A stretch of 64,000 nt of DNA from Bacillota bacterium (GTDB lineage: Bacteria > Bacillota > Bacilli > Alicyclobacillales > SLC66), in contig JAJZCW010000005.1 in assembly GCA_021828865.1 (NCBI GenBank), positions 62,001 through 126,000 on the forward strand, written 5' to 3'. How positions within the stretch are numbered: position 1 is the stretch's first letter; every line of letters begins with the position of its first letter. The notes beneath the pieces were generated by a model. It was not told where the DNA came from. It saw nothing but the letters and a program-made list of their open reading frames with translations, and made no database searches. Shown here one piece after another: positions 1 to 64,000 of this stretch. Position numbers and translations under genes: made by a program.

Positions 1-53
1 TGAAGTTCACTGATGTGCCAAGCGAAATCATCAACGCGGGTCCCATCGCGTAA
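1..53 (+). CDS. 3' end of an unidentified gene (partial)
   Basis: The third forward frame is open from the window edge and ends KFTDVPSEIINAGPIA followed by TAA at 51-53. Only about 17 codons are present, so no family can be named. Support for a real gene is the hairpin terminator just downstream on the same strand and the convergent arrangement with the sugar kinase gene. Low confidence. Confidence 0.35.
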   Translation, partial: KFTDVPSEIINAGPIA

Positions 54-83
54 TATCCAACAAAGTTAAGTTAACTTTTCATG

Positions 84-114
84 GCCTCCTCGCCGCTAGT
101 GCGTGGAGGCTTTT
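84..114 (+). terminator. Intrinsic terminator of the leftmost gene
   Basis: GCCTCC (84-89) pairs with GGAGGC (105-110), with extra CGC/GCG pairing inside, followed by TTTT at 111-114. There is no T-run on the minus side, so it serves the plus-strand gene ending at 53. Confidence 0.65.
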
Positions 115-115
115 A

Positions 116-1090
116 CTAATTCACGCTCAAAAATTCCATCACCTCGGCCATCGTCGGCATGGAGGTCATGGCACCTGTTCGTGTCACACTGATCGCCGCA
201 GCAGCAGACGCAACCCGCACATAATTTTCCCAAGTGGATGGTTCAACGCCAAAGAGGTCTGATGACTTCACTCCCTCTTTTTGCAACTGATACAAAATAG
301 CCCCAATAAACGTGTCCCCCGCTCCTGTTGAATCGACAGGCTCCACTCGAAATCCTTCGACGCGAATGGGCATGCTTCCGCTTTTTACGCTTACCACCGC
401 TCCCCCTTTACCAAGCGTACAGATCACCACCGCATCCGTCCGCTGATGAAGAGCGGCAAGTCCTTTTTCCCATTCCGCTTCCCCCGTCAACCAGGTGAGT
501 TCCGACTCATTGCACTTCAACAGTTGCGCATCAGGCAAAAAAGCCTCCAGCCGCTCCTTCGCCATCTCCGGGTTCCGCCAGAATGCCGGCCTCAGGTTCA
601 CGTCAATGCTTAACATCCCGCCTGCCTCGCGTATCCTTTTCGCCATCTTGTGGACACTTGTCGCGATGGGCTCCTCCGCCAACGAATTCGTCCCAAAGTG
701 AACCATATCATCCGTGGCAAATGGAATCGACTCCACATTTTTTTCCGACAAAAAAACATCCGCGCCAGGATTCCTCACAAAAAAGTAATCTGGCTCTCCC
801 TCTCGTCTTGCTACAAATGCGAGTGTGGTTGGCGCCCTGTCCGTACGCTCGACAAAATCCGCATTGACCCCATAGCCTTTTAACGCACCCGTCAGATAAT
901 CTCCAAATGGATCATTGCCTACACATCCTACAAACGATGACTTTCCGCCCAACTTTGCGACCGCCACCGCTGCGTTCGCCGGAGCCCCTCCCGGATGTTT
1001 AGCAAATGTCGATGCGTCCTCTACCGACACATTTACATCGATAGCTGTAAAATCAATTAAAAGTTCCCCGACTGTATAAATCTTTGGCAT
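116..1090 (-). CDS. PfkB-family sugar kinase (fructokinase-like)
   Basis: This 324-residue ribokinase/PfkB-family kinase probably phosphorylates fructose or a related sugar with ATP in the cytoplasm. The N-terminal family signature is present (GELLIDF near residue 8, then HPGGAPANAAVA at about 32-43). The C-terminal signature DSTGAGDTF carries the catalytic Asp. Length is usual for fructokinases. ATG at 1090 is preceded by GAGAGGGG at good spacing. It lies 36 bp downstream of rnr on the same strand. The substrate is inferred; 2-keto-3-deoxygluconate or another sugar is possible. No sucrose or fructose utilisation genes are visible nearby. Confidence 0.85.
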   Translation of the reverse strand: MPKIYTVGELLIDFTAIDVNVSVEDASTFAKHPGGAPANAAVAVAKLGGKSSFVGCVGNDPFGDYLTGALKGYGVNADFVERTDRAPTTLAFVARREGEPDYFFVRNPGADVFLSEKNVESIPFATDDMVHFGTNSLAEEPIATSVHKMAKRIREAGGMLSIDVNLRPAFWRNPEMAKERLEAFLPDAQLLKCNESELTWLTGEAEWEKGLAALHQRTDAVVICTLGKGGAVVSVKSGSMPIRVEGFRVEPVDSTGAGDTFIGAILYQLQKEGVKSSDLFGVEPSTWENYVRVASAAAAISVTRTGAMTSMPTMAEVMEFLSVN

Positions 1091-1126
1091 GTTGCGCCCC
1101 TCTCCCGCACCTGTTCCCGCATTGCA

Positions 1127-3484
1127 TTACCCTACCGGTTGAGTTTTTTTGCTCTTCTTGCCCTTCTCTTTTACTTTGACGCCATAACGCACCTCAATAT
1201 CCTTCAATTGCTTTTTGTCGCGTTTGGCATCATGCTTCTTGGGTGTTCCAAAATATTCGGATGAGGGCTTATTTTTCTTGCCTTTTTTATGTGAATGTCT
1301 GTTTTTAGATGACCCTGTGCTTTTTTGCTCGACCGCCACTTCCAATTCTTTTCGGCCTTCCACTTCTTCCAGATTCGCAACGAGCCCAAATTCCAGCGTC
1401 AATTGCTCCTTGTTCGCCGATATCACCTGAATCCGCAGGCGGTCCCCCAAACGAAATACCCTACGCGTCCGTTCACCGATGAGCGCATGCAGTTTTTCAT
1501 GATAGTGGTAGTAATCATCAGTCAAATAGCTGACGTGGATCATGCCCTCGACCGAATTATCCAGCTCCACAAACACGCCAAACCCTGTCACCCCCGAGAT
1601 GACCCCATCAAATTCTTCCCCCACGTGATCCAGCATAAATTCGATCTTTTTGATTAAATCCGTCTCTCGTTCCGCATCCGTCGCATTGCGCTCCCGCTCT
1701 GAACAGTGGCTGGCGATCTCTGGCATCAGGTCCATCCACCTGTTTTGATGAAAAGGAGAAAGTTGCCCTTCGAGTATCCACTCCCTCAAGATGCGATGGA
1801 TCTGCAAATCCGGATACCTTCGAATTGGCGAGGTAAAATGCGTATAAAAAGAGGTTGCGAGCCCAAAGTGCCCCAAACTCTCACTCGCATAGCGCGCCTG
1901 TTTTAATGACCGCAGCATCACATGGCTGATCAGCGCTTCCTCACGCTTTCCTTTTACAGTCTCCAACAACTGTTGCAAACTGCGAGGATGGATCTTGCTC
2001 AGCGCCTTTAAGTGATAGCCAAAATTATGCACAAATTCGTTTAAGGCCATCATTTTATCCATCGCCGGTTTTTCGTGAACCCGGTATAAAAAAGGCAGTT
2101 CCAGCCAATACGCATGTTCCGCCACGGTTTCGTTGGCCGCCAACATGAATTCTTCGATGATCCGCTCCGCGATACTGCGCTCGCGTTTTACTAGTTCAAG
2201 CGGCTTGCCTTCTTGATCGACGACCACTTTTGTCTCCGCAAAATCAAAGTCGATCGCGCCACGCTCTTCCCTTTTTTGGCGAAGGCCCAGCGCGAGCTCC
2301 TCGAGCAGTTTGAAAAAAGGAATCAGTTCCGCATAGCGCAGAAGTACGGACTCATCTGCCTCCGTGAGAATGTCCCGCACCGCGCGATACGTCATGCGCT
2401 CTTTTGTCTTGATCACGGACGGATACAGCCGATACGATTCTCTCTCGAACTTTTCATTGAACACCATCTCACAGGTGAGCGTGAGGCGATCTACTTGCGG
2501 GTTCAACGAGCAGATGCCGTTCGATAACTTTGGCGGCAGCATAGGAATGACGCGATCGACGAGATAGACACTAGTTGCCCTTCGCAGCGCCTCTTTATCC
2601 AGTACGCCGCCTTCCTGCACGTAATAGGTGACATCTGCGATGTGTACTCCCAGCAGATAATGGCCATTCTCTAATTTTTTTACGTGCACGGCATCATCGA
2701 GGTCTTTCGCGTCTTCGCCATCGATGGTCACTATCGTTTCCCCGCGCAAATCAATCCGCTGCGCAATCTCCGCCTCGCTCACTTCATGCGAAATATTCTC
2801 TGCCGCTTGCAGCACTTCATCGGGGAAGTGTTCGGGAAGCCCGTATTTTCTAACTACCGACAAAATGTCCACGCCAGGATCATTCGGAAATCCCAATATT
2901 TCCACAACTTTACCCGTCATTCCCTGATGACGGCTGGGATAAGTGACAATTTCGACGACGACTTTCTGACCATCCACCGCGTTCCCTAGGGCATCAACAG
3001 GAATGAATACTTCCTGCGGTAAATGCTTATCATCAGGTTTGACAAACCCATACGTTGCAAACGTGGATAACACGCCGACCAGCGAATCACGCGCTCTTTT
3101 TAGGACGCGAATGATTTCCCCTTCCTGACGGTCTCCACCCGTTTTGGGAAAGGGACGAAGGATCACACGGTCGCCATCTAGCGCCCCTCCCATGTCCGTT
3201 GGGCTGACATAATAATCGGCACCGCCTTGGTCGGGAACCAAAAAGCCAAACCCTTTTGCCTTGACTTCCAGTCGGCCAAGCACTAGGTTCATACGCTCCG
3301 GCGCCCCGTACCTCTTGGTGCGAGTTCGCACCACTTCTCCCGCTTCCTCCAGTTGCGACAAAAGCTGTTGCAACTCTGCGGAAGCGCTCTCTTCCTGCCC
3401 AAATTCGCTCAGCAATTCTTCGATGGTCATCGGTTTGTACGTAACTTCCCGTATCAGTTCAAGCAGCGCATCTTTTGTAATCAT
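1127..3484 (-). CDS. rnr: Ribonuclease R
   Basis: A 785-residue 3'-5' exoribonuclease of the RNB family, which degrades structured RNA and takes part in RNA quality control. Order: an N-terminal winged-helix region (about 1-65), cold-shock/OB domains (about 65-230), the RNB catalytic domain with the metal-binding run DGEDAKDLDDAV at about 255-266, an S1 domain (about 630-710; GVISGVTGFGVFVEL) and a very basic Lys-rich tail. ATG at 3484 follows AAAGGAAG. It is downstream of secG and an esterase remnant, as in the secG-yvaK-rnr order of Bacillus. smpB, which usually follows rnr, is not here; the next gene is a PfkB kinase. Confidence 0.96.
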   Translation of the reverse strand: MITKDALLELIREVTYKPMTIEELLSEFGQEESASAELQQLLSQLEEAGEVVRTRTKRYGAPERMNLVLGRLEVKAKGFGFLVPDQGGADYYVSPTDMGGALDGDRVILRPFPKTGGDRQEGEIIRVLKRARDSLVGVLSTFATYGFVKPDDKHLPQEVFIPVDALGNAVDGQKVVVEIVTYPSRHQGMTGKVVEILGFPNDPGVDILSVVRKYGLPEHFPDEVLQAAENISHEVSEAEIAQRIDLRGETIVTIDGEDAKDLDDAVHVKKLENGHYLLGVHIADVTYYVQEGGVLDKEALRRATSVYLVDRVIPMLPPKLSNGICSLNPQVDRLTLTCEMVFNEKFERESYRLYPSVIKTKERMTYRAVRDILTEADESVLLRYAELIPFFKLLEELALGLRQKREERGAIDFDFAETKVVVDQEGKPLELVKRERSIAERIIEEFMLAANETVAEHAYWLELPFLYRVHEKPAMDKMMALNEFVHNFGYHLKALSKIHPRSLQQLLETVKGKREEALISHVMLRSLKQARYASESLGHFGLATSFYTHFTSPIRRYPDLQIHRILREWILEGQLSPFHQNRWMDLMPEIASHCSERERNATDAERETDLIKKIEFMLDHVGEEFDGVISGVTGFGVFVELDNSVEGMIHVSYLTDDYYHYHEKLHALIGERTRRVFRLGDRLRIQVISANKEQLTLEFGLVANLEEVEGRKELEVAVEQKSTGSSKNRHSHKKGKKNKPSSEYFGTPKKHDAKRDKKQLKDIEVRYGVKVKEKGKKSKKTQPVG

Positions 3485-3489
3485 CAGCG

Positions 3490-3834
3490 TTACTTCCTTT
3501 CAATCTCCCGCATAAACGAGAGGAGGTCGGCAAACACTTCTTCCTGATTCACATCCACAGGCAAAATATGCCCTGATTCCGCATACCATTTTAAGTATTT
3601 CTTACTACTCCCCATTTGATCAAAAATATAATCCGCACTTTTGGGACGTACGGTGATGTCTTTTTTGGCTTGCTGGATAAGCGTAGGAACCATTACCTGA
3701 GGAAGTCATGCTCGCACAGACGCCACTTTGCGATGAACCCCTAAATACACAAAAAGTGCCGCCATTGCGACACTCCCCGTTTCCTCGCCATGTAACCATC
3801 ACGGCTTTCTCATTGCTGATCCCACGCCAATCCT
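3490..3834 (-). pseudogene. Degraded carboxylesterase (yvaK/est-like) remnant
   Basis: Between secG and rnr, where Bacillus carries a carboxylesterase of about 248 residues, only about 345 bp remain. The last 60 or so codons (from 3690 down to 3490) read as a good esterase C terminus: PKSADYIFDQMGSSKKYL followed by ESGHILPVDV, with the catalytic His in SGH. Upstream fragments of the nucleophile region survive in shifted frames: GISNEKAV near 3800-3830, then GSVAMAALFVYLGVHRKVAS around 3700-3775, which ends at an in-frame TGA. The N-terminal third and the middle are missing, and no intact GxSxG motif can be read. This is a multiply frameshifted, deleted gene rather than a small functional one. 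Confidence 0.75.
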
Positions 3835-4071
3835 TTATGGATGCGTAACAAACCACGCAATTGCCAGCGCCACGAGATAAAAAAGAATTCCTACGACCGA
3901 GGTCACCTTCGCAAGCATAGGATCTATTCCCCGATTGCGACGAGACGCGCCGACTTCATTGCCACCGCCGGTGATCGCACCTAGTCCGCCGCTGCGTCCT
4001 GACTGGAGCAATATAACCGCGATGAGAAGGAGGCTAAGAACGACCAAAACGATCTTGCCTGCAGTTAGCAC
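3835..4071 (-). CDS. secG: Protein translocase subunit SecG
   Basis: A 78-residue membrane protein of the SecYEG preprotein channel. Two transmembrane helices are seen (about 5-23 and 55-74), separated by the family loop with LLQSGRSGGLGAITGG at about residues 21-36. The start is GTG at 4071, fixed by a near-perfect AAGGAGGTGA ribosome site just upstream. It follows the MFS gene and precedes the esterase remnant and rnr, the usual Bacilli order. It probably lies at the far end of the long glycolytic transcript, since I see no terminator between eno and secG. Confidence 0.93.
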   Translation of the reverse strand: MLTAGKIVLVVLSLLLIAVILLQSGRSGGLGAITGGGNEVGASRRNRGIDPMLAKVTSVVGILFYLVALAIAWFVTHP

Positions 4072-4149
4072 CCTTCGTCACCTCCTTGTACAATCCATAG
4101 AATTGTATCACAATTCCCATTCGCGTAGCAATCATTGAAGTTTTGCACA

Positions 4150-5427
4150 TCACAGAAGTTTGACATGCCGCCTTTCTCGCGCCCTCACCATAGGGAAAAG
4201 TCCCGCCGTCAATGCGGTGACAAAAAGCCCAATCAACACCACAGAAAACCCTACCGTAATCCCCCACACATCACTGGCACGCCCAATGATCCAGGAAGAA
4301 AGTGTGGCGCCAAATCCGGCTCCTGCAAACAAAAATCCAAGCACCGTGCCGGTGCGCTGGGGATAGTTTTCTGCTGCCATGGAGGAAATGGTAGGAAAGA
4401 TAATGCCGAAAAAAAGTCCTGCCATGATCAACAGGTAGGACCAATTTCCTGGCAAAAACAGTCCAAATCCTGTGACAAAAAAGGCTATAGCCGCAGAAAT
4501 GACCACCGACCGACCACTCCCCACACGGTGTACGAAAATACTCCCTGCAAATCGACCGATGGTGTATAGAAAATAGAAGCCAGTCAAATACGCTGCTCCT
4601 GCATCCGTACTCATATGCCTCGCCACATGCATCAACGTGGGTAACCAGTTGGAAAATCCCACTTCCGCGATGACATACAAAGTAATGGACGTCAATAGAA
4701 GATACAATGACACTCGGCGAACAAGTTCCCGCACCGTTGTCTCAGAGGTGACTTTGACCGCCTGTACTTCAGGTACTTCGACTGGCCCCATTGCGGGTAG
4801 CGCCGCCACCGACTGCCCTTTATCTACCGCGTGTCTTTGCCTACTCAAAAGCTCTTTACTCGGAAACCGTAAAAATAGGGAAAAAACAAGGATCAATACA
4901 AGCACTACAAGGACCCCGATATAGGGAAGTTTCCATGACTTCCATGCCAAGAGCGAAAAACCGGCAATCAGCGGCGAAAAGGTGGCGCCAATCCCGTAGG
5001 TGGCGTGCAAAACGTTAAAATACCTTGACTGCGCTTCATCTGCGACGTACGGCACAATGCTGTTGGCGCCAATCTCCATCGTGCCATTGCCAAGGCCACT
5101 AAGCAAAAAACTGAGCGTCAACATCAGGTATCCGTTGGAAAAAATCGTCCCGCCAACACCAATAAGAAGTAGAATATTGCCAACCAAAAGTGTCACTTTT
5201 AGTCCCCAATGATCGACCAAAAACCCACTGATAAAACTCGAGATCAAATACCCCGATGATGACGCAGAAAGCAGTAGTCCTAACGCCGTAAAATCAAGGC
5301 CAAATTGATGCAAAAGAGTAGGCGCGACGACACCGCGTATCATGTCGAGCGCGCCAAATAACAACATGGCGATCATCGCCATTACAAACTCTGCCGAATA
5401 ACGGGGCGGAAGCAGTAAACGACCCAA
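4150..5427 (-). CDS. MFS transporter (FHS/GlcP-like)
   Basis: A 425-residue major facilitator with about 12 hydrophobic helices in two halves, split by a polar loop near residues 195-235. The first loop carries GFLVDHWGLKVT, a degenerate form of the MFS motif A. The pattern SGLGNGTMEIGANS resembles the fucose/glucose:H+ symporter (FHS) branch, so a sugar substrate is plausible but unproven. The start is TTG at 5427, preceded by GGGGGACGG; an upstream ATG is out of frame. It sits 19 bp after eno and before secG, inside the glycolytic operon, where Bacilli do not normally have a transporter. Confidence 0.85.
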   Translation of the reverse strand: MGRLLLPPRYSAEFVMAMIAMLLFGALDMIRGVVAPTLLHQFGLDFTALGLLLSASSSGYLISSFISGFLVDHWGLKVTLLVGNILLLIGVGGTIFSNGYLMLTLSFLLSGLGNGTMEIGANSIVPYVADEAQSRYFNVLHATYGIGATFSPLIAGFSLLAWKSWKLPYIGVLVVLVLILVFSLFLRFPSKELLSRQRHAVDKGQSVAALPAMGPVEVPEVQAVKVTSETTVRELVRRVSLYLLLTSITLYVIAEVGFSNWLPTLMHVARHMSTDAGAAYLTGFYFLYTIGRFAGSIFVHRVGSGRSVVISAAIAFFVTGFGLFLPGNWSYLLIMAGLFFGIIFPTISSMAAENYPQRTGTVLGFLFAGAGFGATLSSWIIGRASDVWGITVGFSVVLIGLFVTALTAGLFPMVRARERRHVKLL

Positions 5428-5446
5428 ACCCGTCCCCCATCTCTAC

Positions 5447-8283
<2,837 letters not shown>

Positions 8284-8303
8284 AAGTATGACTCCTCTCT
8301 ATC

Positions 8304-9092
<789 letters not shown>

Positions 9093-9103
9093 ATTCACTC
9101 TCC

Positions 9104-10288
9104 TCACTCTTTCGACTGAAGCGCTTCTACGCCTGGCAATTTGCGCCCTTCCAAAAATTCAAGCGATGCGCCGCCACCTGTGGAGATGTGTGACATTTTC
9201 TCCGCCAGTCCCGCCTTTTCCACAGCCGCGACCGAATCGCCACCACCGATGATGGTCGTCCCGTGAACCTCCGCCACCGCACGCGCCACCGCATTGGTGC
9301 CAGAAGCAAACGACTTCATTTCAAAGACCCCCATGGGGCCGTTCCACAGTACGGTTTTTGAATCGGCAATCGCAAGCGCGTATTGCTTCGCCGTATCCGG
9401 ACCAATATCGAGCGCCATTTCATCGTCCCCGATGTCATCAATCGTAGAGATACGGGACTTTGCATCGTTTTTGAATTCCTTTGCCACCACCACATCAACA
9501 GGCAGTAACAATGCCTTGCCGTTGGCTTTCGCCTCTTCCACCAGGCGCTTCGCTTCCTCCGTTAAATCAGCTTCCACGAGGGAACGCCCCACTTTTTTCC
9601 CTTGACCAAGTAAAAAAGTGTTCGCCATGCCCCCGCCAATGATCAAGCGATCGACCTTGGTCAGGAGGTTTTCGATCACCTTGATCTTATCGCTGACTTT
9701 CGCCCCACCGATGATAGCGGTGAACGGACGTTCTGGATCAGTCAGTGCGGACCCAAGTGCCGCTAGTTCCTTTTCCATCAAAAAACCAGCTACGCCAGGC
9801 AGGATGTGCGCCACCCCTTCTGTGCTGGCATGCGCGCGGTGTGCGGCACCAAACGCATCGTTGACATAAATCTCTGCCAAGCGTGCGAATTGTTTCGCTA
9901 GTTCAGGGTCATTTTTTTCTTCACCGGGAAAATAGCGGACATTTTCAAGGAGCGCAACCTGCCCATCCTTCATGTTCTCCACTGCCTGTAGCGCATCGTC
10001 TTCAAGCGGATGTTCGATGAATACTACAGGATCGTTGAGCAAGTGTTCCAAGTGATCACGAACGGGCAAAAGGGAAAAAGCCGGATCCGGCTTCCCTTTT
10101 GGCCTTCCCAAGTGGCTGGCTAATATCACGCGTGCGCCCTGCTCCTTCAGGTAGTGAATCGTCGGAAGCGCAGCGCGAATACGCGTGTCATCCGTAATTT
10201 TCCCCTCTGCAAGAGGAACATTAAAATCCACGCGCACGAGCACGCGCTTCCCTTTTACATCAACATCACGCACGTTTTTTTTGTTCAT
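9104..10288 (-). CDS. pgk: Phosphoglycerate kinase
   Basis: A 394-residue monomeric glycolytic kinase that makes ATP from 1,3-bisphosphoglycerate. The N-terminal domain has [22 protein letters not shown] and [10 protein letters not shown]; the linker and C-terminal nucleotide domain show [22 protein letters not shown] and [16 protein letters not shown] at 10288 follows GGAGG. Between gapA and pgk (10311-10324) lies a perfect ATTTTCTAGAAAAT palindrome, possibly an mRNA processing or stability element, though this is only inferred. Confidence 0.98.
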
Positions 10289-10323
10289 GATACTTAGCCT
10301 CCACTCGACAATTTTCTAGAAAA

Positions 10324-12403
<2,080 letters not shown>

Positions 12404-12460
12404 GTACTCACAACCTTTGCTCTTCTAGTTGTTCAAGTATGGTCAAGAACGCCAATGCAT

Positions 12461-12497
12461 GGACGTATTATGTCCCGCCATGAATATAATAGTCCCG
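12461..12497 (-). promoter_or_regulatory. CggR operator (two direct repeats)
   Basis: Read on the minus strand, CGGGAC-N6-ATTC-N4-CGGGAC-N6-CGTC occupies 12497 down to about 12462. This is the same spacing as the B. subtilis CggR operator (CGGGAC-N6-TGTC-N4-CGGGAC-N6-TGTC), with both CGGGAC boxes exact. It begins a few bases after the predicted start of transcription, as expected for a CggR block. Confidence 0.88.
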
Positions 12498-12507
12498 CTC
12501 ATCCCTG

Positions 12508-12536
12508 ATTTTACTCTATATACGAGGAACTAGCAA
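12508..12536 (-). promoter_or_regulatory. Promoter of the cggR-glycolytic operon
   Basis: A -35 of TTGCTA (12536-12531), a 17-bp spacer and a -10 of TAAAAT (12513-12508) fit a housekeeping sigma-A promoter. The -35 abuts the rpoN stop codon. Predicted start of transcription is near 12501, immediately ahead of the CggR operator. Confidence 0.7.
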
Positions 12537-13877
12537 CTAGATGCCACCTAATGATTTCCTTTTTCTTGCAGCCGATGAGGAGATGCGCATTTCGTCTCGG
12601 TATTTAGCAATGGTTCGCCGCGAAACGTGAATGCCATTTTGTAAAAAAAGGGTTGCCAGTTCCTGATCGGTCAGTGGGGCTTGCGGATTTTCTTTGGCAA
12701 TCCATGATTTGATCATAAATTGCACACTGGTGGCCGACACATTTTCCCCAAGTGCACTGGGTAAAGAACTCGTAAAAAATGACTTCAGTTCCATGATCCC
12801 TTGAGGAGTTTCGGCGTATTTTCCAGACACTGCGCGGCTTACTGTTGATTCATGCAACTGCAACTCATCGGCGATGCGCTTCATCGTAAGCGGTTTCATA
12901 TACTTGTCACCTAAAGCAAAAAAATCCTGTTGAATGTTCACAATCGCTTCTGCCACGCGATAGACTGTCCTTCTTCTTGCCTCCATACTACGCAATAAGT
13001 TCAACGCCTGAGATGTTTTTTTTGTGAAAAAATCCTTGTCATCGGCTGACAGATCAGCTTTTGCCAGTTGCCTGTAATACTCATTGAATTTCACCATAGG
13101 AAACGCATGATCATATAGCACAATGACAAATTGACGATCGTCAGGGACAATCGCCAAATCTGGCAAGATGTAATTGATTATTTCACTCGAAAAAGCAGCT
13201 CCTGGATAAGGATTAAGAGATCGAATAAGTGCCACCGCAGCTTCCAATTCCGGACGGGAACACTGCCATTTGGCTAATAGTTGTTGTGTCTTGCCTGCCG
13301 CCAACCATTCGAGCCCCTCTTCGATAATGGCAAGTACGAGTGGCAGGTGTACTGCTGATGAGGGTTCCCCCGAATACTTCGCCTTAGCCTGTAAATGTAG
13401 ACATTCTTTTAAAGAACGCGCGCCGACCCCTGTTGGTTCAAAAGACTGCAGAATCGTTAACGCTTCCTCAACCTGTTCTACTGTCACTTTTTGTATTTTT
13501 GCAATTTCATCAATAGACGCCGTTAAATATCCGCGATCATTCAAGCTTTCAATTATATAGGCCACCACGGAAACAAGTGGAGGCGAAATTTTCACCATAC
13601 GAAGTTGTTCATGTAACACGCTGTATAAATGGACGCCATTATTTACTGCTTGGAGTGCTGCATCCTGAATTCGCCCGACACCATTGGATGGTTGGGAGGA
13701 TGCCGGTCTTTTCTTTTCCATCGGCCATTCGAGTAACGGATTCTCAAGCACGGCTTCCTGAATGTATTCCCGCATTTCTAAACTGGACATTTGCAGAAGC
13801 TGAATAGCCTGCTGAAGCGTTTGAGTCATCACCAACCGCTGCGTCTGATGCTGAATTAAGTCGTACGCCTGTTGCAT
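12537..13877 (-). CDS. rpoN: RNA polymerase sigma-54 factor
   Basis: A 446-residue sigma-54 that directs transcription from -24/-12 promoters with help from enhancer-binding ATPases. Region I is Gln/Leu rich (QTQRLVMTQTLQQAIQLLQM near residue 10 onward, the activator-contact region). The core-binding domain is central, with a HTH at LQLHESTVSRAVSGKY (about 330-345). The C-terminal RpoN box reads SRRTIAKYRDEM, close to the canonical ARRTVAKYRE. ATG at 13877 follows GGAGG. It is directly upstream of cggR, an order seen in several Firmicutes. No sigma-54 activator gene is present in this window. Confidence 0.96.
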   Translation of the reverse strand: MQQAYDLIQHQTQRLVMTQTLQQAIQLLQMSSLEMREYIQEAVLENPLLEWPMEKKRPASSQPSNGVGRIQDAALQAVNNGVHLYSVLHEQLRMVKISPPLVSVVAYIIESLNDRGYLTASIDEIAKIQKVTVEQVEEALTILQSFEPTGVGARSLKECLHLQAKAKYSGEPSSAVHLPLVLAIIEEGLEWLAAGKTQQLLAKWQCSRPELEAAVALIRSLNPYPGAAFSSEIINYILPDLAIVPDDRQFVIVLYDHAFPMVKFNEYYRQLAKADLSADDKDFFTKKTSQALNLLRSMEARRRTVYRVAEAIVNIQQDFFALGDKYMKPLTMKRIADELQLHESTVSRAVSGKYAETPQGIMELKSFFTSSLPSALGENVSATSVQFMIKSWIAKENPQAPLTDQELATLFLQNGIHVSRRTIAKYRDEMRISSSAARKRKSLGGI

Positions 13878-13973
13878 GAAATACCTCCAAATTTAGTTAG
13901 CAAGAATCATGCCTCATTCACTATTATCATATTCTATTACATAAAAACATGACAAGAGGGGGAGGTAGGCGAT

Positions 13974-14768
13974 ATGCAATTGGGTATTATTGGAACAGGA
14001 CAGATGGGAGGAATGCTGACCACTGCCTTTGCCAAAATCAAACAGCCTCAACTTGTGATTTTCAACCGTACTGCTGGGAAAGCGGCAATGATTCAGCAAA
14101 AATACCCTGATCAAATCCAAATTGCCGACTCCATGGAGAGCATCATCACCACCAGCGATTTTCTATTTTTATGCTTAAAGTCCACGGATACGCAACATTG
14201 GTTGTTAAAATGGGGGGATATGCTGAAGTCTAATCAATGCCTGATCATGACCACCAGCCAAATTCCCATTGCTGTAGCAGAATCTTTGACAGTTTCCCAG
14301 ATCGCCAAAGTAATCCCAAGCATCACCCAATATGCGCTCTCTGGATATCTGCTTTATGCACTGGGACCGCGGACGGAAGAAATGACGAGGGCCGTCCTGT
14401 TTCAATTACTCTCCCAAATCGGGATGCCACTAGCCATTGATGAGAATAAAACGCGAATTTACGCAGATTTGAGCAGTTGCGGTCCTGCTTTTTTTGCCAC
14501 GATGATTCACCTGATGGCGGAAGAAGCCGAAAAAAAAGGGGTGCCTTCGCACACCGCTGAATTGATAATTGTCCAAACGCTGATGGGTACGATTCATTTG
14601 ATCAAAGACCATCATTTTACGCTAGAAGACATCATTCAAAAAGTATCCGTGCCAGGTGGAGTGACGGAAGCGGGAGTCATACTTCTCCAACAAGCGCTGC
14701 CCAACACCTTTCATGAATTGTTTGAAGCGACGGAACTTCGACACACAGAAATCAATACTTCCTCCTAA
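13974..14768 (+). CDS. comER: ComER-like protein of the pyrroline-5-carboxylate reductase family
   Basis: A 264-residue Rossmann-fold protein. The N terminus LGIIGTGQMGGML is the NAD(P)-binding loop; the C-terminal half holds the family signature region (SVPGGVTEAG at about 219-228). It is related to proline biosynthesis reductases, but sequence style and length match ComER, a paralogue of unclear role near competence genes in Bacillus. The neighbouring comEA/comEC genes are not in this window, so naming rests on sequence alone. ATG at 13974 follows GGGGGAGG. It is transcribed divergently from rpoN across 96 bp and converges with the L,D-transpeptidase. Confidence 0.7.
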   Translation: MQLGIIGTGQMGGMLTTAFAKIKQPQLVIFNRTAGKAAMIQQKYPDQIQIADSMESIITTSDFLFLCLKSTDTQHWLLKWGDMLKSNQCLIMTTSQIPIAVAESLTVSQIAKVIPSITQYALSGYLLYALGPRTEEMTRAVLFQLLSQIGMPLAIDENKTRIYADLSSCGPAFFATMIHLMAEEAEKKGVPSHTAELIIVQTLMGTIHLIKDHHFTLEDIIQKVSVPGGVTEAGVILLQQALPNTFHELFEATELRHTEINTSS

Positions 14769-14781
14769 AGCAAGTAGTCGA

Positions 14782-15552
14782 TCAAGTGCTCGCAGGTTGT
14801 GTCACTTGAACGGCTTGAAGTTGCGCCTTGCTAGGATGGTAGAGTTGGTCGCCTTCCAGATACACCGGTGCCTGTTCCACCACCACCGTAGTCCCATAAG
14901 GAACATTTTCATAAACCCATTTGGCATCAGGTATCGTCAAATGAAAACACCCATGGGAGGCTTTATGCAGCAGTTCTGACGCGACTTTTGGAATCAATTG
15001 CTGTTTTTCAGTCATCGGGACACTGTGAAACAAAAACACCCCATGTCCCAACCAGGACACCCAGTATTGAGCCCCTTCTTGATATTGTGGTGTATAGAAC
15101 CACGTGCCGCGTTCTGCCTGAATGTGATAAACCCCTAAAGGTGTGCTGTTATCCGGAATCGTGTCTAATCCAGAAGACGTAGCCATGGTATAAATTCTTC
15201 GGGATCCATTAAAAATATATACCAATTGTTGATCGATACTGACATCGATCCAAATTTTTTCTCCTTTTTTCAACTGCGGGTATGGTCCGCCGGAAGGTTT
15301 ATATGGGTTATAGCGCATATTCATCCCATCGATGACAGCAGGAACCGGTGGCGGAGTATTGTTCGCTGTAGGATGTATTGTAAGAGATTGGTGCTTAGGC
15401 TTCGCAGGTACAGGAATGGGGCCTGGTCCAGCATTTTTGGCCACGGCTTTATCACTAAAAAAAGGCAGCTTGCTCACATTGACATAGTTCAAGCCAACAC
15501 CTGTCGCAACGGCGATCAGCACGAGACCGCCAACAATCACTTTCCCTTTCAT
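14782..15552 (-). CDS. L,D-transpeptidase (YkuD family), membrane anchored
   Basis: A 256-residue exported enzyme predicted to form or modify peptidoglycan 3-3 cross-links or attach proteins to the wall. One N-terminal hydrophobic segment (about 3-22) acts as signal anchor, followed by a Pro/Lys-rich linker (about 37-65). The catalytic YkuD domain runs from about 95 to 230; FLFHSVPM supplies a His and KASHGCFHL the nucleophile Cys of the SHGC motif. The start is ATG 15552, as AAGGAG lies 7 nt upstream; a reading from 15582 adds ten residues without a site. Single gene, convergent with comER. Confidence 0.9.
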   Translation of the reverse strand: MKGKVIVGGLVLIAVATGVGLNYVNVSKLPFFSDKAVAKNAGPGPIPVPAKPKHQSLTIHPTANNTPPPVPAVIDGMNMRYNPYKPSGGPYPQLKKGEKIWIDVSIDQQLVYIFNGSRRIYTMATSSGLDTIPDNSTPLGVYHIQAERGTWFYTPQYQEGAQYWVSWLGHGVFLFHSVPMTEKQQLIPKVASELLHKASHGCFHLTIPDAKWVYENVPYGTTVVVEQAPVYLEGDQLYHPSKAQLQAVQVTQPAST

Positions 15553-15648
15553 CTGTGCACTCCTTGCTCTAGCTGACATCAATACGTGATTGCATTACAA
15601 GCAACGTATCACGTTTCCGGCAAGGTGACAATACCTCAAATCTATTCC

Positions 15649-15677
15649 TTGCGTAATGAGACTCAACTCAGTATACT
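15649..15677 (+). promoter_or_regulatory. Promoter of the tRNA-Arg gene
   Basis: TTGCGT (15649-15654), a 17-bp spacer and TATACT (15672-15677) lie 14 bp before the mature tRNA, placing transcription start about 8 bp upstream of it. Confidence 0.7.
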
Positions 15678-15691
15678 GATGTAGTAACTTT

Positions 15692-15765
15692 GCACCCGTA
15701 GCTCAGTGGACTAGAGCACTGGCCTCCGGAGCCAGGTGTCGCAGGTTCGAATCCTGCCGGGTGCA
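15692..15765 (+). tRNA. tRNA-Arg (anticodon CCG)
   Basis: A full cloverleaf folds by eye. The acceptor stem is GCACCCG with CGGGTGC and the D stem GCTC/GAGC. The anticodon stem CTGGC/GCCAG encloses loop CTCCGGA with anticodon CCG, and the T arm is GCAGG-TTCGAAT-CCTGC. The discriminator base is A at 15765. The 3' CCA is not encoded (TCCA follows), so it is added after transcription. It reads CGG arginine codons and is a single gene with its own promoter and terminator. Confidence 0.95.
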
Positions 15766-15780
15766 TCCACATAACGTAGT

Positions 15781-15807
15781 AAAAAGCAGGCATTTAGCCT
15801 GCTTTTT
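15781..15807. terminator. Bidirectional terminator between tRNA-Arg and the RHH gene
   Basis: AAAAAGCAGGC (15781-15791) and GCCTGCTTTTT (15797-15807) form a perfect 11-bp stem with loop ATTTA. It has T-runs on both strands, serving the tRNA on plus and the gene ending at 15859 on minus. Confidence 0.85.
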
Positions 15808-15858
15808 ACTTATTAATTATGATTCTTATGAGGTGCACTTTATCTCACCTGTATCTTT

Positions 15859-16248
15859 TTAGGAGGATTTCCTCAACAGCATCGCATAATTTTCTGATGC
15901 ATGCTCCAGCACCGCCCTAGATAGTACGGCTCTCCAGTCCAGCTCAGCGGCTTCACAACGTCTCTTCAATTCACCCATCAACTCTTTAGAAGTCGCAATC
16001 GTCCATGTGTGATCTTTGGAATAGCGTCCCGCTTGCCAATTAGAAATTGGTTGATCAATGAGTTGTTCGATAACTTCTGCTAGCATGCTCTTAATGCTTT
16101 TACCTTCGCGTTCAAGTGCATTCCTGATCATAGCCTCGGACTCAGCGCTAATTGGCAATTTGCACGTAGTTGCATTTTGCTGAGTGGTTCTCATCTGCGG
16201 TGTATAGTACCCTCGTCCATAAAAAGGCATCCTATTCATATGGTTCAT
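15859..16248 (-). CDS. Putative tandem ribbon-helix-helix DNA-binding protein
   Basis: A 129-residue protein with no family I can name for certain. After an aromatic/Arg N terminus (about 1-28) it shows two similar units, each a short strand followed by two helices. Unit 1, about residues 29-66, starts KLPISAESEAMI and ends MLAEVIEQLID. Unit 2, about 80-117, starts WTIATSKELMGEL and ends AVLSRAVLEHA. This strand-helix-helix pattern is that of MetJ/Arc (CopG) DNA-binding folds, here possibly fused in one chain. A dyad overlaps its promoter, suggesting autorepression. Start may be 16248 or the second ATG at 16239. DNA binding is inferred. Confidence 0.55.
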   Translation of the reverse strand: MNHMNRMPFYGRGYYTPQMRTTQQNATTCKLPISAESEAMIRNALEREGKSIKSMLAEVIEQLIDQPISNWQAGRYSKDHTWTIATSKELMGELKRRCEAAELDWRAVLSRAVLEHASENYAMLLRKSS

Positions 16249-16288
16249 CCACTTCCCAATTTATTTCTCATCAAACTCTAATGATATC

Positions 16289-16321
16289 TTGTATTCTAAT
16301 TCGAAATACAAAAAGATCCAA
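16289..16321 (-). promoter_or_regulatory. Promoter of the RHH-like gene with overlapping operator dyad
   Basis: On the minus strand TTGGAT (16321-16316), 17 bp and TAGAAT (16298-16293) form a sigma-A promoter. An inverted repeat TTGTATT (16289-16295) / AATACAA (16305-16311), with a 9-nt spacer, lies over the spacer and -10 box. It would block RNA polymerase if bound. Transcription would start near 16286, about 38 nt before the gene. Confidence 0.6.
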
Positions 16322-16434
16322 TCGGACTATTTCATTTTAGTTTTTATTAGGCAAAGGAGATGAATGAGATGTATTTATAATCAAAAAGTTAATCGGTACT
16401 ATCATTAGACGGATAGACCATTTTTTTCAAAACT

Positions 16435-16465
16435 AAAAACCCCTCGAGCAATCACGAAGGGTTTT
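16435..16465 (-). terminator. Terminator of the hook/rod-like gene
   Basis: AAAACCCCTCG (16436-16446) pairs with CGAAGGGTTTT (16455-16465) with one mismatch. On the minus strand the stem is followed by a T-run. It lies 30 bp after the stop codon of the flagellar-type gene. Confidence 0.7.
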
Positions 16466-16494
16466 CATTTGCAAGATTAGTTATTCAGATTAGT

Positions 16495-17727
16495 TTAGAC
16501 ATTATTGATCATGAACTGATTCATTGAATTGACTGTGCTTATTACTTTAGAATTTGCCTCATATCCAGTTTGCGCCACGATCATATTACTCATTTCTTTC
16601 GTTAAGTCCACATTGGACCCTTCAAGGAATCCTTGACTGACACTCTGACTTTGTGCAGGATTGGCTTGACCATAAACGGGTGAGCCCGAGTTAGCTCCCG
16701 CAGTATATAGATTGTTCCCTTCTTTGATTAACCCAGAGGGATTATTAAAGTTCGCCAACGGCAGGTAATACGTGAGTCCACCGTCCACCGTCAATGTGCC
16801 ATCCGGCGCCACCGTAAACGACCCCTGCGTAAGCGTGGCAATCGTATGATCGCTTGTGACAATACCTCCAGTAGTTGTACCGCCAAACGAAATCAATGAT
16901 CCCGGCGAAATTTGGATCGTCTGCGTACCCGTCGCTGATGTAGTGATAATCTCCGTGACAGATCCCTGCATTCCAGCCGTCTTTGTGCCTCCAGATGTCG
17001 TGCCTGTCACCAACATCCCACCTACCAGAGTGACATTAGTAATTCCTGTTGAAGTCAAGTTAATGGATTGCGGAGTGGACGATCCGGATGCCGTATAATC
17101 AATCGTCAAGCCGGAGTCGGTTGAACTGGTAAAATCAGTATTGGTCTGATCTAAGTTAACGGGCACCAAGGGATTGTTCACACTAAAACTATTAGTTCCG
17201 GTTCCAAACGTTGTACTGTACGGAAATGAAGCCTGCGTGCCACTGATTGGATATGACGCCCCCATCAAATAATACCCGTTCGGCGTCACCATATTCCCAT
17301 TGGCATCCACTGAGAAATCTCCGGCTCTTGTATAAAAATTGGAATTATCCGATTGACTAGGAGATACCACGAAAAATCCACTTCCCGCAATCGCGAGATT
17401 GTTGCTATTGCCCGTTTGCTCCAAAGGGCCTTGTGTAAAGTCATTATAAATTGAAGCCACCTGCACACCAAGGCCAACCTGAGATGGATTAATGCCCCCT
17501 ACACTTGAAGATCCAGACGATGAATAATTTGAAACCTGTTGTCCCGCAATTGAAGCGCCAGCTGGAGCAGATCCTTGATTTACCGTTTGACTTAAAATAT
17601 CCGAAAACTCAGCAGTTGCGGCTTTATACGCCGTTGTATTCTCGTTCGCGATATTATTACCCACCACATCCAGCATTTGCTGAAACGCATCCATTCCGCC
17701 AGCGGCGGTGTTCAATGAAATGGTCAC
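16495..17727 (-). CDS. Flagellar hook/basal-body rod family protein (FlgE/FlgG-like)
   Basis: A 410-residue axial flagellar-type protein. The N terminus shows AAGGMDAFQQMLDVVGNNIANENTTAYK split over residues 8-35, the rod-domain signature shared by FlgE, FlgF and FlgG. LAIAGSGFFVV lies at about 126-136. The C terminus has the matching segment ending with SNMIVAQTGYEANSKVISTV. In between is a Ser/Thr/Gly-rich variable domain (about 150-330). The size suits a hook protein. The start is GTG at 17727 with AGAGAGGA upstream. No other flagellar gene lies in the window, so it is isolated. Its role as hook, rod or moonlighting surface protein is open. Confidence 0.85.
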   Translation of the reverse strand: MTISLNTAAGGMDAFQQMLDVVGNNIANENTTAYKAATAEFSDILSQTVNQGSAPAGASIAGQQVSNYSSSGSSSVGGINPSQVGLGVQVASIYNDFTQGPLEQTGNSNNLAIAGSGFFVVSPSQSDNSNFYTRAGDFSVDANGNMVTPNGYYLMGASYPISGTQASFPYSTTFGTGTNSFSVNNPLVPVNLDQTNTDFTSSTDSGLTIDYTASGSSTPQSINLTSTGITNVTLVGGMLVTGTTSGGTKTAGMQGSVTEIITTSATGTQTIQISPGSLISFGGTTTGGIVTSDHTIATLTQGSFTVAPDGTLTVDGGLTYYLPLANFNNPSGLIKEGNNLYTAGANSGSPVYGQANPAQSQSVSQGFLEGSNVDLTKEMSNMIVAQTGYEANSKVISTVNSMNQFMINNV

Positions 17728-18078
17728 TGGATATCCTCTCTTCCGCTCATAAATTTCTTCAAATCAACATATGTAGACAAAATACCCCAACGCAACATAT
17801 TAATATATCTATTTTCCCATACTATAATTCGTAAGGTATCATAATGGGGCGATTTCGTCAATAAAAGACAAAATACTATGAAGTTTGTGGCGTTTGAGAC
17901 TTGTACCTTTCATCAATCTTTTTTGTATTTTTTCCAATGTCAATTTCTCTTCTTTTTCATTTATAATTGCATGATAAGGCAATCGAATTACCATGTTTTA
18001 TATAATTTTGTGAATGGAATTCTGCATTTTTTCATCAGCTTTAAATTCATTATGCAAAGCTGGAGAGGGGCACCCCCT
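17728..18078. other. AT-rich divergent intergenic region
   Basis: This 351-bp stretch separates the flagellar-type gene from the CorA-like gene. It holds a possible plus-strand promoter, TTAATA (17800-17805), 17 bp, TATAAT (17823-17828). A pyrimidine-rich segment (17905-18050) is open in frame with the downstream gene but reads as a Phe-rich, atypical peptide with no ribosome site at its first ATG (17878). I treat it as a leader, not coding. No RNA gene or repeat was recognised. Confidence 0.45.
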
Positions 18079-19593
18079 GTGTGGAGAGTACAAGAAGCTT
18101 GGACGAAATTGGTATACCCTTTCGCGCTTGATATCCGCGATGATTCCACATTCTCACAATTGGCAGACTTCATCGCTTCCTTTCAGGTGTCCATCATCTC
18201 TGAACCGACACCAGTACATATGTGGCGCGAATTCCAATACTATGATTCGGATCTAGACAATATGGCCCCATACGTCAAACGTTACATGCGATTGCCGCAA
18301 AACCAGCGGCGCTTTGTGCTAGCCGACTCCGTGATCCAACTGTTTTCCGATATGCTAACGGAACGAATGAGCAATGCGGATGTAGGATTCAAAATTGCAG
18401 AAGTCGATCTTTACTTATTTTTTAATGGCGTGGGATTCATCGTACTGGAAACACAACCCGTGGTCTCTTATGAGACTTTGTTGCAAGTGGAATGGATTGA
18501 GAATTTGAATTCGGATTTGGCATCGCTAACCAGAAAAACTCCGATCAGACAACGCAAAAGCCAAGAAGTATCTCGTCAAAACAGCAATATTCCCGTCTGG
18601 TTTCATGAGTTTACCGCAGATGGCATGTTAAAGAGTTTAGCATTCGGGTATCCCGTTACCATTCAATCTTTGATACAGCATGTTTTCATGGCATGCTTCA
18701 ATACCTGGGAAGGTTCAGGAGAATGGCACCCCATGCTCGATACGTTTCTGATTGTATATGGAGCGGTGTTATTGAAAAAACCTGACGATGGAGAAGAGTG
18801 GAACATCCATACCGATTTCATGGATTTTGCCACAAAGCACATCACAGTATTAAGAAAAACCCTCACATCCAACAATTCGAACCACTATGTGAGGCACATT
18901 TTGGATGATTGGGAGCACAATTACATACCCTATCACAATGTCATCCATACGCAGTCCCTTGAAGGTGGGTTCGTGATGGCGTTCGACAATGGAACTCCTC
19001 ATTTTCAGGGTTACCGCTCCCCCGCTATGCGCTCATTTCGAACCAATTATTTTTATATGATGCTACTGGCCATGCACCAGCGAATGAGTATCCTGCTTTA
19101 CGCCATGGCCGCTGCCGATGCTGCACTGTCCAATAATCGAGCGCAAAAACTTCGGCTTTTAAGAGAGCATATGTATGATTTTACGTCACGGTGTTATTTC
19201 AGTCAGGCATCCGTTAGTGAAGAAAGGGACCAACTATATCGCAGATGGCAGCGAGTGTTCAATGTGTCCCAGATGTACGAAGAAATGAAAGAGGAAATTA
19301 AAGAGATCGACGATTATATGGCCGGTCTTACAAAAGAAAAGGAACTCGAAAACAAAGAAAATGAAATCCGTCAGGAAGCCCAACGGACACAACTGTTTAG
19401 CTGGATTTCGTTTATTTTCCTTCCGGTCACCATGGTTCTTTACATCATACAAGCTAGTCCTATCGTGGCAAAATGGATTAATTTCAAGCAAGATCCGATT
19501 GGATCATCACTACTCATCATGATCATGATCGCTGCAGTCGTCCTTTTAGCGGAAGTATTATACCGAACGTATAAGAGGATCAAGAGCTCATAA
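18079..19593 (+). CDS. CorA-like two-transmembrane protein of unknown function
   Basis: About 504 residues from GTG 18079, chosen because GGAGAGGGG lies about 10 nt upstream. Reading from ATG 17878 or 18052 would add a Phe-rich leader without a site. The first 400 residues are a soluble domain I cannot assign. Then comes a charged coiled coil (about 405-450; KEEIKEIDDYMAGLTKEKEL) and two C-terminal helices (about 452-470 and 482-499). This layout (large cytoplasmic domain, long helix, two TM) resembles CorA ion channels, but the GMN signature between the helices is absent. Ion transport is therefore doubtful. It lies 63 bp upstream of hemQ on the same strand. Confidence 0.6.
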   Translation: MWRVQEAWTKLVYPFALDIRDDSTFSQLADFIASFQVSIISEPTPVHMWREFQYYDSDLDNMAPYVKRYMRLPQNQRRFVLADSVIQLFSDMLTERMSNADVGFKIAEVDLYLFFNGVGFIVLETQPVVSYETLLQVEWIENLNSDLASLTRKTPIRQRKSQEVSRQNSNIPVWFHEFTADGMLKSLAFGYPVTIQSLIQHVFMACFNTWEGSGEWHPMLDTFLIVYGAVLLKKPDDGEEWNIHTDFMDFATKHITVLRKTLTSNNSNHYVRHILDDWEHNYIPYHNVIHTQSLEGGFVMAFDNGTPHFQGYRSPAMRSFRTNYFYMMLLAMHQRMSILLYAMAAADAALSNNRAQKLRLLREHMYDFTSRCYFSQASVSEERDQLYRRWQRVFNVSQMYEEMKEEIKEIDDYMAGLTKEKELENKENEIRQEAQRTQLFSWISFIFLPVTMVLYIIQASPIVAKWINFKQDPIGSSLLIMIMIAAVVLLAEVLYRTYKRIKSS

Positions 19594-19656
19594 GATTTGC
19601 ATATCCCTTGATATTGCAGTAATTTAAAAATAGTCTAATTACAAGGAGAGAAATTC

Positions 19657-20412
19657 ATGAGTGAACCAACCGAAACAATTGAAGGATGGTATGCCTATCA
19701 CGAATTCCGCACGATTGACTGGACTTTATGGAAAAACTCCTCTGCCGAAGAGCGGAATGCAGTCCTTGAAGATTATTTGGACTATGAAAATAGACAGCTA
19801 GCCATTGGAGAATCCCACGAAGGGAGTTTTTCTCTTTATCAAATGGCAGGAGATAAAGCCGACCTTTTACTGCTCTATTTCAGACCTACATTGAATGATC
19901 TGATAGTAGCCAAAAATGACTTTAACAAAATTAAACTCGCTGACTATACGGTTCCTTCCTATTCCTATACTTCTGTGGTAGAACTGAGCAGTTATTTATC
20001 TAAACCGGGGAACAATCCCATGGAGGACCCTGCACTTCAACCACGGTTAATGCCGAACCTTCGGAACATGGCTTCCCATGTGTGCTTTTATCCAATGAAC
20101 AAACGCCGGGAAGGTCACGACAACTGGTATATGCTGAACAAGCCAGAACGCGTGCAACTCATGAGAAGTCACGGACAAATTGGACGCGACTATTCGGATC
20201 GGATCACACAGATCATCACCGGATCAGTGGGACTCGATGATTGGGAGTGGGGCGTGACGTTATTCTCTGAGGATCCGCTTCATTTTAAAAAACTCGTCTA
20301 TGAAATGCGTTTTGATGAGGTCAGTGCCAGATATGGTGATTTCGGTTCATTTTACGTTGGCAGTACGATAAACGGTGACGCATTGTATCAAGTGTTATCG
20401 ATCAGGGAATAA
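19657..20412 (+). CDS. hemQ: Coproheme decarboxylase HemQ
   Basis: A 251-residue member of the chlorite dismutase-like family, which decarboxylates coproheme III to heme b in the Gram-positive haem pathway. Key parts: WYAYHEFR at the N terminus; HVCFYPMNKRREG with the catalytic Tyr and nearby Lys/Arg (about 141-153); MRSHGQIGRDY with the proximal His (about 169-179); and a C-terminal GSFYVGSTI. Length fits Bacilli HemQ. ATG follows ACAAGGAGAG. A weak promoter (TTGATA at 19608, 17 bp, TAGTCT) lies in the 63-bp gap, so it may have its own start. Other hem genes are elsewhere. Confidence 0.94.
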   Translation: MSEPTETIEGWYAYHEFRTIDWTLWKNSSAEERNAVLEDYLDYENRQLAIGESHEGSFSLYQMAGDKADLLLLYFRPTLNDLIVAKNDFNKIKLADYTVPSYSYTSVVELSSYLSKPGNNPMEDPALQPRLMPNLRNMASHVCFYPMNKRREGHDNWYMLNKPERVQLMRSHGQIGRDYSDRITQIITGSVGLDDWEWGVTLFSEDPLHFKKLVYEMRFDEVSARYGDFGSFYVGSTINGDALYQVLSIRE

Positions 20413-20423
20413 CACCATTTTGA

Positions 20424-20450
20424 GGGGCAGATCCACGTAGGGACTGCCCC
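20424..20450. terminator. Putative bidirectional terminator between hemQ and the PBP gene
   Basis: GGGGCAG (20424-20430) and CTGCCCC (20444-20450) form a 7-bp GC stem. ATTTT or its equivalent follows on each side. The tracts are short, so efficiency is uncertain, but the site lies between two convergent genes. Confidence 0.55.
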
Positions 20451-20470
20451 ATTTTGACGTATGAAAGTCC

Positions 20471-23011
20471 TCAAGGCTTTGAAGAGGAACCCTTCTGATT
20501 ATTGGAACCACTTCCTGTGCCAGAACTGTTACCTGTTGTAGTACCTGAACTCGTAACATTACCAGTACCTGAAGTGGATCCTGTGCTTGGGGTGCCACTT
20601 CCTGTGGCGGGACTCGTTCCTGTTGAAGACCCTGATCCTGTTGTCGATTTAGATCCAGTCGTAGAACTACTAGATCCCCCGATTCCACTAGACCCAGTCA
20701 CACCTCCTTGACCCTTCGAGGTACTTGTACCGCTTGTCGAGCTACTGCCTTGCCCTGTTGAACCAGTGCTACCAGTGGATTTGCCTGTGCCTGTCGAGCC
20801 AGTATTCCCGGTAATTCCAGTTGTGCCTGTATTGCCCGTGTTGCCTGTGGTTCCTGTTGATCCTGTGGTTCCCGTAGATCCTGTGGTTCCCGTGTTGCCA
20901 GTAGTGCCTATAGAGCCATTCCCATTAGTGGTGCTGCCAGACGATGTTCCTTGAGACGATCCGCCTGTTAAGCTATTCGACTTGGCACTGCCAGTTATCT
21001 GCTTACTCTTCGGTGTAGGTTGTGTGACCACCGGAAATGCTGGCCCAGCTGCCACTGGAACATTGAAGGTGGCGCCATTTGGCGTAAGTCCGTTGCGAAT
21101 GATTTGAGAAAACATCTGCGGAGGAAAGTAACTCGTCCCATCCGGTAACATATTCTGCATATTGGTAACTGGGTATCCTTCCCAAATAGCTCCTACAACG
21201 GTCGGTGTAAAAGCGGCTACCCACAGATCGCTGTCCGTATAGTTGGTATAACCCACGGAGCCTGTCTTACCAGCGACTTCAAATCCTGGTGCAGCAGCGC
21301 CTGCCACGATGCCATTCACCACATTGTTGCGGAGCAGCCCCACCATCTGATTAGCGGTGGAAGTCGACATCACCGTCACCGGTTGTGGTACATACTGATA
21401 GATCAATTCTCCGTTTGGCCCGACAATCCGGTCAATAATGTGTGCCGGCATGCGAACGCCGTTATTGTCAAACGAAGCATAGGCATCGGCAAGGATCAGT
21501 GGAGAAATACCGGGTGTTACATTACCAAGTGCGATGGTCAGGTTTTGGTTGGCTGGACTCGATAAATTAATGCCGGCTTTTTCAGCAAAATCAATTCCTG
21601 TCTGAATTCCAATCTTGTCAAGCAACCATACGGCTGGTGCATTCCATGATTGGGACAGCGCCCATCGAAGCGTCACGTAGCCATTTGCCGTTGGATGGGT
21701 TTCCCAGTCGTGAACGGTATACGACCCAAAACTCAATTGATTGTTCTTTCCATCTAACAACGCAGAATTTGCGTTCCACTGCCCTGTTTGGATAGCTGGC
21801 CCATACACAGTAAGTGGCTTCATTGCAGAACCTGGTGAACGCTGCGTATCCGTCGCATAGTCAAACCCGCGAAACGTATATTGATTCTGCGTTCCCCCGA
21901 CCAGTGCCATGATGCCTCCAGTGTGTGGATCAATAAAGACCGCTGCACCCTGTATTTGTTCCGTGGCCCCTTTGATGGGAGTTGGATAATTGGTGGGATT
22001 ATTCACTGCATTATAAACCGCCAACTGCAATTTGGGATCAAGCTCCGTGTATATCTTCACCCCGCCTTGTGTCAGCAATTGTGTACTAAGGTGAATGTTT
22101 TCCAGTTCCTGATATAAGTAATCGCGATAATAGGCATATTGGGCAGGAATTCCCGTCCAGTTCTGCGTTGCCGCATGCAATTGCAGCGGCAGATTCTGTG
22201 TCTTTACCATCACCGAATACGAGATGTAATGCTGTTCATACATCCGTTGCAGTACAAAATTACGTCTGGTAAGCGCCAGTTGAGGATTGACAAGCGGGTC
22301 GTAAAGTGAAGGCGCCTGCGGAAGACCTGCTAGAAGCGCCGACTGCGCCAATGACATTTTCTTCATTTGAGTGGGACGAAGGCCAAAATATGCATAGGCC
22401 GCTTGCGCAATTCCAGTAGCACCGTTGCCAAAATACACATGGTTTAAGTACATATCCAAAATCTCATTTTTACTATATTGCCTGGAAATCTGGATGGACA
22501 AAAAAAGTTGCTCGAGCTTCCGTTGAATGGTCTTGGCGTGACTTAAGAAGACGACATCGGCCAATTGCTGTGTGATCGTGCTGGCACCCTGCGCCGCCTG
22601 CCTATGTAACAAATCATAGTAGGCCGCACGCAAGTAACCTTTTACACTAAACCCATAATTATGATAGAAATTAGCGTCTTCTGTGGCGATCAACGCCTTT
22701 TGAACGTTACCCGGTATCTGGGATAATGGAACAGGATCCACTCCCGCAGGTTGAATCTTAAATATCAAATTGCCATAACGATCATAGACTTCTGTTGGTA
22801 GGCTGGTTTGTTCCAGTTTAGAGAGATTGAACTTCGGCATATCGTAGACCCAGACAAATCCTGTCACAAGCCCTACAAACACAATAGCGCTTAAAAGAAC
22901 CGCCCACGTCACTTTCACCCATCGGGGAACTCTCTTCTTTGGTGATTTTGGTGCCTGGGCTTTCTTATTAGACGCGTTTTTGCTTTGCACAGGCTTCCCC
23001 GTCTTTTTCAT
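20471..23011 (-). CDS. Class A penicillin-binding protein with low-complexity tail
   Basis: An 846-residue bifunctional peptidoglycan synthase. It has a basic cytoplasmic N terminus (1-32) and one TM anchor (about 33-55). The GT51 glycosyltransferase (about 75-250) carries ATEDANFYHNYG with the catalytic Glu and QGASTITQQL. The transpeptidase (about 330-640) carries SPGSAMK (SxxK), SWN (SxN) and GKTG (KTG). From about 665 the chain is a Gly/Ser/Thr-rich tail of some 180 residues with a G-X-T repeat block, presumably extending into the wall. ATG at 23011 follows AAAGGAGGTAAG. It is monocistronic, convergent with hemQ. Confidence 0.95.
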   Translation of the reverse strand: MKKTGKPVQSKNASNKKAQAPKSPKKRVPRWVKVTWAVLLSAIVFVGLVTGFVWVYDMPKFNLSKLEQTSLPTEVYDRYGNLIFKIQPAGVDPVPLSQIPGNVQKALIATEDANFYHNYGFSVKGYLRAAYYDLLHRQAAQGASTITQQLADVVFLSHAKTIQRKLEQLFLSIQISRQYSKNEILDMYLNHVYFGNGATGIAQAAYAYFGLRPTQMKKMSLAQSALLAGLPQAPSLYDPLVNPQLALTRRNFVLQRMYEQHYISYSVMVKTQNLPLQLHAATQNWTGIPAQYAYYRDYLYQELENIHLSTQLLTQGGVKIYTELDPKLQLAVYNAVNNPTNYPTPIKGATEQIQGAAVFIDPHTGGIMALVGGTQNQYTFRGFDYATDTQRSPGSAMKPLTVYGPAIQTGQWNANSALLDGKNNQLSFGSYTVHDWETHPTANGYVTLRWALSQSWNAPAVWLLDKIGIQTGIDFAEKAGINLSSPANQNLTIALGNVTPGISPLILADAYASFDNNGVRMPAHIIDRIVGPNGELIYQYVPQPVTVMSTSTANQMVGLLRNNVVNGIVAGAAAPGFEVAGKTGSVGYTNYTDSDLWVAAFTPTVVGAIWEGYPVTNMQNMLPDGTSYFPPQMFSQIIRNGLTPNGATFNVPVAAGPAFPVVTQPTPKSKQITGSAKSNSLTGGSSQGTSSGSTTNGNGSIGTTGNTGTTGSTGTTGSTGTTGNTGNTGTTGITGNTGSTGTGKSTGSTGSTGQGSSSTSGTSTSKGQGGVTGSSGIGGSSSSTTGSKSTTGSGSSTGTSPATGSGTPSTGSTSGTGNVTSSGTTTGNSSGTGSGSNNQKGSSSKP
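20792..20908 (-). repeat. Collagen-like G-X-T triplet repeat in the PBP tail
   Basis: Thirteen uninterrupted Gly-X-Thr triplets are encoded on the minus strand from 20908 down to 20792: GTT, GNT, GTT, GST, GTT, GST, GTT, GNT, GNT, GTT, GIT, GNT, GST. The 9-bp units vary at synonymous sites but keep the frame. The pattern resembles the GPT/GXT blocks of bacterial collagen-like proteins such as BclA. Confidence 0.8.
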
Positions 23012-23108
23012 GCCTTACCTCCTTTAATGATGACCCACCTTATTTTAATATAAAGCAACCTCGTGGTACACTCACTTTAGTACGGATTGAAAAAGCGAGG
23101 AGCAGCAA

Positions 23109-23366
23109 ATGTCAGATAAAGAAAAGAAATTTCACCGCGCACGTTCCGTTTATTATGTTTTTAGCGCCATAATGGCCATTTCTCTAATCACCGCTATACT
23201 GGGAGTCGTTATTGTCTTTTTCAATCAAAAAATAGGGATCGACCTGATCGCTTATGGGGTGGTCCTCGCCTTTGTCATGTCTTCCTTTTACTTGATTTCG
23301 AGAACAAGGTTTCTTAAAGCAAAAGTCGCTTATCAAGCGGTTCAATTAGCGAAAACACGAACCTAA
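23109..23366 (+). CDS. Small membrane protein, two predicted TM helices
   Basis: An 85-residue protein I do not recognise. The charged N terminus SDKEKKFHRAR precedes a helix at about 15-37 and another at about 43-62, then a basic amphipathic end. ATG follows CGAGGAG. It is divergent from the PBP gene and 101 bp upstream of the C39 peptidase on the same strand. A small Bacilli-type YrhC-like or similar membrane protein is possible, but no function can be assigned. Confidence 0.6.
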   Translation: MSDKEKKFHRARSVYYVFSAIMAISLITAILGVVIVFFNQKIGIDLIAYGVVLAFVMSSFYLISRTRFLKAKVAYQAVQLAKTRT

Positions 23367-23467
23367 AGATACTCAACACCAGAATAGAGTTAAAAGTGAC
23401 CTTATTATATAATAATCGTTGATTCGTAAAGACAAGGGGGGAAAGGGATCTTTCATTCCTCCTGCCT

Positions 23468-24274
23468 ATGTTTAAGCATTGGTTATTGCATATGGGGCGA
23501 GTGCAAGTCATGGCGATTTTACTCAGTGTGGTGATTTTTTTTATCGCGATTAGTACTGGTGCCGATTCAGACGTTAAGTCCCTACAGCTTCGCGAAGCCG
23601 CTCAAGTCACTGTAATGCTGAATCATCAAAAAATCACATTTGTCAGCACACTTGCTAACCAATCCCATCAGGTGTTGTTGCGAGTGCCTGCAATCAGTCA
23701 AATGCCAGAACTGCACAATGGGTGTGAAGTCACCAGCCTCTCGATGCTCATAAAAGATACGGGTACAAATGTATCAAAAACGACGCTTGCCAACGAAATT
23801 CAAAAAGATCCTACGCCCCTGACACTTGATAGCAATGGGCAAATCGTCCGTTGGGGCAACCCTAATTATGGATTTGTCGGCAGCATTACCGGAAATGCCC
23901 CTGGGTATGGCGTTTACCACCATCCCATCGCCCAACTCTTAAATAAAATAGAACCTGGACAGGCAGTAGACTTAACAGGTAGTTCTTTTGCGAAAGTGCT
24001 CTCAGCAGTTGCTTCAGGAAGACCGGTCATTGTCTGGACCACCCTTACCTTCGCACCTGTGAAGGATTGGTTAACCTGGAATAGCCCCGAGGGGATTGTA
24101 CACGCCACCATGTACGAACACACGGTATTGCTTGTTGGGTTTGACAAAACCGATCTGTTTATTAACAACCCGCTCACGGGTGACCAGGCGGAATCGGTCC
24201 CCATCGCTTCGTTTCGGAAAAGTTGGATTCAGATGGGCAGACAAGCCGTTACGGTGAAAAACAAGAAAGTGTAA
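23468..24274 (+). CDS. Exported C39-family (papain-like) cysteine peptidase
   Basis: 268 residues with an N-terminal hydrophobic segment (about 12-30) acting as signal or anchor and an extracytoplasmic C39_2-type domain (about 75-260). HNGCEVTS at about 87-94 holds the catalytic Cys, MYEHTVLLVGFD the His at about 219, and INNPLTG the Asn/Asp-like third position. This family resembles YvpB of Bacillus; substrates are unknown. The first ATG lacks a ribosome site; ATG at 23510 (MAILLSV) has GGGGCGAG upstream and is an alternative. A perfect TTATTATATAATAA palindrome near 23400 lies in its upstream region. It is followed within 17 bp by a glycosyltransferase gene. Confidence 0.82.
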   Translation: MFKHWLLHMGRVQVMAILLSVVIFFIAISTGADSDVKSLQLREAAQVTVMLNHQKITFVSTLANQSHQVLLRVPAISQMPELHNGCEVTSLSMLIKDTGTNVSKTTLANEIQKDPTPLTLDSNGQIVRWGNPNYGFVGSITGNAPGYGVYHHPIAQLLNKIEPGQAVDLTGSSFAKVLSAVASGRPVIVWTTLTFAPVKDWLTWNSPEGIVHATMYEHTVLLVGFDKTDLFINNPLTGDQAESVPIASFRKSWIQMGRQAVTVKNKKV

Positions 24275-24291
24275 TTCAAGAAGGTGCCATT

Positions 24292-25152
24292 TTGGAACAT
24301 CCAAGGATTTCATGCCTCATTCCCACCTATGAGCGCCATGCCTGGCTGAAAGAATGTCTGCTTGCGCTGGCTGCTGACCCTTATGAGAACAAAGAAATTA
24401 TTGTAATCAATGATGGCGGATCAAGGCCTGACGAGCAATTGCGATTAGAAGATCTCCCCGATATTAAGTGGATCCATATGGAAGAGAATCAGGGACATGT
24501 TCGCGCCCGTAACGCAGGACTGAAAATAGCTACCGGCGATTATATCCTTCTTTGCGATGACGACGACCTGTTAATTCCTGGTCACTTATCGCATTTAATC
24601 AAACTGGCGATGGAAAATTCACCTGGCATTTGGCATGCTGATGCAGAAATTATATGGTACCGCACCATGCAAAACCTCCGCACCCCTTTATCAAGACGGA
24701 CTTTTGCCATGAATTTTGATCCCCAATTGCTTCGAAAATACAATACCATCATCCCGTCTGGTATCCTTTATCCTATCGCGCTTCACGAGAAATGGGGTCT
24801 TTTCGATGAAACCATGGAGGATTATTGGGACTGGGATTTTTTCCTTAGAATGTCGACGCAGTATCCCATCTATCGAATGCCCTACGCAAGTGTCCTGTAC
24901 CTCGTCAGCGAGGAGGGAAATAACCTTTCCGCAAAAAAGGACCGCATGCAGCAGTCCCTTTTACGGTTGATTGAAAAACATAGTCTTGGCGAATTGCCAG
25001 TAGGATCATTTCCTTTGATGGTCAACGACCCCATCCTTAGGGAGTATTGGCAACTCACTAGCAGAGTCTGGTCTGGCCGCCTGGAGAGCGGGAAAAAGCT
25101 GGTAGACCCAACCAGCGCCTTTCTCTACTCCTTACTCCAGCGTCAGGAGTAA
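24292..25152 (+). CDS. Family 2 glycosyltransferase
   Basis: A 286-residue cytoplasmic GT-A enzyme that transfers a sugar from a nucleotide donor. ISCLIPTYER starts the fold, IVINDGGS is the nucleotide-binding loop and LLCDDDDLLIPGH contains the metal-binding DXD (about 85-97). The acceptor-side region has WDWDFFLRM (ED-like catalytic area). The start is TTG 24292, with AGAAGGTG upstream and just after the peptidase stop. A longer reading overlaps the peptidase by 50 bp and adds a non-family leader. The 3' end overlaps the convergent pyc gene by 21 bp. The acceptor is unknown; no polysaccharide cluster surrounds it. Confidence 0.88.
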   Translation: MEHPRISCLIPTYERHAWLKECLLALAADPYENKEIIVINDGGSRPDEQLRLEDLPDIKWIHMEENQGHVRARNAGLKIATGDYILLCDDDDLLIPGHLSHLIKLAMENSPGIWHADAEIIWYRTMQNLRTPLSRRTFAMNFDPQLLRKYNTIIPSGILYPIALHEKWGLFDETMEDYWDWDFFLRMSTQYPIYRMPYASVLYLVSEEGNNLSAKKDRMQQSLLRLIEKHSLGELPVGSFPLMVNDPILREYWQLTSRVWSGRLESGKKLVDPTSAFLYSLLQRQE

Positions 25153-25153
25153 G
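25131..25153. other. Hairpin formed by the overlapping stop codons of the GT2 gene and pyc
   Basis: CTTACTCC (25131-25138) and GGAGTAAG (25146-25153) form a perfect 8-bp stem. The TAA of the glycosyltransferase lies in the right arm and the TTA (pyc stop) in the left arm. No T-run follows on either strand, so it is not a standard intrinsic terminator. Confidence 0.6.
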
Positions 25154-28100
25154 TCTCCTGCCTGCACAAAATCGCCAATCCGCACCGCTAGTTCTTTTAC
25201 CTTGCCCTGCCGTGGCGCCTGAATCTGCACCTCCATTTTCATGGCCTCTGTGACGAGCAAAAATTGGCCTTGCGCCACTTTTTCCCCCTCTTCCACCATG
25301 ATGCTGACCACGCGCCCCGACATCGATGCGCCTACTTCCCTCTCATTATCAGGATTTGCCTTTCGTCTGCGCTCCACATGGCCCGATTGGGATTTATCGA
25401 ATACTTCCAATTCCCGTGGCTGCCCGTTGAGTTCGAAAAAGACCACACGAGTCCCGTCAGGACGTGGTTGTGAGAGGGAGATCATTTTGATGATCAGTGT
25501 TTTGCCTGAATCGATTTCCACGTTCACTTCTTCGCCTGGTCTCAGCCCATAAAAGAAAGTGGAGGAATCAAGCACCGACAGATTGCCATATTCATCCTTG
25601 CTTCTGATAAAATCCAAGTATACCTGCGGGTAGAGCGCATAGGATACTAAATCTCTCGAGGTCACAATGTGCTTGGTCTTGTCATTGAGTTCCGTTGTGA
25701 GTTCATCAAATTTGACCGGCTCCATCATCAATCCAGGACGGTCAATTAGCGGCTTGCGACCTTTTAGCACAGCTTGTTGCAGCCACTCCGGAAATCCCCC
25801 TGGCGGTTGCCCCATGTATCCCATAAAGTAATCCACCACAGAGGCCGGGTAATCGTAGTCATTCGCTTTTTGCTTTAGTGTCTCTGCCGTCAGGTGATTT
25901 TGTACCATAAAGAGGGCAAAATCGCCAACCATTTTCGAAGAAGGGGTCACTTTAACAATATCCCCTAGCATATCGTTCACTTCGCGATACGCCTTTTTCA
26001 CCTCTTCAAACTGCTCACCGAGCCCCATCGAATCGGCTTGTTTTTGTAAATTGGTGTATTGGCCTCCCGGCATTTCGTGTTCATAGATATCAGGAGCCGC
26101 CGATTGTAATCCGCTCTCAAATGGCGCATAAATCGACCGCACCGATTCAAAATACTCGCTGAACCTTCCCAGTTTGGAAAGGGAAATCCCTGTGTCTTTG
26201 GGACTTTGCGCAAGCGCACCGACGACAGCCGCAATGTTCGGTTGCGAGGTAAGCCCGGATAGGGAAGTCATCGCCACATCAGCGATATCAAGTCCTGCCT
26301 CCGTTGCCTTCAGGATGGTGGCGACCCCCGTTGCCGCGCTGTCATGCGTGTGTAGGTGTATGGGCAGCCCCACATTTTCCTTCAACTCCTTGACAAGCGT
26401 ATAGGCTGCATAGGGTTTCAATAGTCCTGCCATGTCCTTGATTGCAAGAATTTGTGCGCCCGCTTTTTCCAGCGACTTGGCCAAATCCACGTAGTACCTC
26501 AACGTAAATTTCGTCCGATTCGGATCCAGTATATCACCGGTATAACAAATGGCTGCTTCCGCAATTTTGCCATTTTCCCGGACGCGATCAATTGACAATT
26601 GCATATTAGGTAACCAGTTCAGGCTATCAAAAATGCGAAATACATCTATCCCCGCAAGTGCGGCATCATCAATGAATTTTTTCACCACATTATCAGGATA
26701 GTTGCGGTAGCCTACCGCATTTGCGCCTCTTAAAAGCATTTGAAATAGGACGTTGGGTATTTTCTCCCGCAGTCTCGACAGTCTTTCCCACGGGTCTTCT
26801 CGCAAAAACCTCATCGATGTATCGAACGTGGCGCCCCCCCACATTTCCAATGAAAAAAACTGCGGGGTTTCATGAGCATAGACTTCTGCAATCTTCATGA
26901 GATCATAGGTACGCATCCTCGTCGCAAGGAGCGATTGGTGCGCATCGCGCATCGTCGTGTCGGTCAACCAAAGCCGACCTGTCGCGTTTAAGTAATCAAG
27001 CAGACCGGTCATTCCTTTTTCCTGAAAAATCGTCCGCGTTCCCGCCTGTGGCTTATCCTGCCATGAATATTGCGGCAATTTTGGGAAAACCACCAGTGGT
27101 TTTTTCGTGCCCGCCTTCACGCCGTCTGAACCGTTGACCGTCACTTCCCCAATGTACTTGAGGAGTTTCCCGCCACGGTTTTGCCGCTTTCTAAAGATGA
27201 ACAGTTCCGGATGATCCTCCACAAAGTTAACCGTACACATACCATCGAGAAAATCCTGGTGGCGTATCACATTGTCAAGAAATTGAATGTTGGTCTTGAC
27301 ACCACGAATGCGAAATTCTTCAAGCGCCCTCCGCAATTTGGAGACCGCCTGATCAAAATTCAATGCCCATGCAGACACTTTGACTAATAGCGAATCATAG
27401 AACGGAAGAATCCGAGAGCCATGAAATCCGTTTCCGCCATCAAGTCGAACGCCAAAACCGCTCGCTGAGCGATAGGCCACGATGCGACCGGTATCTGGCA
27501 AAAAATTATTTTCCGGATCTTCTGTCGTCACCCTCGCCTGAATAGCAAAGCCGCGTTTGGTGATGCTGGCCTGTGATTCAATCCCGATCTCCGGGTCATT
27601 AAGGTGTTTATCACCCGCAATCTGAATCTGCGATTGTACGATGTCAATCCCTGTGATCATTTCCGTTACGGTGTGCTCAACCTGTACTCGTGGGTTGACC
27701 TCAATAAAATAAAAATTTCCTTTTGTATCGAGTAGGAACTCCACTGTCCCCGCGTTGAAATAGTCAACACTTTTCATCAAATTCAAGGCGGTTTGGCAAA
27801 TCTGGTCACTCAATTCATCTGGCAGCATGGAAGGCGCCATTTCCACCACTTTTTGGTGTCGCCTTTGCACAGAGCAGTCGCGTTCAAAAAGGTGAACAAT
27901 TTGGCCATGCTTGTCGCCAAGAATCTGCACCTCAATGTGTTTGGGGTTCTCTACCAGCTTCTCCACATACACGCTGGATGCGCCAAATGACGCTTGTGCC
28001 TCGGAACTGGCGCGAGCAAATGCATCCTCCAGATCCTCTGCATTGCGGACCACGCGCATTCCCCTTCCACCACCGCCGCTGATGGCTTTGAGCATTAAAG

Positions 28101-28563
28101 GATACCCGTGCTCCTTAGCAAATGCCTGTGCTTCTTTGACATCGACTGGACCGTCACTTCCTGGCACAACCGGCACTCCTGCCGCAATAGCTGTCCTTCT
28201 CGCCGCCACCTTATCGCCAAAAAGCTTCAGGTGGTCAGCACTTGGTCCAATAAACACGATTCCCGCCTCTTCACAAGCCTTCGCAAAGTCAGGATTCTCA
28301 GAAAGAAATCCATACCCTGGATGAATCGCATCGCAATCGTGACGTTGAGCCAAATCGATAATACCGGGAATGTCCAAGTATGCCTCGATGGGGCCTTTGT
28401 TTTCGCCAATCAGGTAGGCTTCGTCTGCTTTGTATCGGTGAAGCGATAGGTTATCCTCTTTTGCATAGATGGCCACCGTGCGAATCCCCAACTCCGTGCA
28501 AGCCCTGCAAATCCGGATGGCAATTTCCCCACGGTTGGCTACCAGCACCTTTTTGAATTGCAT
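25132..28563 (-). CDS. pyc: Pyruvate carboxylase
   Basis: A 1143-residue biotin enzyme that converts pyruvate, bicarbonate and ATP to oxaloacetate, feeding the TCA cycle and gluconeogenesis. Order: biotin carboxylase (about 1-455; KVLVANRGEIAIR, ATP-grasp with GGGGRGMR, EVNPRVQVEH), carboxyltransferase barrel (about 530-830; WGGATFD, DMAGLLKP, LHTHDSAATG), the tetramerisation/allosteric region, and the biotin carrier (about 1075-1143) with the biotinyl Lys in EAMKM. The start is ATG 28563 with GGGAG 8 nt upstream; a GTG at 28572 would overlap that site. It is followed closely by no other gene on its strand and converges with the GT2 gene. Confidence 0.97.
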   Translation of the reverse strand: MQFKKVLVANRGEIAIRICRACTELGIRTVAIYAKEDNLSLHRYKADEAYLIGENKGPIEAYLDIPGIIDLAQRHDCDAIHPGYGFLSENPDFAKACEEAGIVFIGPSADHLKLFGDKVAARRTAIAAGVPVVPGSDGPVDVKEAQAFAKEHGYPLMLKAISGGGGRGMRVVRNAEDLEDAFARASSEAQASFGASSVYVEKLVENPKHIEVQILGDKHGQIVHLFERDCSVQRRHQKVVEMAPSMLPDELSDQICQTALNLMKSVDYFNAGTVEFLLDTKGNFYFIEVNPRVQVEHTVTEMITGIDIVQSQIQIAGDKHLNDPEIGIESQASITKRGFAIQARVTTEDPENNFLPDTGRIVAYRSASGFGVRLDGGNGFHGSRILPFYDSLLVKVSAWALNFDQAVSKLRRALEEFRIRGVKTNIQFLDNVIRHQDFLDGMCTVNFVEDHPELFIFRKRQNRGGKLLKYIGEVTVNGSDGVKAGTKKPLVVFPKLPQYSWQDKPQAGTRTIFQEKGMTGLLDYLNATGRLWLTDTTMRDAHQSLLATRMRTYDLMKIAEVYAHETPQFFSLEMWGGATFDTSMRFLREDPWERLSRLREKIPNVLFQMLLRGANAVGYRNYPDNVVKKFIDDAALAGIDVFRIFDSLNWLPNMQLSIDRVRENGKIAEAAICYTGDILDPNRTKFTLRYYVDLAKSLEKAGAQILAIKDMAGLLKPYAAYTLVKELKENVGLPIHLHTHDSAATGVATILKATEAGLDIADVAMTSLSGLTSQPNIAAVVGALAQSPKDTGISLSKLGRFSEYFESVRSIYAPFESGLQSAAPDIYEHEMPGGQYTNLQKQADSMGLGEQFEEVKKAYREVNDMLGDIVKVTPSSKMVGDFALFMVQNHLTAETLKQKANDYDYPASVVDYFMGYMGQPPGGFPEWLQQAVLKGRKPLIDRPGLMMEPVKFDELTTELNDKTKHIVTSRDLVSYALYPQVYLDFIRSKDEYGNLSVLDSSTFFYGLRPGEEVNVEIDSGKTLIIKMISLSQPRPDGTRVVFFELNGQPRELEVFDKSQSGHVERRRKANPDNEREVGASMSGRVVSIMVEEGEKVAQGQFLLVTEAMKMEVQIQAPRQGKVKELAVRIGDFVQAGDLLLTLE

Positions 28564-28587
28564 ATACCCCACTCCCTCTTTTTGTCT

Positions 28588-29685
28588 CTATATGGTCATT
28601 AATTCTTTGGTAAATGTGGTGATCACTTCAACGCCTGTGTCCGTCACCACGACATCATCCTCAATTCTCACACCGAATTGATCAGGCAAATAAATCCCTG
28701 GTTCCACAGTGAACACCATACCAGGAACCAACTTTAAATCGTTACCACTGACGATACTCGGGAATTCGTGCACATCGAGTCCCAGTCCATGACCTGTGCG
28801 ATGGGTAAAAAAATCGCCATATCCCGCCTTCTCAATGACATTTCGGGCCGCCTTGTCCACGTATTCCGCGGTCACTCCCGGTCTGATCGACTGAATGGCA
28901 GTCGCCTGTGCTTCTTTCACGACTTCATAGACTTCTTTCGCTCGTTCACTTAGTTCGCCAAAAGCGAGCGTCCTTGTCGTATCTGCTGCATAGCCGTCTA
29001 CCATGGCACCATAGTCAAATACGACCAAATCCCCGCTTTGCACCTTTCTGTCACTTGGCATGCCATGTGGCAATGCCCCCCTTGGTCCTGATCCGACAAT
29101 GGTACCGAATGGCGTTCCTTCAGAACCCAGTTTACGCATCTGATACTCCAGTTCTGCCGCCAATTCTGTCTCCGTCATCCCCACCCGGAAGTGAGGCAAC
29201 GCTTGTTGCAAGGCTACGTCTACAATACTTGCGGCCCTTCTAAGCGCATCCAGTTCTCCCTGATCTTTGGTCAAGCGAAGTCGCATGACCAGTTCCTCCG
29301 CAGGAATAAACGAGGTCACTCCAGCCGCTGTTAGTGACTGTATTTCAAACCACCTCATATTTAATGGCTCTACCGCTATCTTTAGCGATTTTTTTAACCC
29401 TAGCGCAGCAACAAATTGGGAGAGTGCATGAGAGGGGCCTTCCTCATCGCCATAGGTGGCTATCATTTTATAGTGTGAGGGGGCGACAACGCCCTCCGCT
29501 TCCAATCGCGGCAAAAGGAGCACTCCCTCACCTTTTGCATTCAGGCCAAAAAGAGTCAAGCGCTCACTCTGGTGCATCCTCATTCCTGAAAGATAATACA
29601 AGCTCGCTCCTGGTGCAAAAATGGCATGTGAAAAACCGCCTGTTTCAAGCTCTTTCAGCAGGCGTTGTACGCGTGATGCGTTCAA
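28588..29685 (-). CDS. pepQ: Xaa-Pro dipeptidase/aminopeptidase (M24 family)
   Basis: A 365-residue two-metal peptidase cleaving Xaa-Pro bonds. The N-terminal creatinase-like domain (about 1-130) contains GASLYYLSGM. The pita-bread catalytic domain holds the five metal ligands: VFDYGAMVDGYAADTTR (two Asp), HRTGHGLGLDVHE (His), VEPGIY (Glu) and VRIEDDVVV (Glu). Length matches PepQ/YpdF-type enzymes. ATG at 29685 has GAGGGGGAAGCG upstream. It is between the M6 protease gene (20 bp upstream) and pyc (24 bp downstream), all on the same strand, so cotranscription is possible. It would work with the dipeptides that peptide importers bring in (inferred). Confidence 0.92.
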   Translation of the reverse strand: MNASRVQRLLKELETGGFSHAIFAPGASLYYLSGMRMHQSERLTLFGLNAKGEGVLLLPRLEAEGVVAPSHYKMIATYGDEEGPSHALSQFVAALGLKKSLKIAVEPLNMRWFEIQSLTAAGVTSFIPAEELVMRLRLTKDQGELDALRRAASIVDVALQQALPHFRVGMTETELAAELEYQMRKLGSEGTPFGTIVGSGPRGALPHGMPSDRKVQSGDLVVFDYGAMVDGYAADTTRTLAFGELSERAKEVYEVVKEAQATAIQSIRPGVTAEYVDKAARNVIEKAGYGDFFTHRTGHGLGLDVHEFPSIVSGNDLKLVPGMVFTVEPGIYLPDQFGVRIEDDVVVTDTGVEVITTFTKELMTI

Positions 29686-29705
29686 TTCGCTTCCCCCTCA
29701 TTATT

Positions 29706-31433
29706 TTAATGATTGATTACGTTAAAATAAGCTAGTGCGGATAACCCATTATAGGATACATTGACCTTTGCTTGACCAGGAGTCAAGAACGTCACCTGGC
29801 TTCCTTGCCATTTCGCCTGGACATTCGCCGACCAGCCAGCATCTTTCGCCACATTGCTGGCAATTCCACCATGGGTATATATAGCACGCAATCGCACGGG
29901 TACCCCCACTTTTATCGTTAATCCTGCATTGGGTCTTGGAATAACTAACGAGCTGCCGCTCTGTACATCTGCCACATCAAACGTTGCCACCTTGGTCACA
30001 GGATTGATCGCAATGTGAGTAACGTTCATCCCCAAATACTGTCCGTTCCACAGCCGGTTCGAAGGCTTGCTGAGTGAGGTGAACTGATTGTTGCCACTTA
30101 CAGGGTAGGCGTCCTGATAAGTCCCCACCGATCCTTCTGGCTGCAAAAGATCATTCGTGTTGCCCGCACTCATGATGGCAATATCATCATGATGAGAGTG
30201 ATTCTGGCTAGGGTCATTTAACACATCGTTCGTCCAGTCATAACTGCTTGGCATCACTTCTGTGGCATCAATTCTCCAGATAAAAACGCCAGTATCCGGA
30301 ATGGCCACATCAACACCTATTGCCTCTTCGTTGGAAATTAGAAAATATTCGTTGCTAAAACTTAGCGGATTCAATTGATAGACGATAGGCGTAGTTTCAA
30401 GCGGCGGAAGCGGAACGCCCGTTTCGCTTTCAGTGATAATTTTCGGTTTAACCCACCCTAGATAAATTAGAGAATAGGGGTCAAGTCCTGCCGGTTGCTC
30501 GCCAGAGGGGAATCCATTCCAATTTCCGGTTCCCATCAGGGAAAAAGGTCCCACGCCCTGTCCTGCATTGGCTGCACTAGACACATCATAAACATCCATC
30601 AAACCCAATAAATGCCCAAATTCATGAGCGATCACACCGAGTGTCACCGGATCGCCAGAGGAGTCGTCGAGCTCTGGCACTAGGTCATACGCATTCACCA
30701 AGGCCACATCACTAGGAAGTGACGTCCTTTCTCTGGATCCAACATGTAATCTCGTGGGCTTTTGCTGATTATTCAAAGGGACGACAATGGGATATTGCAA
30801 ATTCGATTCAACTGGCCAAATCAAATTTTTATTGTCAGGTTCCACATCCGCCCCAAACCCGCTATAAACAATTGCGAGATAAGGAATTTGGCCATTTTTC
30901 ACATAAGGTTTGAAATTAAAATGATCCTTCATCAATTGATTAATGACATCTGATACCACACCATCGTCATTGTTAGGAAAGTTCCCTCCAGAACCATTTT
31001 CCGTCTTCGCATAATAGGACTCCGGATGCGGCAAGGGGAGAAATTTCCCAGGATGCAGCGGATCACCCACTACTTCTCCCGTCAGTTGGAGTTGTCCATA
31101 GGATACCTTGCGATAATAACTTGCCACCGATTGATGACTGCCAAAGTACAAATTTTGATATAAAGACAAGGGTTTTGTTGCGGGTTGACCCAAAAAAGAC
31201 GCACACACCACCAACATCGTTACTTTTTTGGGTTGCACACTCCCCACCGATGTCATATGGCGATGATGCAGCACTATACTGGTTGACTTTTTCATCACTT
31301 GATAAGACACTACGTGCGCCGAAGTTTTCAAACGAACAGGAGTATAAAAAGGATAAATAACTAGGGTCAAGAGTGCCATACCCAATATGCCAATGACTCT
31401 TCCCTTTTTTAAAAACCCATGGCCCACATACAT
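29706..31433 (-). CDS. Secreted M6-type (immune inhibitor A-like) metalloprotease
   Basis: About 575 residues. It starts with a basic run (FLKKGR) and a hydrophobic signal segment (about 12-30). The M6 catalytic domain has the zinc motif HEFGHLLGLMD near residue 263, preceded by conserved AIVYSGFGADVEP. The remaining C-terminal part (about 480-575) looks like a bacterial Ig-like fold. Start ATG 31433 is favoured because an upstream reading to 31496 runs through the terminator of the next gene; its ribosome site is weak (GGGGGA directly before ATG). Peptide degradation outside the cell is the likely role. The TATTTTAA/TTAAAATA dyad at its 3' end may stop transcription. Confidence 0.88.
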   Translation of the reverse strand: MYVGHGFLKKGRVIGILGMALLTLVIYPFYTPVRLKTSAHVVSYQVMKKSTSIVLHHRHMTSVGSVQPKKVTMLVVCASFLGQPATKPLSLYQNLYFGSHQSVASYYRKVSYGQLQLTGEVVGDPLHPGKFLPLPHPESYYAKTENGSGGNFPNNDDGVVSDVINQLMKDHFNFKPYVKNGQIPYLAIVYSGFGADVEPDNKNLIWPVESNLQYPIVVPLNNQQKPTRLHVGSRERTSLPSDVALVNAYDLVPELDDSSGDPVTLGVIAHEFGHLLGLMDVYDVSSAANAGQGVGPFSLMGTGNWNGFPSGEQPAGLDPYSLIYLGWVKPKIITESETGVPLPPLETTPIVYQLNPLSFSNEYFLISNEEAIGVDVAIPDTGVFIWRIDATEVMPSSYDWTNDVLNDPSQNHSHHDDIAIMSAGNTNDLLQPEGSVGTYQDAYPVSGNNQFTSLSKPSNRLWNGQYLGMNVTHIAINPVTKVATFDVADVQSGSSLVIPRPNAGLTIKVGVPVRLRAIYTHGGIASNVAKDAGWSANVQAKWQGSQVTFLTPGQAKVNVSYNGLSALAYFNVINH

Positions 31434-31466
31434 TCCCCCAGTGAAAATAATTATAGCATGCCTATG

Positions 31467-31501
31467 AAAAAACACGGTGTACCATTTTGGTCCCACCGTG
31501 T
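31467..31501 (-). terminator. Intrinsic terminator of the Tag-like gene
   Basis: On the minus strand ACACGGTG...ACACCGTGT, with inner GGACCA/TGGT pairing, is followed by six T residues (A-run 31467-31472 on plus). It lies 20 bp after the stop codon. Confidence 0.85.
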
Positions 31502-31520
31502 CTATCCGTTCTTAATTTAT

Positions 31521-31940
31521 TTATTCCATTTGCAGGTCTTCCACCAATGAATGGGCCGCGCTTTCACCGATAAGATGAAACATGCGCCGAAATTCTCCTT
31601 CTAAACTTCTCTTTCGTTCCTGTTGTACCTGCTGTAGAAATTCAAATAGGGAACCGTATTCCTCAATCAATTGCTGGCAAACCTTCGCATTTTCCACTGT
31701 AGCAATCACTTTGCGAGCATTCTTGATGATCATTGAATCTTTTGCCAGCAACTTTTCAATGTCTAACTCATCAAAAGCCGCCACTTTGTCAATGGAAAAG
31801 TCACAAAAAGCCTGCTTAAAATTAGCCCACTTACGTTCCACCACACCGCGATGAAATCCTGTATAAAATACCACCTTGGTCAACACTTCAAAAAAATAAT
31901 CATCCGATTGAATGTCCACCGCCGTCATGACACTTGCCAT
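31521..31940 (-). CDS. Truncated Tag-like (3-methyladenine DNA glycosylase I family) protein
   Basis: 139 residues aligning by eye with the middle of Tag: SDDYFFEVLTKVVFYTGF, ERKWANFKQAF, DIEKLLAKDSMIIKNARKV, ENAKVCQQLIEEYGSLFEFL, and FRRMFHLIGESAAHS matching the LKxxGFxFxGPT region. Family members have about 185-195 residues. The N-terminal zinc Cys and the YHDxEWG active-site block are absent, as is the C-terminal zinc HxxxC part. ATG at 31940 follows GGTGGAGG, and the gene has its own terminator, so it looks maintained. It may bind DNA without excising bases, or have another role. Neighbours give no clue. Confidence 0.65.
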   Translation of the reverse strand: MASVMTAVDIQSDDYFFEVLTKVVFYTGFHRGVVERKWANFKQAFCDFSIDKVAAFDELDIEKLLAKDSMIIKNARKVIATVENAKVCQQLIEEYGSLFEFLQQVQQERKRSLEGEFRRMFHLIGESAAHSLVEDLQME

Positions 31941-32058
31941 GAATATGCCTCCACCAAGAAAGGGCCCTTCTCATTTCTCGGTACCTATTAAGAAGCATAG
32001 GGCAATATTTCATTTTCCGCGATGCAATTTCGTAAAGTATTGCGCTAATCGTAAAATG

Positions 32059-32586
32059 CTACTTCATTTTGTGACGAAAAGAGGGCATACGCTTTCGTTG
32101 CTTACGCATTTTAGCAGAAGTAAGTCGGCTTTTTCTCCACACTAATGCCAAAACAGCGGCAACTGCAAGTAGGATCCAGACGTAACTGGCTGGTCCTATG
32201 ATTTCAGATTCGTAAGCAGGTTCAAAGGTTAATGTGCTCGGCGTATGGCCATCAAGCGTGACAAACTCTCCATCCGCCGCAAATTTAGGGGAATTCGCTG
32301 GAATAGTGACATATTGATAAGCATCATAAAATTTCATGGCGCCATTCGGATCTGCACCACCATATCGCCAATCTCCAATCACCGATTGGCCAATGGTCAC
32401 CTGGCGAAGAAAAGGGTTAGTGGGTTGAAAGGGATTTACAGAAACAAATATCCACAAACCAAATGCCAGAATGGCTCCTATAAGTAAGACAACGAACAAA
32501 TACGACCCCGGTGCTCGCTTCTTGACATGCAAAAAGCTCTTTTGCACCTTATCGCCTCCATACGCTTGCTTGACATTTAAAGTCAT
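32059..32586 (-). CDS. Membrane protein of unknown function, two TM helices
   Basis: A 175-residue protein I cannot assign. A basic N terminus (about 1-27), a TM helix at about 28-48, an extracytoplasmic domain of about 80 residues (WRYGGADPNGAMKFYDAYQY), a second TM helix at about 131-148 and a very basic tail (KSRLTSAKMRKQRKRM). It lies 54 bp after crh on the same strand, so it may share that transcript. No catalytic motif seen. Confidence 0.65.
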   Translation of the reverse strand: MTLNVKQAYGGDKVQKSFLHVKKRAPGSYLFVVLLIGAILAFGLWIFVSVNPFQPTNPFLRQVTIGQSVIGDWRYGGADPNGAMKFYDAYQYVTIPANSPKFAADGEFVTLDGHTPSTLTFEPAYESEIIGPASYVWILLAVAAVLALVWRKSRLTSAKMRKQRKRMPSFRHKMK

Positions 32587-32640
32587 ACATTAAATGCGTA
32601 TGAATGCAACGGGTCGATCATTCGTATAGTTTATTGATAA

Positions 32641-32898
32641 TTATTCTTCTTTCATCACCATGGTGGCCAGTCTTTCCACCGCTTGATCCCCGTCTGTTCC
32701 GCTCGCCCGTAGTGTAATCAGCGCACCGTGGGGGATCACCAGAGACATCACACCCATAATACTTTTTGCATTGACTGATTTCCCGTCTTTCTCCAAAAAC
32801 ACTTCGCTGCTAAACTTATTCGCTTCTTGCACAAATAGCGCGGCTTGACGGGCTTGCAAACCAGATTTTAAATTAACCGTTGCGGTACGCTCTGCCAA
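32641..32898 (-). CDS. crh: Catabolite-repression HPr-like protein Crh
   Basis: An 85-residue HPr paralogue. At the active-site position it has GLQARQAA, so the phosphotransfer His15 of HPr is replaced by Gln, the defining mark of Crh. The regulatory Ser46 region is kept (NAKSIMGVMSL) and would be phosphorylated by HprK, also encoded in this window. Ser-phosphorylated Crh is a CcpA corepressor in Bacillus and cannot serve in PTS transport. It is last of the rapZ-yvcK-whiA-crh block. ATG at 32898 has GGGGGAGC upstream. Confidence 0.95.
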   Translation of the reverse strand: MAERTATVNLKSGLQARQAALFVQEANKFSSEVFLEKDGKSVNAKSIMGVMSLVIPHGALITLRASGTDGDQAVERLATMVMKEE

Positions 32899-33000
32899 AG
32901 TATGCTCCCCCTATGCAACAAACCAAATTTAATAAACAATTCAATGGATACACTTTTATTATCACATTATAGCAGAGCATCTTAAGCCTGACTACGATTC

Positions 33001-33939
33001 CTAAAGCTTTCGCTTTTCTGCACGAATCTTTTGTGCAATTTCATCTAATTTTCTCAACCGATGATTGAGTCCTGATTTACTGACATGTTCCGGCAACATT
33101 TCGCAAAGTTCCTGAAGCGTAATCTCCGGATACTGCAAGCGTTTTTCTGCCACCACCTGAAGTTTGAAAGGCAATTTGTCGAGCCCTACCCGTTCTTCTA
33201 TCAACCGAATGTTTTCGATTTGTCGAACTGCCGCCGAAATGGTTTTATTGAGATTGGCGGTTTCGCAATTGACAAGCCGATTGACCTGATTGCGCATCCC
33301 TTTTACGATCCTCACTTCCTCGAAGTGCAAAACCGCCTGATACGCGCCGATCAATCCGAGAAACTCGACTATTTTTTCTCCTTCTTTCAAATAGACGATA
33401 TGGCCTTTTTTGCGTTCAATCGCCTTTGCATGCAATCGAAATTCCTGGAAAAGACGCAGCAGATGATCTGCCTGTTCGCTGCTCTTATTTGAAATTTCAA
33501 GGTGATAGGTGTGGCTGTCCGGATCATTGACAGAACCACTGGCCAAAAATGCGCCTCGCAAATAGGACTTCCTGCAACACTGCTGTTCGATGGTTAGTAC
33601 TGGAATAGCCGAAACTACTTTTCCCTCTTGCAACAGATCCAGTGTCTGCAAAAACAACTCCGCACCGATTCGCATGCGGATCATATAGACATTATTTTTT
33701 TTTAGTCGCATTTTTTTCTGAACCAGCACTTCAAGAGGACCAGCAAATGCGCTTCTCAAGAGTGTGTAAGCCCTTCTTGCGATCGCTGCATTTTCTGTAG
33801 ACAAATCCAACACTTTCCCTTGTTCCCAATCATGGAGGACACCACAGTGTTGAATTAATGCTGTCAGTTCTGCGCGTTCACAACATGGTTTGCCTGAGAC
33901 CTGCGTGAGTTCTTTTTTTGTTCTTGAGGCAAAGGACAA
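33001..33939 (-). CDS. whiA: WhiA-type DNA-binding/LAGLIDADG-like regulator
   Basis: A 312-residue protein conserved in Gram-positives, acting in cell division and chromosome segregation in Bacillus and in sporulation control in Streptomyces. The N-terminal domain has two degenerate homing-endonuclease-like repeats (SYLRGAFLASGSVNDP at about 126-141). The C-terminal helix-turn-helix is at about 255-305 (TLQELCEMLPEHVSKSGLNHRLRKL). The start is TTG at 33939, fixed by AAAGGAGG 8 nt upstream. It follows yvcK by 36 bp and precedes crh, the standard order. Confidence 0.96.
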   Translation of the reverse strand: MSFASRTKKELTQVSGKPCCERAELTALIQHCGVLHDWEQGKVLDLSTENAAIARRAYTLLRSAFAGPLEVLVQKKMRLKKNNVYMIRMRIGAELFLQTLDLLQEGKVVSAIPVLTIEQQCCRKSYLRGAFLASGSVNDPDSHTYHLEISNKSSEQADHLLRLFQEFRLHAKAIERKKGHIVYLKEGEKIVEFLGLIGAYQAVLHFEEVRIVKGMRNQVNRLVNCETANLNKTISAAVRQIENIRLIEERVGLDKLPFKLQVVAEKRLQYPEITLQELCEMLPEHVSKSGLNHRLRKLDEIAQKIRAEKRKL

Positions 33940-33975
33940 TCGAATTCCTCCTTTCGAGCGTCTTGAAGACGGGCC

Positions 33976-35133
33976 TTAAGAACGGTGTTCCCTTCCGATG
34001 AGCGCCAATATTTGCATCGCCACTAGGTCCGGATCGTGGCGAGCGTACTTGGACTCCTGCAAAAAATCCCTTGCGATCACCGTCAACCCCAGTTTATGCA
34101 ATTTTTCAACATCCACCGTCACCGGATGCGCATTCTGCGCCACATACTGCTGCAGTAATGAATCAGGAATGACCGCAGAATTAACGATGATCATATCAAA
34201 AAGCCCTGCTCCCACATGGCGATAAATGGCTTCCACATGATCCGATGCGGTGTATCCGTCTGTTTCCCCAGGTTGGGTCATTACATTGCAGACAAACATC
34301 ACCTTTGCCTTGGATGCCTGAATCGCATCAACCAAGCCTGGCACCAACAGATTGGGCATAATGGAAGTGTAAAGACTGCCTGGACCAATCACGATGGCGT
34401 CCGCCTCGGAAATCGTCGTCAGCACCTCAGGCAATGGTTCCACAGTGGACGGGTGAATTTCGATCCTATCCACCGGTTTGTTCGCAAGGGGAATTTGCGA
34501 TTCCCCATGCACCTTAGTCCCGTCCTCATAGACCGCCGAGAGGGTAAATGCCTGCTTCGCCACTGGCATCACCGTTCCTCGCACGGCAAGCACTCGACTA
34601 GTTTCGCGAATGGCCGTCTCAAAATCCCCTGTTATATGTGTCATAGCCGCCAAAAACAGATTGCCAAAGCTATGCCCGCGAAGACCCGTTCCACCATCAA
34701 ACCGGTATTGCAACAGGTCCGCAAGGAGTGGCTCAGTATCGGCAAGCGCAATCAAACAATTGCGAATGTCACCCGGAGGAGGCATGAACATTTCGGACCT
34801 CAACCGTCCTGAACTCCCGCCATCGTCAGCCACTGTGACCACAGCCGTAATATCCACGTCCAAATGCTTCAATCCACGCAGTAGCACAGGCTGCCCAGTG
34901 CCCCCGCCGATGACCACGACCCGCGGCCTTCGGGCAATCTGAATAGCCTGAAGTTTTGATCTCGCACGATCTCGCAAAAACAGTAAGATCAGCACCACCA
35001 CGCTGAATAGCACACAAAGAATCCCAATCAGCCACCATCTGATCCGTTGGGATTCAATGCTAACACTCGCAATAACCAATCCTGCGCCAAATACAAGTAA
35101 ATACCAAGCCCAATCTTTGATGTGTTTTTTCAT
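33976..35133 (-). CDS. yvcK: YvcK-type gluconeogenesis factor
   Basis: A 385-residue member of the CofD/YvcK family, required in B. subtilis for growth on gluconeogenic carbon and for cell shape. VVVIGGGTGQPVLLRGL (about 71-87) binds a nucleotide sugar (UDP-GlcNAc in studied homologues). ADDGGSSGRLR and PPPGDIRNCL follow. Two hydrophobic helices near residues 10-55 precede the domain, so it is membrane-tethered here. ATG overlaps the rapZ stop codon (ATGA), implying translational coupling. Confidence 0.94.
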   Translation of the reverse strand: MKKHIKDWAWYLLVFGAGLVIASVSIESQRIRWWLIGILCVLFSVVVLILLFLRDRARSKLQAIQIARRPRVVVIGGGTGQPVLLRGLKHLDVDITAVVTVADDGGSSGRLRSEMFMPPPGDIRNCLIALADTEPLLADLLQYRFDGGTGLRGHSFGNLFLAAMTHITGDFETAIRETSRVLAVRGTVMPVAKQAFTLSAVYEDGTKVHGESQIPLANKPVDRIEIHPSTVEPLPEVLTTISEADAIVIGPGSLYTSIMPNLLVPGLVDAIQASKAKVMFVCNVMTQPGETDGYTASDHVEAIYRHVGAGLFDMIIVNSAVIPDSLLQQYVAQNAHPVTVDVEKLHKLGLTVIARDFLQESKYARHDPDLVAMQILALIGREHRS

Positions 35134-36011
35134 GGTTCATAATCCTTCCCAACATCCCGGTGAACGACAGATACAGGATAATCTGACTGGAGGTGGGTGC
35201 GCAGGTATTCCGCAATGGCCACCGATCGGTGTTTTCCTCCAGTGCAACCAATTCCGATGATCACTTGAGGTTTCCCCTCATGCAAATATTGGGGAATCAA
35301 AAAATCGATCAGTTCCTGCCACTTTTTGATAAACGTTTCCGTGGTGGGCCATTTCATCACATAGTCGTACACTTCCTGGTCCTGGCCAGTATGTGGTCGC
35401 AATTCCTCGATATAATACGGATTTGGCAAAAACCTCACATCGAAAACTAAATCCGCATCGATCGGGATGCCGTATTTAAATCCGAAGGATAAAATGTGTA
35501 CCGAAATGCTTGGCGTTGTGGCAATTTGACGAAACTTGTTTTCTAGCAAATCGCGAAGTTCCGCTGGACGTAAACGGCTAGTATTAATCACCATGTCAGA
35601 GCGTTCACGAACTTCACTGAGGATTTGCCTTTCCCGCTCTATTCCATCAGTAATACGACCGCTGTCCGGTGCAGATGGATGCTTCCTTCTCGTTGCCTTG
35701 TACCTGCGAACCAGCGTCTCATCATCCGCTTCGAGGTAAAGGATGTGGTAATCGAGTTCTGGATGATCATCAAGTTCCGTCAGCGCATCAAACAATGCGC
35801 CGAAGAATTCACCGCCACGCAAATCGCACACTAGGGCCACTTTGCGGACCGCTCCACCCGGTTGGCGTACCAATTCGCTGAACTTAGGGATCAGTGCCGG
35901 TGGCAGGTTATCTACGCAAAAATACCCCATATCCTCAAGAAATTGAATAGCTACCGATTTTCCTGCCCCTGACATTCCTGTAATGATGAGCATTTGCACA
36001 TGATGAGGCAT
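35130..36011 (-). CDS. rapZ: RapZ/YvcJ nucleotide-binding protein
   Basis: A 293-residue P-loop protein; in E. coli RapZ is an RNA adaptor controlling glucosamine-6-phosphate synthase, and in Bacillus YvcJ binds nucleotides. Walker A GMSGAGKS lies at about 12-19. The C-terminal RNA-binding part includes FGFKYGIP, DVRFLPNPYY, and IGIGCTGGKHRSV. The start is ATG 36011, with AAGGAG nine bases upstream. Readings reaching 36035 or 36197 lack a site, and the longer one overlaps glucokinase. It lies 25 bp after glucokinase. Confidence 0.94.
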   Translation of the reverse strand: MPHHVQMLIITGMSGAGKSVAIQFLEDMGYFCVDNLPPALIPKFSELVRQPGGAVRKVALVCDLRGGEFFGALFDALTELDDHPELDYHILYLEADDETLVRRYKATRRKHPSAPDSGRITDGIERERQILSEVRERSDMVINTSRLRPAELRDLLENKFRQIATTPSISVHILSFGFKYGIPIDADLVFDVRFLPNPYYIEELRPHTGQDQEVYDYVMKWPTTETFIKKWQELIDFLIPQYLHEGKPQVIIGIGCTGGKHRSVAIAEYLRTHLQSDYPVSVVHRDVGKDYEP

Positions 36012-36036
36012 CGCCCGCTTCTCCTTACTTTTCATC

Positions 36037-36966
36037 TCAAAACGCCAATTTTCCAGCTCCGACCACTCCTGCATCATTGCCAAGAAGCGCTGGTACAATA
36101 CGGGCCGCTTCCACCACGCGCGGCAATGCATAACGCAGGAACGCCTCGCGAACAGGGATAAAGAGGTCATCGCCAGCCTTTGCCACACCGCCGCCAATGA
36201 TGATCATTTCAGGATTAATCAGGTCTGCCGCCATAGCAAGTCCCCTTCCCAACATTTCCGAAGCTTTTGCCACCACCATTTGACCCAGTTCGTCCCCAAC
36301 AACCGCTGCTTCAAAAATCCCTTTGGTGGAAAGTTCTTCAATGGTTAAGGTGGTAGTTACCCCGCTTTCAATGCCATCTCTTGCCATACGTAAGATGCCT
36401 GTTGCAGAAGAAAACGTCTCGAGACATCCCCGGCGTCCGCAATTGCACGGCGCACCTTCTGGGTCCATCACAAAATGCCCTAATTCACCGCCCATATGGT
36501 TGCTTCCAGACCAGATCTTTTGATTTAAAACAATGCCACCACCGACGCCAGTTCCCAACGTGACACAAATGGCACTAGCCGTGCCACGTCCCGCCCCCAC
36601 CCAGGCTTCACCCAGCGCAGCTGCATTGGCGTCATTTTCCATAAAAACCGGCAGATGTATCATTCTCTCGAGCGGCTCTCGAACAAGTATTTTTTTCCAT
36701 CCTATATTGATGACTTCAACTGCCATCCCTTGACGTTCATCGATAAACCCAGGGATGCCAATTCCCACACCCAACAGATCGGACATTGGCACCTCACCCA
36801 TTTGCGCCAATTGCCTTGTGAGTTCCGCAATCCGTCGAAGGATATCATCCGCTCCCAGTTCCTTCAGTGTAGAAATTTGTTCCTTCACAAGAATATTCCC
36901 TTGCTCATCTATCAGCGCACCCTTTATGTACGTTCCGCCCAAATCAATCCCTATCGCCTTTTTCAT
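36037..36966 (-). CDS. ROK-family glucokinase
   Basis: A 309-residue kinase that probably phosphorylates glucose to glucose 6-phosphate with ATP. The phosphate loop is IGIDLGGTYIKG at residues 5-16. ENDANAAALGE supplies the catalytic Asp, and the ROK zinc motif reads CNCGRRGCLE. Length is typical of GlcK. The start is ATG 36966, as GGAGAGTG lies upstream; reading from 37008 would enter the promoter. It is the first gene of the glucokinase-rapZ-yvcK-whiA-crh operon, linking sugar entry to the control proteins downstream. Confidence 0.92.
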   Translation of the reverse strand: MKKAIGIDLGGTYIKGALIDEQGNILVKEQISTLKELGADDILRRIAELTRQLAQMGEVPMSDLLGVGIGIPGFIDERQGMAVEVINIGWKKILVREPLERMIHLPVFMENDANAAALGEAWVGAGRGTASAICVTLGTGVGGGIVLNQKIWSGSNHMGGELGHFVMDPEGAPCNCGRRGCLETFSSATGILRMARDGIESGVTTTLTIEELSTKGIFEAAVVGDELGQMVVAKASEMLGRGLAMAADLINPEMIIIGGGVAKAGDDLFIPVREAFLRYALPRVVEAARIVPALLGNDAGVVGAGKLAF

Positions 36967-36996
36967 AAACACACTCTCCATAGACTTTTCAGTCGA

Positions 36997-37025
36997 ACTA
37001 TACCTCAAACCGAAGTGATCAACAA
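36997..37025 (-). promoter_or_regulatory. Promoter of the glucokinase-rapZ-yvcK-whiA-crh operon
   Basis: TTGTTG (37025-37020), 17 bp, TATAGT (37002-36997) on the minus strand, directly after the T-run of the upstream terminator. Predicted transcription start is near 36990. Confidence 0.55.
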
Positions 37026-37026
37026 G

Positions 37027-37063
37027 AAAAAAAAAAAACGTAACGCAAGCTCTTTCGCTACGT
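37027..37063 (-). terminator. Intrinsic terminator of the aroA operon
   Basis: On the minus strand ACGTAGCG (from 37063) pairs with GCGTTACGT through one G-U, followed by a run of 11-12 T residues (A-run 37027-37038 on plus). It is one of the strongest terminators in the window and separates aroA from glucokinase. Confidence 0.88.
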
Positions 37064-37159
37064 CACGCAAATTCAATCATCAAAAGGGGGTCAAATGTGT
37101 TACAAGATGATCATAGAAGAAATAGATTTCAGATGAGTTACGAACAGTTAAAGATCAAG

Positions 37160-38452
37160 TTACGAAATAGTTTCTTCCAAAAGTTCAAAAAAATTAGGAA
37201 ATGTCTTCTGTGTACATCCTGGGTCTTCGATCACCGTACCCGGCACCTTCAGACCAAGTACTGAGAACGCCATCGCAATGCGATGATCGTCATAGGTTTT
37301 TACGGAAACCCCCTCTTTCAGCGACGACGATGGATAGACGGTCAATCCATCCTCTGACTCGTCAACTCGCACGCCAAACTTCCTCAATTCTTTCACACAT
37401 GCTTGTATACGATCTGTTTCTTTTATTCTCACATTGGCAACGTTATAAATATGTACAGGTTCAGACGCAAATGGCGCAATAGCCGCAAGTGTCGGGACCA
37501 TATCTGACATGTCAAACAAATCCGCTTCAATACCCAATAATTTTCCTTCTGGTCCCGTCAGTTCTATATAATCGGAGCCATTGACCACTTTACAGCCCAT
37601 TTTTTCAAGCAACCCTGAGAATTTTGTATCCCCCTGAAGCGATTGCTCACTCAGTCCTTCAACGCGGACTGTACCGCCACACACCGCCGCAGCAGCAAAG
37701 AAATACGAAGCACTTGATGCATCTGGTTCAATCTGATACTCAGGTTTGGCCTGATATCCACTTGGCTCGATATGATAATACCCATTATTTACCGATACAT
37801 TTGCGCCGAACTGCTTCATCATTTCCACCGTCATCGTCACATACGGCGCAGAGACAAGCTCTCCATCGATGTATAAATCGATGGGACCTTCCGCATATGG
37901 TGCGGCCAAGAGCAATCCAGAAAGGTATTGGCTGCTTTCTTTTCCGCGTATCGAAATTTCCCCGCCAGGGAATCCACTCGCTTCAATCAAAATTGGTGGG
38001 CATCCCGTATGGTGCTCATCTATCGCCGAAATTCCCACTTGCTGCAGTGACTGAAGTAAGGCCGCAATCGGGCGCTCCCTCATACGTTGAATCCCATCGA
38101 TACGATACCTGCCTTTGCCAAGACTCGCGAATGCAGCCAAAAATCTGGCGCTCGTGCCCGAATTTCCTACAAAAAGGTCAATTCCCTGCTCATGGTGCAA
38201 GGGATCAAGTCCTGCACCCATCACCGTAATCTGATGATGGACTTCATCAGTGATCACTTCATATCCCAGTCTTCGAAGCGATTCAATAAAGTACCTGCTG
38301 TCATCAGAAAATAATGCGCCGTTCAGCACTGTTTTTCCACGCGCCAAAGCGGCAATCGGTAACGCTCGGTTGGTCATCGATTTAGAACCCGGGACCCTGA
38401 CGGAACCTTCGATCCGATGTCTGCATAAAGGCACATGATAGGTGGATCGCAT
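37160..38452 (-). CDS. aroA: 3-phosphoshikimate 1-carboxyvinyltransferase (EPSP synthase)
   Basis: About 430 residues. It joins shikimate 3-phosphate and PEP in chorismate synthesis. Seen: VPGSKSMTNRALPIAALA (substrate loop, about 14-31), GNSGTSARFL, RERPIAALLQSL, and RIKETDRI near residue 330. The Thr/Arg pattern of the PEP site is intact. The start is uncertain: ATG 38452 gives family length and follows the selB stop, while ATG 38491 would overlap selB by 28 bp. It lies 11 bp after selB and is probably cotranscribed with it. The other aro genes are not nearby. Confidence 0.94.
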   Translation of the reverse strand: MRSTYHVPLCRHRIEGSVRVPGSKSMTNRALPIAALARGKTVLNGALFSDDSRYFIESLRRLGYEVITDEVHHQITVMGAGLDPLHHEQGIDLFVGNSGTSARFLAAFASLGKGRYRIDGIQRMRERPIAALLQSLQQVGISAIDEHHTGCPPILIEASGFPGGEISIRGKESSQYLSGLLLAAPYAEGPIDLYIDGELVSAPYVTMTVEMMKQFGANVSVNNGYYHIEPSGYQAKPEYQIEPDASSASYFFAAAAVCGGTVRVEGLSEQSLQGDTKFSGLLEKMGCKVVNGSDYIELTGPEGKLLGIEADLFDMSDMVPTLAAIAPFASEPVHIYNVANVRIKETDRIQACVKELRKFGVRVDESEDGLTVYPSSSLKEGVSVKTYDDHRIAMAFSVLGLKVPGTVIEDPGCTQKTFPNFFELLEETIS

Positions 38453-38463
38453 TTTTTTGTCTT

Positions 38464-40386
38464 CTACTTTTCTCGTGTTTTTTTCAGCCATTCCCTCACA
38501 TCTCCCGAACGCTTGGTCCATTTTTGGCGATCAAAATACTCCAAGATAGCTACGGCATACTTGCGACTTGTCGAAAGCGCGTCGCGAAAATCGGCTAAAC
38601 TAAAAGCCCCTTGCCCTGCAAACAGTTGCGCTGCTTCGTTTTCCGCAATCGTAATTGCTTCTTTGGTCATTACCACATCAGGGTTCACCGCTACCACCAA
38701 ATCTTCCTGAGTCAGTACATGCAGCATATTTTTGATCGTTTTGTCTTTCCCTTGCCAATGAAAAAGTCCCTCCATTTCTGTGATACCTGGGGGCGAAAAT
38801 GGAGAATCCTGCAACGCTTGCAATACAAGATCATGCATCTTTTTTTCTTCAGCAGAAAGTGGAATCTTGCGATCCGCAAATCGCAATCGATCATTTTCTA
38901 CGACGAGTCCCCGCTGTGCCTCTACCCTTGCTAGGAGTGGTTCCCACCACTTGGAGTCAATTTTTGCTGCCTTCAACTCCGATTGGATGACTGTTTTTGG
39001 CATCCATAGATCGTAGGGATTTTTAAGAAAATAAGCATCCATGATCATCTGCCATTTCGATGCCCAATTCTCTAATACCACTCTTGGCATCCAGCTACGT
39101 TGCGGATGGCCAAAAATCAGCTCACTTTCCTTCTCCAAGCGTCGCATCTCTGCATCGACTTCTTCCAGAGGTTCATCGAGCATTATGGCAATATCTGTAA
39201 CCGACAAACCGAGATGATCACCAAGCGCCACTAAAATTCGTTCACCAAGTGACCCTTGTTCTTTTTTGATAATCCCTTCCTCTACGCTGCTTTTGTTCCT
39301 GCGATGAAGCCTCGCTGGATGAGGATCAATGACCGTGCCACCTGCCACGGTCACCATAGGGGAATACGTCCTTAAGACGAAGTGATCGCGTGGTTCCGCC
39401 ACCACATCCGCTTCCAAAAGCAATTGTGCCACCGCTTCTTCACCGGCAGGGATTTCAAACCCATGCAGCAATAGTACTCTGCCAAATACCTCTGACGTTC
39501 CCAGATAAAAACGCACCCGTTCCCTATGCTTTAAACGATAGGTGGTCTCTTTCAGCAGTTGGATTCGAACATCCATCAAACGGGTCGGCTGATAAAAGTT
39601 TGCTTCACCGAGCATCATTCCGCGATGAACTTCACTGCGCATTCCGGTAAGCGCCAGCGCTGCCCGTTGTCCCGCATAGGCTGCTTCCTGATTGTCCCCG
39701 TGAACTTGAATGGATCTCACGCGTACCGTCTCGCCAATTGGCATTAAGGAAAGGGTGTCTCCCACCCGCACCTTGCCTCTCCAGACAGTGCCAGTGATCA
39801 CAGTTCCGATCCCCTGCACAGTAAAAGAACGGTCAATCGGCAACCTGAACGCGCCATGGTCTGGCCGATGCGGAACGGAGGGTAGAAGTTCTTCGATGGT
39901 GGCTTTCAACCAATCAATACCCTGGCCCGTCACGGAAGACACATCAATCATTGGCGCATCGGCCAGAAAACTGTCCGCGAGCTCTTCCCGCACCTCCTGG
40001 TGCACAAGTTCAAGCCACTCTTCATCCACTAGATCCACCTTGGTGATGACAATGATACCATTCTGGATGTGAAGCAGCGTCATAATCGCCAAGTGCTCGC
40101 GAGTTTGCGGCATGATTCCTTCGCGTGCATCCACCACGAGCAGGATAAAATCCATCCCGCCGGCGCCTGCGAGCATGTTACGAATAAAACGCTCATGACC
40201 AGGCACATCGACTATGCCAATTCGCCTTCCATCCGATAGGACGAGCGGGGCAAATCCAATATCAATGGAGATGCCCCGCTCTTTTTCCTCCATAAAGCGG
40301 TCCGTATCCGTACCGGTCAGTGCTTTGATCAAAGCTGTCTTGCCATGGTCAATATGGCCAGCCGTGCCTATGATGGCATAATCCAT
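38464..40386 (-). CDS. selB: Selenocysteine-specific elongation factor SelB
   Basis: A 640-residue GTPase that delivers Sec-tRNA to UGA codons marked by a SECIS hairpin. G1 AGHIDHGKT at residues 9-17, [10 protein letters not shown] switch, [11 protein letters not shown] (G3) and TKVD (G4) are intact. Translation-factor beta barrels (about 170-340) are followed by four winged-helix-like units (about 375-640) that bind SECIS RNA. ATG at 40386 begins nine bases after the TPR gene stop. selA, selD and tRNA-Sec are not in the window and I saw no in-frame-UGA gene, so the partners lie elsewhere or the system is residual. Confidence 0.95.
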
Positions 40387-40395
40387 TTCATCACC

Positions 40396-42084
40396 TTACT
40401 GAGATAACATGATGGCATGCGCTGCATTCGCTAACGCCTTGATAGATACTTCATACGATCTTGCCAACACCGCTTGCGGCTCGGTTCTGCCGGCAGAGCG
40501 CCTCACCACATATTCCAACGCCGCTGCCCACACGGCGCGTTTCACGATTTTCGGTGGCTCCGAATATGATGTCTGCAAAAATCTCAACCAGACTTCAAAC
40601 GCCAGATCGACGAGTTCCGGTTCCTGTACGGTCAATCGTGATTTTACCGTATGGTAGATGGAGGCAAGTGTCGAATTCCACATAAAAATCCGCTCATCGC
40701 GAAGAGGCAATCGAAATTGAATTAATTCGTCCTTGATCCATACCTGAATGGGCCCACTCACAGGCAACAATTGCAACACAAATACTGCGTTCCAAATCAG
40801 ATCTTCCGATTGCCGATGATCCTTCACAAATTCTTTCAGCACATGAATGGTTTCTTCATCGCGTAAAATAGCAAACGCCTGAAGGGCCTCTCGTTTCGTG
40901 GGGCGAGGTCCGTGAATCAAGGCAAAATACAGGGACGAACGCACTCCAGGGTCGCGCATCCACGATCCCGCTTTGGTGAAACGTGAAGGATTCTCGGAGG
41001 CAACAGGCCCTTGCGCCCGAATATGAAACGGCAATTGGTAACTATAGCTAAGGAAAATGGGGGCCTTATTAACAATTGACCGATCAATTTCCTGCATGAA
41101 ATGTTCCGCGATGCCGCTGTCAGGATCAAGCGCCTGCACTTCCAGCAACCATTGTTTGCCCTGCTTTAATCTGTTCATATTCACACAGGCTGCAGCGAGT
41201 GCAAAATAAAGGGTAGGGTCGTGACGATCGCCAAATTCGACAAGTTGCAAAAAGATCTGGTAGGCGGCCTTATGTTCCCCCAAAATCCCCAGTGTTGTCG
41301 CCAGTTTGAACCCGTGGTCAAACTGGAGCGGATGGATTTTTTTGAGTAATCCCACCAGTTGCTTGTATTCGTCCAGCTCTTTGCCGCGATACCTCGTAAA
41401 TACCGCCAGATTACATAGTGCGTGGATGTTATTGGGCTCAATCTCAAGCACTTGGCGGGTATACTCCATCGCCTCATCAATGTGACCAAGATAGTACTTC
41501 GCGAGCGCTAAATTGTTCCTTGGCGCGATCGCAAGCGGATCCTTGCCCAACTCCTGTTCAAGCAAATATGCCGCCTCATGAAACTTACCTTCTTCAAGAA
41601 GGCTACGCGGTCTGTCTTTTGATTTGGAATTTTCCATTTGACGCCTGCGGCTGGCGCGAAGGATTTCGCCTCCGCCAAATTCATGGATCAGCACATCTAG
41701 CATCTCATCGGCGTCACCAGCAAATTCGCCAGTTGGATCCACTTCGAGATACTTAACGACGTGCTCCTCCGCAAGCTCGTACTCTCCTAGATTGGCGTAG
41801 TTATTAGCCATATAGAAATAACACTCCGACATATCCGGAGCAATGTCATCCAAAACATTCTGCAAAATTTGATTGGACTCTTCAAAATCGCCCAGTTCCG
41901 ATAGCACTCCTGCAAGGTTACAGTGGTTCACCGCATTAGCAGGTTCACACTCCACTGCCCTGCGAAATGATTGTAACGCTCGCGGCAAATCTTGGCGATT
42001 TAAAAACTGAACTCCTCTCTCAAAAAAGAAGGCAGCATCTTGCCGAAGTGGTACCACTTTCGGTCGCGGCACCCGTTCATCCAC
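40396..42084 (-). CDS. TPR-repeat protein of unknown partner
   Basis: 562 residues. The N-terminal half (about 25-320) holds several tetratricopeptide repeats, for example AFFFERGVQFLNRQDLPRAL, HCNLAGVLSELGDFEESNQI and NLALAKYYLGHIDEAMEYT, which form a superhelical protein-binding surface. The C-terminal half (about 330-560) is a helical domain I cannot assign, possibly HEAT-like. No signal peptide or TM segment. The start is GTG 42084, because GGAGGG lies 7 nt upstream; the longer reading from 42132 would add an unlikely leader. It is the first gene of the unit TPR-selB-aroA, which has no obvious functional logic. Confidence 0.8.
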   Translation of the reverse strand: MDERVPRPKVVPLRQDAAFFFERGVQFLNRQDLPRALQSFRRAVECEPANAVNHCNLAGVLSELGDFEESNQILQNVLDDIAPDMSECYFYMANNYANLGEYELAEEHVVKYLEVDPTGEFAGDADEMLDVLIHEFGGGEILRASRRRQMENSKSKDRPRSLLEEGKFHEAAYLLEQELGKDPLAIAPRNNLALAKYYLGHIDEAMEYTRQVLEIEPNNIHALCNLAVFTRYRGKELDEYKQLVGLLKKIHPLQFDHGFKLATTLGILGEHKAAYQIFLQLVEFGDRHDPTLYFALAAACVNMNRLKQGKQWLLEVQALDPDSGIAEHFMQEIDRSIVNKAPIFLSYSYQLPFHIRAQGPVASENPSRFTKAGSWMRDPGVRSSLYFALIHGPRPTKREALQAFAILRDEETIHVLKEFVKDHRQSEDLIWNAVFVLQLLPVSGPIQVWIKDELIQFRLPLRDERIFMWNSTLASIYHTVKSRLTVQEPELVDLAFEVWLRFLQTSYSEPPKIVKRAVWAAALEYVVRRSAGRTEPQAVLARSYEVSIKALANAAHAIMLSQ

Positions 42085-42178
42085 TGAAAATCCCTCCTTA
42101 ATGACACCCAGGAGTAGAAGGAACGGCGTCACTTAAAGTATATCACAGGAACAAAAAGGTTGTCATGAGGCCGGAAAA

Positions 42179-42207
42179 TTGAAGCCGGTGGACATGTCGA
42201 CTATAAT
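42179..42207 (+). promoter_or_regulatory. Promoter of argS
   Basis: TTGAAG (42179-42184), 17 bp, TATAAT (42202-42207), with start of transcription near 42214 and a short leader of about 29 nt. No T-box structure is present. Confidence 0.72.
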
Positions 42208-42242
42208 CAAAGAATATCAAAACAGCGGAAAGGCAGATAACC

Positions 42243-43982
42243 ATGCATTTTTTTAAAGAAAAATTAGCCTCTACCCTATCAGGACTTGTGGGGATTGACG
42301 AAACCACCTTGACAGATTGGATAGAAATCCCACCCGATAAACAATTAGGGGATCTTGCCTTCCCTTGCTTTCAGTTGGCAAAAAGCCTACGAAAAGCTCC
42401 TCAGACAATCGCTTCCGAACTTGCGCCAAAGCTGATGGAAATACCGTTTATCGTAAAGGCGGAAGCGGTGGGGCCTTATGTGAATGTGCACCTGAACCGC
42501 AAGGAAGCCGTGTCATACTGGCTTTTGCAAATGCAGGACAATCGAGATTTCTTTACTTCTAGTACCGGTCAAAACCGGGCAGTGGCCATTGACCTCTCAT
42601 CGCCCAACATCGCTAAACCATTTTCAATGGGACACCTGCGTTCTACCATTATCGGCACAGCACTTGCCAACTTGCTCGAGACAGACGGCTATCAGGTGTT
42701 TCGCATCAATCACCTTGGCGATTGGGGGACGCAATTTGGCAAGATCATCGTCGCTTACCACCGCTACGGCGATGTGGAAGCCATCAAGAAGCACCCTATA
42801 CAGGAATTGAACGCCCTGTACGTCAGATTCCATGAAGAAGCGGAAACCAACCCCGTACTCGAAGACGAGGGAAGGGCTGCATTCAAACGATTGGAAGACG
42901 GTGACAAAGAGACACTGGATCTATGGCGTTGGATGGTCAGCGTGAGCTTGGAAGAATTCAATCGCACCTATGCCATGCTGGGTACCCAATTTACCCACGT
43001 GCTAGGGGAAAGTTTTTATAATGACAAAATGGCAGCAGTCGTTAACGAACTAAGTGAGAAAAACCTTCTGACCACCAGTGAAGGCGCGGAAGTGGTCATG
43101 CTGGAAGAGGAAAATTTTCCTCCTTGCCTCATCCGCAAGTCTGACGGCGCCACCCTTTATGCCACACGGGACCTGGCGGCAGCCCTCTACCGATATCGCG
43201 ACCTTGGGGCTACTAGCCTCTGGTATGTAGTGGGCGGCGAACAGCGTCTGCACTTCCAGCAGCTGTTTGCTGTACTCTCCCGCATGGGCTATTCATTTGC
43301 AAATGACTGTCGCCACATTGCGTTTGGTCTCATGAAAATCGGCGGCAAGAAAATGTCGACTAGAAAAGGCCAAATCGTTCGTTTGCAAGAGGTATTGGAT
43401 GAAGCGGTTCGGCGTGCTAAAGACATCATCGACGAAAAAAATCCCGGACTTAAGAGTGCGGATGCTACGGCTAAAGCAATTGGCGTGGGCGCGGTCATCT
43501 TCAATGACCTGAAGACGCACCGCATTCACGAGATCAATTTTTCATTGGAACAAGCGGTCGCATTTGAAGGGGAAACGGGACCATATGTACAGTATACCCA
43601 TGCCCGTGCTTGTTCAGTGCTTAGAAAGGCTGGCCTTTTAAGTGGTCTTGAGTCAACGAGCGAATGGGTAACAGAGCCACTAGACGGTGACGTGATGATT
43701 CAACCGCTACAAGAATTGGACTCATTATCCTACGAATTGATGAAGACCATCTCTTATTTCCCTGAAGTCAGGAAAAGGGCAATTAATGAAGCGGACCCGT
43801 CACTCGTCGCGAAACACATTCTCGATGTCAGTCAGGACTTCAACCGTTTTTATCATGAAATGCCGATTCTGAATGCCGCACCCGCAGAGAGAGTATTTCG
43901 TTTGCGATTGACTGATGCCACCAGACTAACGATTCGCGCTGCACTTGAAATTTTAGGAATTGAGCATCCCGTTGAGATTTAA
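42243..43982 (+). CDS. argS: Arginyl-tRNA synthetase
   Basis: A 579-residue class I synthetase charging tRNA-Arg. The N-terminal additional domain spans about 1-100. The HIGH-equivalent is in SSPNIAKPFSMGHLRSTI at about 119-136. The KMSKS-equivalent is GGKKMSTRKGQIVRL near residue 365. The C-terminal DALR anticodon-binding domain has YVQYTHARACSVLRKAG. ATG 42243 follows GGAAAGG. It is a single-gene unit with its own promoter and hairpin end. Family length is 550-580. Confidence 0.97.
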   Translation: MHFFKEKLASTLSGLVGIDETTLTDWIEIPPDKQLGDLAFPCFQLAKSLRKAPQTIASELAPKLMEIPFIVKAEAVGPYVNVHLNRKEAVSYWLLQMQDNRDFFTSSTGQNRAVAIDLSSPNIAKPFSMGHLRSTIIGTALANLLETDGYQVFRINHLGDWGTQFGKIIVAYHRYGDVEAIKKHPIQELNALYVRFHEEAETNPVLEDEGRAAFKRLEDGDKETLDLWRWMVSVSLEEFNRTYAMLGTQFTHVLGESFYNDKMAAVVNELSEKNLLTTSEGAEVVMLEEENFPPCLIRKSDGATLYATRDLAAALYRYRDLGATSLWYVVGGEQRLHFQQLFAVLSRMGYSFANDCRHIAFGLMKIGGKKMSTRKGQIVRLQEVLDEAVRRAKDIIDEKNPGLKSADATAKAIGVGAVIFNDLKTHRIHEINFSLEQAVAFEGETGPYVQYTHARACSVLRKAGLLSGLESTSEWVTEPLDGDVMIQPLQELDSLSYELMKTISYFPEVRKRAINEADPSLVAKHILDVSQDFNRFYHEMPILNAAPAERVFRLRLTDATRLTIRAALEILGIEHPVEI

Positions 43983-43991
43983 AACACGAAA

Positions 43992-44013
43992 GGGAGGGTT
44001 GAATGACCCTCCC
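43992..44013 (+). terminator. Hairpin downstream of argS
   Basis: GGGAGGGT (43992-43999) and ACCCTCCC (44006-44013) form a perfect 8-bp stem with loop TGAATG. No strong T-run follows, so it may be weak or bidirectional with the transporter operon ending at 44036. Confidence 0.55.
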
Positions 44014-44035
44014 GATACTGTTTACATCTACCTTT

Positions 44036-44986
44036 TTAGTACTGAATCCTCGGATCGACCAGCCCATATAAAATGTCCGCAATCAAATTCCCGATCACAG
44101 TGACAAGGCCAACAAACACGGTGACTCCCATAATAATAGGATAGTCGCGCGCGTTGACCGCATCCCAGTACAATAAACCCATGCCAGGATAATTGAACAC
44201 TTCTTCCACAAACAACGCCCCACTGAGAAGCGCAGGAAGAGAAAGCCCAAACAAAGTGATCAGCGGTAAAATGGAGTTCCGCAGTGCATGAATGAAAATA
44301 ACTCGGAATTCACGGGAGCCTTTCATACGAGCCGTGCGTACATAATCCTGCAAAAGCGCCTCGCGCATGGAAGACCTCATGTACCTCGCCCATCCTGCTA
44401 CCGATACGAGGAACAGCGTCGCAATCGGCAAGATAAGATGCTTGGCCCAATCTCCAAAACCCGGGTTGGACAGTTGGGTGTTTACAATCCCTCCAGATGG
44501 TAACCACGGTAAATCGATGGAGAAAAAGATGACTAAGAGCACAGCTAGCCAAAACGATGGCATCGAATAAAAGAAATAGTTAATCACTGTCGCTATTTGG
44601 TCGAATTTCGAATTCTCAAAATAAGCTTGTACTGAGCCCAGAAACACCGCAAACACGTGAGCCAATAACACGGCTACCACGACGATGATGATGGTGTGTG
44701 GCAACGCCTGAAGCATTAGAGAAGCCACAGGTTTTTCATAGGTATAGGAAAAACCGAAATTCCCCTGTAAGAGGTTTCCCAACCATATAAAATACTGTTC
44801 CCAGACAGGTTTATTCAAACCTAATGTTTTCGTCAGTTCTGCCGCCCTGAGGGGAGTATAGTGATTGCCAAGCATGATGCGAACTGGATTTCCGGGTACA
44901 ATGTGTATCAACACAAAGGAAATAATCGTGACACCAATGACGGTAGGTATCGATTCCAAAATCCTTCGTATTATATATTTGATCAT
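44036..44986 (-). CDS. Peptide-type ABC permease, DppB/OppB family (operon B)
   Basis: A 316-residue integral membrane protein, one half of the channel of a peptide or nickel-type importer. About six TM helices are seen. IKYIIRRILESIPTVIGVT is the typical start; the cytoplasmic EAA loop region reads RYMRSSMREALLQDYVRTARMKG at about 207-229, which contacts the ATPase. ATG 44986 has GGAGGA 7 nt upstream; the reading to 45025 has no site. It is the last gene of operon B, order D-F-A-C-B. Confidence 0.93.
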   Translation of the reverse strand: MIKYIIRRILESIPTVIGVTIISFVLIHIVPGNPVRIMLGNHYTPLRAAELTKTLGLNKPVWEQYFIWLGNLLQGNFGFSYTYEKPVASLMLQALPHTIIIVVVAVLLAHVFAVFLGSVQAYFENSKFDQIATVINYFFYSMPSFWLAVLLVIFFSIDLPWLPSGGIVNTQLSNPGFGDWAKHLILPIATLFLVSVAGWARYMRSSMREALLQDYVRTARMKGSREFRVIFIHALRNSILPLITLFGLSLPALLSGALFVEEVFNYPGMGLLYWDAVNARDYPIIMGVTVFVGLVTVIGNLIADILYGLVDPRIQY

Positions 44987-45043
44987 TTCTGGTTCCTCCT
45001 CAGCTTGCAAAGGTACGGCAGACACTCATGATTTACAAATCTA

Positions 45044-45931
45044 TCAACGTTCACGGGTTTCGATGGCATTGCGCAATCCATCTCCTATCAGGTTGATAGA
45101 CACTTGCGCGATGAGAATACACAACCCCGGCGGATAGATCAACCACCATGAATTTTGGAACATGTAATTCATTCCATCTGATAACATGCCGCCCCAATTT
45201 GGCGTCGGAGGTGGTAACCCCAAGCCGAGGAAGCTAAGTCCTGCCATATACAAAATAGCATCCGCCACTTGAAAAGTAGACGCCACCAGAACAGTTCCAA
45301 TGATATTCGGGAACAAGTAACGAACCATGATTCGAAGTGTTCTAGTGCCAATGGCGTGCGCCGCTTCGACATAGAGTTGATTTTTAATCGTCAGCGCTTC
45401 CGCACGAACCAAGCGGCTGACTCCCAACCATGCAGTGGAAGCCAACACAAAAATCATCAGAAAAATATTCGGCTGAAAGACCGCATTTAAAAACAATAAG
45501 ATAAATATGGAGGGGATGGATAAAAGAATGTCTACAAATCTCATCATGACCGTATCGACCCATCCACCGGCCATACCGCTGATCATCCCATAAAGTGTGC
45601 CAAATATCATCGCCACGATCGCAGCTGCAAATCCGACTTCTAGCGAGGATTGACCGCCCACCATCAATTGCGCTAGCACATTATGTCCTACACTGTCGGT
45701 CCCCAGTGGAAATTGTGCAGATGGCGAAGCATCCGTTGCTAATAGATGACTATTAATAGCGCTGTGACGATAAATGAGTGGCCCAACATATGAAAATAGC
45801 ACCAGGAAGAGCAGCAAAAAGACGCCCAACTTCGTCATGCCTGATTTCCAGAAGCGATGGATAAACTTTGGACGCTCGTCTTTGATCGTCTCCACTAAAG
45901 ACGCTTCAAGTGGTAAAGACTCCTGAATCAT
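45044..45931 (-). CDS. Peptide-type ABC permease, DppC/OppC family (operon B)
   Basis: A 295-residue permease partner of DppB. A polar N terminus (1-28) precedes the first helix (about 33-52). The conserved PLGTDSVGHNVLAQLMVGG stretch, and VEAAHAIGTRTLRIMVRYLFPNI as EAA loop, are present. The C-terminal periplasmic region has GLGLPPPTPNWGGML, typical of this family. ATG 45931 follows AAAGGAGA. It lies downstream of the binding-protein gene, separated by a strong hairpin. Confidence 0.93.
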   Translation of the reverse strand: MIQESLPLEASLVETIKDERPKFIHRFWKSGMTKLGVFLLLFLVLFSYVGPLIYRHSAINSHLLATDASPSAQFPLGTDSVGHNVLAQLMVGGQSSLEVGFAAAIVAMIFGTLYGMISGMAGGWVDTVMMRFVDILLSIPSIFILLFLNAVFQPNIFLMIFVLASTAWLGVSRLVRAEALTIKNQLYVEAAHAIGTRTLRIMVRYLFPNIIGTVLVASTFQVADAILYMAGLSFLGLGLPPPTPNWGGMLSDGMNYMFQNSWWLIYPPGLCILIAQVSINLIGDGLRNAIETRER

Positions 45932-45945
45932 CAGTTCTCCTTTCG

Positions 45946-45976
45946 TTCAGGGCGCAATTGCTTACTGCGCCCTGAA
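45946..45976 (-). other. Intercistronic hairpin after the binding-protein gene (operon B)
   Basis: TTCAGGGCGCA (45946-45956) pairs perfectly with TGCGCCCTGAA (45966-45976), an 11-bp stem with a 9-nt loop. There is no T-run. It probably protects or limits the mRNA so that binding protein is made in excess over permease. Confidence 0.65.
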
Positions 45977-46008
45977 CAATCAAGACAAAATTATCCTATG
46001 TGCTTCAA

Positions 46009-47718
46009 TCAGTTGGACGCGGTCCAATATTGCATTTGCGGGAACGCGGTCGCAGCATCGAGGTATGGTAGCACATTATGGACGGTGGGTCCTGTCACCA
46101 CGAGTGTCGCAACGTTTTGTCCCCAGAGGAACGGAAGAACTTTTGCAGTGTAATCTTCATAGGCAAAGAAGTGCTGCATGGTTTGTTGCTGCGTTGCATA
46201 CGGTATGTGCGTTGCGTTGATTAGTTGATCCTCTGTAGCATTGCTGAATCCGGTTCCTGAAGGAGCGGTGGATGCAAACAACTGGCCACCTGTAGGATAG
46301 AATCCAGGGCCATTATAATCCCAGCCAGAACCTGTCGCTAACTGCCATGAAGTGTCTTTCGGGTTACTCGTAGCAGAAATAAAGTTACTAAACGGTTCGC
46401 CTTTAAGTGTGACTTTGACACCCATTTGTGCCCAATCCTGCGCCATGACTTCGGCAGTGTCAGTGGAGGAAGTACTACCGGTGACATACATCATGGTGAA
46501 CTGCATTTTTTGAGAGCCTTTGGTCATTACCCCGTTGACCATTTTCCAACCATGCGATTTCAACAATTGGGTGGCTTTCGCAATATTGAAAGGATAAGGC
46601 GGATTTTTCGCGAGTTTTTTATCTAGGAATTGGGTATTGGGAACCGGCGGGATAGGCCCAATCAGAGGAACGGCATACCCTTTATAGATGTCTTTGCTGA
46701 TTCCTGCATTATCCAGCCCCATTTGTAACGCCTGGCGCACATACAATTGATCAAAAATGCTCTTCGAAGGGGCCCCTGGCCACATGTTCATTTCTGTCCA
46801 GAAGATACCGAACGAATATTCTGGAGTCACCTGATCTCCGCTAGATGTAAGCGATCCCTCAGAGCCGATCTCAGATTGATCGAGGTACCCCACATTGATC
46901 GCACCAGTTTTGATAGCAGCAAGCTCTGAAGTATTGGAAGCTTCAAAATTGAAGACGATTTTACTGACCGTACTCTTGTGTCCTGCATAGTTTTTGTTCG
47001 GTACAAGTACCCACGATTGACTAGAGGTGGCACTTTGGACGCTAAACGGTCCGTCTACCACTTTATCAAACATGGCGTTCGTGGCATTGCTGCCTAAGTA
47101 TTTGAGTTCCTGATTGATGTTGCTGTATTTATCCATTGCCGCAGCAGGCATTGGCGTCAATTGAATGAGTCCATTGTAAATGAACCATTGTTGGTTAGCT
47201 GGCTTATCCAGGGTGAAGGTGACTTCATAATTGTTATTCGCCACCACGCTTTTGATGCCACTTGGAATATCGCCTGTACCCACACCAACAAACGGCCAGG
47301 GAGCAGGTGCTTTAGACGATGACGCCGCTTTTACCACGTTCCAAGTAAACATCAGGTCTTTCGACGTGACAGGTTGGCCATTCGACCATTTCCATTTTTT
47401 ATTTAAAAACACATGATACACAGTTCCTTGTTTGTTATAGGTCACTTTACTAGCCACTGAGGATTTCCAGTTAATGGTGTAATCGTTATTGATCCACAAC
47501 AGTGGTTTGTACAGTTGATCGACAAATTGCGTATTGTAAACGCTGTCGTTTGCAGCATTGACAATAGGCAAGAACCAAGTCAAGTTAGTTTGCGGTGGCA
47601 ATGCGTATTCAATCGTGCCACCTGTAGAACTCGATGCTGCAAATGTGGATGGTGCAACAAGCAGGCTGGAACCTGCCGCCATGGCAATGGCCACAGCGAT
47701 ACTCTTATTCAACTTCAT
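46009..47718 (-). CDS. Substrate-binding protein, SBP_bac_5 family, without lipobox (operon B)
   Basis: 569 residues. A signal peptide (MKLNKSIAVAIAMAAGSS, cleavage near TFA-AS) has no lipobox Cys, unlike the operon A homologue. The mature part is a cluster C peptide/nickel-type binding protein, with YNTQFVDQLYKPLLWI and GLIQLTPMPAAAM. The start is ATG 47718, preceded by GAGGGGGA; the longer reading to 47889 enters the upstream ATPase gene. It sits between the ATPase and permease genes. The ligand cannot be inferred. Confidence 0.9.
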   Translation of the reverse strand: MKLNKSIAVAIAMAAGSSLLVAPSTFAASSSTGGTIEYALPPQTNLTWFLPIVNAANDSVYNTQFVDQLYKPLLWINNDYTINWKSSVASKVTYNKQGTVYHVFLNKKWKWSNGQPVTSKDLMFTWNVVKAASSSKAPAPWPFVGVGTGDIPSGIKSVVANNNYEVTFTLDKPANQQWFIYNGLIQLTPMPAAAMDKYSNINQELKYLGSNATNAMFDKVVDGPFSVQSATSSQSWVLVPNKNYAGHKSTVSKIVFNFEASNTSELAAIKTGAINVGYLDQSEIGSEGSLTSSGDQVTPEYSFGIFWTEMNMWPGAPSKSIFDQLYVRQALQMGLDNAGISKDIYKGYAVPLIGPIPPVPNTQFLDKKLAKNPPYPFNIAKATQLLKSHGWKMVNGVMTKGSQKMQFTMMYVTGSTSSTDTAEVMAQDWAQMGVKVTLKGEPFSNFISATSNPKDTSWQLATGSGWDYNGPGFYPTGGQLFASTAPSGTGFSNATEDQLINATHIPYATQQQTMQHFFAYEDYTAKVLPFLWGQNVATLVVTGPTVHNVLPYLDAATAFPQMQYWTASN

Positions 47719-47854
47719 AATTTTTCCCCCTCTTTTTAAACCAATATTATTTTGCGTGAAAAAAACAGTGTCATTATTCTTTTGCCTAAAAAAACCCTTA
47801 CCAGACGATTTACTCCTAGACATCCCCCCTCTCCATCTTTTCCCGATGGAACTC

Positions 47855-48832
47855 TTAGATCGAGTTAGACGAGAAATGACATGCGACAAAATGCTCAGGC
47901 TTTACCTCCGTCCAAACTGGCACTTCATGCTTGCATATGTCCTGTACAAGCGGACAACGTGTATGAAACACACAACCAGATGGGGGTTTGGCCGGGCTTG
48001 GCAAATCTCCTTGCAAAATGACACGTTCTCTTTTCATTCTGGGGTTGGGTATTGGCACTGCCGACAGCAATGCTTGTGTATAAGGATGAAGAGGATTAAA
48101 AAACAATTCTTCTGATGAAGCCAATTCAGCCATTCGACCTAAATACATGACAAGCACACGATCACTAATGTGTTTGACTACCGATAAATCATGTGCGATG
48201 AAAATATATGTCAATTGAAAATCATTTTGCAAGTCTTCCAATAGATTGATAATTTGCGATTGAATCGACACATCCAGCGCTGCCACAGGCTCATCCAGAA
48301 TAACGAGCTTGGGATTGACAATAAGCGCTCTAGCAATTCCTATACGTTGCCTTTGACCCCCAGAGAACTCGTGTGGGAAACGGCTCGAATAGGACGGATC
48401 AAGCCCCACTCTTTGTAAAATAGAATGAACTTGTTGCTTTCGTGTACTCGCATCAGCGAGTCCATGAACCTCAAGCGGCTCGGAAAGTGTTTGGAAAATC
48501 GTATACCTTGGGTTTAATGAAGCATAAGGATCTTGAAAAACAATTTGCATTTCTTTTCGCATCGTGCGCATTTGTGACTTGGACAATTTTAGAATGTCTT
48601 GCCCTTTGAAGCGTACTGATCCATCAGTCGGTTCCAGCAATCTTAAAATGCTGCGTCCCAATGTGGATTTTCCACATCCAGATTCACCGACAATCCCTAG
48701 TGTTTCTCCCTCATAAACTTGCAATGAGATTCCATCGACAGCACGCACATTGCCACTTACGCCTCGAAAAAATCCTCCATGAATGGGAAAGTGCTTTTTT
48801 AGATCTTTTATTTCAAGCAATAGTTCACCCAT
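47855..48832 (-). CDS. Peptide-type ABC ATPase, DppF/OppF family (operon B)
   Basis: A 325-residue nucleotide-binding subunit. Walker [11 protein letters not shown]-loop FQDPYASLNPR, signature [15 protein letters not shown], Walker B VILDEP, switch His in IAHD. The C-terminal oligo_HPY region contains [15 protein letters not shown] and the Cys-rich CVFHTRCPLVQDIC, a cluster kept in DppD/OppD/OppF types. ATG 48832 lies 3 bp after the dppD-like stop. It pairs with the other ATPase to drive import. Confidence 0.94.
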   Translation of the reverse strand: MGELLLEIKDLKKHFPIHGGFFRGVSGNVRAVDGISLQVYEGETLGIVGESGCGKSTLGRSILRLLEPTDGSVRFKGQDILKLSKSQMRTMRKEMQIVFQDPYASLNPRYTIFQTLSEPLEVHGLADASTRKQQVHSILQRVGLDPSYSSRFPHEFSGGQRQRIGIARALIVNPKLVILDEPVAALDVSIQSQIINLLEDLQNDFQLTYIFIAHDLSVVKHISDRVLVMYLGRMAELASSEELFFNPLHPYTQALLSAVPIPNPRMKRERVILQGDLPSPAKPPSGCVFHTRCPLVQDICKHEVPVWTEVKPEHFVACHFSSNSI

Positions 48833-48835
48833 TGG

Positions 48836-49810
48836 TCATACCACCTTTGCATCATTCAGCCAGCATCGGGATTGGTGATTCTCCCTTATTTCCATTAAAG
48901 GTGGGCTCTCCATCTTGCAACGATCCATTGCATGTGGACAGCGAGTTGCAAAACGACACCCCTTCGGCATTCTCGTTAATGAAGGCACATTACCCACAAT
49001 TGGTTGAAGTCGATCCTTATTTTGAACATCAATCTTGGGAATGGCATTCAATAATCCCTGCGTATAAGGATGGTTGGTATTGAAGAAGATATCATCAACT
49101 AAACCCTGTTCCACGATTTGCCCCGCATACATAACGGCAACTCTATCGCACATTTCCGCTACCACGCCCAAATCGTGTGTAATCAAAAGTAAAGAAGTCT
49201 TAAAATCACGAGAAAGGTTTCTCATCAAATCAAGAATTTGCGCTTGGATAGTGACATCAAGCGCAGTGGTGGGTTCGTCTGCAATTAATAATTGAGGGTT
49301 GTTGATCATTGCAATCGCTATCATTACGCGTTGCCTCATGCCGCCTGACAATTGATGAGGATATTCTTCCATGATTTCCTCAGGCCGTGCAATTCCCACT
49401 TTACGCAACATCTCTAAGCTTTGCCTTTTTGCTTCATCGTTGGATATCTTATTGTGTAATCGCAAGGTTTCAGATATTTGTGATCCAATCTTATAAACTG
49501 GATTCAATGAGGTCATCGGCTCTTGGAATATCATCCCAATTTGTTTGCCCCTGATCTGATGCATTTCTTCTAGTGATAAATCCAATAAATTACGACCGTT
49601 GTATAGTGCTTTACCACTTATTTTTGCTGATTTAGCGAGTAGTCGGACCAAAGCCAGAGATGTGACGCTTTTACCACATCCAGACTCTCCCACAAGACCA
49701 AGTGTTTCACCGGCATTGATATGAAAGGACACATCATTGACAGCGTGGTAGTATTCACCATTTATATTAAATTCAACACTTAGCGATGTAATATTCAAAA
49801 CTTCTGACAA
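48836..49810 (-). CDS. Peptide-type ABC ATPase, DppD/OppD family (operon B)
   Basis: A 324-residue nucleotide-binding subunit. Walker [11 protein letters not shown]-loop [11 protein letters not shown], signature [15 protein letters not shown], Walker B LIADEP, switch His in ITHD. The C terminus has NTNHPYTQGLLNAIP and the Cys motif [15 protein letters not shown]. The start is TTG 49810 with GGAGGG 8 nt upstream. It is first in operon B, directly after the operon's own promoter. Confidence 0.94.
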   Translation of the reverse strand: MSEVLNITSLSVEFNINGEYYHAVNDVSFHINAGETLGLVGESGCGKSVTSLALVRLLAKSAKISGKALYNGRNLLDLSLEEMHQIRGKQIGMIFQEPMTSLNPVYKIGSQISETLRLHNKISNDEAKRQSLEMLRKVGIARPEEIMEEYPHQLSGGMRQRVMIAIAMINNPQLLIADEPTTALDVTIQAQILDLMRNLSRDFKTSLLLITHDLGVVAEMCDRVAVMYAGQIVEQGLVDDIFFNTNHPYTQGLLNAIPKIDVQNKDRLQPIVGNVPSLTRMPKGCRFATRCPHAMDRCKMESPPLMEIRENHQSRCWLNDAKVV

Positions 49811-49842
49811 TAAAGAGACCCTCCGCTATAGTCATAATTTAC

Positions 49843-49891
49843 TACTTTGAAAACACAATCAGATTATATGCTTAGTGAATTTCAAAGTAAA
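49843..49891 (-). promoter_or_regulatory. Promoter of transporter operon B with flanking inverted repeat
   Basis: TTTACT (49891-49886), 17 bp, TATAAT (49868-49863) on the minus strand. A perfect 10-bp inverted repeat, TACTTTGAAA (49843-49852) and TTTCAAAGTA (49880-49889), flanks the -10. One arm covers the -35 and the other lies just after the predicted start of transcription (near 49857). This is the layout of a regulated operator; the binding protein is unknown. Confidence 0.6.
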
Positions 49892-49902
49892 GATCCATAG
49901 TA

Positions 49903-49938
49903 AAACACAGCACGGCCATTAATTGACCGAGCTGTGTT
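49903..49938 (-). terminator. Terminator of transporter operon A
   Basis: AACACAGC (49903-49910) pairs with GCTGTGTT (49931-49938), with CGG/CCG inside. On the minus strand a TTTTACT tract follows. It lies 26 bp beyond the permease stop and ends operon A before operon B. Confidence 0.75.
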
Positions 49939-49963
49939 GAATCACCATTTGAAATATCCTATT

Positions 49964-50884
49964 TTATGAATAAGAGATGCGCGGATCGACGATGCCATAT
50001 AAAATATCAACAATCAAATTGAATATAACGACAAACACAGTGGCAAAAAGCACCGTCCCCATAATCAGCGGCACGTCGAGATTTCCGATGGCCTGAAAAG
50101 CCAACTGCCCTACTCCAGAATATCCGAAGATATCTTCGATGACCACCACTCCGCCTAGTAGCGCCGCCACATCTGTCCCAGCATAAGTCAAAGCTGGGAT
50201 CAATGCGTTCCTAAGCGCATGACGCATGACCACGCGAAGCGGGCTGGCACCTTTTGCTTTTGCCGTGCGAATATAATCCTGATTTAATACATCTATCATA
50301 GAAGATTTTAGTAAGCGCGCATAATATGCAGCACCGGTGATGGCATACGTAAGTGCCGGAAGAATAGCGAAGAGAATTCCGCCTGTACCTCCGATAGGGA
50401 GCCATCCCAGCCTAAATCCTACCCAATACATCAGTTCGAGACCAACAAAGAATACAGGTAGAGAAATCCCAATCAGTGCCCCTGTACTTAACACATGATC
50501 AGTTAATTTACGATCGCGTAACGCAGTCAAAATCCCAATCGGAATACCAATGATTAGTTCAAAGACAAAAGCGAGCCCGGCAAGCAATCCGGTCGCACCA
50601 ATGCGTTGTCCAATTAATGAAGTTACTGATTGATTCAGCACATAGGAAGTTCCGAGATTACCACGTAAAATATTTCCTAGATAATGGATGTATTGAATGG
50701 GTAAAGGCTCATCCAACCCTAATTGCTTACGAATTTGAAGAACTAAATATTCCGGCGCATGAGGGCCGACAATCGCTCTCGCTGGATCCGCAGGAACGGC
50801 ATAAGCCAGCAAAAACGTAATAATGGAAACACCGAGAAGCACAATCAGCGCACCAAATATCCGCCGGATAATATAGGAAACCAC
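49964..50884 (-). CDS. Peptide-type ABC permease, DppB/OppB family (operon A)
   Basis: A 306-residue permease with about six TM helices. It starts MVSYIIRRIFGALIVLLGVS; the EAA loop reads DVLNQDYIRTAKAKGASPLRV at about 204-224, and it ends with VDILYGIVDPRISYS. ATG 50884 follows GGAGGTGT. It is clearly paralogous to the operon B DppB but only moderately similar, so this is not a recent duplication. It is last in operon A, order D-F-C-A-B. Confidence 0.93.
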   Translation of the reverse strand: MVSYIIRRIFGALIVLLGVSIITFLLAYAVPADPARAIVGPHAPEYLVLQIRKQLGLDEPLPIQYIHYLGNILRGNLGTSYVLNQSVTSLIGQRIGATGLLAGLAFVFELIIGIPIGILTALRDRKLTDHVLSTGALIGISLPVFFVGLELMYWVGFRLGWLPIGGTGGILFAILPALTYAITGAAYYARLLKSSMIDVLNQDYIRTAKAKGASPLRVVMRHALRNALIPALTYAGTDVAALLGGVVVIEDIFGYSGVGQLAFQAIGNLDVPLIMGTVLFATVFVVIFNLIVDILYGIVDPRISYS

Positions 50885-50905
50885 AACGACACCTCCATTA
50901 TTTAG

Positions 50906-50938
50906 CCATGCCGCGAAGCATTATCCTTCGCGGCATGG
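50906..50938 (-). other. Intercistronic hairpin after the binding-protein gene (operon A)
   Basis: CCATGCCGCGAAG (50906-50918) pairs perfectly with CTTCGCGGCATGG (50926-50938), a 13-bp stem with a 7-nt loop and no T-run. It stands at the same place as the operon B hairpin, directly after the binding-protein gene. Confidence 0.7.
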
Positions 50939-50963
50939 TAAAGCAAGTTCCTAAGTGTAACGA

Positions 50964-52622
50964 TTAGTGACTCACTACCCACATGTATTGCAGTGGATCG
51001 GTGAGGTTCGGGTTGATATAGAAACCTTTTACCCAAGGCTGAACAGCTGCTGGGTAGATCGGGTAATAGAGCGGAATCCAAGGAGCTTGGGACATGATGA
51101 TGTTTTGCGCCTGCTTATACACGTTGTTACGTGCAGTTCCTGCTGGCATTAGCGCACCCTTGTTCAACAACGCATCCACTTGCTTGTTGCTGAAGTTGGT
51201 GGAGTTGTTTACTGGAGCCTGATTGCTGTTGAAAAGGGTATTCAGGAAGTCAGAAGGATCTGGGAAGTCTTCGATCCATGCCAACTTAAAGATACTTTGT
51301 TTACCTGCCTCATTATTGGTAAGGAATGTCCCCCATGTGGTTTGGTTAATCGACGCGTTTACGCCAATTTTTTGGAACATGGACTGAACTGCCTCTGCAA
51401 TTCTGACATCGTCAGGTGAAGAGTTATCCGTGTAAATGGTGGTCTTGAATCCATTTGGATAGCCGGCCTGCTTCAAGAGTGCTTTTGCTTTCGCAGGATT
51501 GTAGGTATACGTTGCATTGGCAGGGAGCGTCTTCTCATATGCGGAAGGCATACTAGATGGGATTGGCTCGTTAGCTGGTACTCCCAATCCGCCAAGCAGA
51601 CGAATGATTTGTTGCTTATCTACTGCAAATTCAAGTGCTTTACGCACAAGGACATTCTTGGTTGGGCCGTACTTGGTGTTCAATCCAATATAGTGGATAG
51701 CCACTTGAACGGATTTTACAATGTCTTTCGCAAACTTTGGATTCGTAGACATTGGCAGATAATCCTGAGATGGAATACCCCCCTGGTTCCAGGAGATAAG
51801 TCCTGTATTTCCTTGTTCAAAATTAAGCATTACCGCTTGGGGAGAGTTATTGATATTAAACGTAATTTGATTCAGGTAAGGAATCCCTTTTTGGAAATAG
51901 TGCGGGTTTTTCACAAACACATATTTTTGACCCGGTACATAGGTTTGAAGAATGAATGGACCGGTGCCCATTGGATGAAGATCCACATATTTCTCTGGAT
52001 GTGAATTGACGTAGCTTGGATCCACCGCTGAGAAGAATGGCATCGCAATCACATACAGGAACGTAGCACTCGGATTTTCCAGTGTGATTTGAAGCGTGTT
52101 CTTATTAATGGCTTTCATACCGCTGATCGTCTTTGCATGCCCTTTTGCATAGGCATCAGACCCCACAATAAGAGGGTCAATAAAACCTGAGCCACCCGAT
52201 TGGTTGACGGGATTTAACACACGTTCAAATTCTGTGATAAAGCTTTGCGCAGTGACCGGGTCACCATTCCAGAACTTGGCGTTTTTAATATGGAAAGTGT
52301 AGACCTTTCCTCCATTAGAAACGGTGTAGCTAGCAAGGCTTGGGACAATTTCATTGGTAGCGCCTTTGTAAGTCACTAGCTGATTGTAGAGCTGCAACAC
52401 GCCTTCATACGACGTGGTATCGTATGCCTTTGCAGGGTCCAGATGTGGAAATTGGCTGGAAAGATCCATTGTCAATGACCCACCGTATACTGGCTTTGCA
52501 GCCGATGGCGCAGGAGCAGTCTTTAACGGTTGTGCCGCTTGCGAACTGCATCCGGCAAGTGCGGTGCCCAGCATGGCAACGGAAGCTACCACGCCAAAAA
52601 TGCGCATTTTTTTGGACTTCAT
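50964..52622 (-). CDS. Peptide-type substrate-binding lipoprotein, SBP_bac_5 family (operon A)
   Basis: 552 residues. Lipoprotein signal MKSKKMRIFGVVASVAMLG followed by lipobox LAGC with Cys at about residue 25, so it is anchored outside the membrane. The mature protein shows YEGVLQLYNQLVTYKG, FHIKNAKFWNGDPVTAQSF and MGTGPFIL, typical of DppA/OppA. The start is ATG 52622, with GGGGG 7 nt upstream; reading to 52676 has no site. It lies between DppC and DppB genes in operon A. Confidence 0.94.
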   Translation of the reverse strand: MKSKKMRIFGVVASVAMLGTALAGCSSQAAQPLKTAPAPSAAKPVYGGSLTMDLSSQFPHLDPAKAYDTTSYEGVLQLYNQLVTYKGATNEIVPSLASYTVSNGGKVYTFHIKNAKFWNGDPVTAQSFITEFERVLNPVNQSGGSGFIDPLIVGSDAYAKGHAKTISGMKAINKNTLQITLENPSATFLYVIAMPFFSAVDPSYVNSHPEKYVDLHPMGTGPFILQTYVPGQKYVFVKNPHYFQKGIPYLNQITFNINNSPQAVMLNFEQGNTGLISWNQGGIPSQDYLPMSTNPKFAKDIVKSVQVAIHYIGLNTKYGPTKNVLVRKALEFAVDKQQIIRLLGGLGVPANEPIPSSMPSAYEKTLPANATYTYNPAKAKALLKQAGYPNGFKTTIYTDNSSPDDVRIAEAVQSMFQKIGVNASINQTTWGTFLTNNEAGKQSIFKLAWIEDFPDPSDFLNTLFNSNQAPVNNSTNFSNKQVDALLNKGALMPAGTARNNVYKQAQNIIMSQAPWIPLYYPIYPAAVQPWVKGFYINPNLTDPLQYMWVVSH

Positions 52623-52681
52623 CAATTTACCCCCTATTGAGTATGATAAACACTGATACGCTTTAATCTTCCCCAATTGGC

Positions 52682-53611
52682 TTATCGGACTCTTCTTGGA
52701 TTGAAGAGTTCTCGCAAACCATCACCGAGGAGGTTGAAGCCAAGCACGGCAAGCAATAAAGCAAATCCCGGATAATACAGTAGCCAAGGCGCATACTGGA
52801 AAACAGCTTGTCCTTCTGCCAACATACTACCCCAACTGGGAGTTGGTGGCTGAACCCCAATCCCTAAAAAGCTTAAAACAGATTCAAGTAACATGTTATT
52901 GCCAATATTCAAGGTAGTCAATACGATGACCGGGGCCATGATATTGGGCAGTATAATGCGGAACAATATGCGAAAGCTTCCCGCACCAAGCGCCTTCGCC
53001 GCCTGAACGTACTCAAACTCCTTCACCGCAAGCACTTGTCCGCGAACAATACGGGCTGTAAGCGGCCAACCGAGAACGCCAATCGCGATAAATACATTAC
53101 TGACAGAAGGCTTTAACACGGCAACAAGTGCCACAACAAACAATATAAAAGGAAAAGCAAGAAACACATCGGTGATACGCATTATCACAGTATCCACAAA
53201 TTTACCATAATAGCCTGAAATGATGCCCAAAGGAGTTCCGATAAAGAGACTAATTAGACTGGCCATTAAGCCAACTTCTAAAGACACCTGCGAACCCCAG
53301 ATGACCCGACTCATGACGTCTCTTCCTAAATCGTCCGTCCCCATTCTAAATATCGGACCAGGTGGCAATGGTGCACCATCCAACGCAAGCCCATTGGGGA
53401 ATTGTGTATCCGGATTAAACGGCGCTAATTTAGCAGCAAAAACTGCGATAATGACGAGTGCAAGCACCATGATCCCGCCGACAAACACTAGTGGATACGC
53501 TTTTAACAGCCTGAGGAACTTATTGGATTCTTTCATGCCTTCATAGGCAAGCTGCACTTCTAACTTTGTCGGCGTTTCCGGTTCCTGCATATTCACTTCA
53601 GCCATACCCAA
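52682..53611 (-). CDS. Peptide-type ABC permease, DppC/OppC family (operon A)
   Basis: A 309-residue permease. Polar N terminus (1-40), first helix about 42-64, then FRMGTDDLGRDVMSRVIWG. EAA loop YVQAAKALGAGSFRILFRIILPN, and GIGVQPPTPSWGSMLAEG. ATG 53611 follows AAGGAGGAA. It is third in operon A, 13 bp after the DppF-like ATPase. Confidence 0.93.
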   Translation of the reverse strand: MGMAEVNMQEPETPTKLEVQLAYEGMKESNKFLRLLKAYPLVFVGGIMVLALVIIAVFAAKLAPFNPDTQFPNGLALDGAPLPPGPIFRMGTDDLGRDVMSRVIWGSQVSLEVGLMASLISLFIGTPLGIISGYYGKFVDTVIMRITDVFLAFPFILFVVALVAVLKPSVSNVFIAIGVLGWPLTARIVRGQVLAVKEFEYVQAAKALGAGSFRILFRIILPNIMAPVIVLTTLNIGNNMLLESVLSFLGIGVQPPTPSWGSMLAEGQAVFQYAPWLLYYPGFALLLAVLGFNLLGDGLRELFNPRRVR

Positions 53612-53623
53612 CTTTTCCTCCTT

Positions 53624-54595
53624 CTAATTGTACAGGTGGCAGGCCGCAAAGTGGCCAGGTTCAATTTCCTTCCATTCTGGCGCCGTCGTTTTGCAAATGT
53701 CCATACAAGATTGGCAGCGCGGATGAAAGTAGCACCCACTTGGAGGGTTTGCGGGACTAGGCAGATCTCCTTGAAGAATAATCCGTTCCCTCTTTGCCTC
53801 TGGATTGGGAATTGGCACGGCCGACAGAAGCGCTTGCGTGTAGGGGTGCAAAGGCTTTTCATAAAGACTATCCGATTCTGCAAGCTCCACCATCTTGCCT
53901 AAATACATGACTCCCACTCGGTTGCTGATGTGTTTGACCACACTCAGATCGTGCGCAATAAATACATAGGTAAGGTGAAATTCTTTCTGTAAATCATCCA
54001 ATAAATTAAGTACTTGCGACTGCACGGATACATCTAGTGCTGAAACAGGCTCATCTGCAATGATGAGTTTCGGATTTACGGCGAGTGCACGCGCAATTCC
54101 AATACGCTGACGCTGACCACCTGAAAATTCATGAGGATAACGATTCATTCTGCTAGTGGAGAGACCCACGACTTCCAATAATTCCATTGCTCTTTTTTTG
54201 CGTTCTGCAGCACTTTTATATAGGTTATGGATAATCATTGGTTCTTCAAGTGTTTGTTGTACCGTATACCTGGGATTGAGTGAACCGTACGGATCCTGAA
54301 AAACGATCTGCATTTCCGATCGAATTTTACGCATCTCTACATTCGATAGTTTCGTCACATTTTTCCCGTTAAAAAATACTTGCCCACCGGAAGGCTCAAT
54401 TAACCGCAAAATGCTTCTTCCAGTTGTCGTTTTGCCGCATCCACTTTCCCCAACCAAGCCGAATGTTTCCCCAGCTTTTACATCAAAACTGACACCATCA
54501 ACGGCTCGCACATAGCCAACGGTACGACGAAGTATCCCCTTCCGGATGGGAAAGTGCATTTTCAGATCGTTGACACTTAAAAGTGCATCCGTCAT
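53624..54595 (-). CDS. Peptide-type ABC ATPase, DppF/OppF family (operon A)
   Basis: 323 residues. Walker [11 protein letters not shown]-loop [11 protein letters not shown], signature [15 protein letters not shown], Walker B LIIADEP, IAHD switch, C-terminal [20 protein letters not shown] and [17 protein letters not shown] 54595 has AGGAGG 7 nt upstream and shares ATGA with the preceding ATPase stop, so the two are translated together. Very similar in style to the operon B DppF. Confidence 0.94.
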
Positions 54596-55572
54596 TTGGC
54601 AACCTCCTCTTTCTTCATCAACCAACAGCGAGCTTCATGATTTTCTTCCACAGGAAGAAGGGTGGGTTCTTCTTGAATACATTTCTCTGTCACAAATTCA
54701 CAGCGAGTAGCAAATCGACATCCTTTTGGCATTAACTCCAAGCTAGGAACATTTCCTGGAATCGAAGGCAGACGTGCTTGCCTTTCTTCCAACTTGGGAA
54801 TGGAATTCATTAACCCAACTGTATAGGGATGCGATGGATTCCTGAATATCTCTTTGACCGAGCCCTGCTCTACCACTTTCCCAGCATACATTACGACCAC
54901 TCGGTCACACATTTCCGCAACCACGCCTAAATCATGGGTAATGAGCAAAATGGCCATATTGTGTTCCTTGCGAATTTTACGCATCAAATCAAGTATTTGC
55001 GCTTGAATGGTTACGTCAAGCGCCGTGGTCGGTTCATCTGCAATTAACAACTTGGGGTCGCAGGACATCGCTATGGCAATCATTACCCGTTGACGCATCC
55101 CGCCCGAAAGCCGGTGAGGGTATTCATCCACAATCTGCTCCGCTCTAGGTATCCCCACCGATTTCAGTAAATCAACAGCCTTTGCCCGCGCTTGCGACTT
55201 ATTCATTCCCTTGTGAAGCATTAGCGACTCACTGATTTGACGTCCAATCTTGTGCACAGGATTCAGTGATGTCATTGGTTCCTGGAATATCATAGCAATC
55301 TCGTTGCCGCGAATTTTACGCATATCAGAATCAGAAAGATTCACGAGATCTTTCCCTTCAAAGCGTATGGAGCCTTTTTCGATTTTTCCGTTAGTAGACA
55401 ATAACTGCATCACTGAAAGGGAGGTTACACTTTTCCCACATCCAGATTCCCCGACGATCCCCAACACTTCACCTTTGTCCAAAGTGAAGGAGACGTCTTC
55501 TATTGCCGGCAAATACCCTTTGTTCGTCAGGAAGCTTGTTTTTATACCAGAAACTTCTAGTAAGCTCGACAT
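54592..55572 (-). CDS. Peptide-type ABC ATPase, DppD/OppD family (operon A)
   Basis: 326 residues. Walker [11 protein letters not shown]-loop [11 protein letters not shown], signature [15 protein letters not shown], Walker B LIADEP, ITHD switch and C-terminal [15 protein letters not shown] with the Cys motif [15 protein letters not shown]. The start is ATG 55572 with GAGGTG upstream; the reading to 55626 has no site. First gene of operon A, just downstream of a promoter and cre-like site. Confidence 0.94.
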
Positions 55573-55709
55573 TTTATCACCTCTAAGCACGACAAATAAT
55601 CTATCAGACCTTAGCCCTCCACGCAATATAAAATTTATTTAGTAATATACTGGTATTTCTGTGAATGACACTCCATATAAGGTAACATCAATGCCTTAAT
55701 ATCAACTGA

Positions 55710-55753
55710 GGAAAACGCTTCCAAAGTATACTCTGAGCAAAAAAAATAAGCAA
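55710..55753 (-). promoter_or_regulatory. Promoter of transporter operon A with cre-like CcpA site
   Basis: TTGCTT (55753-55748), 17 bp, TATACT (55730-55725) on the minus strand. Directly downstream, TTGGAAGCGTTTTCC (55724-55710) matches the CcpA cre consensus (WTGNAARCGNWWWCA) at all but the last position. Placed over the start of transcription, it would be expected to repress. The leader to the first ATG is about 145 nt. Confidence 0.65.
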
Positions 55754-55759
55754 GTGAAA

Positions 55760-55799
55760 ATCCTCTAGGCTCCTAGCATACTAAAATCTCCTAGAGGAT
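55760..55799 (-). terminator. Terminator of the his operon
   Basis: ATCCTCTAGG (55760-55769) pairs perfectly with CCTAGAGGAT (55790-55799), a 10-bp stem with a 20-nt loop. On the minus strand TTTTCACTT follows. It ends the his transcript just before the promoter of transporter operon A. Confidence 0.75.
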
Positions 55800-55837
55800 G
55801 AAAGTGTAATTTATGGTTAACTCAATAGCTCCTTCAT

Positions 55838-56485
55838 TTAATGCTCTTGATACCTACTTTCAAGTTCAGCAAGCACTTCCGCAAATGGAAGGTTTTGCTC
55901 GCGAAGTAACACCATTAAATGATACATCAGGTCTGCCATCTCATAACGAAGCTCACCGGCACTTCGGTTTTTTGCCGCAATGATCACTTCGGAAGTCTCT
56001 TCCCCCACTTTTTTCAGAATTTTATCGATTCCCTTTTCGAAAAGATAAGTGGTATAGGCACCTTCAGGGCGCTCCTTCTCACGTTCCTGCACCCTTTTTT
56101 CCAGTCGCGACAAAATTCCTTCGAAGTTTGCAGTGGAATTCTCATTCTGGATAATCATTTCCCCGTCAAAGCAGGAATTAGCACCTGTATGGCATGCGGG
56201 TCCACTTGGTTCCACCTGTATAAGTAAAGTGTCACCATCACAATCGACTTCGATTCCCACTACTCGTTGAGTATTACCCGACGTCTCTCCTTTATGCCAT
56301 AGGGCTTGTCTAGAGCGGCTATAAAACCATGTTTCCTTGGTTTCAAGTGTCTTCAGAAATGATGTTGGATTCATATACGCCACGGTTAGCACGCGCTTCG
56401 TCTTCACGTCCTGAATGACCGTGGGAATCAGGTCATCCCCGTCCCATTTCAATTGGTCCACCCACGCTTGATTCACCTGACTCAT
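55838..56485 (-). CDS. hisI: Bifunctional phosphoribosyl-AMP cyclohydrolase/phosphoribosyl-ATP pyrophosphatase
   Basis: A 215-residue HisIE fusion catalysing the second and third steps of histidine synthesis. The HisI part (about 1-110) has [17 protein letters not shown] and the metal-binding [11 protein letters not shown] and [11 protein letters not shown]. The HisE part (about 115-210) has [15 protein letters not shown]. The start is ATG 56485, overlapping the hisF stop (ATGA); GTG 56494 is a weaker choice. It is last in the operon. Confidence 0.95.
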
Positions 56486-57243
56486 CTCACCCACACTCCC
56501 CGATCCCGCAAATATTGTTTGACTTCCCCGATACCCATTTCTGCAAAGTGAAAAACACTAGCCGCCAGCGCCGCATCTGCCTGTCCTTTTGTAAAGACAT
56601 CATAAAAGTGTTCATTGGCACCAGCGCCACCAGAAGCAATAACCGGAATGCTCAGCGCTTCAGACACTCTTTTCGTCAACTCAAGGTCATATCCATCGCG
56701 CTGGCCGTCTTGATCAAAACTCGTCAGCAGGATTTCCCCTGCCCCCAACCTTTCAGCCTGTAGCGCCCATTCGAGCGCAGACATGCCGGTCGACACGCGG
56801 CCCCCACTGATCAGCACTTCCCAGTCGTCGCTACCCGCTCGCTTTTTCGCGTCAATCGCCACCACGGTACACTGAGCGCCAAAGCGTCTGGAAATGTCGG
56901 TAATCAATGGTGGTTTTCGCACTGCCGCCGAATTGATGGAGACTTTGTCCGCCCCCGCCAAAAGCACATCGCGCACCTCATCCACACTGCCAATACCACC
57001 GCCCACGGTAAATGGGATAAATATGCGCTCCGCCGTCTTTTTCACGATATCTAACAGCGTCTTCCTACCCTCGTGTGTCGCAGAAATATCCAGCAACACT
57101 AGTTCATCCGCGCCTTCCTGATCGTACAATTCTGCCAGTTCGACCGGATCCCCCGCATCACGCCTGTTATCAAAAAAGGATTCGTGTTTTACCACCCTGC
57201 CATTTGCCACATCAAAGCAGGGAATAATCCTTTTGGCCAGCAC
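56482..57243 (-). CDS. hisF: Imidazole glycerol phosphate synthase, cyclase subunit
   Basis: A 253-residue TIM barrel that joins ammonia from HisH with PRFAR to give imidazole glycerol phosphate and [19 protein letters not shown] has the catalytic Asp11; VAIDAKK has the second Asp near residue 130. FTVGGGIGS and PVIASGGAG are phosphate-binding loops. The start is GTG 57243, sharing TAGTG with the hisA stop, with GGAGGTGA upstream. Confidence 0.96.
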
Positions 57244-57980
57244 TACGCTTCACCTCCACTCACAAGGGCAAGCGCCGACTTCAAGTCGATTTTTCCTGAA
57301 AATAGCGCCTTACCGATGATGATGCCGCTAATCCCCTGATCCTCAAGGGACTTTGCAGCCATTACATCCGACTCATCGCTCACCCCACCTGACACCACGA
57401 CTTTCAGTCCGGATGCGGCAGCTAGCTGAATGGATAAGTCAATATTCGCCCCTTGTAAAGTTCCATCACGTGAAATGTCAGTAAATATGCACTCCCGAAA
57501 CCCCATTTGGAATAAAGCTTTTGCAAACTCCTCGGTCTTCCACGTAGAATTTTCCAGCCAACCTCTGGTAGCCACCAAACCATCTCTCGAATCAATACCT
57601 ACAATTACTGATTCTCCATAAGTATGAAAAAGCGATGCTGCAAAATCCGGATCTTCCGCCGCCCTAGTGCCAATCACACAACGCCAAACTCCTGTTTGCA
57701 ACCATTTTTCCACATCGCGCTCTGTGCGAATTCCACCGCCAATTTCCACTTGAAGAGGGGTATCCTTGATTACTTTCTCGACAAAAGCGATAGTTTGGGA
57801 AGAGGTCTGACCATTTTTGGCTGCATCTAAATCCACTAAATGAACGTGTGTGGCACCCGCATGCAGATAATGGGTGATCACTTCAAAAGGATCGCCATAC
57901 GATGTCTGCTGCTCGAAATCCCCTTTTACCAACCTGACGGCCTGACCGCTAATCATATCAATCGCAGGAAGTATTAACAT
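57243..57980 (-). CDS. hisA: ProFAR isomerase HisA
   Basis: A 245-residue TIM barrel isomerising ProFAR to [26 protein letters not shown] gives the catalytic Asp near residue 8. VEIGGGIRT and VVVSGGVSD are the phosphate loops, and [12 protein letters not shown] lies between them. The start is ATG 57980 with GGGGGTGG upstream; it overlaps the hisH end by 7 bp. A longer reading to 58007 adds nine residues within hisH. Confidence 0.95.
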
Positions 57981-58609
57981 GAACTTCCACCCCCAGTACG
58001 AACCCACGTTGCAAAGTTCGTCAACAGTTTCAACCCAGTAGCCGCACTTTTCTCTGGGTGAAATTGCATCCCTATGACGTTGTCTTTGGCAACGATCGCA
58101 GGAACGGCCTGATGATAATCAGTGGTAGCGATGATCACCGAGGAGTCCTTGGGTACCGCATAATAACTGTGCACAAAGTACGCAAACTCTCCCTCGCCCA
58201 CTTGCTCCACGACAGGATGGGGACGTTCCATCTGAAGTTGATTCCATCCCACTTGGGGGATCTTATAGGTCCCCTGCATTCGCACAACTCGGCCCGGGAT
58301 TAAATCCAATCCTGCATGAATGCCATGTTCTTCACTCTCTGAAAATAACAGTTGCATCCCAAGGCATATCCCAAGCAGCGGTTTCCCTGATTGGGCATGG
58401 GTGATCACTGGATCCAACAGTTCACGTTGACGCAAACTCAACATGGCATCCCCAAATGCACCTACTCCGGGAACAATGACTCCATCTGCTGATTGGATGT
58501 CCTCTTTGCGACTCGTGACGATCGCTTGACTGCCTATGTGTTCAAGTGCCTTTGCCACACTGAGTAAATTGCCTACCCCATAATCGATAATCGCGATCAA
58601 TGACTTCAC
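57974..58609 (-). CDS. hisH: Imidazole glycerol phosphate synthase, glutaminase subunit
   Basis: A 211-residue class I glutamine amidotransferase that supplies ammonia to HisF. LLGICLGMQLLF holds the nucleophile Cys (about 82), and MQFHPEKS the His/Glu dyad (about 190). IIDYGVGNLLSV is the N-terminal strand. Start 58609, three bases after hisG. In most Firmicutes hisD and hisB lie between hisG and hisH; here they are missing. Confidence 0.95.
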   Translation of the reverse strand: MKSLIAIIDYGVGNLLSVAKALEHIGSQAIVTSRKEDIQSADGVIVPGVGAFGDAMLSLRQRELLDPVITHAQSGKPLLGICLGMQLLFSESEEHGIHAGLDLIPGRVVRMQGTYKIPQVGWNQLQMERPHPVVEQVGEGEFAYFVHSYYAVPKDSSVIIATTDYHQAVPAIVAKDNVIGMQFHPEKSAATGLKLLTNFATWVRTGGGSSC

Positions 58610-58612
58610 CTC

Positions 58613-59224
58613 TTAAAGCACCGCACGCATGCGTTTGGTAAATCGGTCAATTTCCTCAGCCCGCAACTGGTAGCTCCCGCGATTGGCAATCAGGCGGGTA
58701 GAGATATCTTCAAGGCTTAACCAGGTAACCAGTCCGTTTTCTTCAAGCGTCCTTCCCGTTTCCACAAGGTCCACGATGCAATCCGCAAGTCCGATGAGCG
58801 GCGCCAGTTCGACGCTTCCATTTAGATAAATGGTTTCTACCTGCTGATTTCTTCTTAGAAAATACGCGCTGGTATAATTGGGATATTTGGTCCCCACTCG
58901 TCTCACCTGATTAATATCACGGTCTGGTGGACCGGCAATGGACAATTGACAGCGGCCAGTTCCCAGGTCTAGCAATTCATGAACGTCACTGTTTGCTTCC
59001 AGCAATACGTCTTTTCCGACGACTCCCAGGTCAGCCGCTCCTCTTTCCACATAGGTTGGCACATCCACCGGTTTGGCAAGCAAATAACGAATTTGGTTCT
59101 TTTCATCATTCAAAATCAGCTTCCGTGTCTTTTCAAGATTTTCAGGAGGAAGGTAGCCCGCTTGTTCCATCAGCGCCACTGCCGCCTTCATCACACGACC
59201 CTTGGCCATGGCAATCGTCAGCAT
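58613..59224 (-). CDS. hisG: ATP phosphoribosyltransferase, short catalytic form
   Basis: A 203-residue enzyme for the first step of histidine synthesis. The short form lacks the C-terminal regulatory domain and needs HisZ. The N terminus LTIAMAKGRV and the PRPP-binding run DLVETGRTLEENGL (about 161-174) are visible; GAADLGVVGKDVL is a conserved loop. ATG overlaps the end of hisZ by 7 bp, so it is coupled to its regulatory partner. Confidence 0.96.
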   Translation of the reverse strand: MLTIAMAKGRVMKAAVALMEQAGYLPPENLEKTRKLILNDEKNQIRYLLAKPVDVPTYVERGAADLGVVGKDVLLEANSDVHELLDLGTGRCQLSIAGPPDRDINQVRRVGTKYPNYTSAYFLRRNQQVETIYLNGSVELAPLIGLADCIVDLVETGRTLEENGLVTWLSLEDISTRLIANRGSYQLRAEEIDRFTKRMRAVL

Positions 59225-60444
59225 TCGCTTTTTTCCTCCTTCATCGCAGCAAACTCCTGAAAATATCTTCGCAATTCTTTGTTTTGACTATTCAAATTCC
59301 CGTTTGCCATCCAAGCGGTCATCGTAGATTCATTGGGTAATTCGTCATCTTTTCGCACTACCCGGACAGCATAACCTTGTTGCCTGAGGTATTGCGCAAA
59401 GGAATAGGTGAGTGGTCGATCCTCAATTCCTGTGAAAAGTAGAAAACGGGGTGCAGGGGTTTCACTCCTGTCCATCACCGTAAACAATCTCTCCAGGTGA
59501 AGCACTCCTCCCGTTGCAGGAAGAGAACGCCCAAACCGCTCAAGCAAGCGATCGTAACGTCCGCCAAAACAGATAGGTAATCCTAGTGATTGCACGTAAC
59601 CTTCAAAAAGAATCCCCGTATAATAGTCATGTTCCAGATACAGTCCAAAATCAAATTGCACCACGTCTGCCAACCCATGCGCCCCAAGCGCATCCATCAG
59701 TGCCTCAAGATCATCGCAGGCTTTCATGGCCATCGGATGAATGGCATGCTCTCTCGCTTCGCGAATCGCATCATACCCGCCACGGATTCTTGGCATAGCT
59801 AATAGCGCCTCATATTCCCGATCGGAAATCAGGTCTCTTTGCTGATGGAGAAGTTGTTCATAGCTGACTGCATCTTTTCTCAATAATGACAATCTAAGCG
59901 CCTGTTGGATGGATTCAGGGAGGTCCTGTAACAACGCACCAACGAAGCCAGTATGACCCACTGCGAGTCGAAAATGCCCCACATTGACGGATTGAAGCAC
60001 AGAGGCCATAACGGCCAACACCTCTGCATCCGCATCAGGCGTTGCATCTCCCAAAAGCTCAATTCCTGCCTGTGTTACCTCACTCGATTCATGGCTACGC
60101 GCAGCCACTCTTCGATAAGTCCGCTCAATATAGGCAAGGTGTAACGGAAGCGGTTCATTGCCAAGCAACGTGGTCACCGCGCGCGCCACTGGAGTTGTCA
60201 TTTCCGGACGAAGCACCAGTGTTCTACCAGAGGAATCAAACATGCGATATAGCTGTTCTTCTTCCTCCTTATGAAGTCCTTGCCGGATCGTCTCTTCATA
60301 CTCCAAAAGCGGGGTCGTCAGCCAATCGTACCCCCACGCTAAAAACACATCATGGATCTTCTCTTCAAGACGATAGCGCTTTTCATATTCCTGCAACAAA
60401 TAATCCCTAAATCCATGTGGCCTTTCAAAATAAACAGAACTCAT
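59218..60444 (-). CDS. hisZ: HisZ, regulatory subunit of ATP phosphoribosyltransferase
   Basis: A 408-residue histidyl-tRNA synthetase paralogue that activates HisG and senses histidine. It starts with RPHGFRDYL (class II motif 1 area), has motif-2-like LVLRPEMTTPVARAV and lacks the anticodon-binding domain of a true HisRS; the C terminus carries a shortened extra domain. ATG 60444 has AAGGATTGGGG upstream. First gene of the his operon. Confidence 0.95.
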   Translation of the reverse strand: MSSVYFERPHGFRDYLLQEYEKRYRLEEKIHDVFLAWGYDWLTTPLLEYEETIRQGLHKEEEEQLYRMFDSSGRTLVLRPEMTTPVARAVTTLLGNEPLPLHLAYIERTYRRVAARSHESSEVTQAGIELLGDATPDADAEVLAVMASVLQSVNVGHFRLAVGHTGFVGALLQDLPESIQQALRLSLLRKDAVSYEQLLHQQRDLISDREYEALLAMPRIRGGYDAIREAREHAIHPMAMKACDDLEALMDALGAHGLADVVQFDFGLYLEHDYYTGILFEGYVQSLGLPICFGGRYDRLLERFGRSLPATGGVLHLERLFTVMDRSETPAPRFLLFTGIEDRPLTYSFAQYLRQQGYAVRVVRKDDELPNESTMTAWMANGNLNSQNKELRRYFQEFAAMKEEKSEC

Positions 60445-60460
60445 TGGTTAGCCCCAATCC

Positions 60461-60482
60461 TTTAGTATGCTAATATACTAAA
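60461..60482 (-). promoter_or_regulatory. Inverted repeat in the his operon leader, likely operator
   Basis: TTTAGTAT (60461-60468) and ATACTAAA (60475-60482) form a perfect 8-bp dyad with a 6-nt spacer. It lies about 10-30 bp after the predicted start of transcription and just before the hisZ ribosome site. A TrpR-like YerC/HisR repressor is one candidate from known Bacilli control; the assignment is inferred. Confidence 0.6.
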
Positions 60483-60498
60483 GCAATAGTATGGACGT

Positions 60499-60527
60499 AT
60501 CCTATCATGGGACCTTTCGCCTGTCAA
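60499..60527 (-). promoter_or_regulatory. Promoter of the his operon
   Basis: An exact TTGACA (60527-60522), 17 bp and TAGGAT (60504-60499) on the minus strand, starting six bases after hprK ends. Transcription would start near 60492. No T-box leader fits in the remaining 48 nt. Confidence 0.7.
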
Positions 60528-60532
60528 ATCGG

Positions 60533-61468
60533 TCAATCCTCGATAGGATCCTGCAGACTAGTCATCAGCTTTTCCGAGAGTTCTTTTGCGGCATTGTAGC
60601 CCATCCGCTTCAGGCGTTGATTCATTGCCGCCACTTCAATAATGATCGCAAGGTTGCGGCCTGGCCGGACAGGTATCGTGATGGATGTCAGCTCTACGTC
60701 AAGAATCCTCTTTTTCTGCTCATCCAATCCCAAGCGATCATACGGTTTCGTATCGTCCCATTGCTCCAGCTCGATGATCATTTCGATGCGCTTATGGGTG
60801 CGAATCGCACCTGCACCAAAGAGCGTCATCGCATTCAAGACGCCAAGGCCTCGTATTTCAAGCAAATGTTCGAGCAGTGGCGGTGCCGTTCCTACCAGCG
60901 TGTCCTCTGAGATCTGACGGATCTCTACCGCGTCATCCGCCACCATTCGATGCCCGCGCTTCAAAAGTTCAAGCGCAGTCTCACTTTTACCAATTCCGCT
61001 GGACCCCATCATGAGGATACCTATCCCATACACATCAACCAAAACGCCGTGAACAAGGATTTCCGGTGCCAATCGAATGGCAAGAAATGTGGTTAATTGC
61101 GAGATAAATTTAGGAGTGGACAAAGAGGTCCGCAAGATGGGTATCCCGTGTTCTTCCGCCATTTCATATAAAATTGGGTTTGTATCCATACTGCGAGATA
61201 TGACAAGACAAGGCGTTAATTCACTTGCTACGAGCGCAGCAATTCTATCTTTAAATTCTGCTTCATTCATGGAAGAAAGAAACGCGATCTCCGTCCTGCC
61301 AAGAATCTGTACACGCTCAGCAGGAAAATACATAAGAAACCCGGCTAGCGCAAGTCCGGGACGATTGATTTCTGTCGTGGTAATGTGTCGCTCTAACCCT
61401 GATTGACCAGCAACCAATTCCAGATCCATCTCTTCTTTTAATTCTGACACCGTCACGTACTTGTCCAA
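60533..61468 (-). CDS. hprK: HPr kinase/phosphorylase
   Basis: About 311 residues. It phosphorylates Ser46 of HPr and of Crh when fructose-1,6-bisphosphate is high and reverses this when phosphate rises. The N-terminal domain (about 1-130) is followed by the kinase domain: Walker A GSSGIGKS near 150-157, DDAVEI, LEIRGLGVLN (signature) and the C-terminal helix. I prefer TTG 61468 as start: GGGAG is 8 nt upstream and length equals the 310-residue Bacillus enzyme. TTG 61483 has no site. Its product controls Crh encoded at 32.6-32.9 kb. Confidence 0.94.
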   Translation of the reverse strand: MDKYVTVSELKEEMDLELVAGQSGLERHITTTEINRPGLALAGFLMYFPAERVQILGRTEIAFLSSMNEAEFKDRIAALVASELTPCLVISRSMDTNPILYEMAEEHGIPILRTSLSTPKFISQLTTFLAIRLAPEILVHGVLVDVYGIGILMMGSSGIGKSETALELLKRGHRMVADDAVEIRQISEDTLVGTAPPLLEHLLEIRGLGVLNAMTLFGAGAIRTHKRIEMIIELEQWDDTKPYDRLGLDEQKKRILDVELTSITIPVRPGRNLAIIIEVAAMNQRLKRMGYNAAKELSEKLMTSLQDPIED

Positions 61469-61486
61469 AACATTCACTCCCAACTG

Positions 61487-61514
61487 AAAAGGCAGGAGTC
61501 CTGACCCCTGCCTT
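61487..61514 (-). terminator. Terminator between the ugpC-like gene and hprK
   Basis: AAGGCAGG (61489-61496) pairs with CCTGCCTT (61507-61514), with GTC/GAC inside; on the minus strand TTTTC follows. It lies 24 bp after the sugar ATPase stop, and hprK translation starts directly after it, so hprK is read through it or has its own start. Confidence 0.65.
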
Positions 61515-61537
61515 CTGGTTCGTGTTCACTTTACGAA

Positions 61538-62647
61538 TTAGAACAAGGCTTCCTCTGTCTCTTTATCAAACAGGTGAATCTTGCTCATGTCAATGGCGAG
61601 TTTTACCTTGTCGCCAATCGACACGTCACTACGGGCGACAATCCGTGCATTGAATACCTGTCCACCAACATCCAAAAATAGATACATTTCTGAACCCATG
61701 TGTTCCACCACATCGACAGGCGCTTCGAACATCCCATCCGGATAAGTTTCAAAATACAATTGTTCATCGTGCACGTGTTCAGGACGAATGCCTATCACCA
61801 CAGGTTTGCCAATATAATGGTGGCTACGGATCAACTCATACCTACCTTCAGGAAGCGTCACCGTCATGCCCTCAGATTTGAATTTAATCTTTCCACCTTC
61901 ATCGGAAAGCGTTCCCGTTACAAAATTCATCGCTGGCGAACCGATAAATCCCGCCACAAAGAGGTTGCTCGGATTATTATACAATTCTTGAGGCGTGGCC
62001 ACTTGTTGGATAAATCCATCTTTCATGACAACAATGCGATCACCCATCGTCATCGCTTCTGTTTGATCGTGTGTCACATAGATAAACGTGGTTTGTAATC
62101 GCTTGTGTAATTTGCTGATCTCTGTCCGCATCTGCACGCGAAGTTTCGCATCTAAGTTGGACAGTGGTTCGTCCATCAGGAACACTTGAGGTTCGCGAAC
62201 GATAGCGCGCCCAAGTGCCACGCGTTGTCTTTGACCACCGGAAAGTGCCTTTGGCTTACGATCAAGCAAATGCGAAATATCGAGGATTTGAGCGGCTTCT
62301 TTAACCCGACGATCTATCTCCGCCTTGGGGAAATGGCGAAGTTTCAATCCGAAAGCCATATTCTGATAAACCGTCATGTGCGGATAGAGTGCATAGTTTT
62401 GAAACACCATGGCAATATCCCGGTCTTTTGGCGCCACATCGTTGACTCGCTTACTACCAATAAAAAGGTCGCCCTCGCTGATCTCTTCTAGACCTGCGAT
62501 CATTCTCAGTGTGGTGGATTTTCCACACCCCGAAGGACCTACCAGTACAATAAACTCTTTATCCTCTATATCAAGATTAAAGTTACTTACCGCCACCACA
62601 TTGCCCGTATACTTTTTGTACACAGCATTCAATTTGACCTCTGCCAA
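61538..62647 (-). CDS. ugpC: Sugar ABC transporter ATPase (UgpC/MsmX family)
   Basis: A 369-residue ATPase that energises carbohydrate importers; MsmX in B. subtilis serves several of them. Walker A GPSGCGKST, Q-loop VFQNYALYPHM, signature LSGGQRQRVALGRAI, Walker B VFLMDEP, switch THDQTEAM. The C-terminal TOBE/MOP domain (about 285-369) is present. ATG 62647 follows AAAGGAGA. It is not next to binding-protein or permease genes, supporting a shared-ATPase role (inferred). Confidence 0.93.
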   Translation of the reverse strand: MAEVKLNAVYKKYTGNVVAVSNFNLDIEDKEFIVLVGPSGCGKSTTLRMIAGLEEISEGDLFIGSKRVNDVAPKDRDIAMVFQNYALYPHMTVYQNMAFGLKLRHFPKAEIDRRVKEAAQILDISHLLDRKPKALSGGQRQRVALGRAIVREPQVFLMDEPLSNLDAKLRVQMRTEISKLHKRLQTTFIYVTHDQTEAMTMGDRIVVMKDGFIQQVATPQELYNNPSNLFVAGFIGSPAMNFVTGTLSDEGGKIKFKSEGMTVTLPEGRYELIRSHHYIGKPVVIGIRPEHVHDEQLYFETYPDGMFEAPVDVVEHMGSEMYLFLDVGGQVFNARIVARSDVSIGDKVKLAIDMSKIHLFDKETEEALF

Positions 62648-62722
62648 GTTAAAAATCTCCTTTCCGTCATCAATAGGACGGTTGTTAACATGGCTAGTAT
62701 AGCTCCTGTTTGGGCTATCGCT

Positions 62723-62752
62723 CTATACGTCAACGTATACAAACTTGACAAA
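62723..62752 (-). promoter_or_regulatory. Promoter of the ugpC-like gene with overlapping palindrome
   Basis: TTGTCA (62752-62747), 18 bp, TATAGA (62728-62723) on the minus strand. Inside, TATACGT-CA-ACGTATA (62725-62740) is a perfect 7-bp dyad covering the spacer and -10. The size and central CG/CA suit a LacI/GalR-family operator; as a CcpA cre it has two mismatches. Confidence 0.6.
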
Positions 62753-62778
62753 AAAACTTTAGGCAATTCGACAATCAT

Positions 62779-63813
62779 TTATAATCTTTTCAGTAAAAGG
62801 GCAGTCCATACCGTTACCGCATCCTGAAACATCCGGATGTCATAACCAGTTAAATCCTTGATCCGCTCAATCCTGTACAGTAAACTGTTACGATGCAAAT
62901 ACAATTGTCGAGCGGTCTCACTCATGTTGAGATTGTTCTGAATAAACGTCATAACGGTTTGTTCCAGTTCAGCGCCAAGCGCCAAGAGAATGCTCGGAGG
63001 AAGGATATGATCAATGAATGCCTGGCGCAATTGGGATTTCGTGGTGAAAAGCAGCTCAAAAAAGCCAATACCACGTACTGAATACACTGGTTGTTCGACC
63101 TGAAATCTTTCTGCCGCCTGAAAGATGAAGTGCATTCGCTTGACCATCCTCAAGAGTTCCGGAAAACTCCTGATCGCATCGCTATAAATGGCCCTCACCT
63201 TGACAAACGATTCGGACATCAGTCCATGAACCAATGCCTCCGCAATTTCCAATCCAGAAAAAGCTTGGGTGTCTGCTGCCTTATGTAAACTGATGACCCC
63301 CACAATCATTGACGGGTCAATGACCATATTCACCATCAATTCCGTATCATCCGCGAGTGATTCAAAGTTTCTTGATACCTCACCGACTATTTCCACCGTC
63401 GATCGTTCATCCGGACGCAAACTGACCATATACACCGGCCAATTCCACGGTACCAAGATGTTTTCCACTTCGTCCTCAATCCGAATGGCACTGCCATAAG
63501 GTTCAAGCGGTTCATGCAAGGCTTCGGCGATTTTTTGCTCCCAGTTTTGACCATCATACGAGGACAAGGGAATGGCACGGATTGCCATTCTCAACAAATA
63601 ACGTTCCGAACGTGAAAGATGCTCGGATTTGCCTGCCAAATACAATGGCTTCCCAGACAAATCTGTGGCGGCGTACCAAATGTAGTCGCCATTTGGATAA
63701 CCGCCCTGTAAATGCTCTAGCGAAACCCCACGTAAACTCGTTGGCAACTGAGTATAAACCTGCACTCGCCCATCAAGTTCTTTGATCAGTTCCTGAAATG
63801 CATTCAGGCCCAT
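62779..63813 (-). CDS. PucR/CdaR-type transcriptional regulator
   Basis: A 344-residue protein. The C-terminal PucR helix-turn-helix domain is at about 285-340, with NLNMSETARQLYLHRNSLLYRIERI, preceded by a GAF-like sensor region (about 130-260). Such activators control purine, sugar-diacid or amino-acid use. The start is ATG 63813, within the last codons of the upstream pxpB-like gene (10-bp overlap), with GGAAGGAGG immediately ahead. The overlap suggests cotranscription and a role in 5-oxoproline or a related substrate, which is inferred. Confidence 0.85.
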   Translation of the reverse strand: MGLNAFQELIKELDGRVQVYTQLPTSLRGVSLEHLQGGYPNGDYIWYAATDLSGKPLYLAGKSEHLSRSERYLLRMAIRAIPLSSYDGQNWEQKIAEALHEPLEPYGSAIRIEDEVENILVPWNWPVYMVSLRPDERSTVEIVGEVSRNFESLADDTELMVNMVIDPSMIVGVISLHKAADTQAFSGLEIAEALVHGLMSESFVKVRAIYSDAIRSFPELLRMVKRMHFIFQAAERFQVEQPVYSVRGIGFFELLFTTKSQLRQAFIDHILPPSILLALGAELEQTVMTFIQNNLNMSETARQLYLHRNSLLYRIERIKDLTGYDIRMFQDAVTVWTALLLKRL

Positions 63814-64000
63814 CCTCCTCCTTCCGTCCTAAGAAAAACAACCTTGTCTCCCATTTGTAGTAATCCAGGCGGGTTTCTATCCCATCGCCACAAGTTGTCC
63901 GCATCATTTTCACGCAAATAACCTATCACCCACCATCCTCCCGCACTCTTTCTCGGATAGATTCCCGTATAACCTGCGGCAATCGCTACTGCACCTTTTT
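63804..64000 (-). CDS. 5-oxoprolinase subunit PxpB/KipI-like, 3' end (partial)
   Basis: The frame is open from the right edge and ends at TGA 63806-63804. It reads GAVAIAAGYTGIYPRKSAGG then WWVIGY and WDRNPPGLLQMGDKVVFL, the C-terminal signature of the allophanate hydrolase subunit 1/KipI/PxpB family (GGxTGIYP, PPxLLxxGDxVxF). With PxpA and PxpC such proteins hydrolyse 5-oxoproline; KipI itself inhibits sporulation kinase A in B. subtilis. Only about 65 residues are in view, so the exact branch is unknown. Confidence 0.8.
   Translation of the reverse strand, partial: KGAVAIAAGYTGIYPRKSAGGWWVIGYLRENDADNLWRWDRNPPGLLQMGDKVVFLRTEGGGWA

Follow-up and report, generated by a model that had tools for sequence, protein, structure and literature searches.

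The 129-aa open reading frame (ORF) P0001, which lies beside a tRNA-Arg(CCG) gene in the 64,000-nt stretch of DNA analyzed here (hereafter the window), is read as encoding a chromosomal, stand-alone ribbon-helix-helix (RHH) regulator made of a single chain, and as an accessory gene of its locus, with a probability that we put at about two in three (Table 1). Judging from a structural model, its two RHH units would pair with each other inside one chain, and a single P0001 chain would present the two-stranded DNA-reading sheet that is otherwise a dimer's job, as in TraY, DndE, and AvtR. The protein would probably regulate transcription locally, in the simplest case at its own promoter, with autoregulation a default guess drawn from the analogy with AvtR. 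DNA binding by P0001, its target site, and its autorepression we only infer.

Table 1. Features of the P0001 locus, in window coordinates.
Feature	Position	Strand	Remarks
tRNA-Arg(CCG)	15691..15769	+	Adjoins the P0001 slot
Perfect 14-bp stem with T runs	15778..15810		Between tRNA-Arg and P0001; likely bidirectional terminator
P0001, 129-aa ORF	15859..16248	-	Predicted tandem-RHH DNA-binding protein
Predicted RHH unit 2, residues 81-127	15868..16008	-	Strand 81-87, helix 88-100, long helix 105-127
Predicted RHH unit 1, residues 26-64	16057..16173	-	Strand 26-32, helix 35-48, helix 52-64; Arc-like GKSIKS turn
N-terminal tail, residues 1-23	16180..16248	-	Basic, pI 10.3; low model confidence
Dyad TTGTATT-N9-AATACAA	16289..16311		Candidate operator, chance-compatible
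Candidate sigma-A promoter TTGGAT-N17-TAGAAT	16316-16321 / 16293-16298	-	8/12 matches
Terminator hairpin of the upstream FlgE/F/G-type gene	16428..16471	-	z = -4.0
Flagellar FlgE/F/G-type gene	16495-17727		Upstream neighbor of P0001; ends in a strong terminator hairpin

Coding Status and Predicted Fold

The 129-residue chain described in the original prediction is present at its reported place. Its codon usage exceeds that of 99.7% of wrong-frame chunks taken from real genes of the window and falls at the 10th percentile among those genes themselves; since this places it among real genes, P0001 is very probably a gene in its own right. The start codon is uncertain, with candidates at M1 (16248), M4 (16239), and M19 (16194). 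The residues of the basic N-terminal tail are probably disordered, and the folded core carries a slightly acidic net charge, which counts against the preferred reading.

Structure prediction of the full-length protein with AlphaFold gave a poor model (pLDDT 48). When the tail was removed and the core (residues 24-129) was folded without an alignment, one of five models reached moderate confidence (pLDDT 67.5, pTM 0.53), and the other four were poor (46-53). The best core model adopts a strand-helix-helix-strand-helix-helix topology, with the strand-helix-helix unit predicted twice and RHH proteins as its best fold matches. A Foldseek search of the PDB with this model returned 410 matches, the best 10 of which are chains of the F-plasmid relaxosome (E-values of 5e-3 to 0.13, probabilities of 0.92-1.00). 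Chain E of the relaxosome structure 9f0x was identified as TraY (131 aa) by a PDB sequence search, in which a query holding one TraY unit, itself verified on annotated plasmids, matched it twice; the other two of the three TraY copies (PMC12117103) are assumed to be chains F and G. The next relevant PDB matches are a permuted single-chain Arc (1u9p, match 12) and DndE (4lrv), and matches in BFVD include named RHH proteins from archaeal viruses with a probability of 1.00. The rmsd to TraY is high, at about 7-9 Å over the aligned columns. With the poor full-length model, too, the first four matches are TraY chains, at non-significant scores.

Because TraY, single-chain Arc, and DndE recur as fold matches, the earlier reading of two successive RHH units in one chain is supported by the core model and by Foldseek, although sequence profiles do not establish it. 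On this modeled structure, a tandem RHH fold for P0001 appears quite likely. If so, RHH proteins of this kind can go unnoticed by Pfam, by NCBIfam, and by an RHH profile made for the purpose, yet surface when the core alone is folded.

Sequence Comparisons and Distribution

At the sequence level, P0001 has no match in Pfam or NCBIfam, and its matches to Arc-like and regulator entries in PHROGs fall below threshold (E = 0.084 for the Arc-like entry). The Arc and CopG families (PF03869 and PF01402) have no match above the curated cut-off in P0001 or anywhere else in its own genome. A home-made profile, compiled from P22 Arc and 30 natural RHH_1/Arc sequences, did not separate P0001 from its shuffles and recognized neither unit. 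Profile searches against the CopG and Arc families, proposed along with the original prediction, lent it no support.

Individual comparisons with Arc were more suggestive for the first unit. Along P0001, the hydrophobic pattern of Arc scores highest at residue 26 (32/40), a value reached by 46 of 5,000 shuffles, and residue 79 is among the next best positions (28/40). Unit 1 resembles Arc with a shuffle p of 0.005 and carries GKSIKS where Arc has GRSVNS; the corresponding comparison of unit 2 with Arc was not significant against shuffles. In a comparison of P0001 with itself, the best offset near the expected spacing was 53, matching the helix spacing in the model, and an internal sequence repeat was not significant across all offsets.

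These results bear on the possibility that P0001 is not an RHH protein at all, its RHH shape being imposed by AlphaFold on an unrelated small protein of alpha/beta or helical type or on a spurious ORF. The failure of the profiles, the moderate confidence of a model computed from a single sequence, and the lack of P0001 homologues in the sets searched would all fit such an account, which is nevertheless rather unlikely given that the Foldseek matches converge on single-chain RHH proteins, that the Arc-like hydrophobic pattern and the GKSIKS turn stand in the correct register, and that the coding statistics favor a genuine gene.

Homologues of P0001 were sought in overlapping genome sets amounting to approximately 1,000 whole genomes overall, by searches sensitive to close and moderately distant relatives only. 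Besides P0001 itself, none was found in 60 relatives, 18 genomes of the family, or 59 of the order, nor in whole-genome samples of the class (399) and phylum (398), nor in phages or plasmids; pattern-seeded scans of contigs from GTDB and from viruses likewise gave nothing more. Within these sets, P0001 is so far known from one genome only. One weak match in another genome, G014 (E = 0.005), lies out of frame inside another long ORF and contains internal stops, and was dismissed as chance.

Genomic Context

Probably, P0001 forms a separate, one-gene transcription unit, because the upstream FlgE/F/G-type gene ends in its own terminator and a further stem follows tRNA-Arg. An Rfam scan found nothing but the tRNA. 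In a genome of the same genus (G002), the order of ComER, L,D-transpeptidase, tRNA-Arg, and flagellar genes is identical, and a YgaP-like membrane gene stands where P0001 is found here. Across the family, the ComER and L,D-transpeptidase side, 5' of tRNA-Arg(CCG), is kept; among the relatives read (loci L024-L037), the gene that comes next on the 3' side varies from genus to genus. The differing occupants mark this slot as variable and make P0001 a probable accessory gene, either recent or transferred. The flanking genes inspected around P0001 are chromosomal.

Several other features of these loci were recorded. A 571-aa ORF (17878-19593, plus strand) is without a Pfam match and has a clear relative in a same-genus genome (L024), and a penicillin-binding protein with a transglycosylase domain (20471-23011, minus strand) ends in a long, Gly/Ser/Thr-rich, collagen-like C-terminal tail. 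In G014, three equal-scoring L,D-transpeptidase matches (L005, L019, and L020) occupy two places on one contig and a second contig, a triplet that is possibly a duplication or an assembly artefact. Small ORFs 3' of tRNA-Arg look HicB-like by eye at L028 and L036, and at L036 also HicA-like.

The location next to a tRNA gene and the identity of the best fold match are both relevant to a second alternative, in which P0001 would be a TraY- or VirC2-like accessory factor of a relaxosome or oriT, left behind by a mobile element and now without a partner. A position 3' of a tRNA gene, in a slot of changing content, and a TraY-like predicted fold are compatible with such a remnant. Against it, PF03432, the only relaxase family searched, has no member in the genome, the flanking genes examined are chromosomal, no conjugation genes were seen among them, and P0001 lacks a match to the TraY Pfam family, and the proposal is accordingly judged quite improbable. 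An antitoxin-like or defense-related RHH protein of the HicB, RelB, or DndE type would draw on the hicB/hicA look-alikes read by eye in the same slot of two relatives and on DndE among the fold matches. This assignment is very improbable, as the slot holds no partner gene, P0001 matches no Pfam family, and the DndE family (PF08870) has no match in the whole genome, P0001 included.

The Dyad and Candidate Promoter

The original prediction placed a dyad over the promoter of P0001 and proposed that the protein represses itself. The exact letters of the dyad are present, its arms are perfect, and it overlaps the candidate promoter; the promoter letters (TTGGAT/TAGAAT) are likewise present, though eight candidates in the upstream region, this one included, reach 8/12 or more. 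When the 100 bp upstream of P0001 is shuffled with its dinucleotide composition kept, 18% of the products contain a perfect dyad with 7-bp arms and a spacer of 0-15; for shuffles of the 246-bp intergenic region the figure is 37%. The same region also holds another perfect inverted pair, TCTAATGATA / TATCATTAGA (16277-16286 and 16400-16409, 113 nt apart).

Genome-wide, 19 sites match the dyad with at most two mismatches, as against 11 for a reversed control. Nine other near-match loci were examined: seven lie inside ORFs, one overlaps an ORF end, and one is intergenic, and no convincing regulon emerged from the search. At L040, a site with one mismatch is situated in a 54-bp gap, approximately 25 bp upstream of a gene.

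In its specific form, self-repression would involve two single-chain units bound on both arms of TTGTATT-N9-AATACAA, covering the -10 element and the spacer. A perfect dyad overlapping a plausible promoter speaks for this arrangement, as does AvtR, a tandem-RHH protein that reportedly represses its own gene (PMC5569661). The frequency of comparable dyads in shuffled sequence, the number of promoter candidates, the position of most examined near-matches inside ORFs, and the lack of homologues in which conservation of the dyad could be followed all weigh against it, and the arrangement is regarded as doubtful. As the dyad is no better than chance expectation and the promoter competes with seven other candidates, autorepression of P0001 through this dyad is possible but unsupported. 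The broader proposal that P0001 represents a new, sequence-unrelated lineage of single-chain RHH regulators, chromosomal, bacterial, and without mobile-element partners, which would repress itself through a pseudo-dimer on each dyad arm and which one species either gave rise to or recently acquired, is unlikely.

Comparison With Known Single-Chain RHH Proteins

The preferred reading, a stand-alone chromosomal regulator with two RHH units in one chain, has precedents. Natural one-chain RHH pseudo-dimers are already published (TraY, PMC12117103; DndE, PMC10853773; AvtR, PMC5569661), one of them, AvtR, reportedly self-repressing, and the earlier description of P0001 as an unusual regulator was overstated.

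F-plasmid TraY, described as a monomer that folds like an RHH dimer, is present in three copies in the relaxosome (PMC12117103). It resembles P0001 in length and, as far as the predicted units of P0001 go, in having two RHH units approximately 53-56 residues apart in one chain, and is its best fold match, whereas the two proteins share only approximately 15% sequence identity; by the sequence tests applied, P0001 falls outside the TraY family. In DndE, a single chain contains two tandem RHH units and extends at its C terminus into a helical segment (PMC10853773), an arrangement that P0001 is predicted to share; DndE, however, functions together with DndD and genes for DNA modification. From Acidianus filamentous virus 6, AvtR is a tandem RHH monomer and a transcription regulator for which repression of its own gene has been reported (PMC5569661). 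It shares with the predicted P0001 two tandem RHH units per chain and differs in being archaeal-viral; no sequence relationship between the two was found, and the AvtR structure (4hv0) is absent among the best 50 of the 410 PDB matches to the P0001 core. Arc of phage P22 resembles unit 1 in its strand-helix-helix register and in its G-R/K-S-V/I-N/K-S turn, but in nature an Arc chain contains a single unit and the protein acts as a dimer, and the profile similarity is not significant. By the sequence tests run, P0001 is outside the DndE, Arc, and CopG families.

If the preferred reading is correct, P0001 adds a bacterial chromosomal case to an architecture that the cited papers describe from conjugation (TraY, PMC12117103), DNA modification (DndE, PMC10853773), and archaeal viruses (AvtR, PMC5569661), and would leave the understanding of RHH regulators unchanged. 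P0001 would be, at most, a new and sequence-divergent example of the one-chain RHH pseudo-dimers that these three proteins represent.
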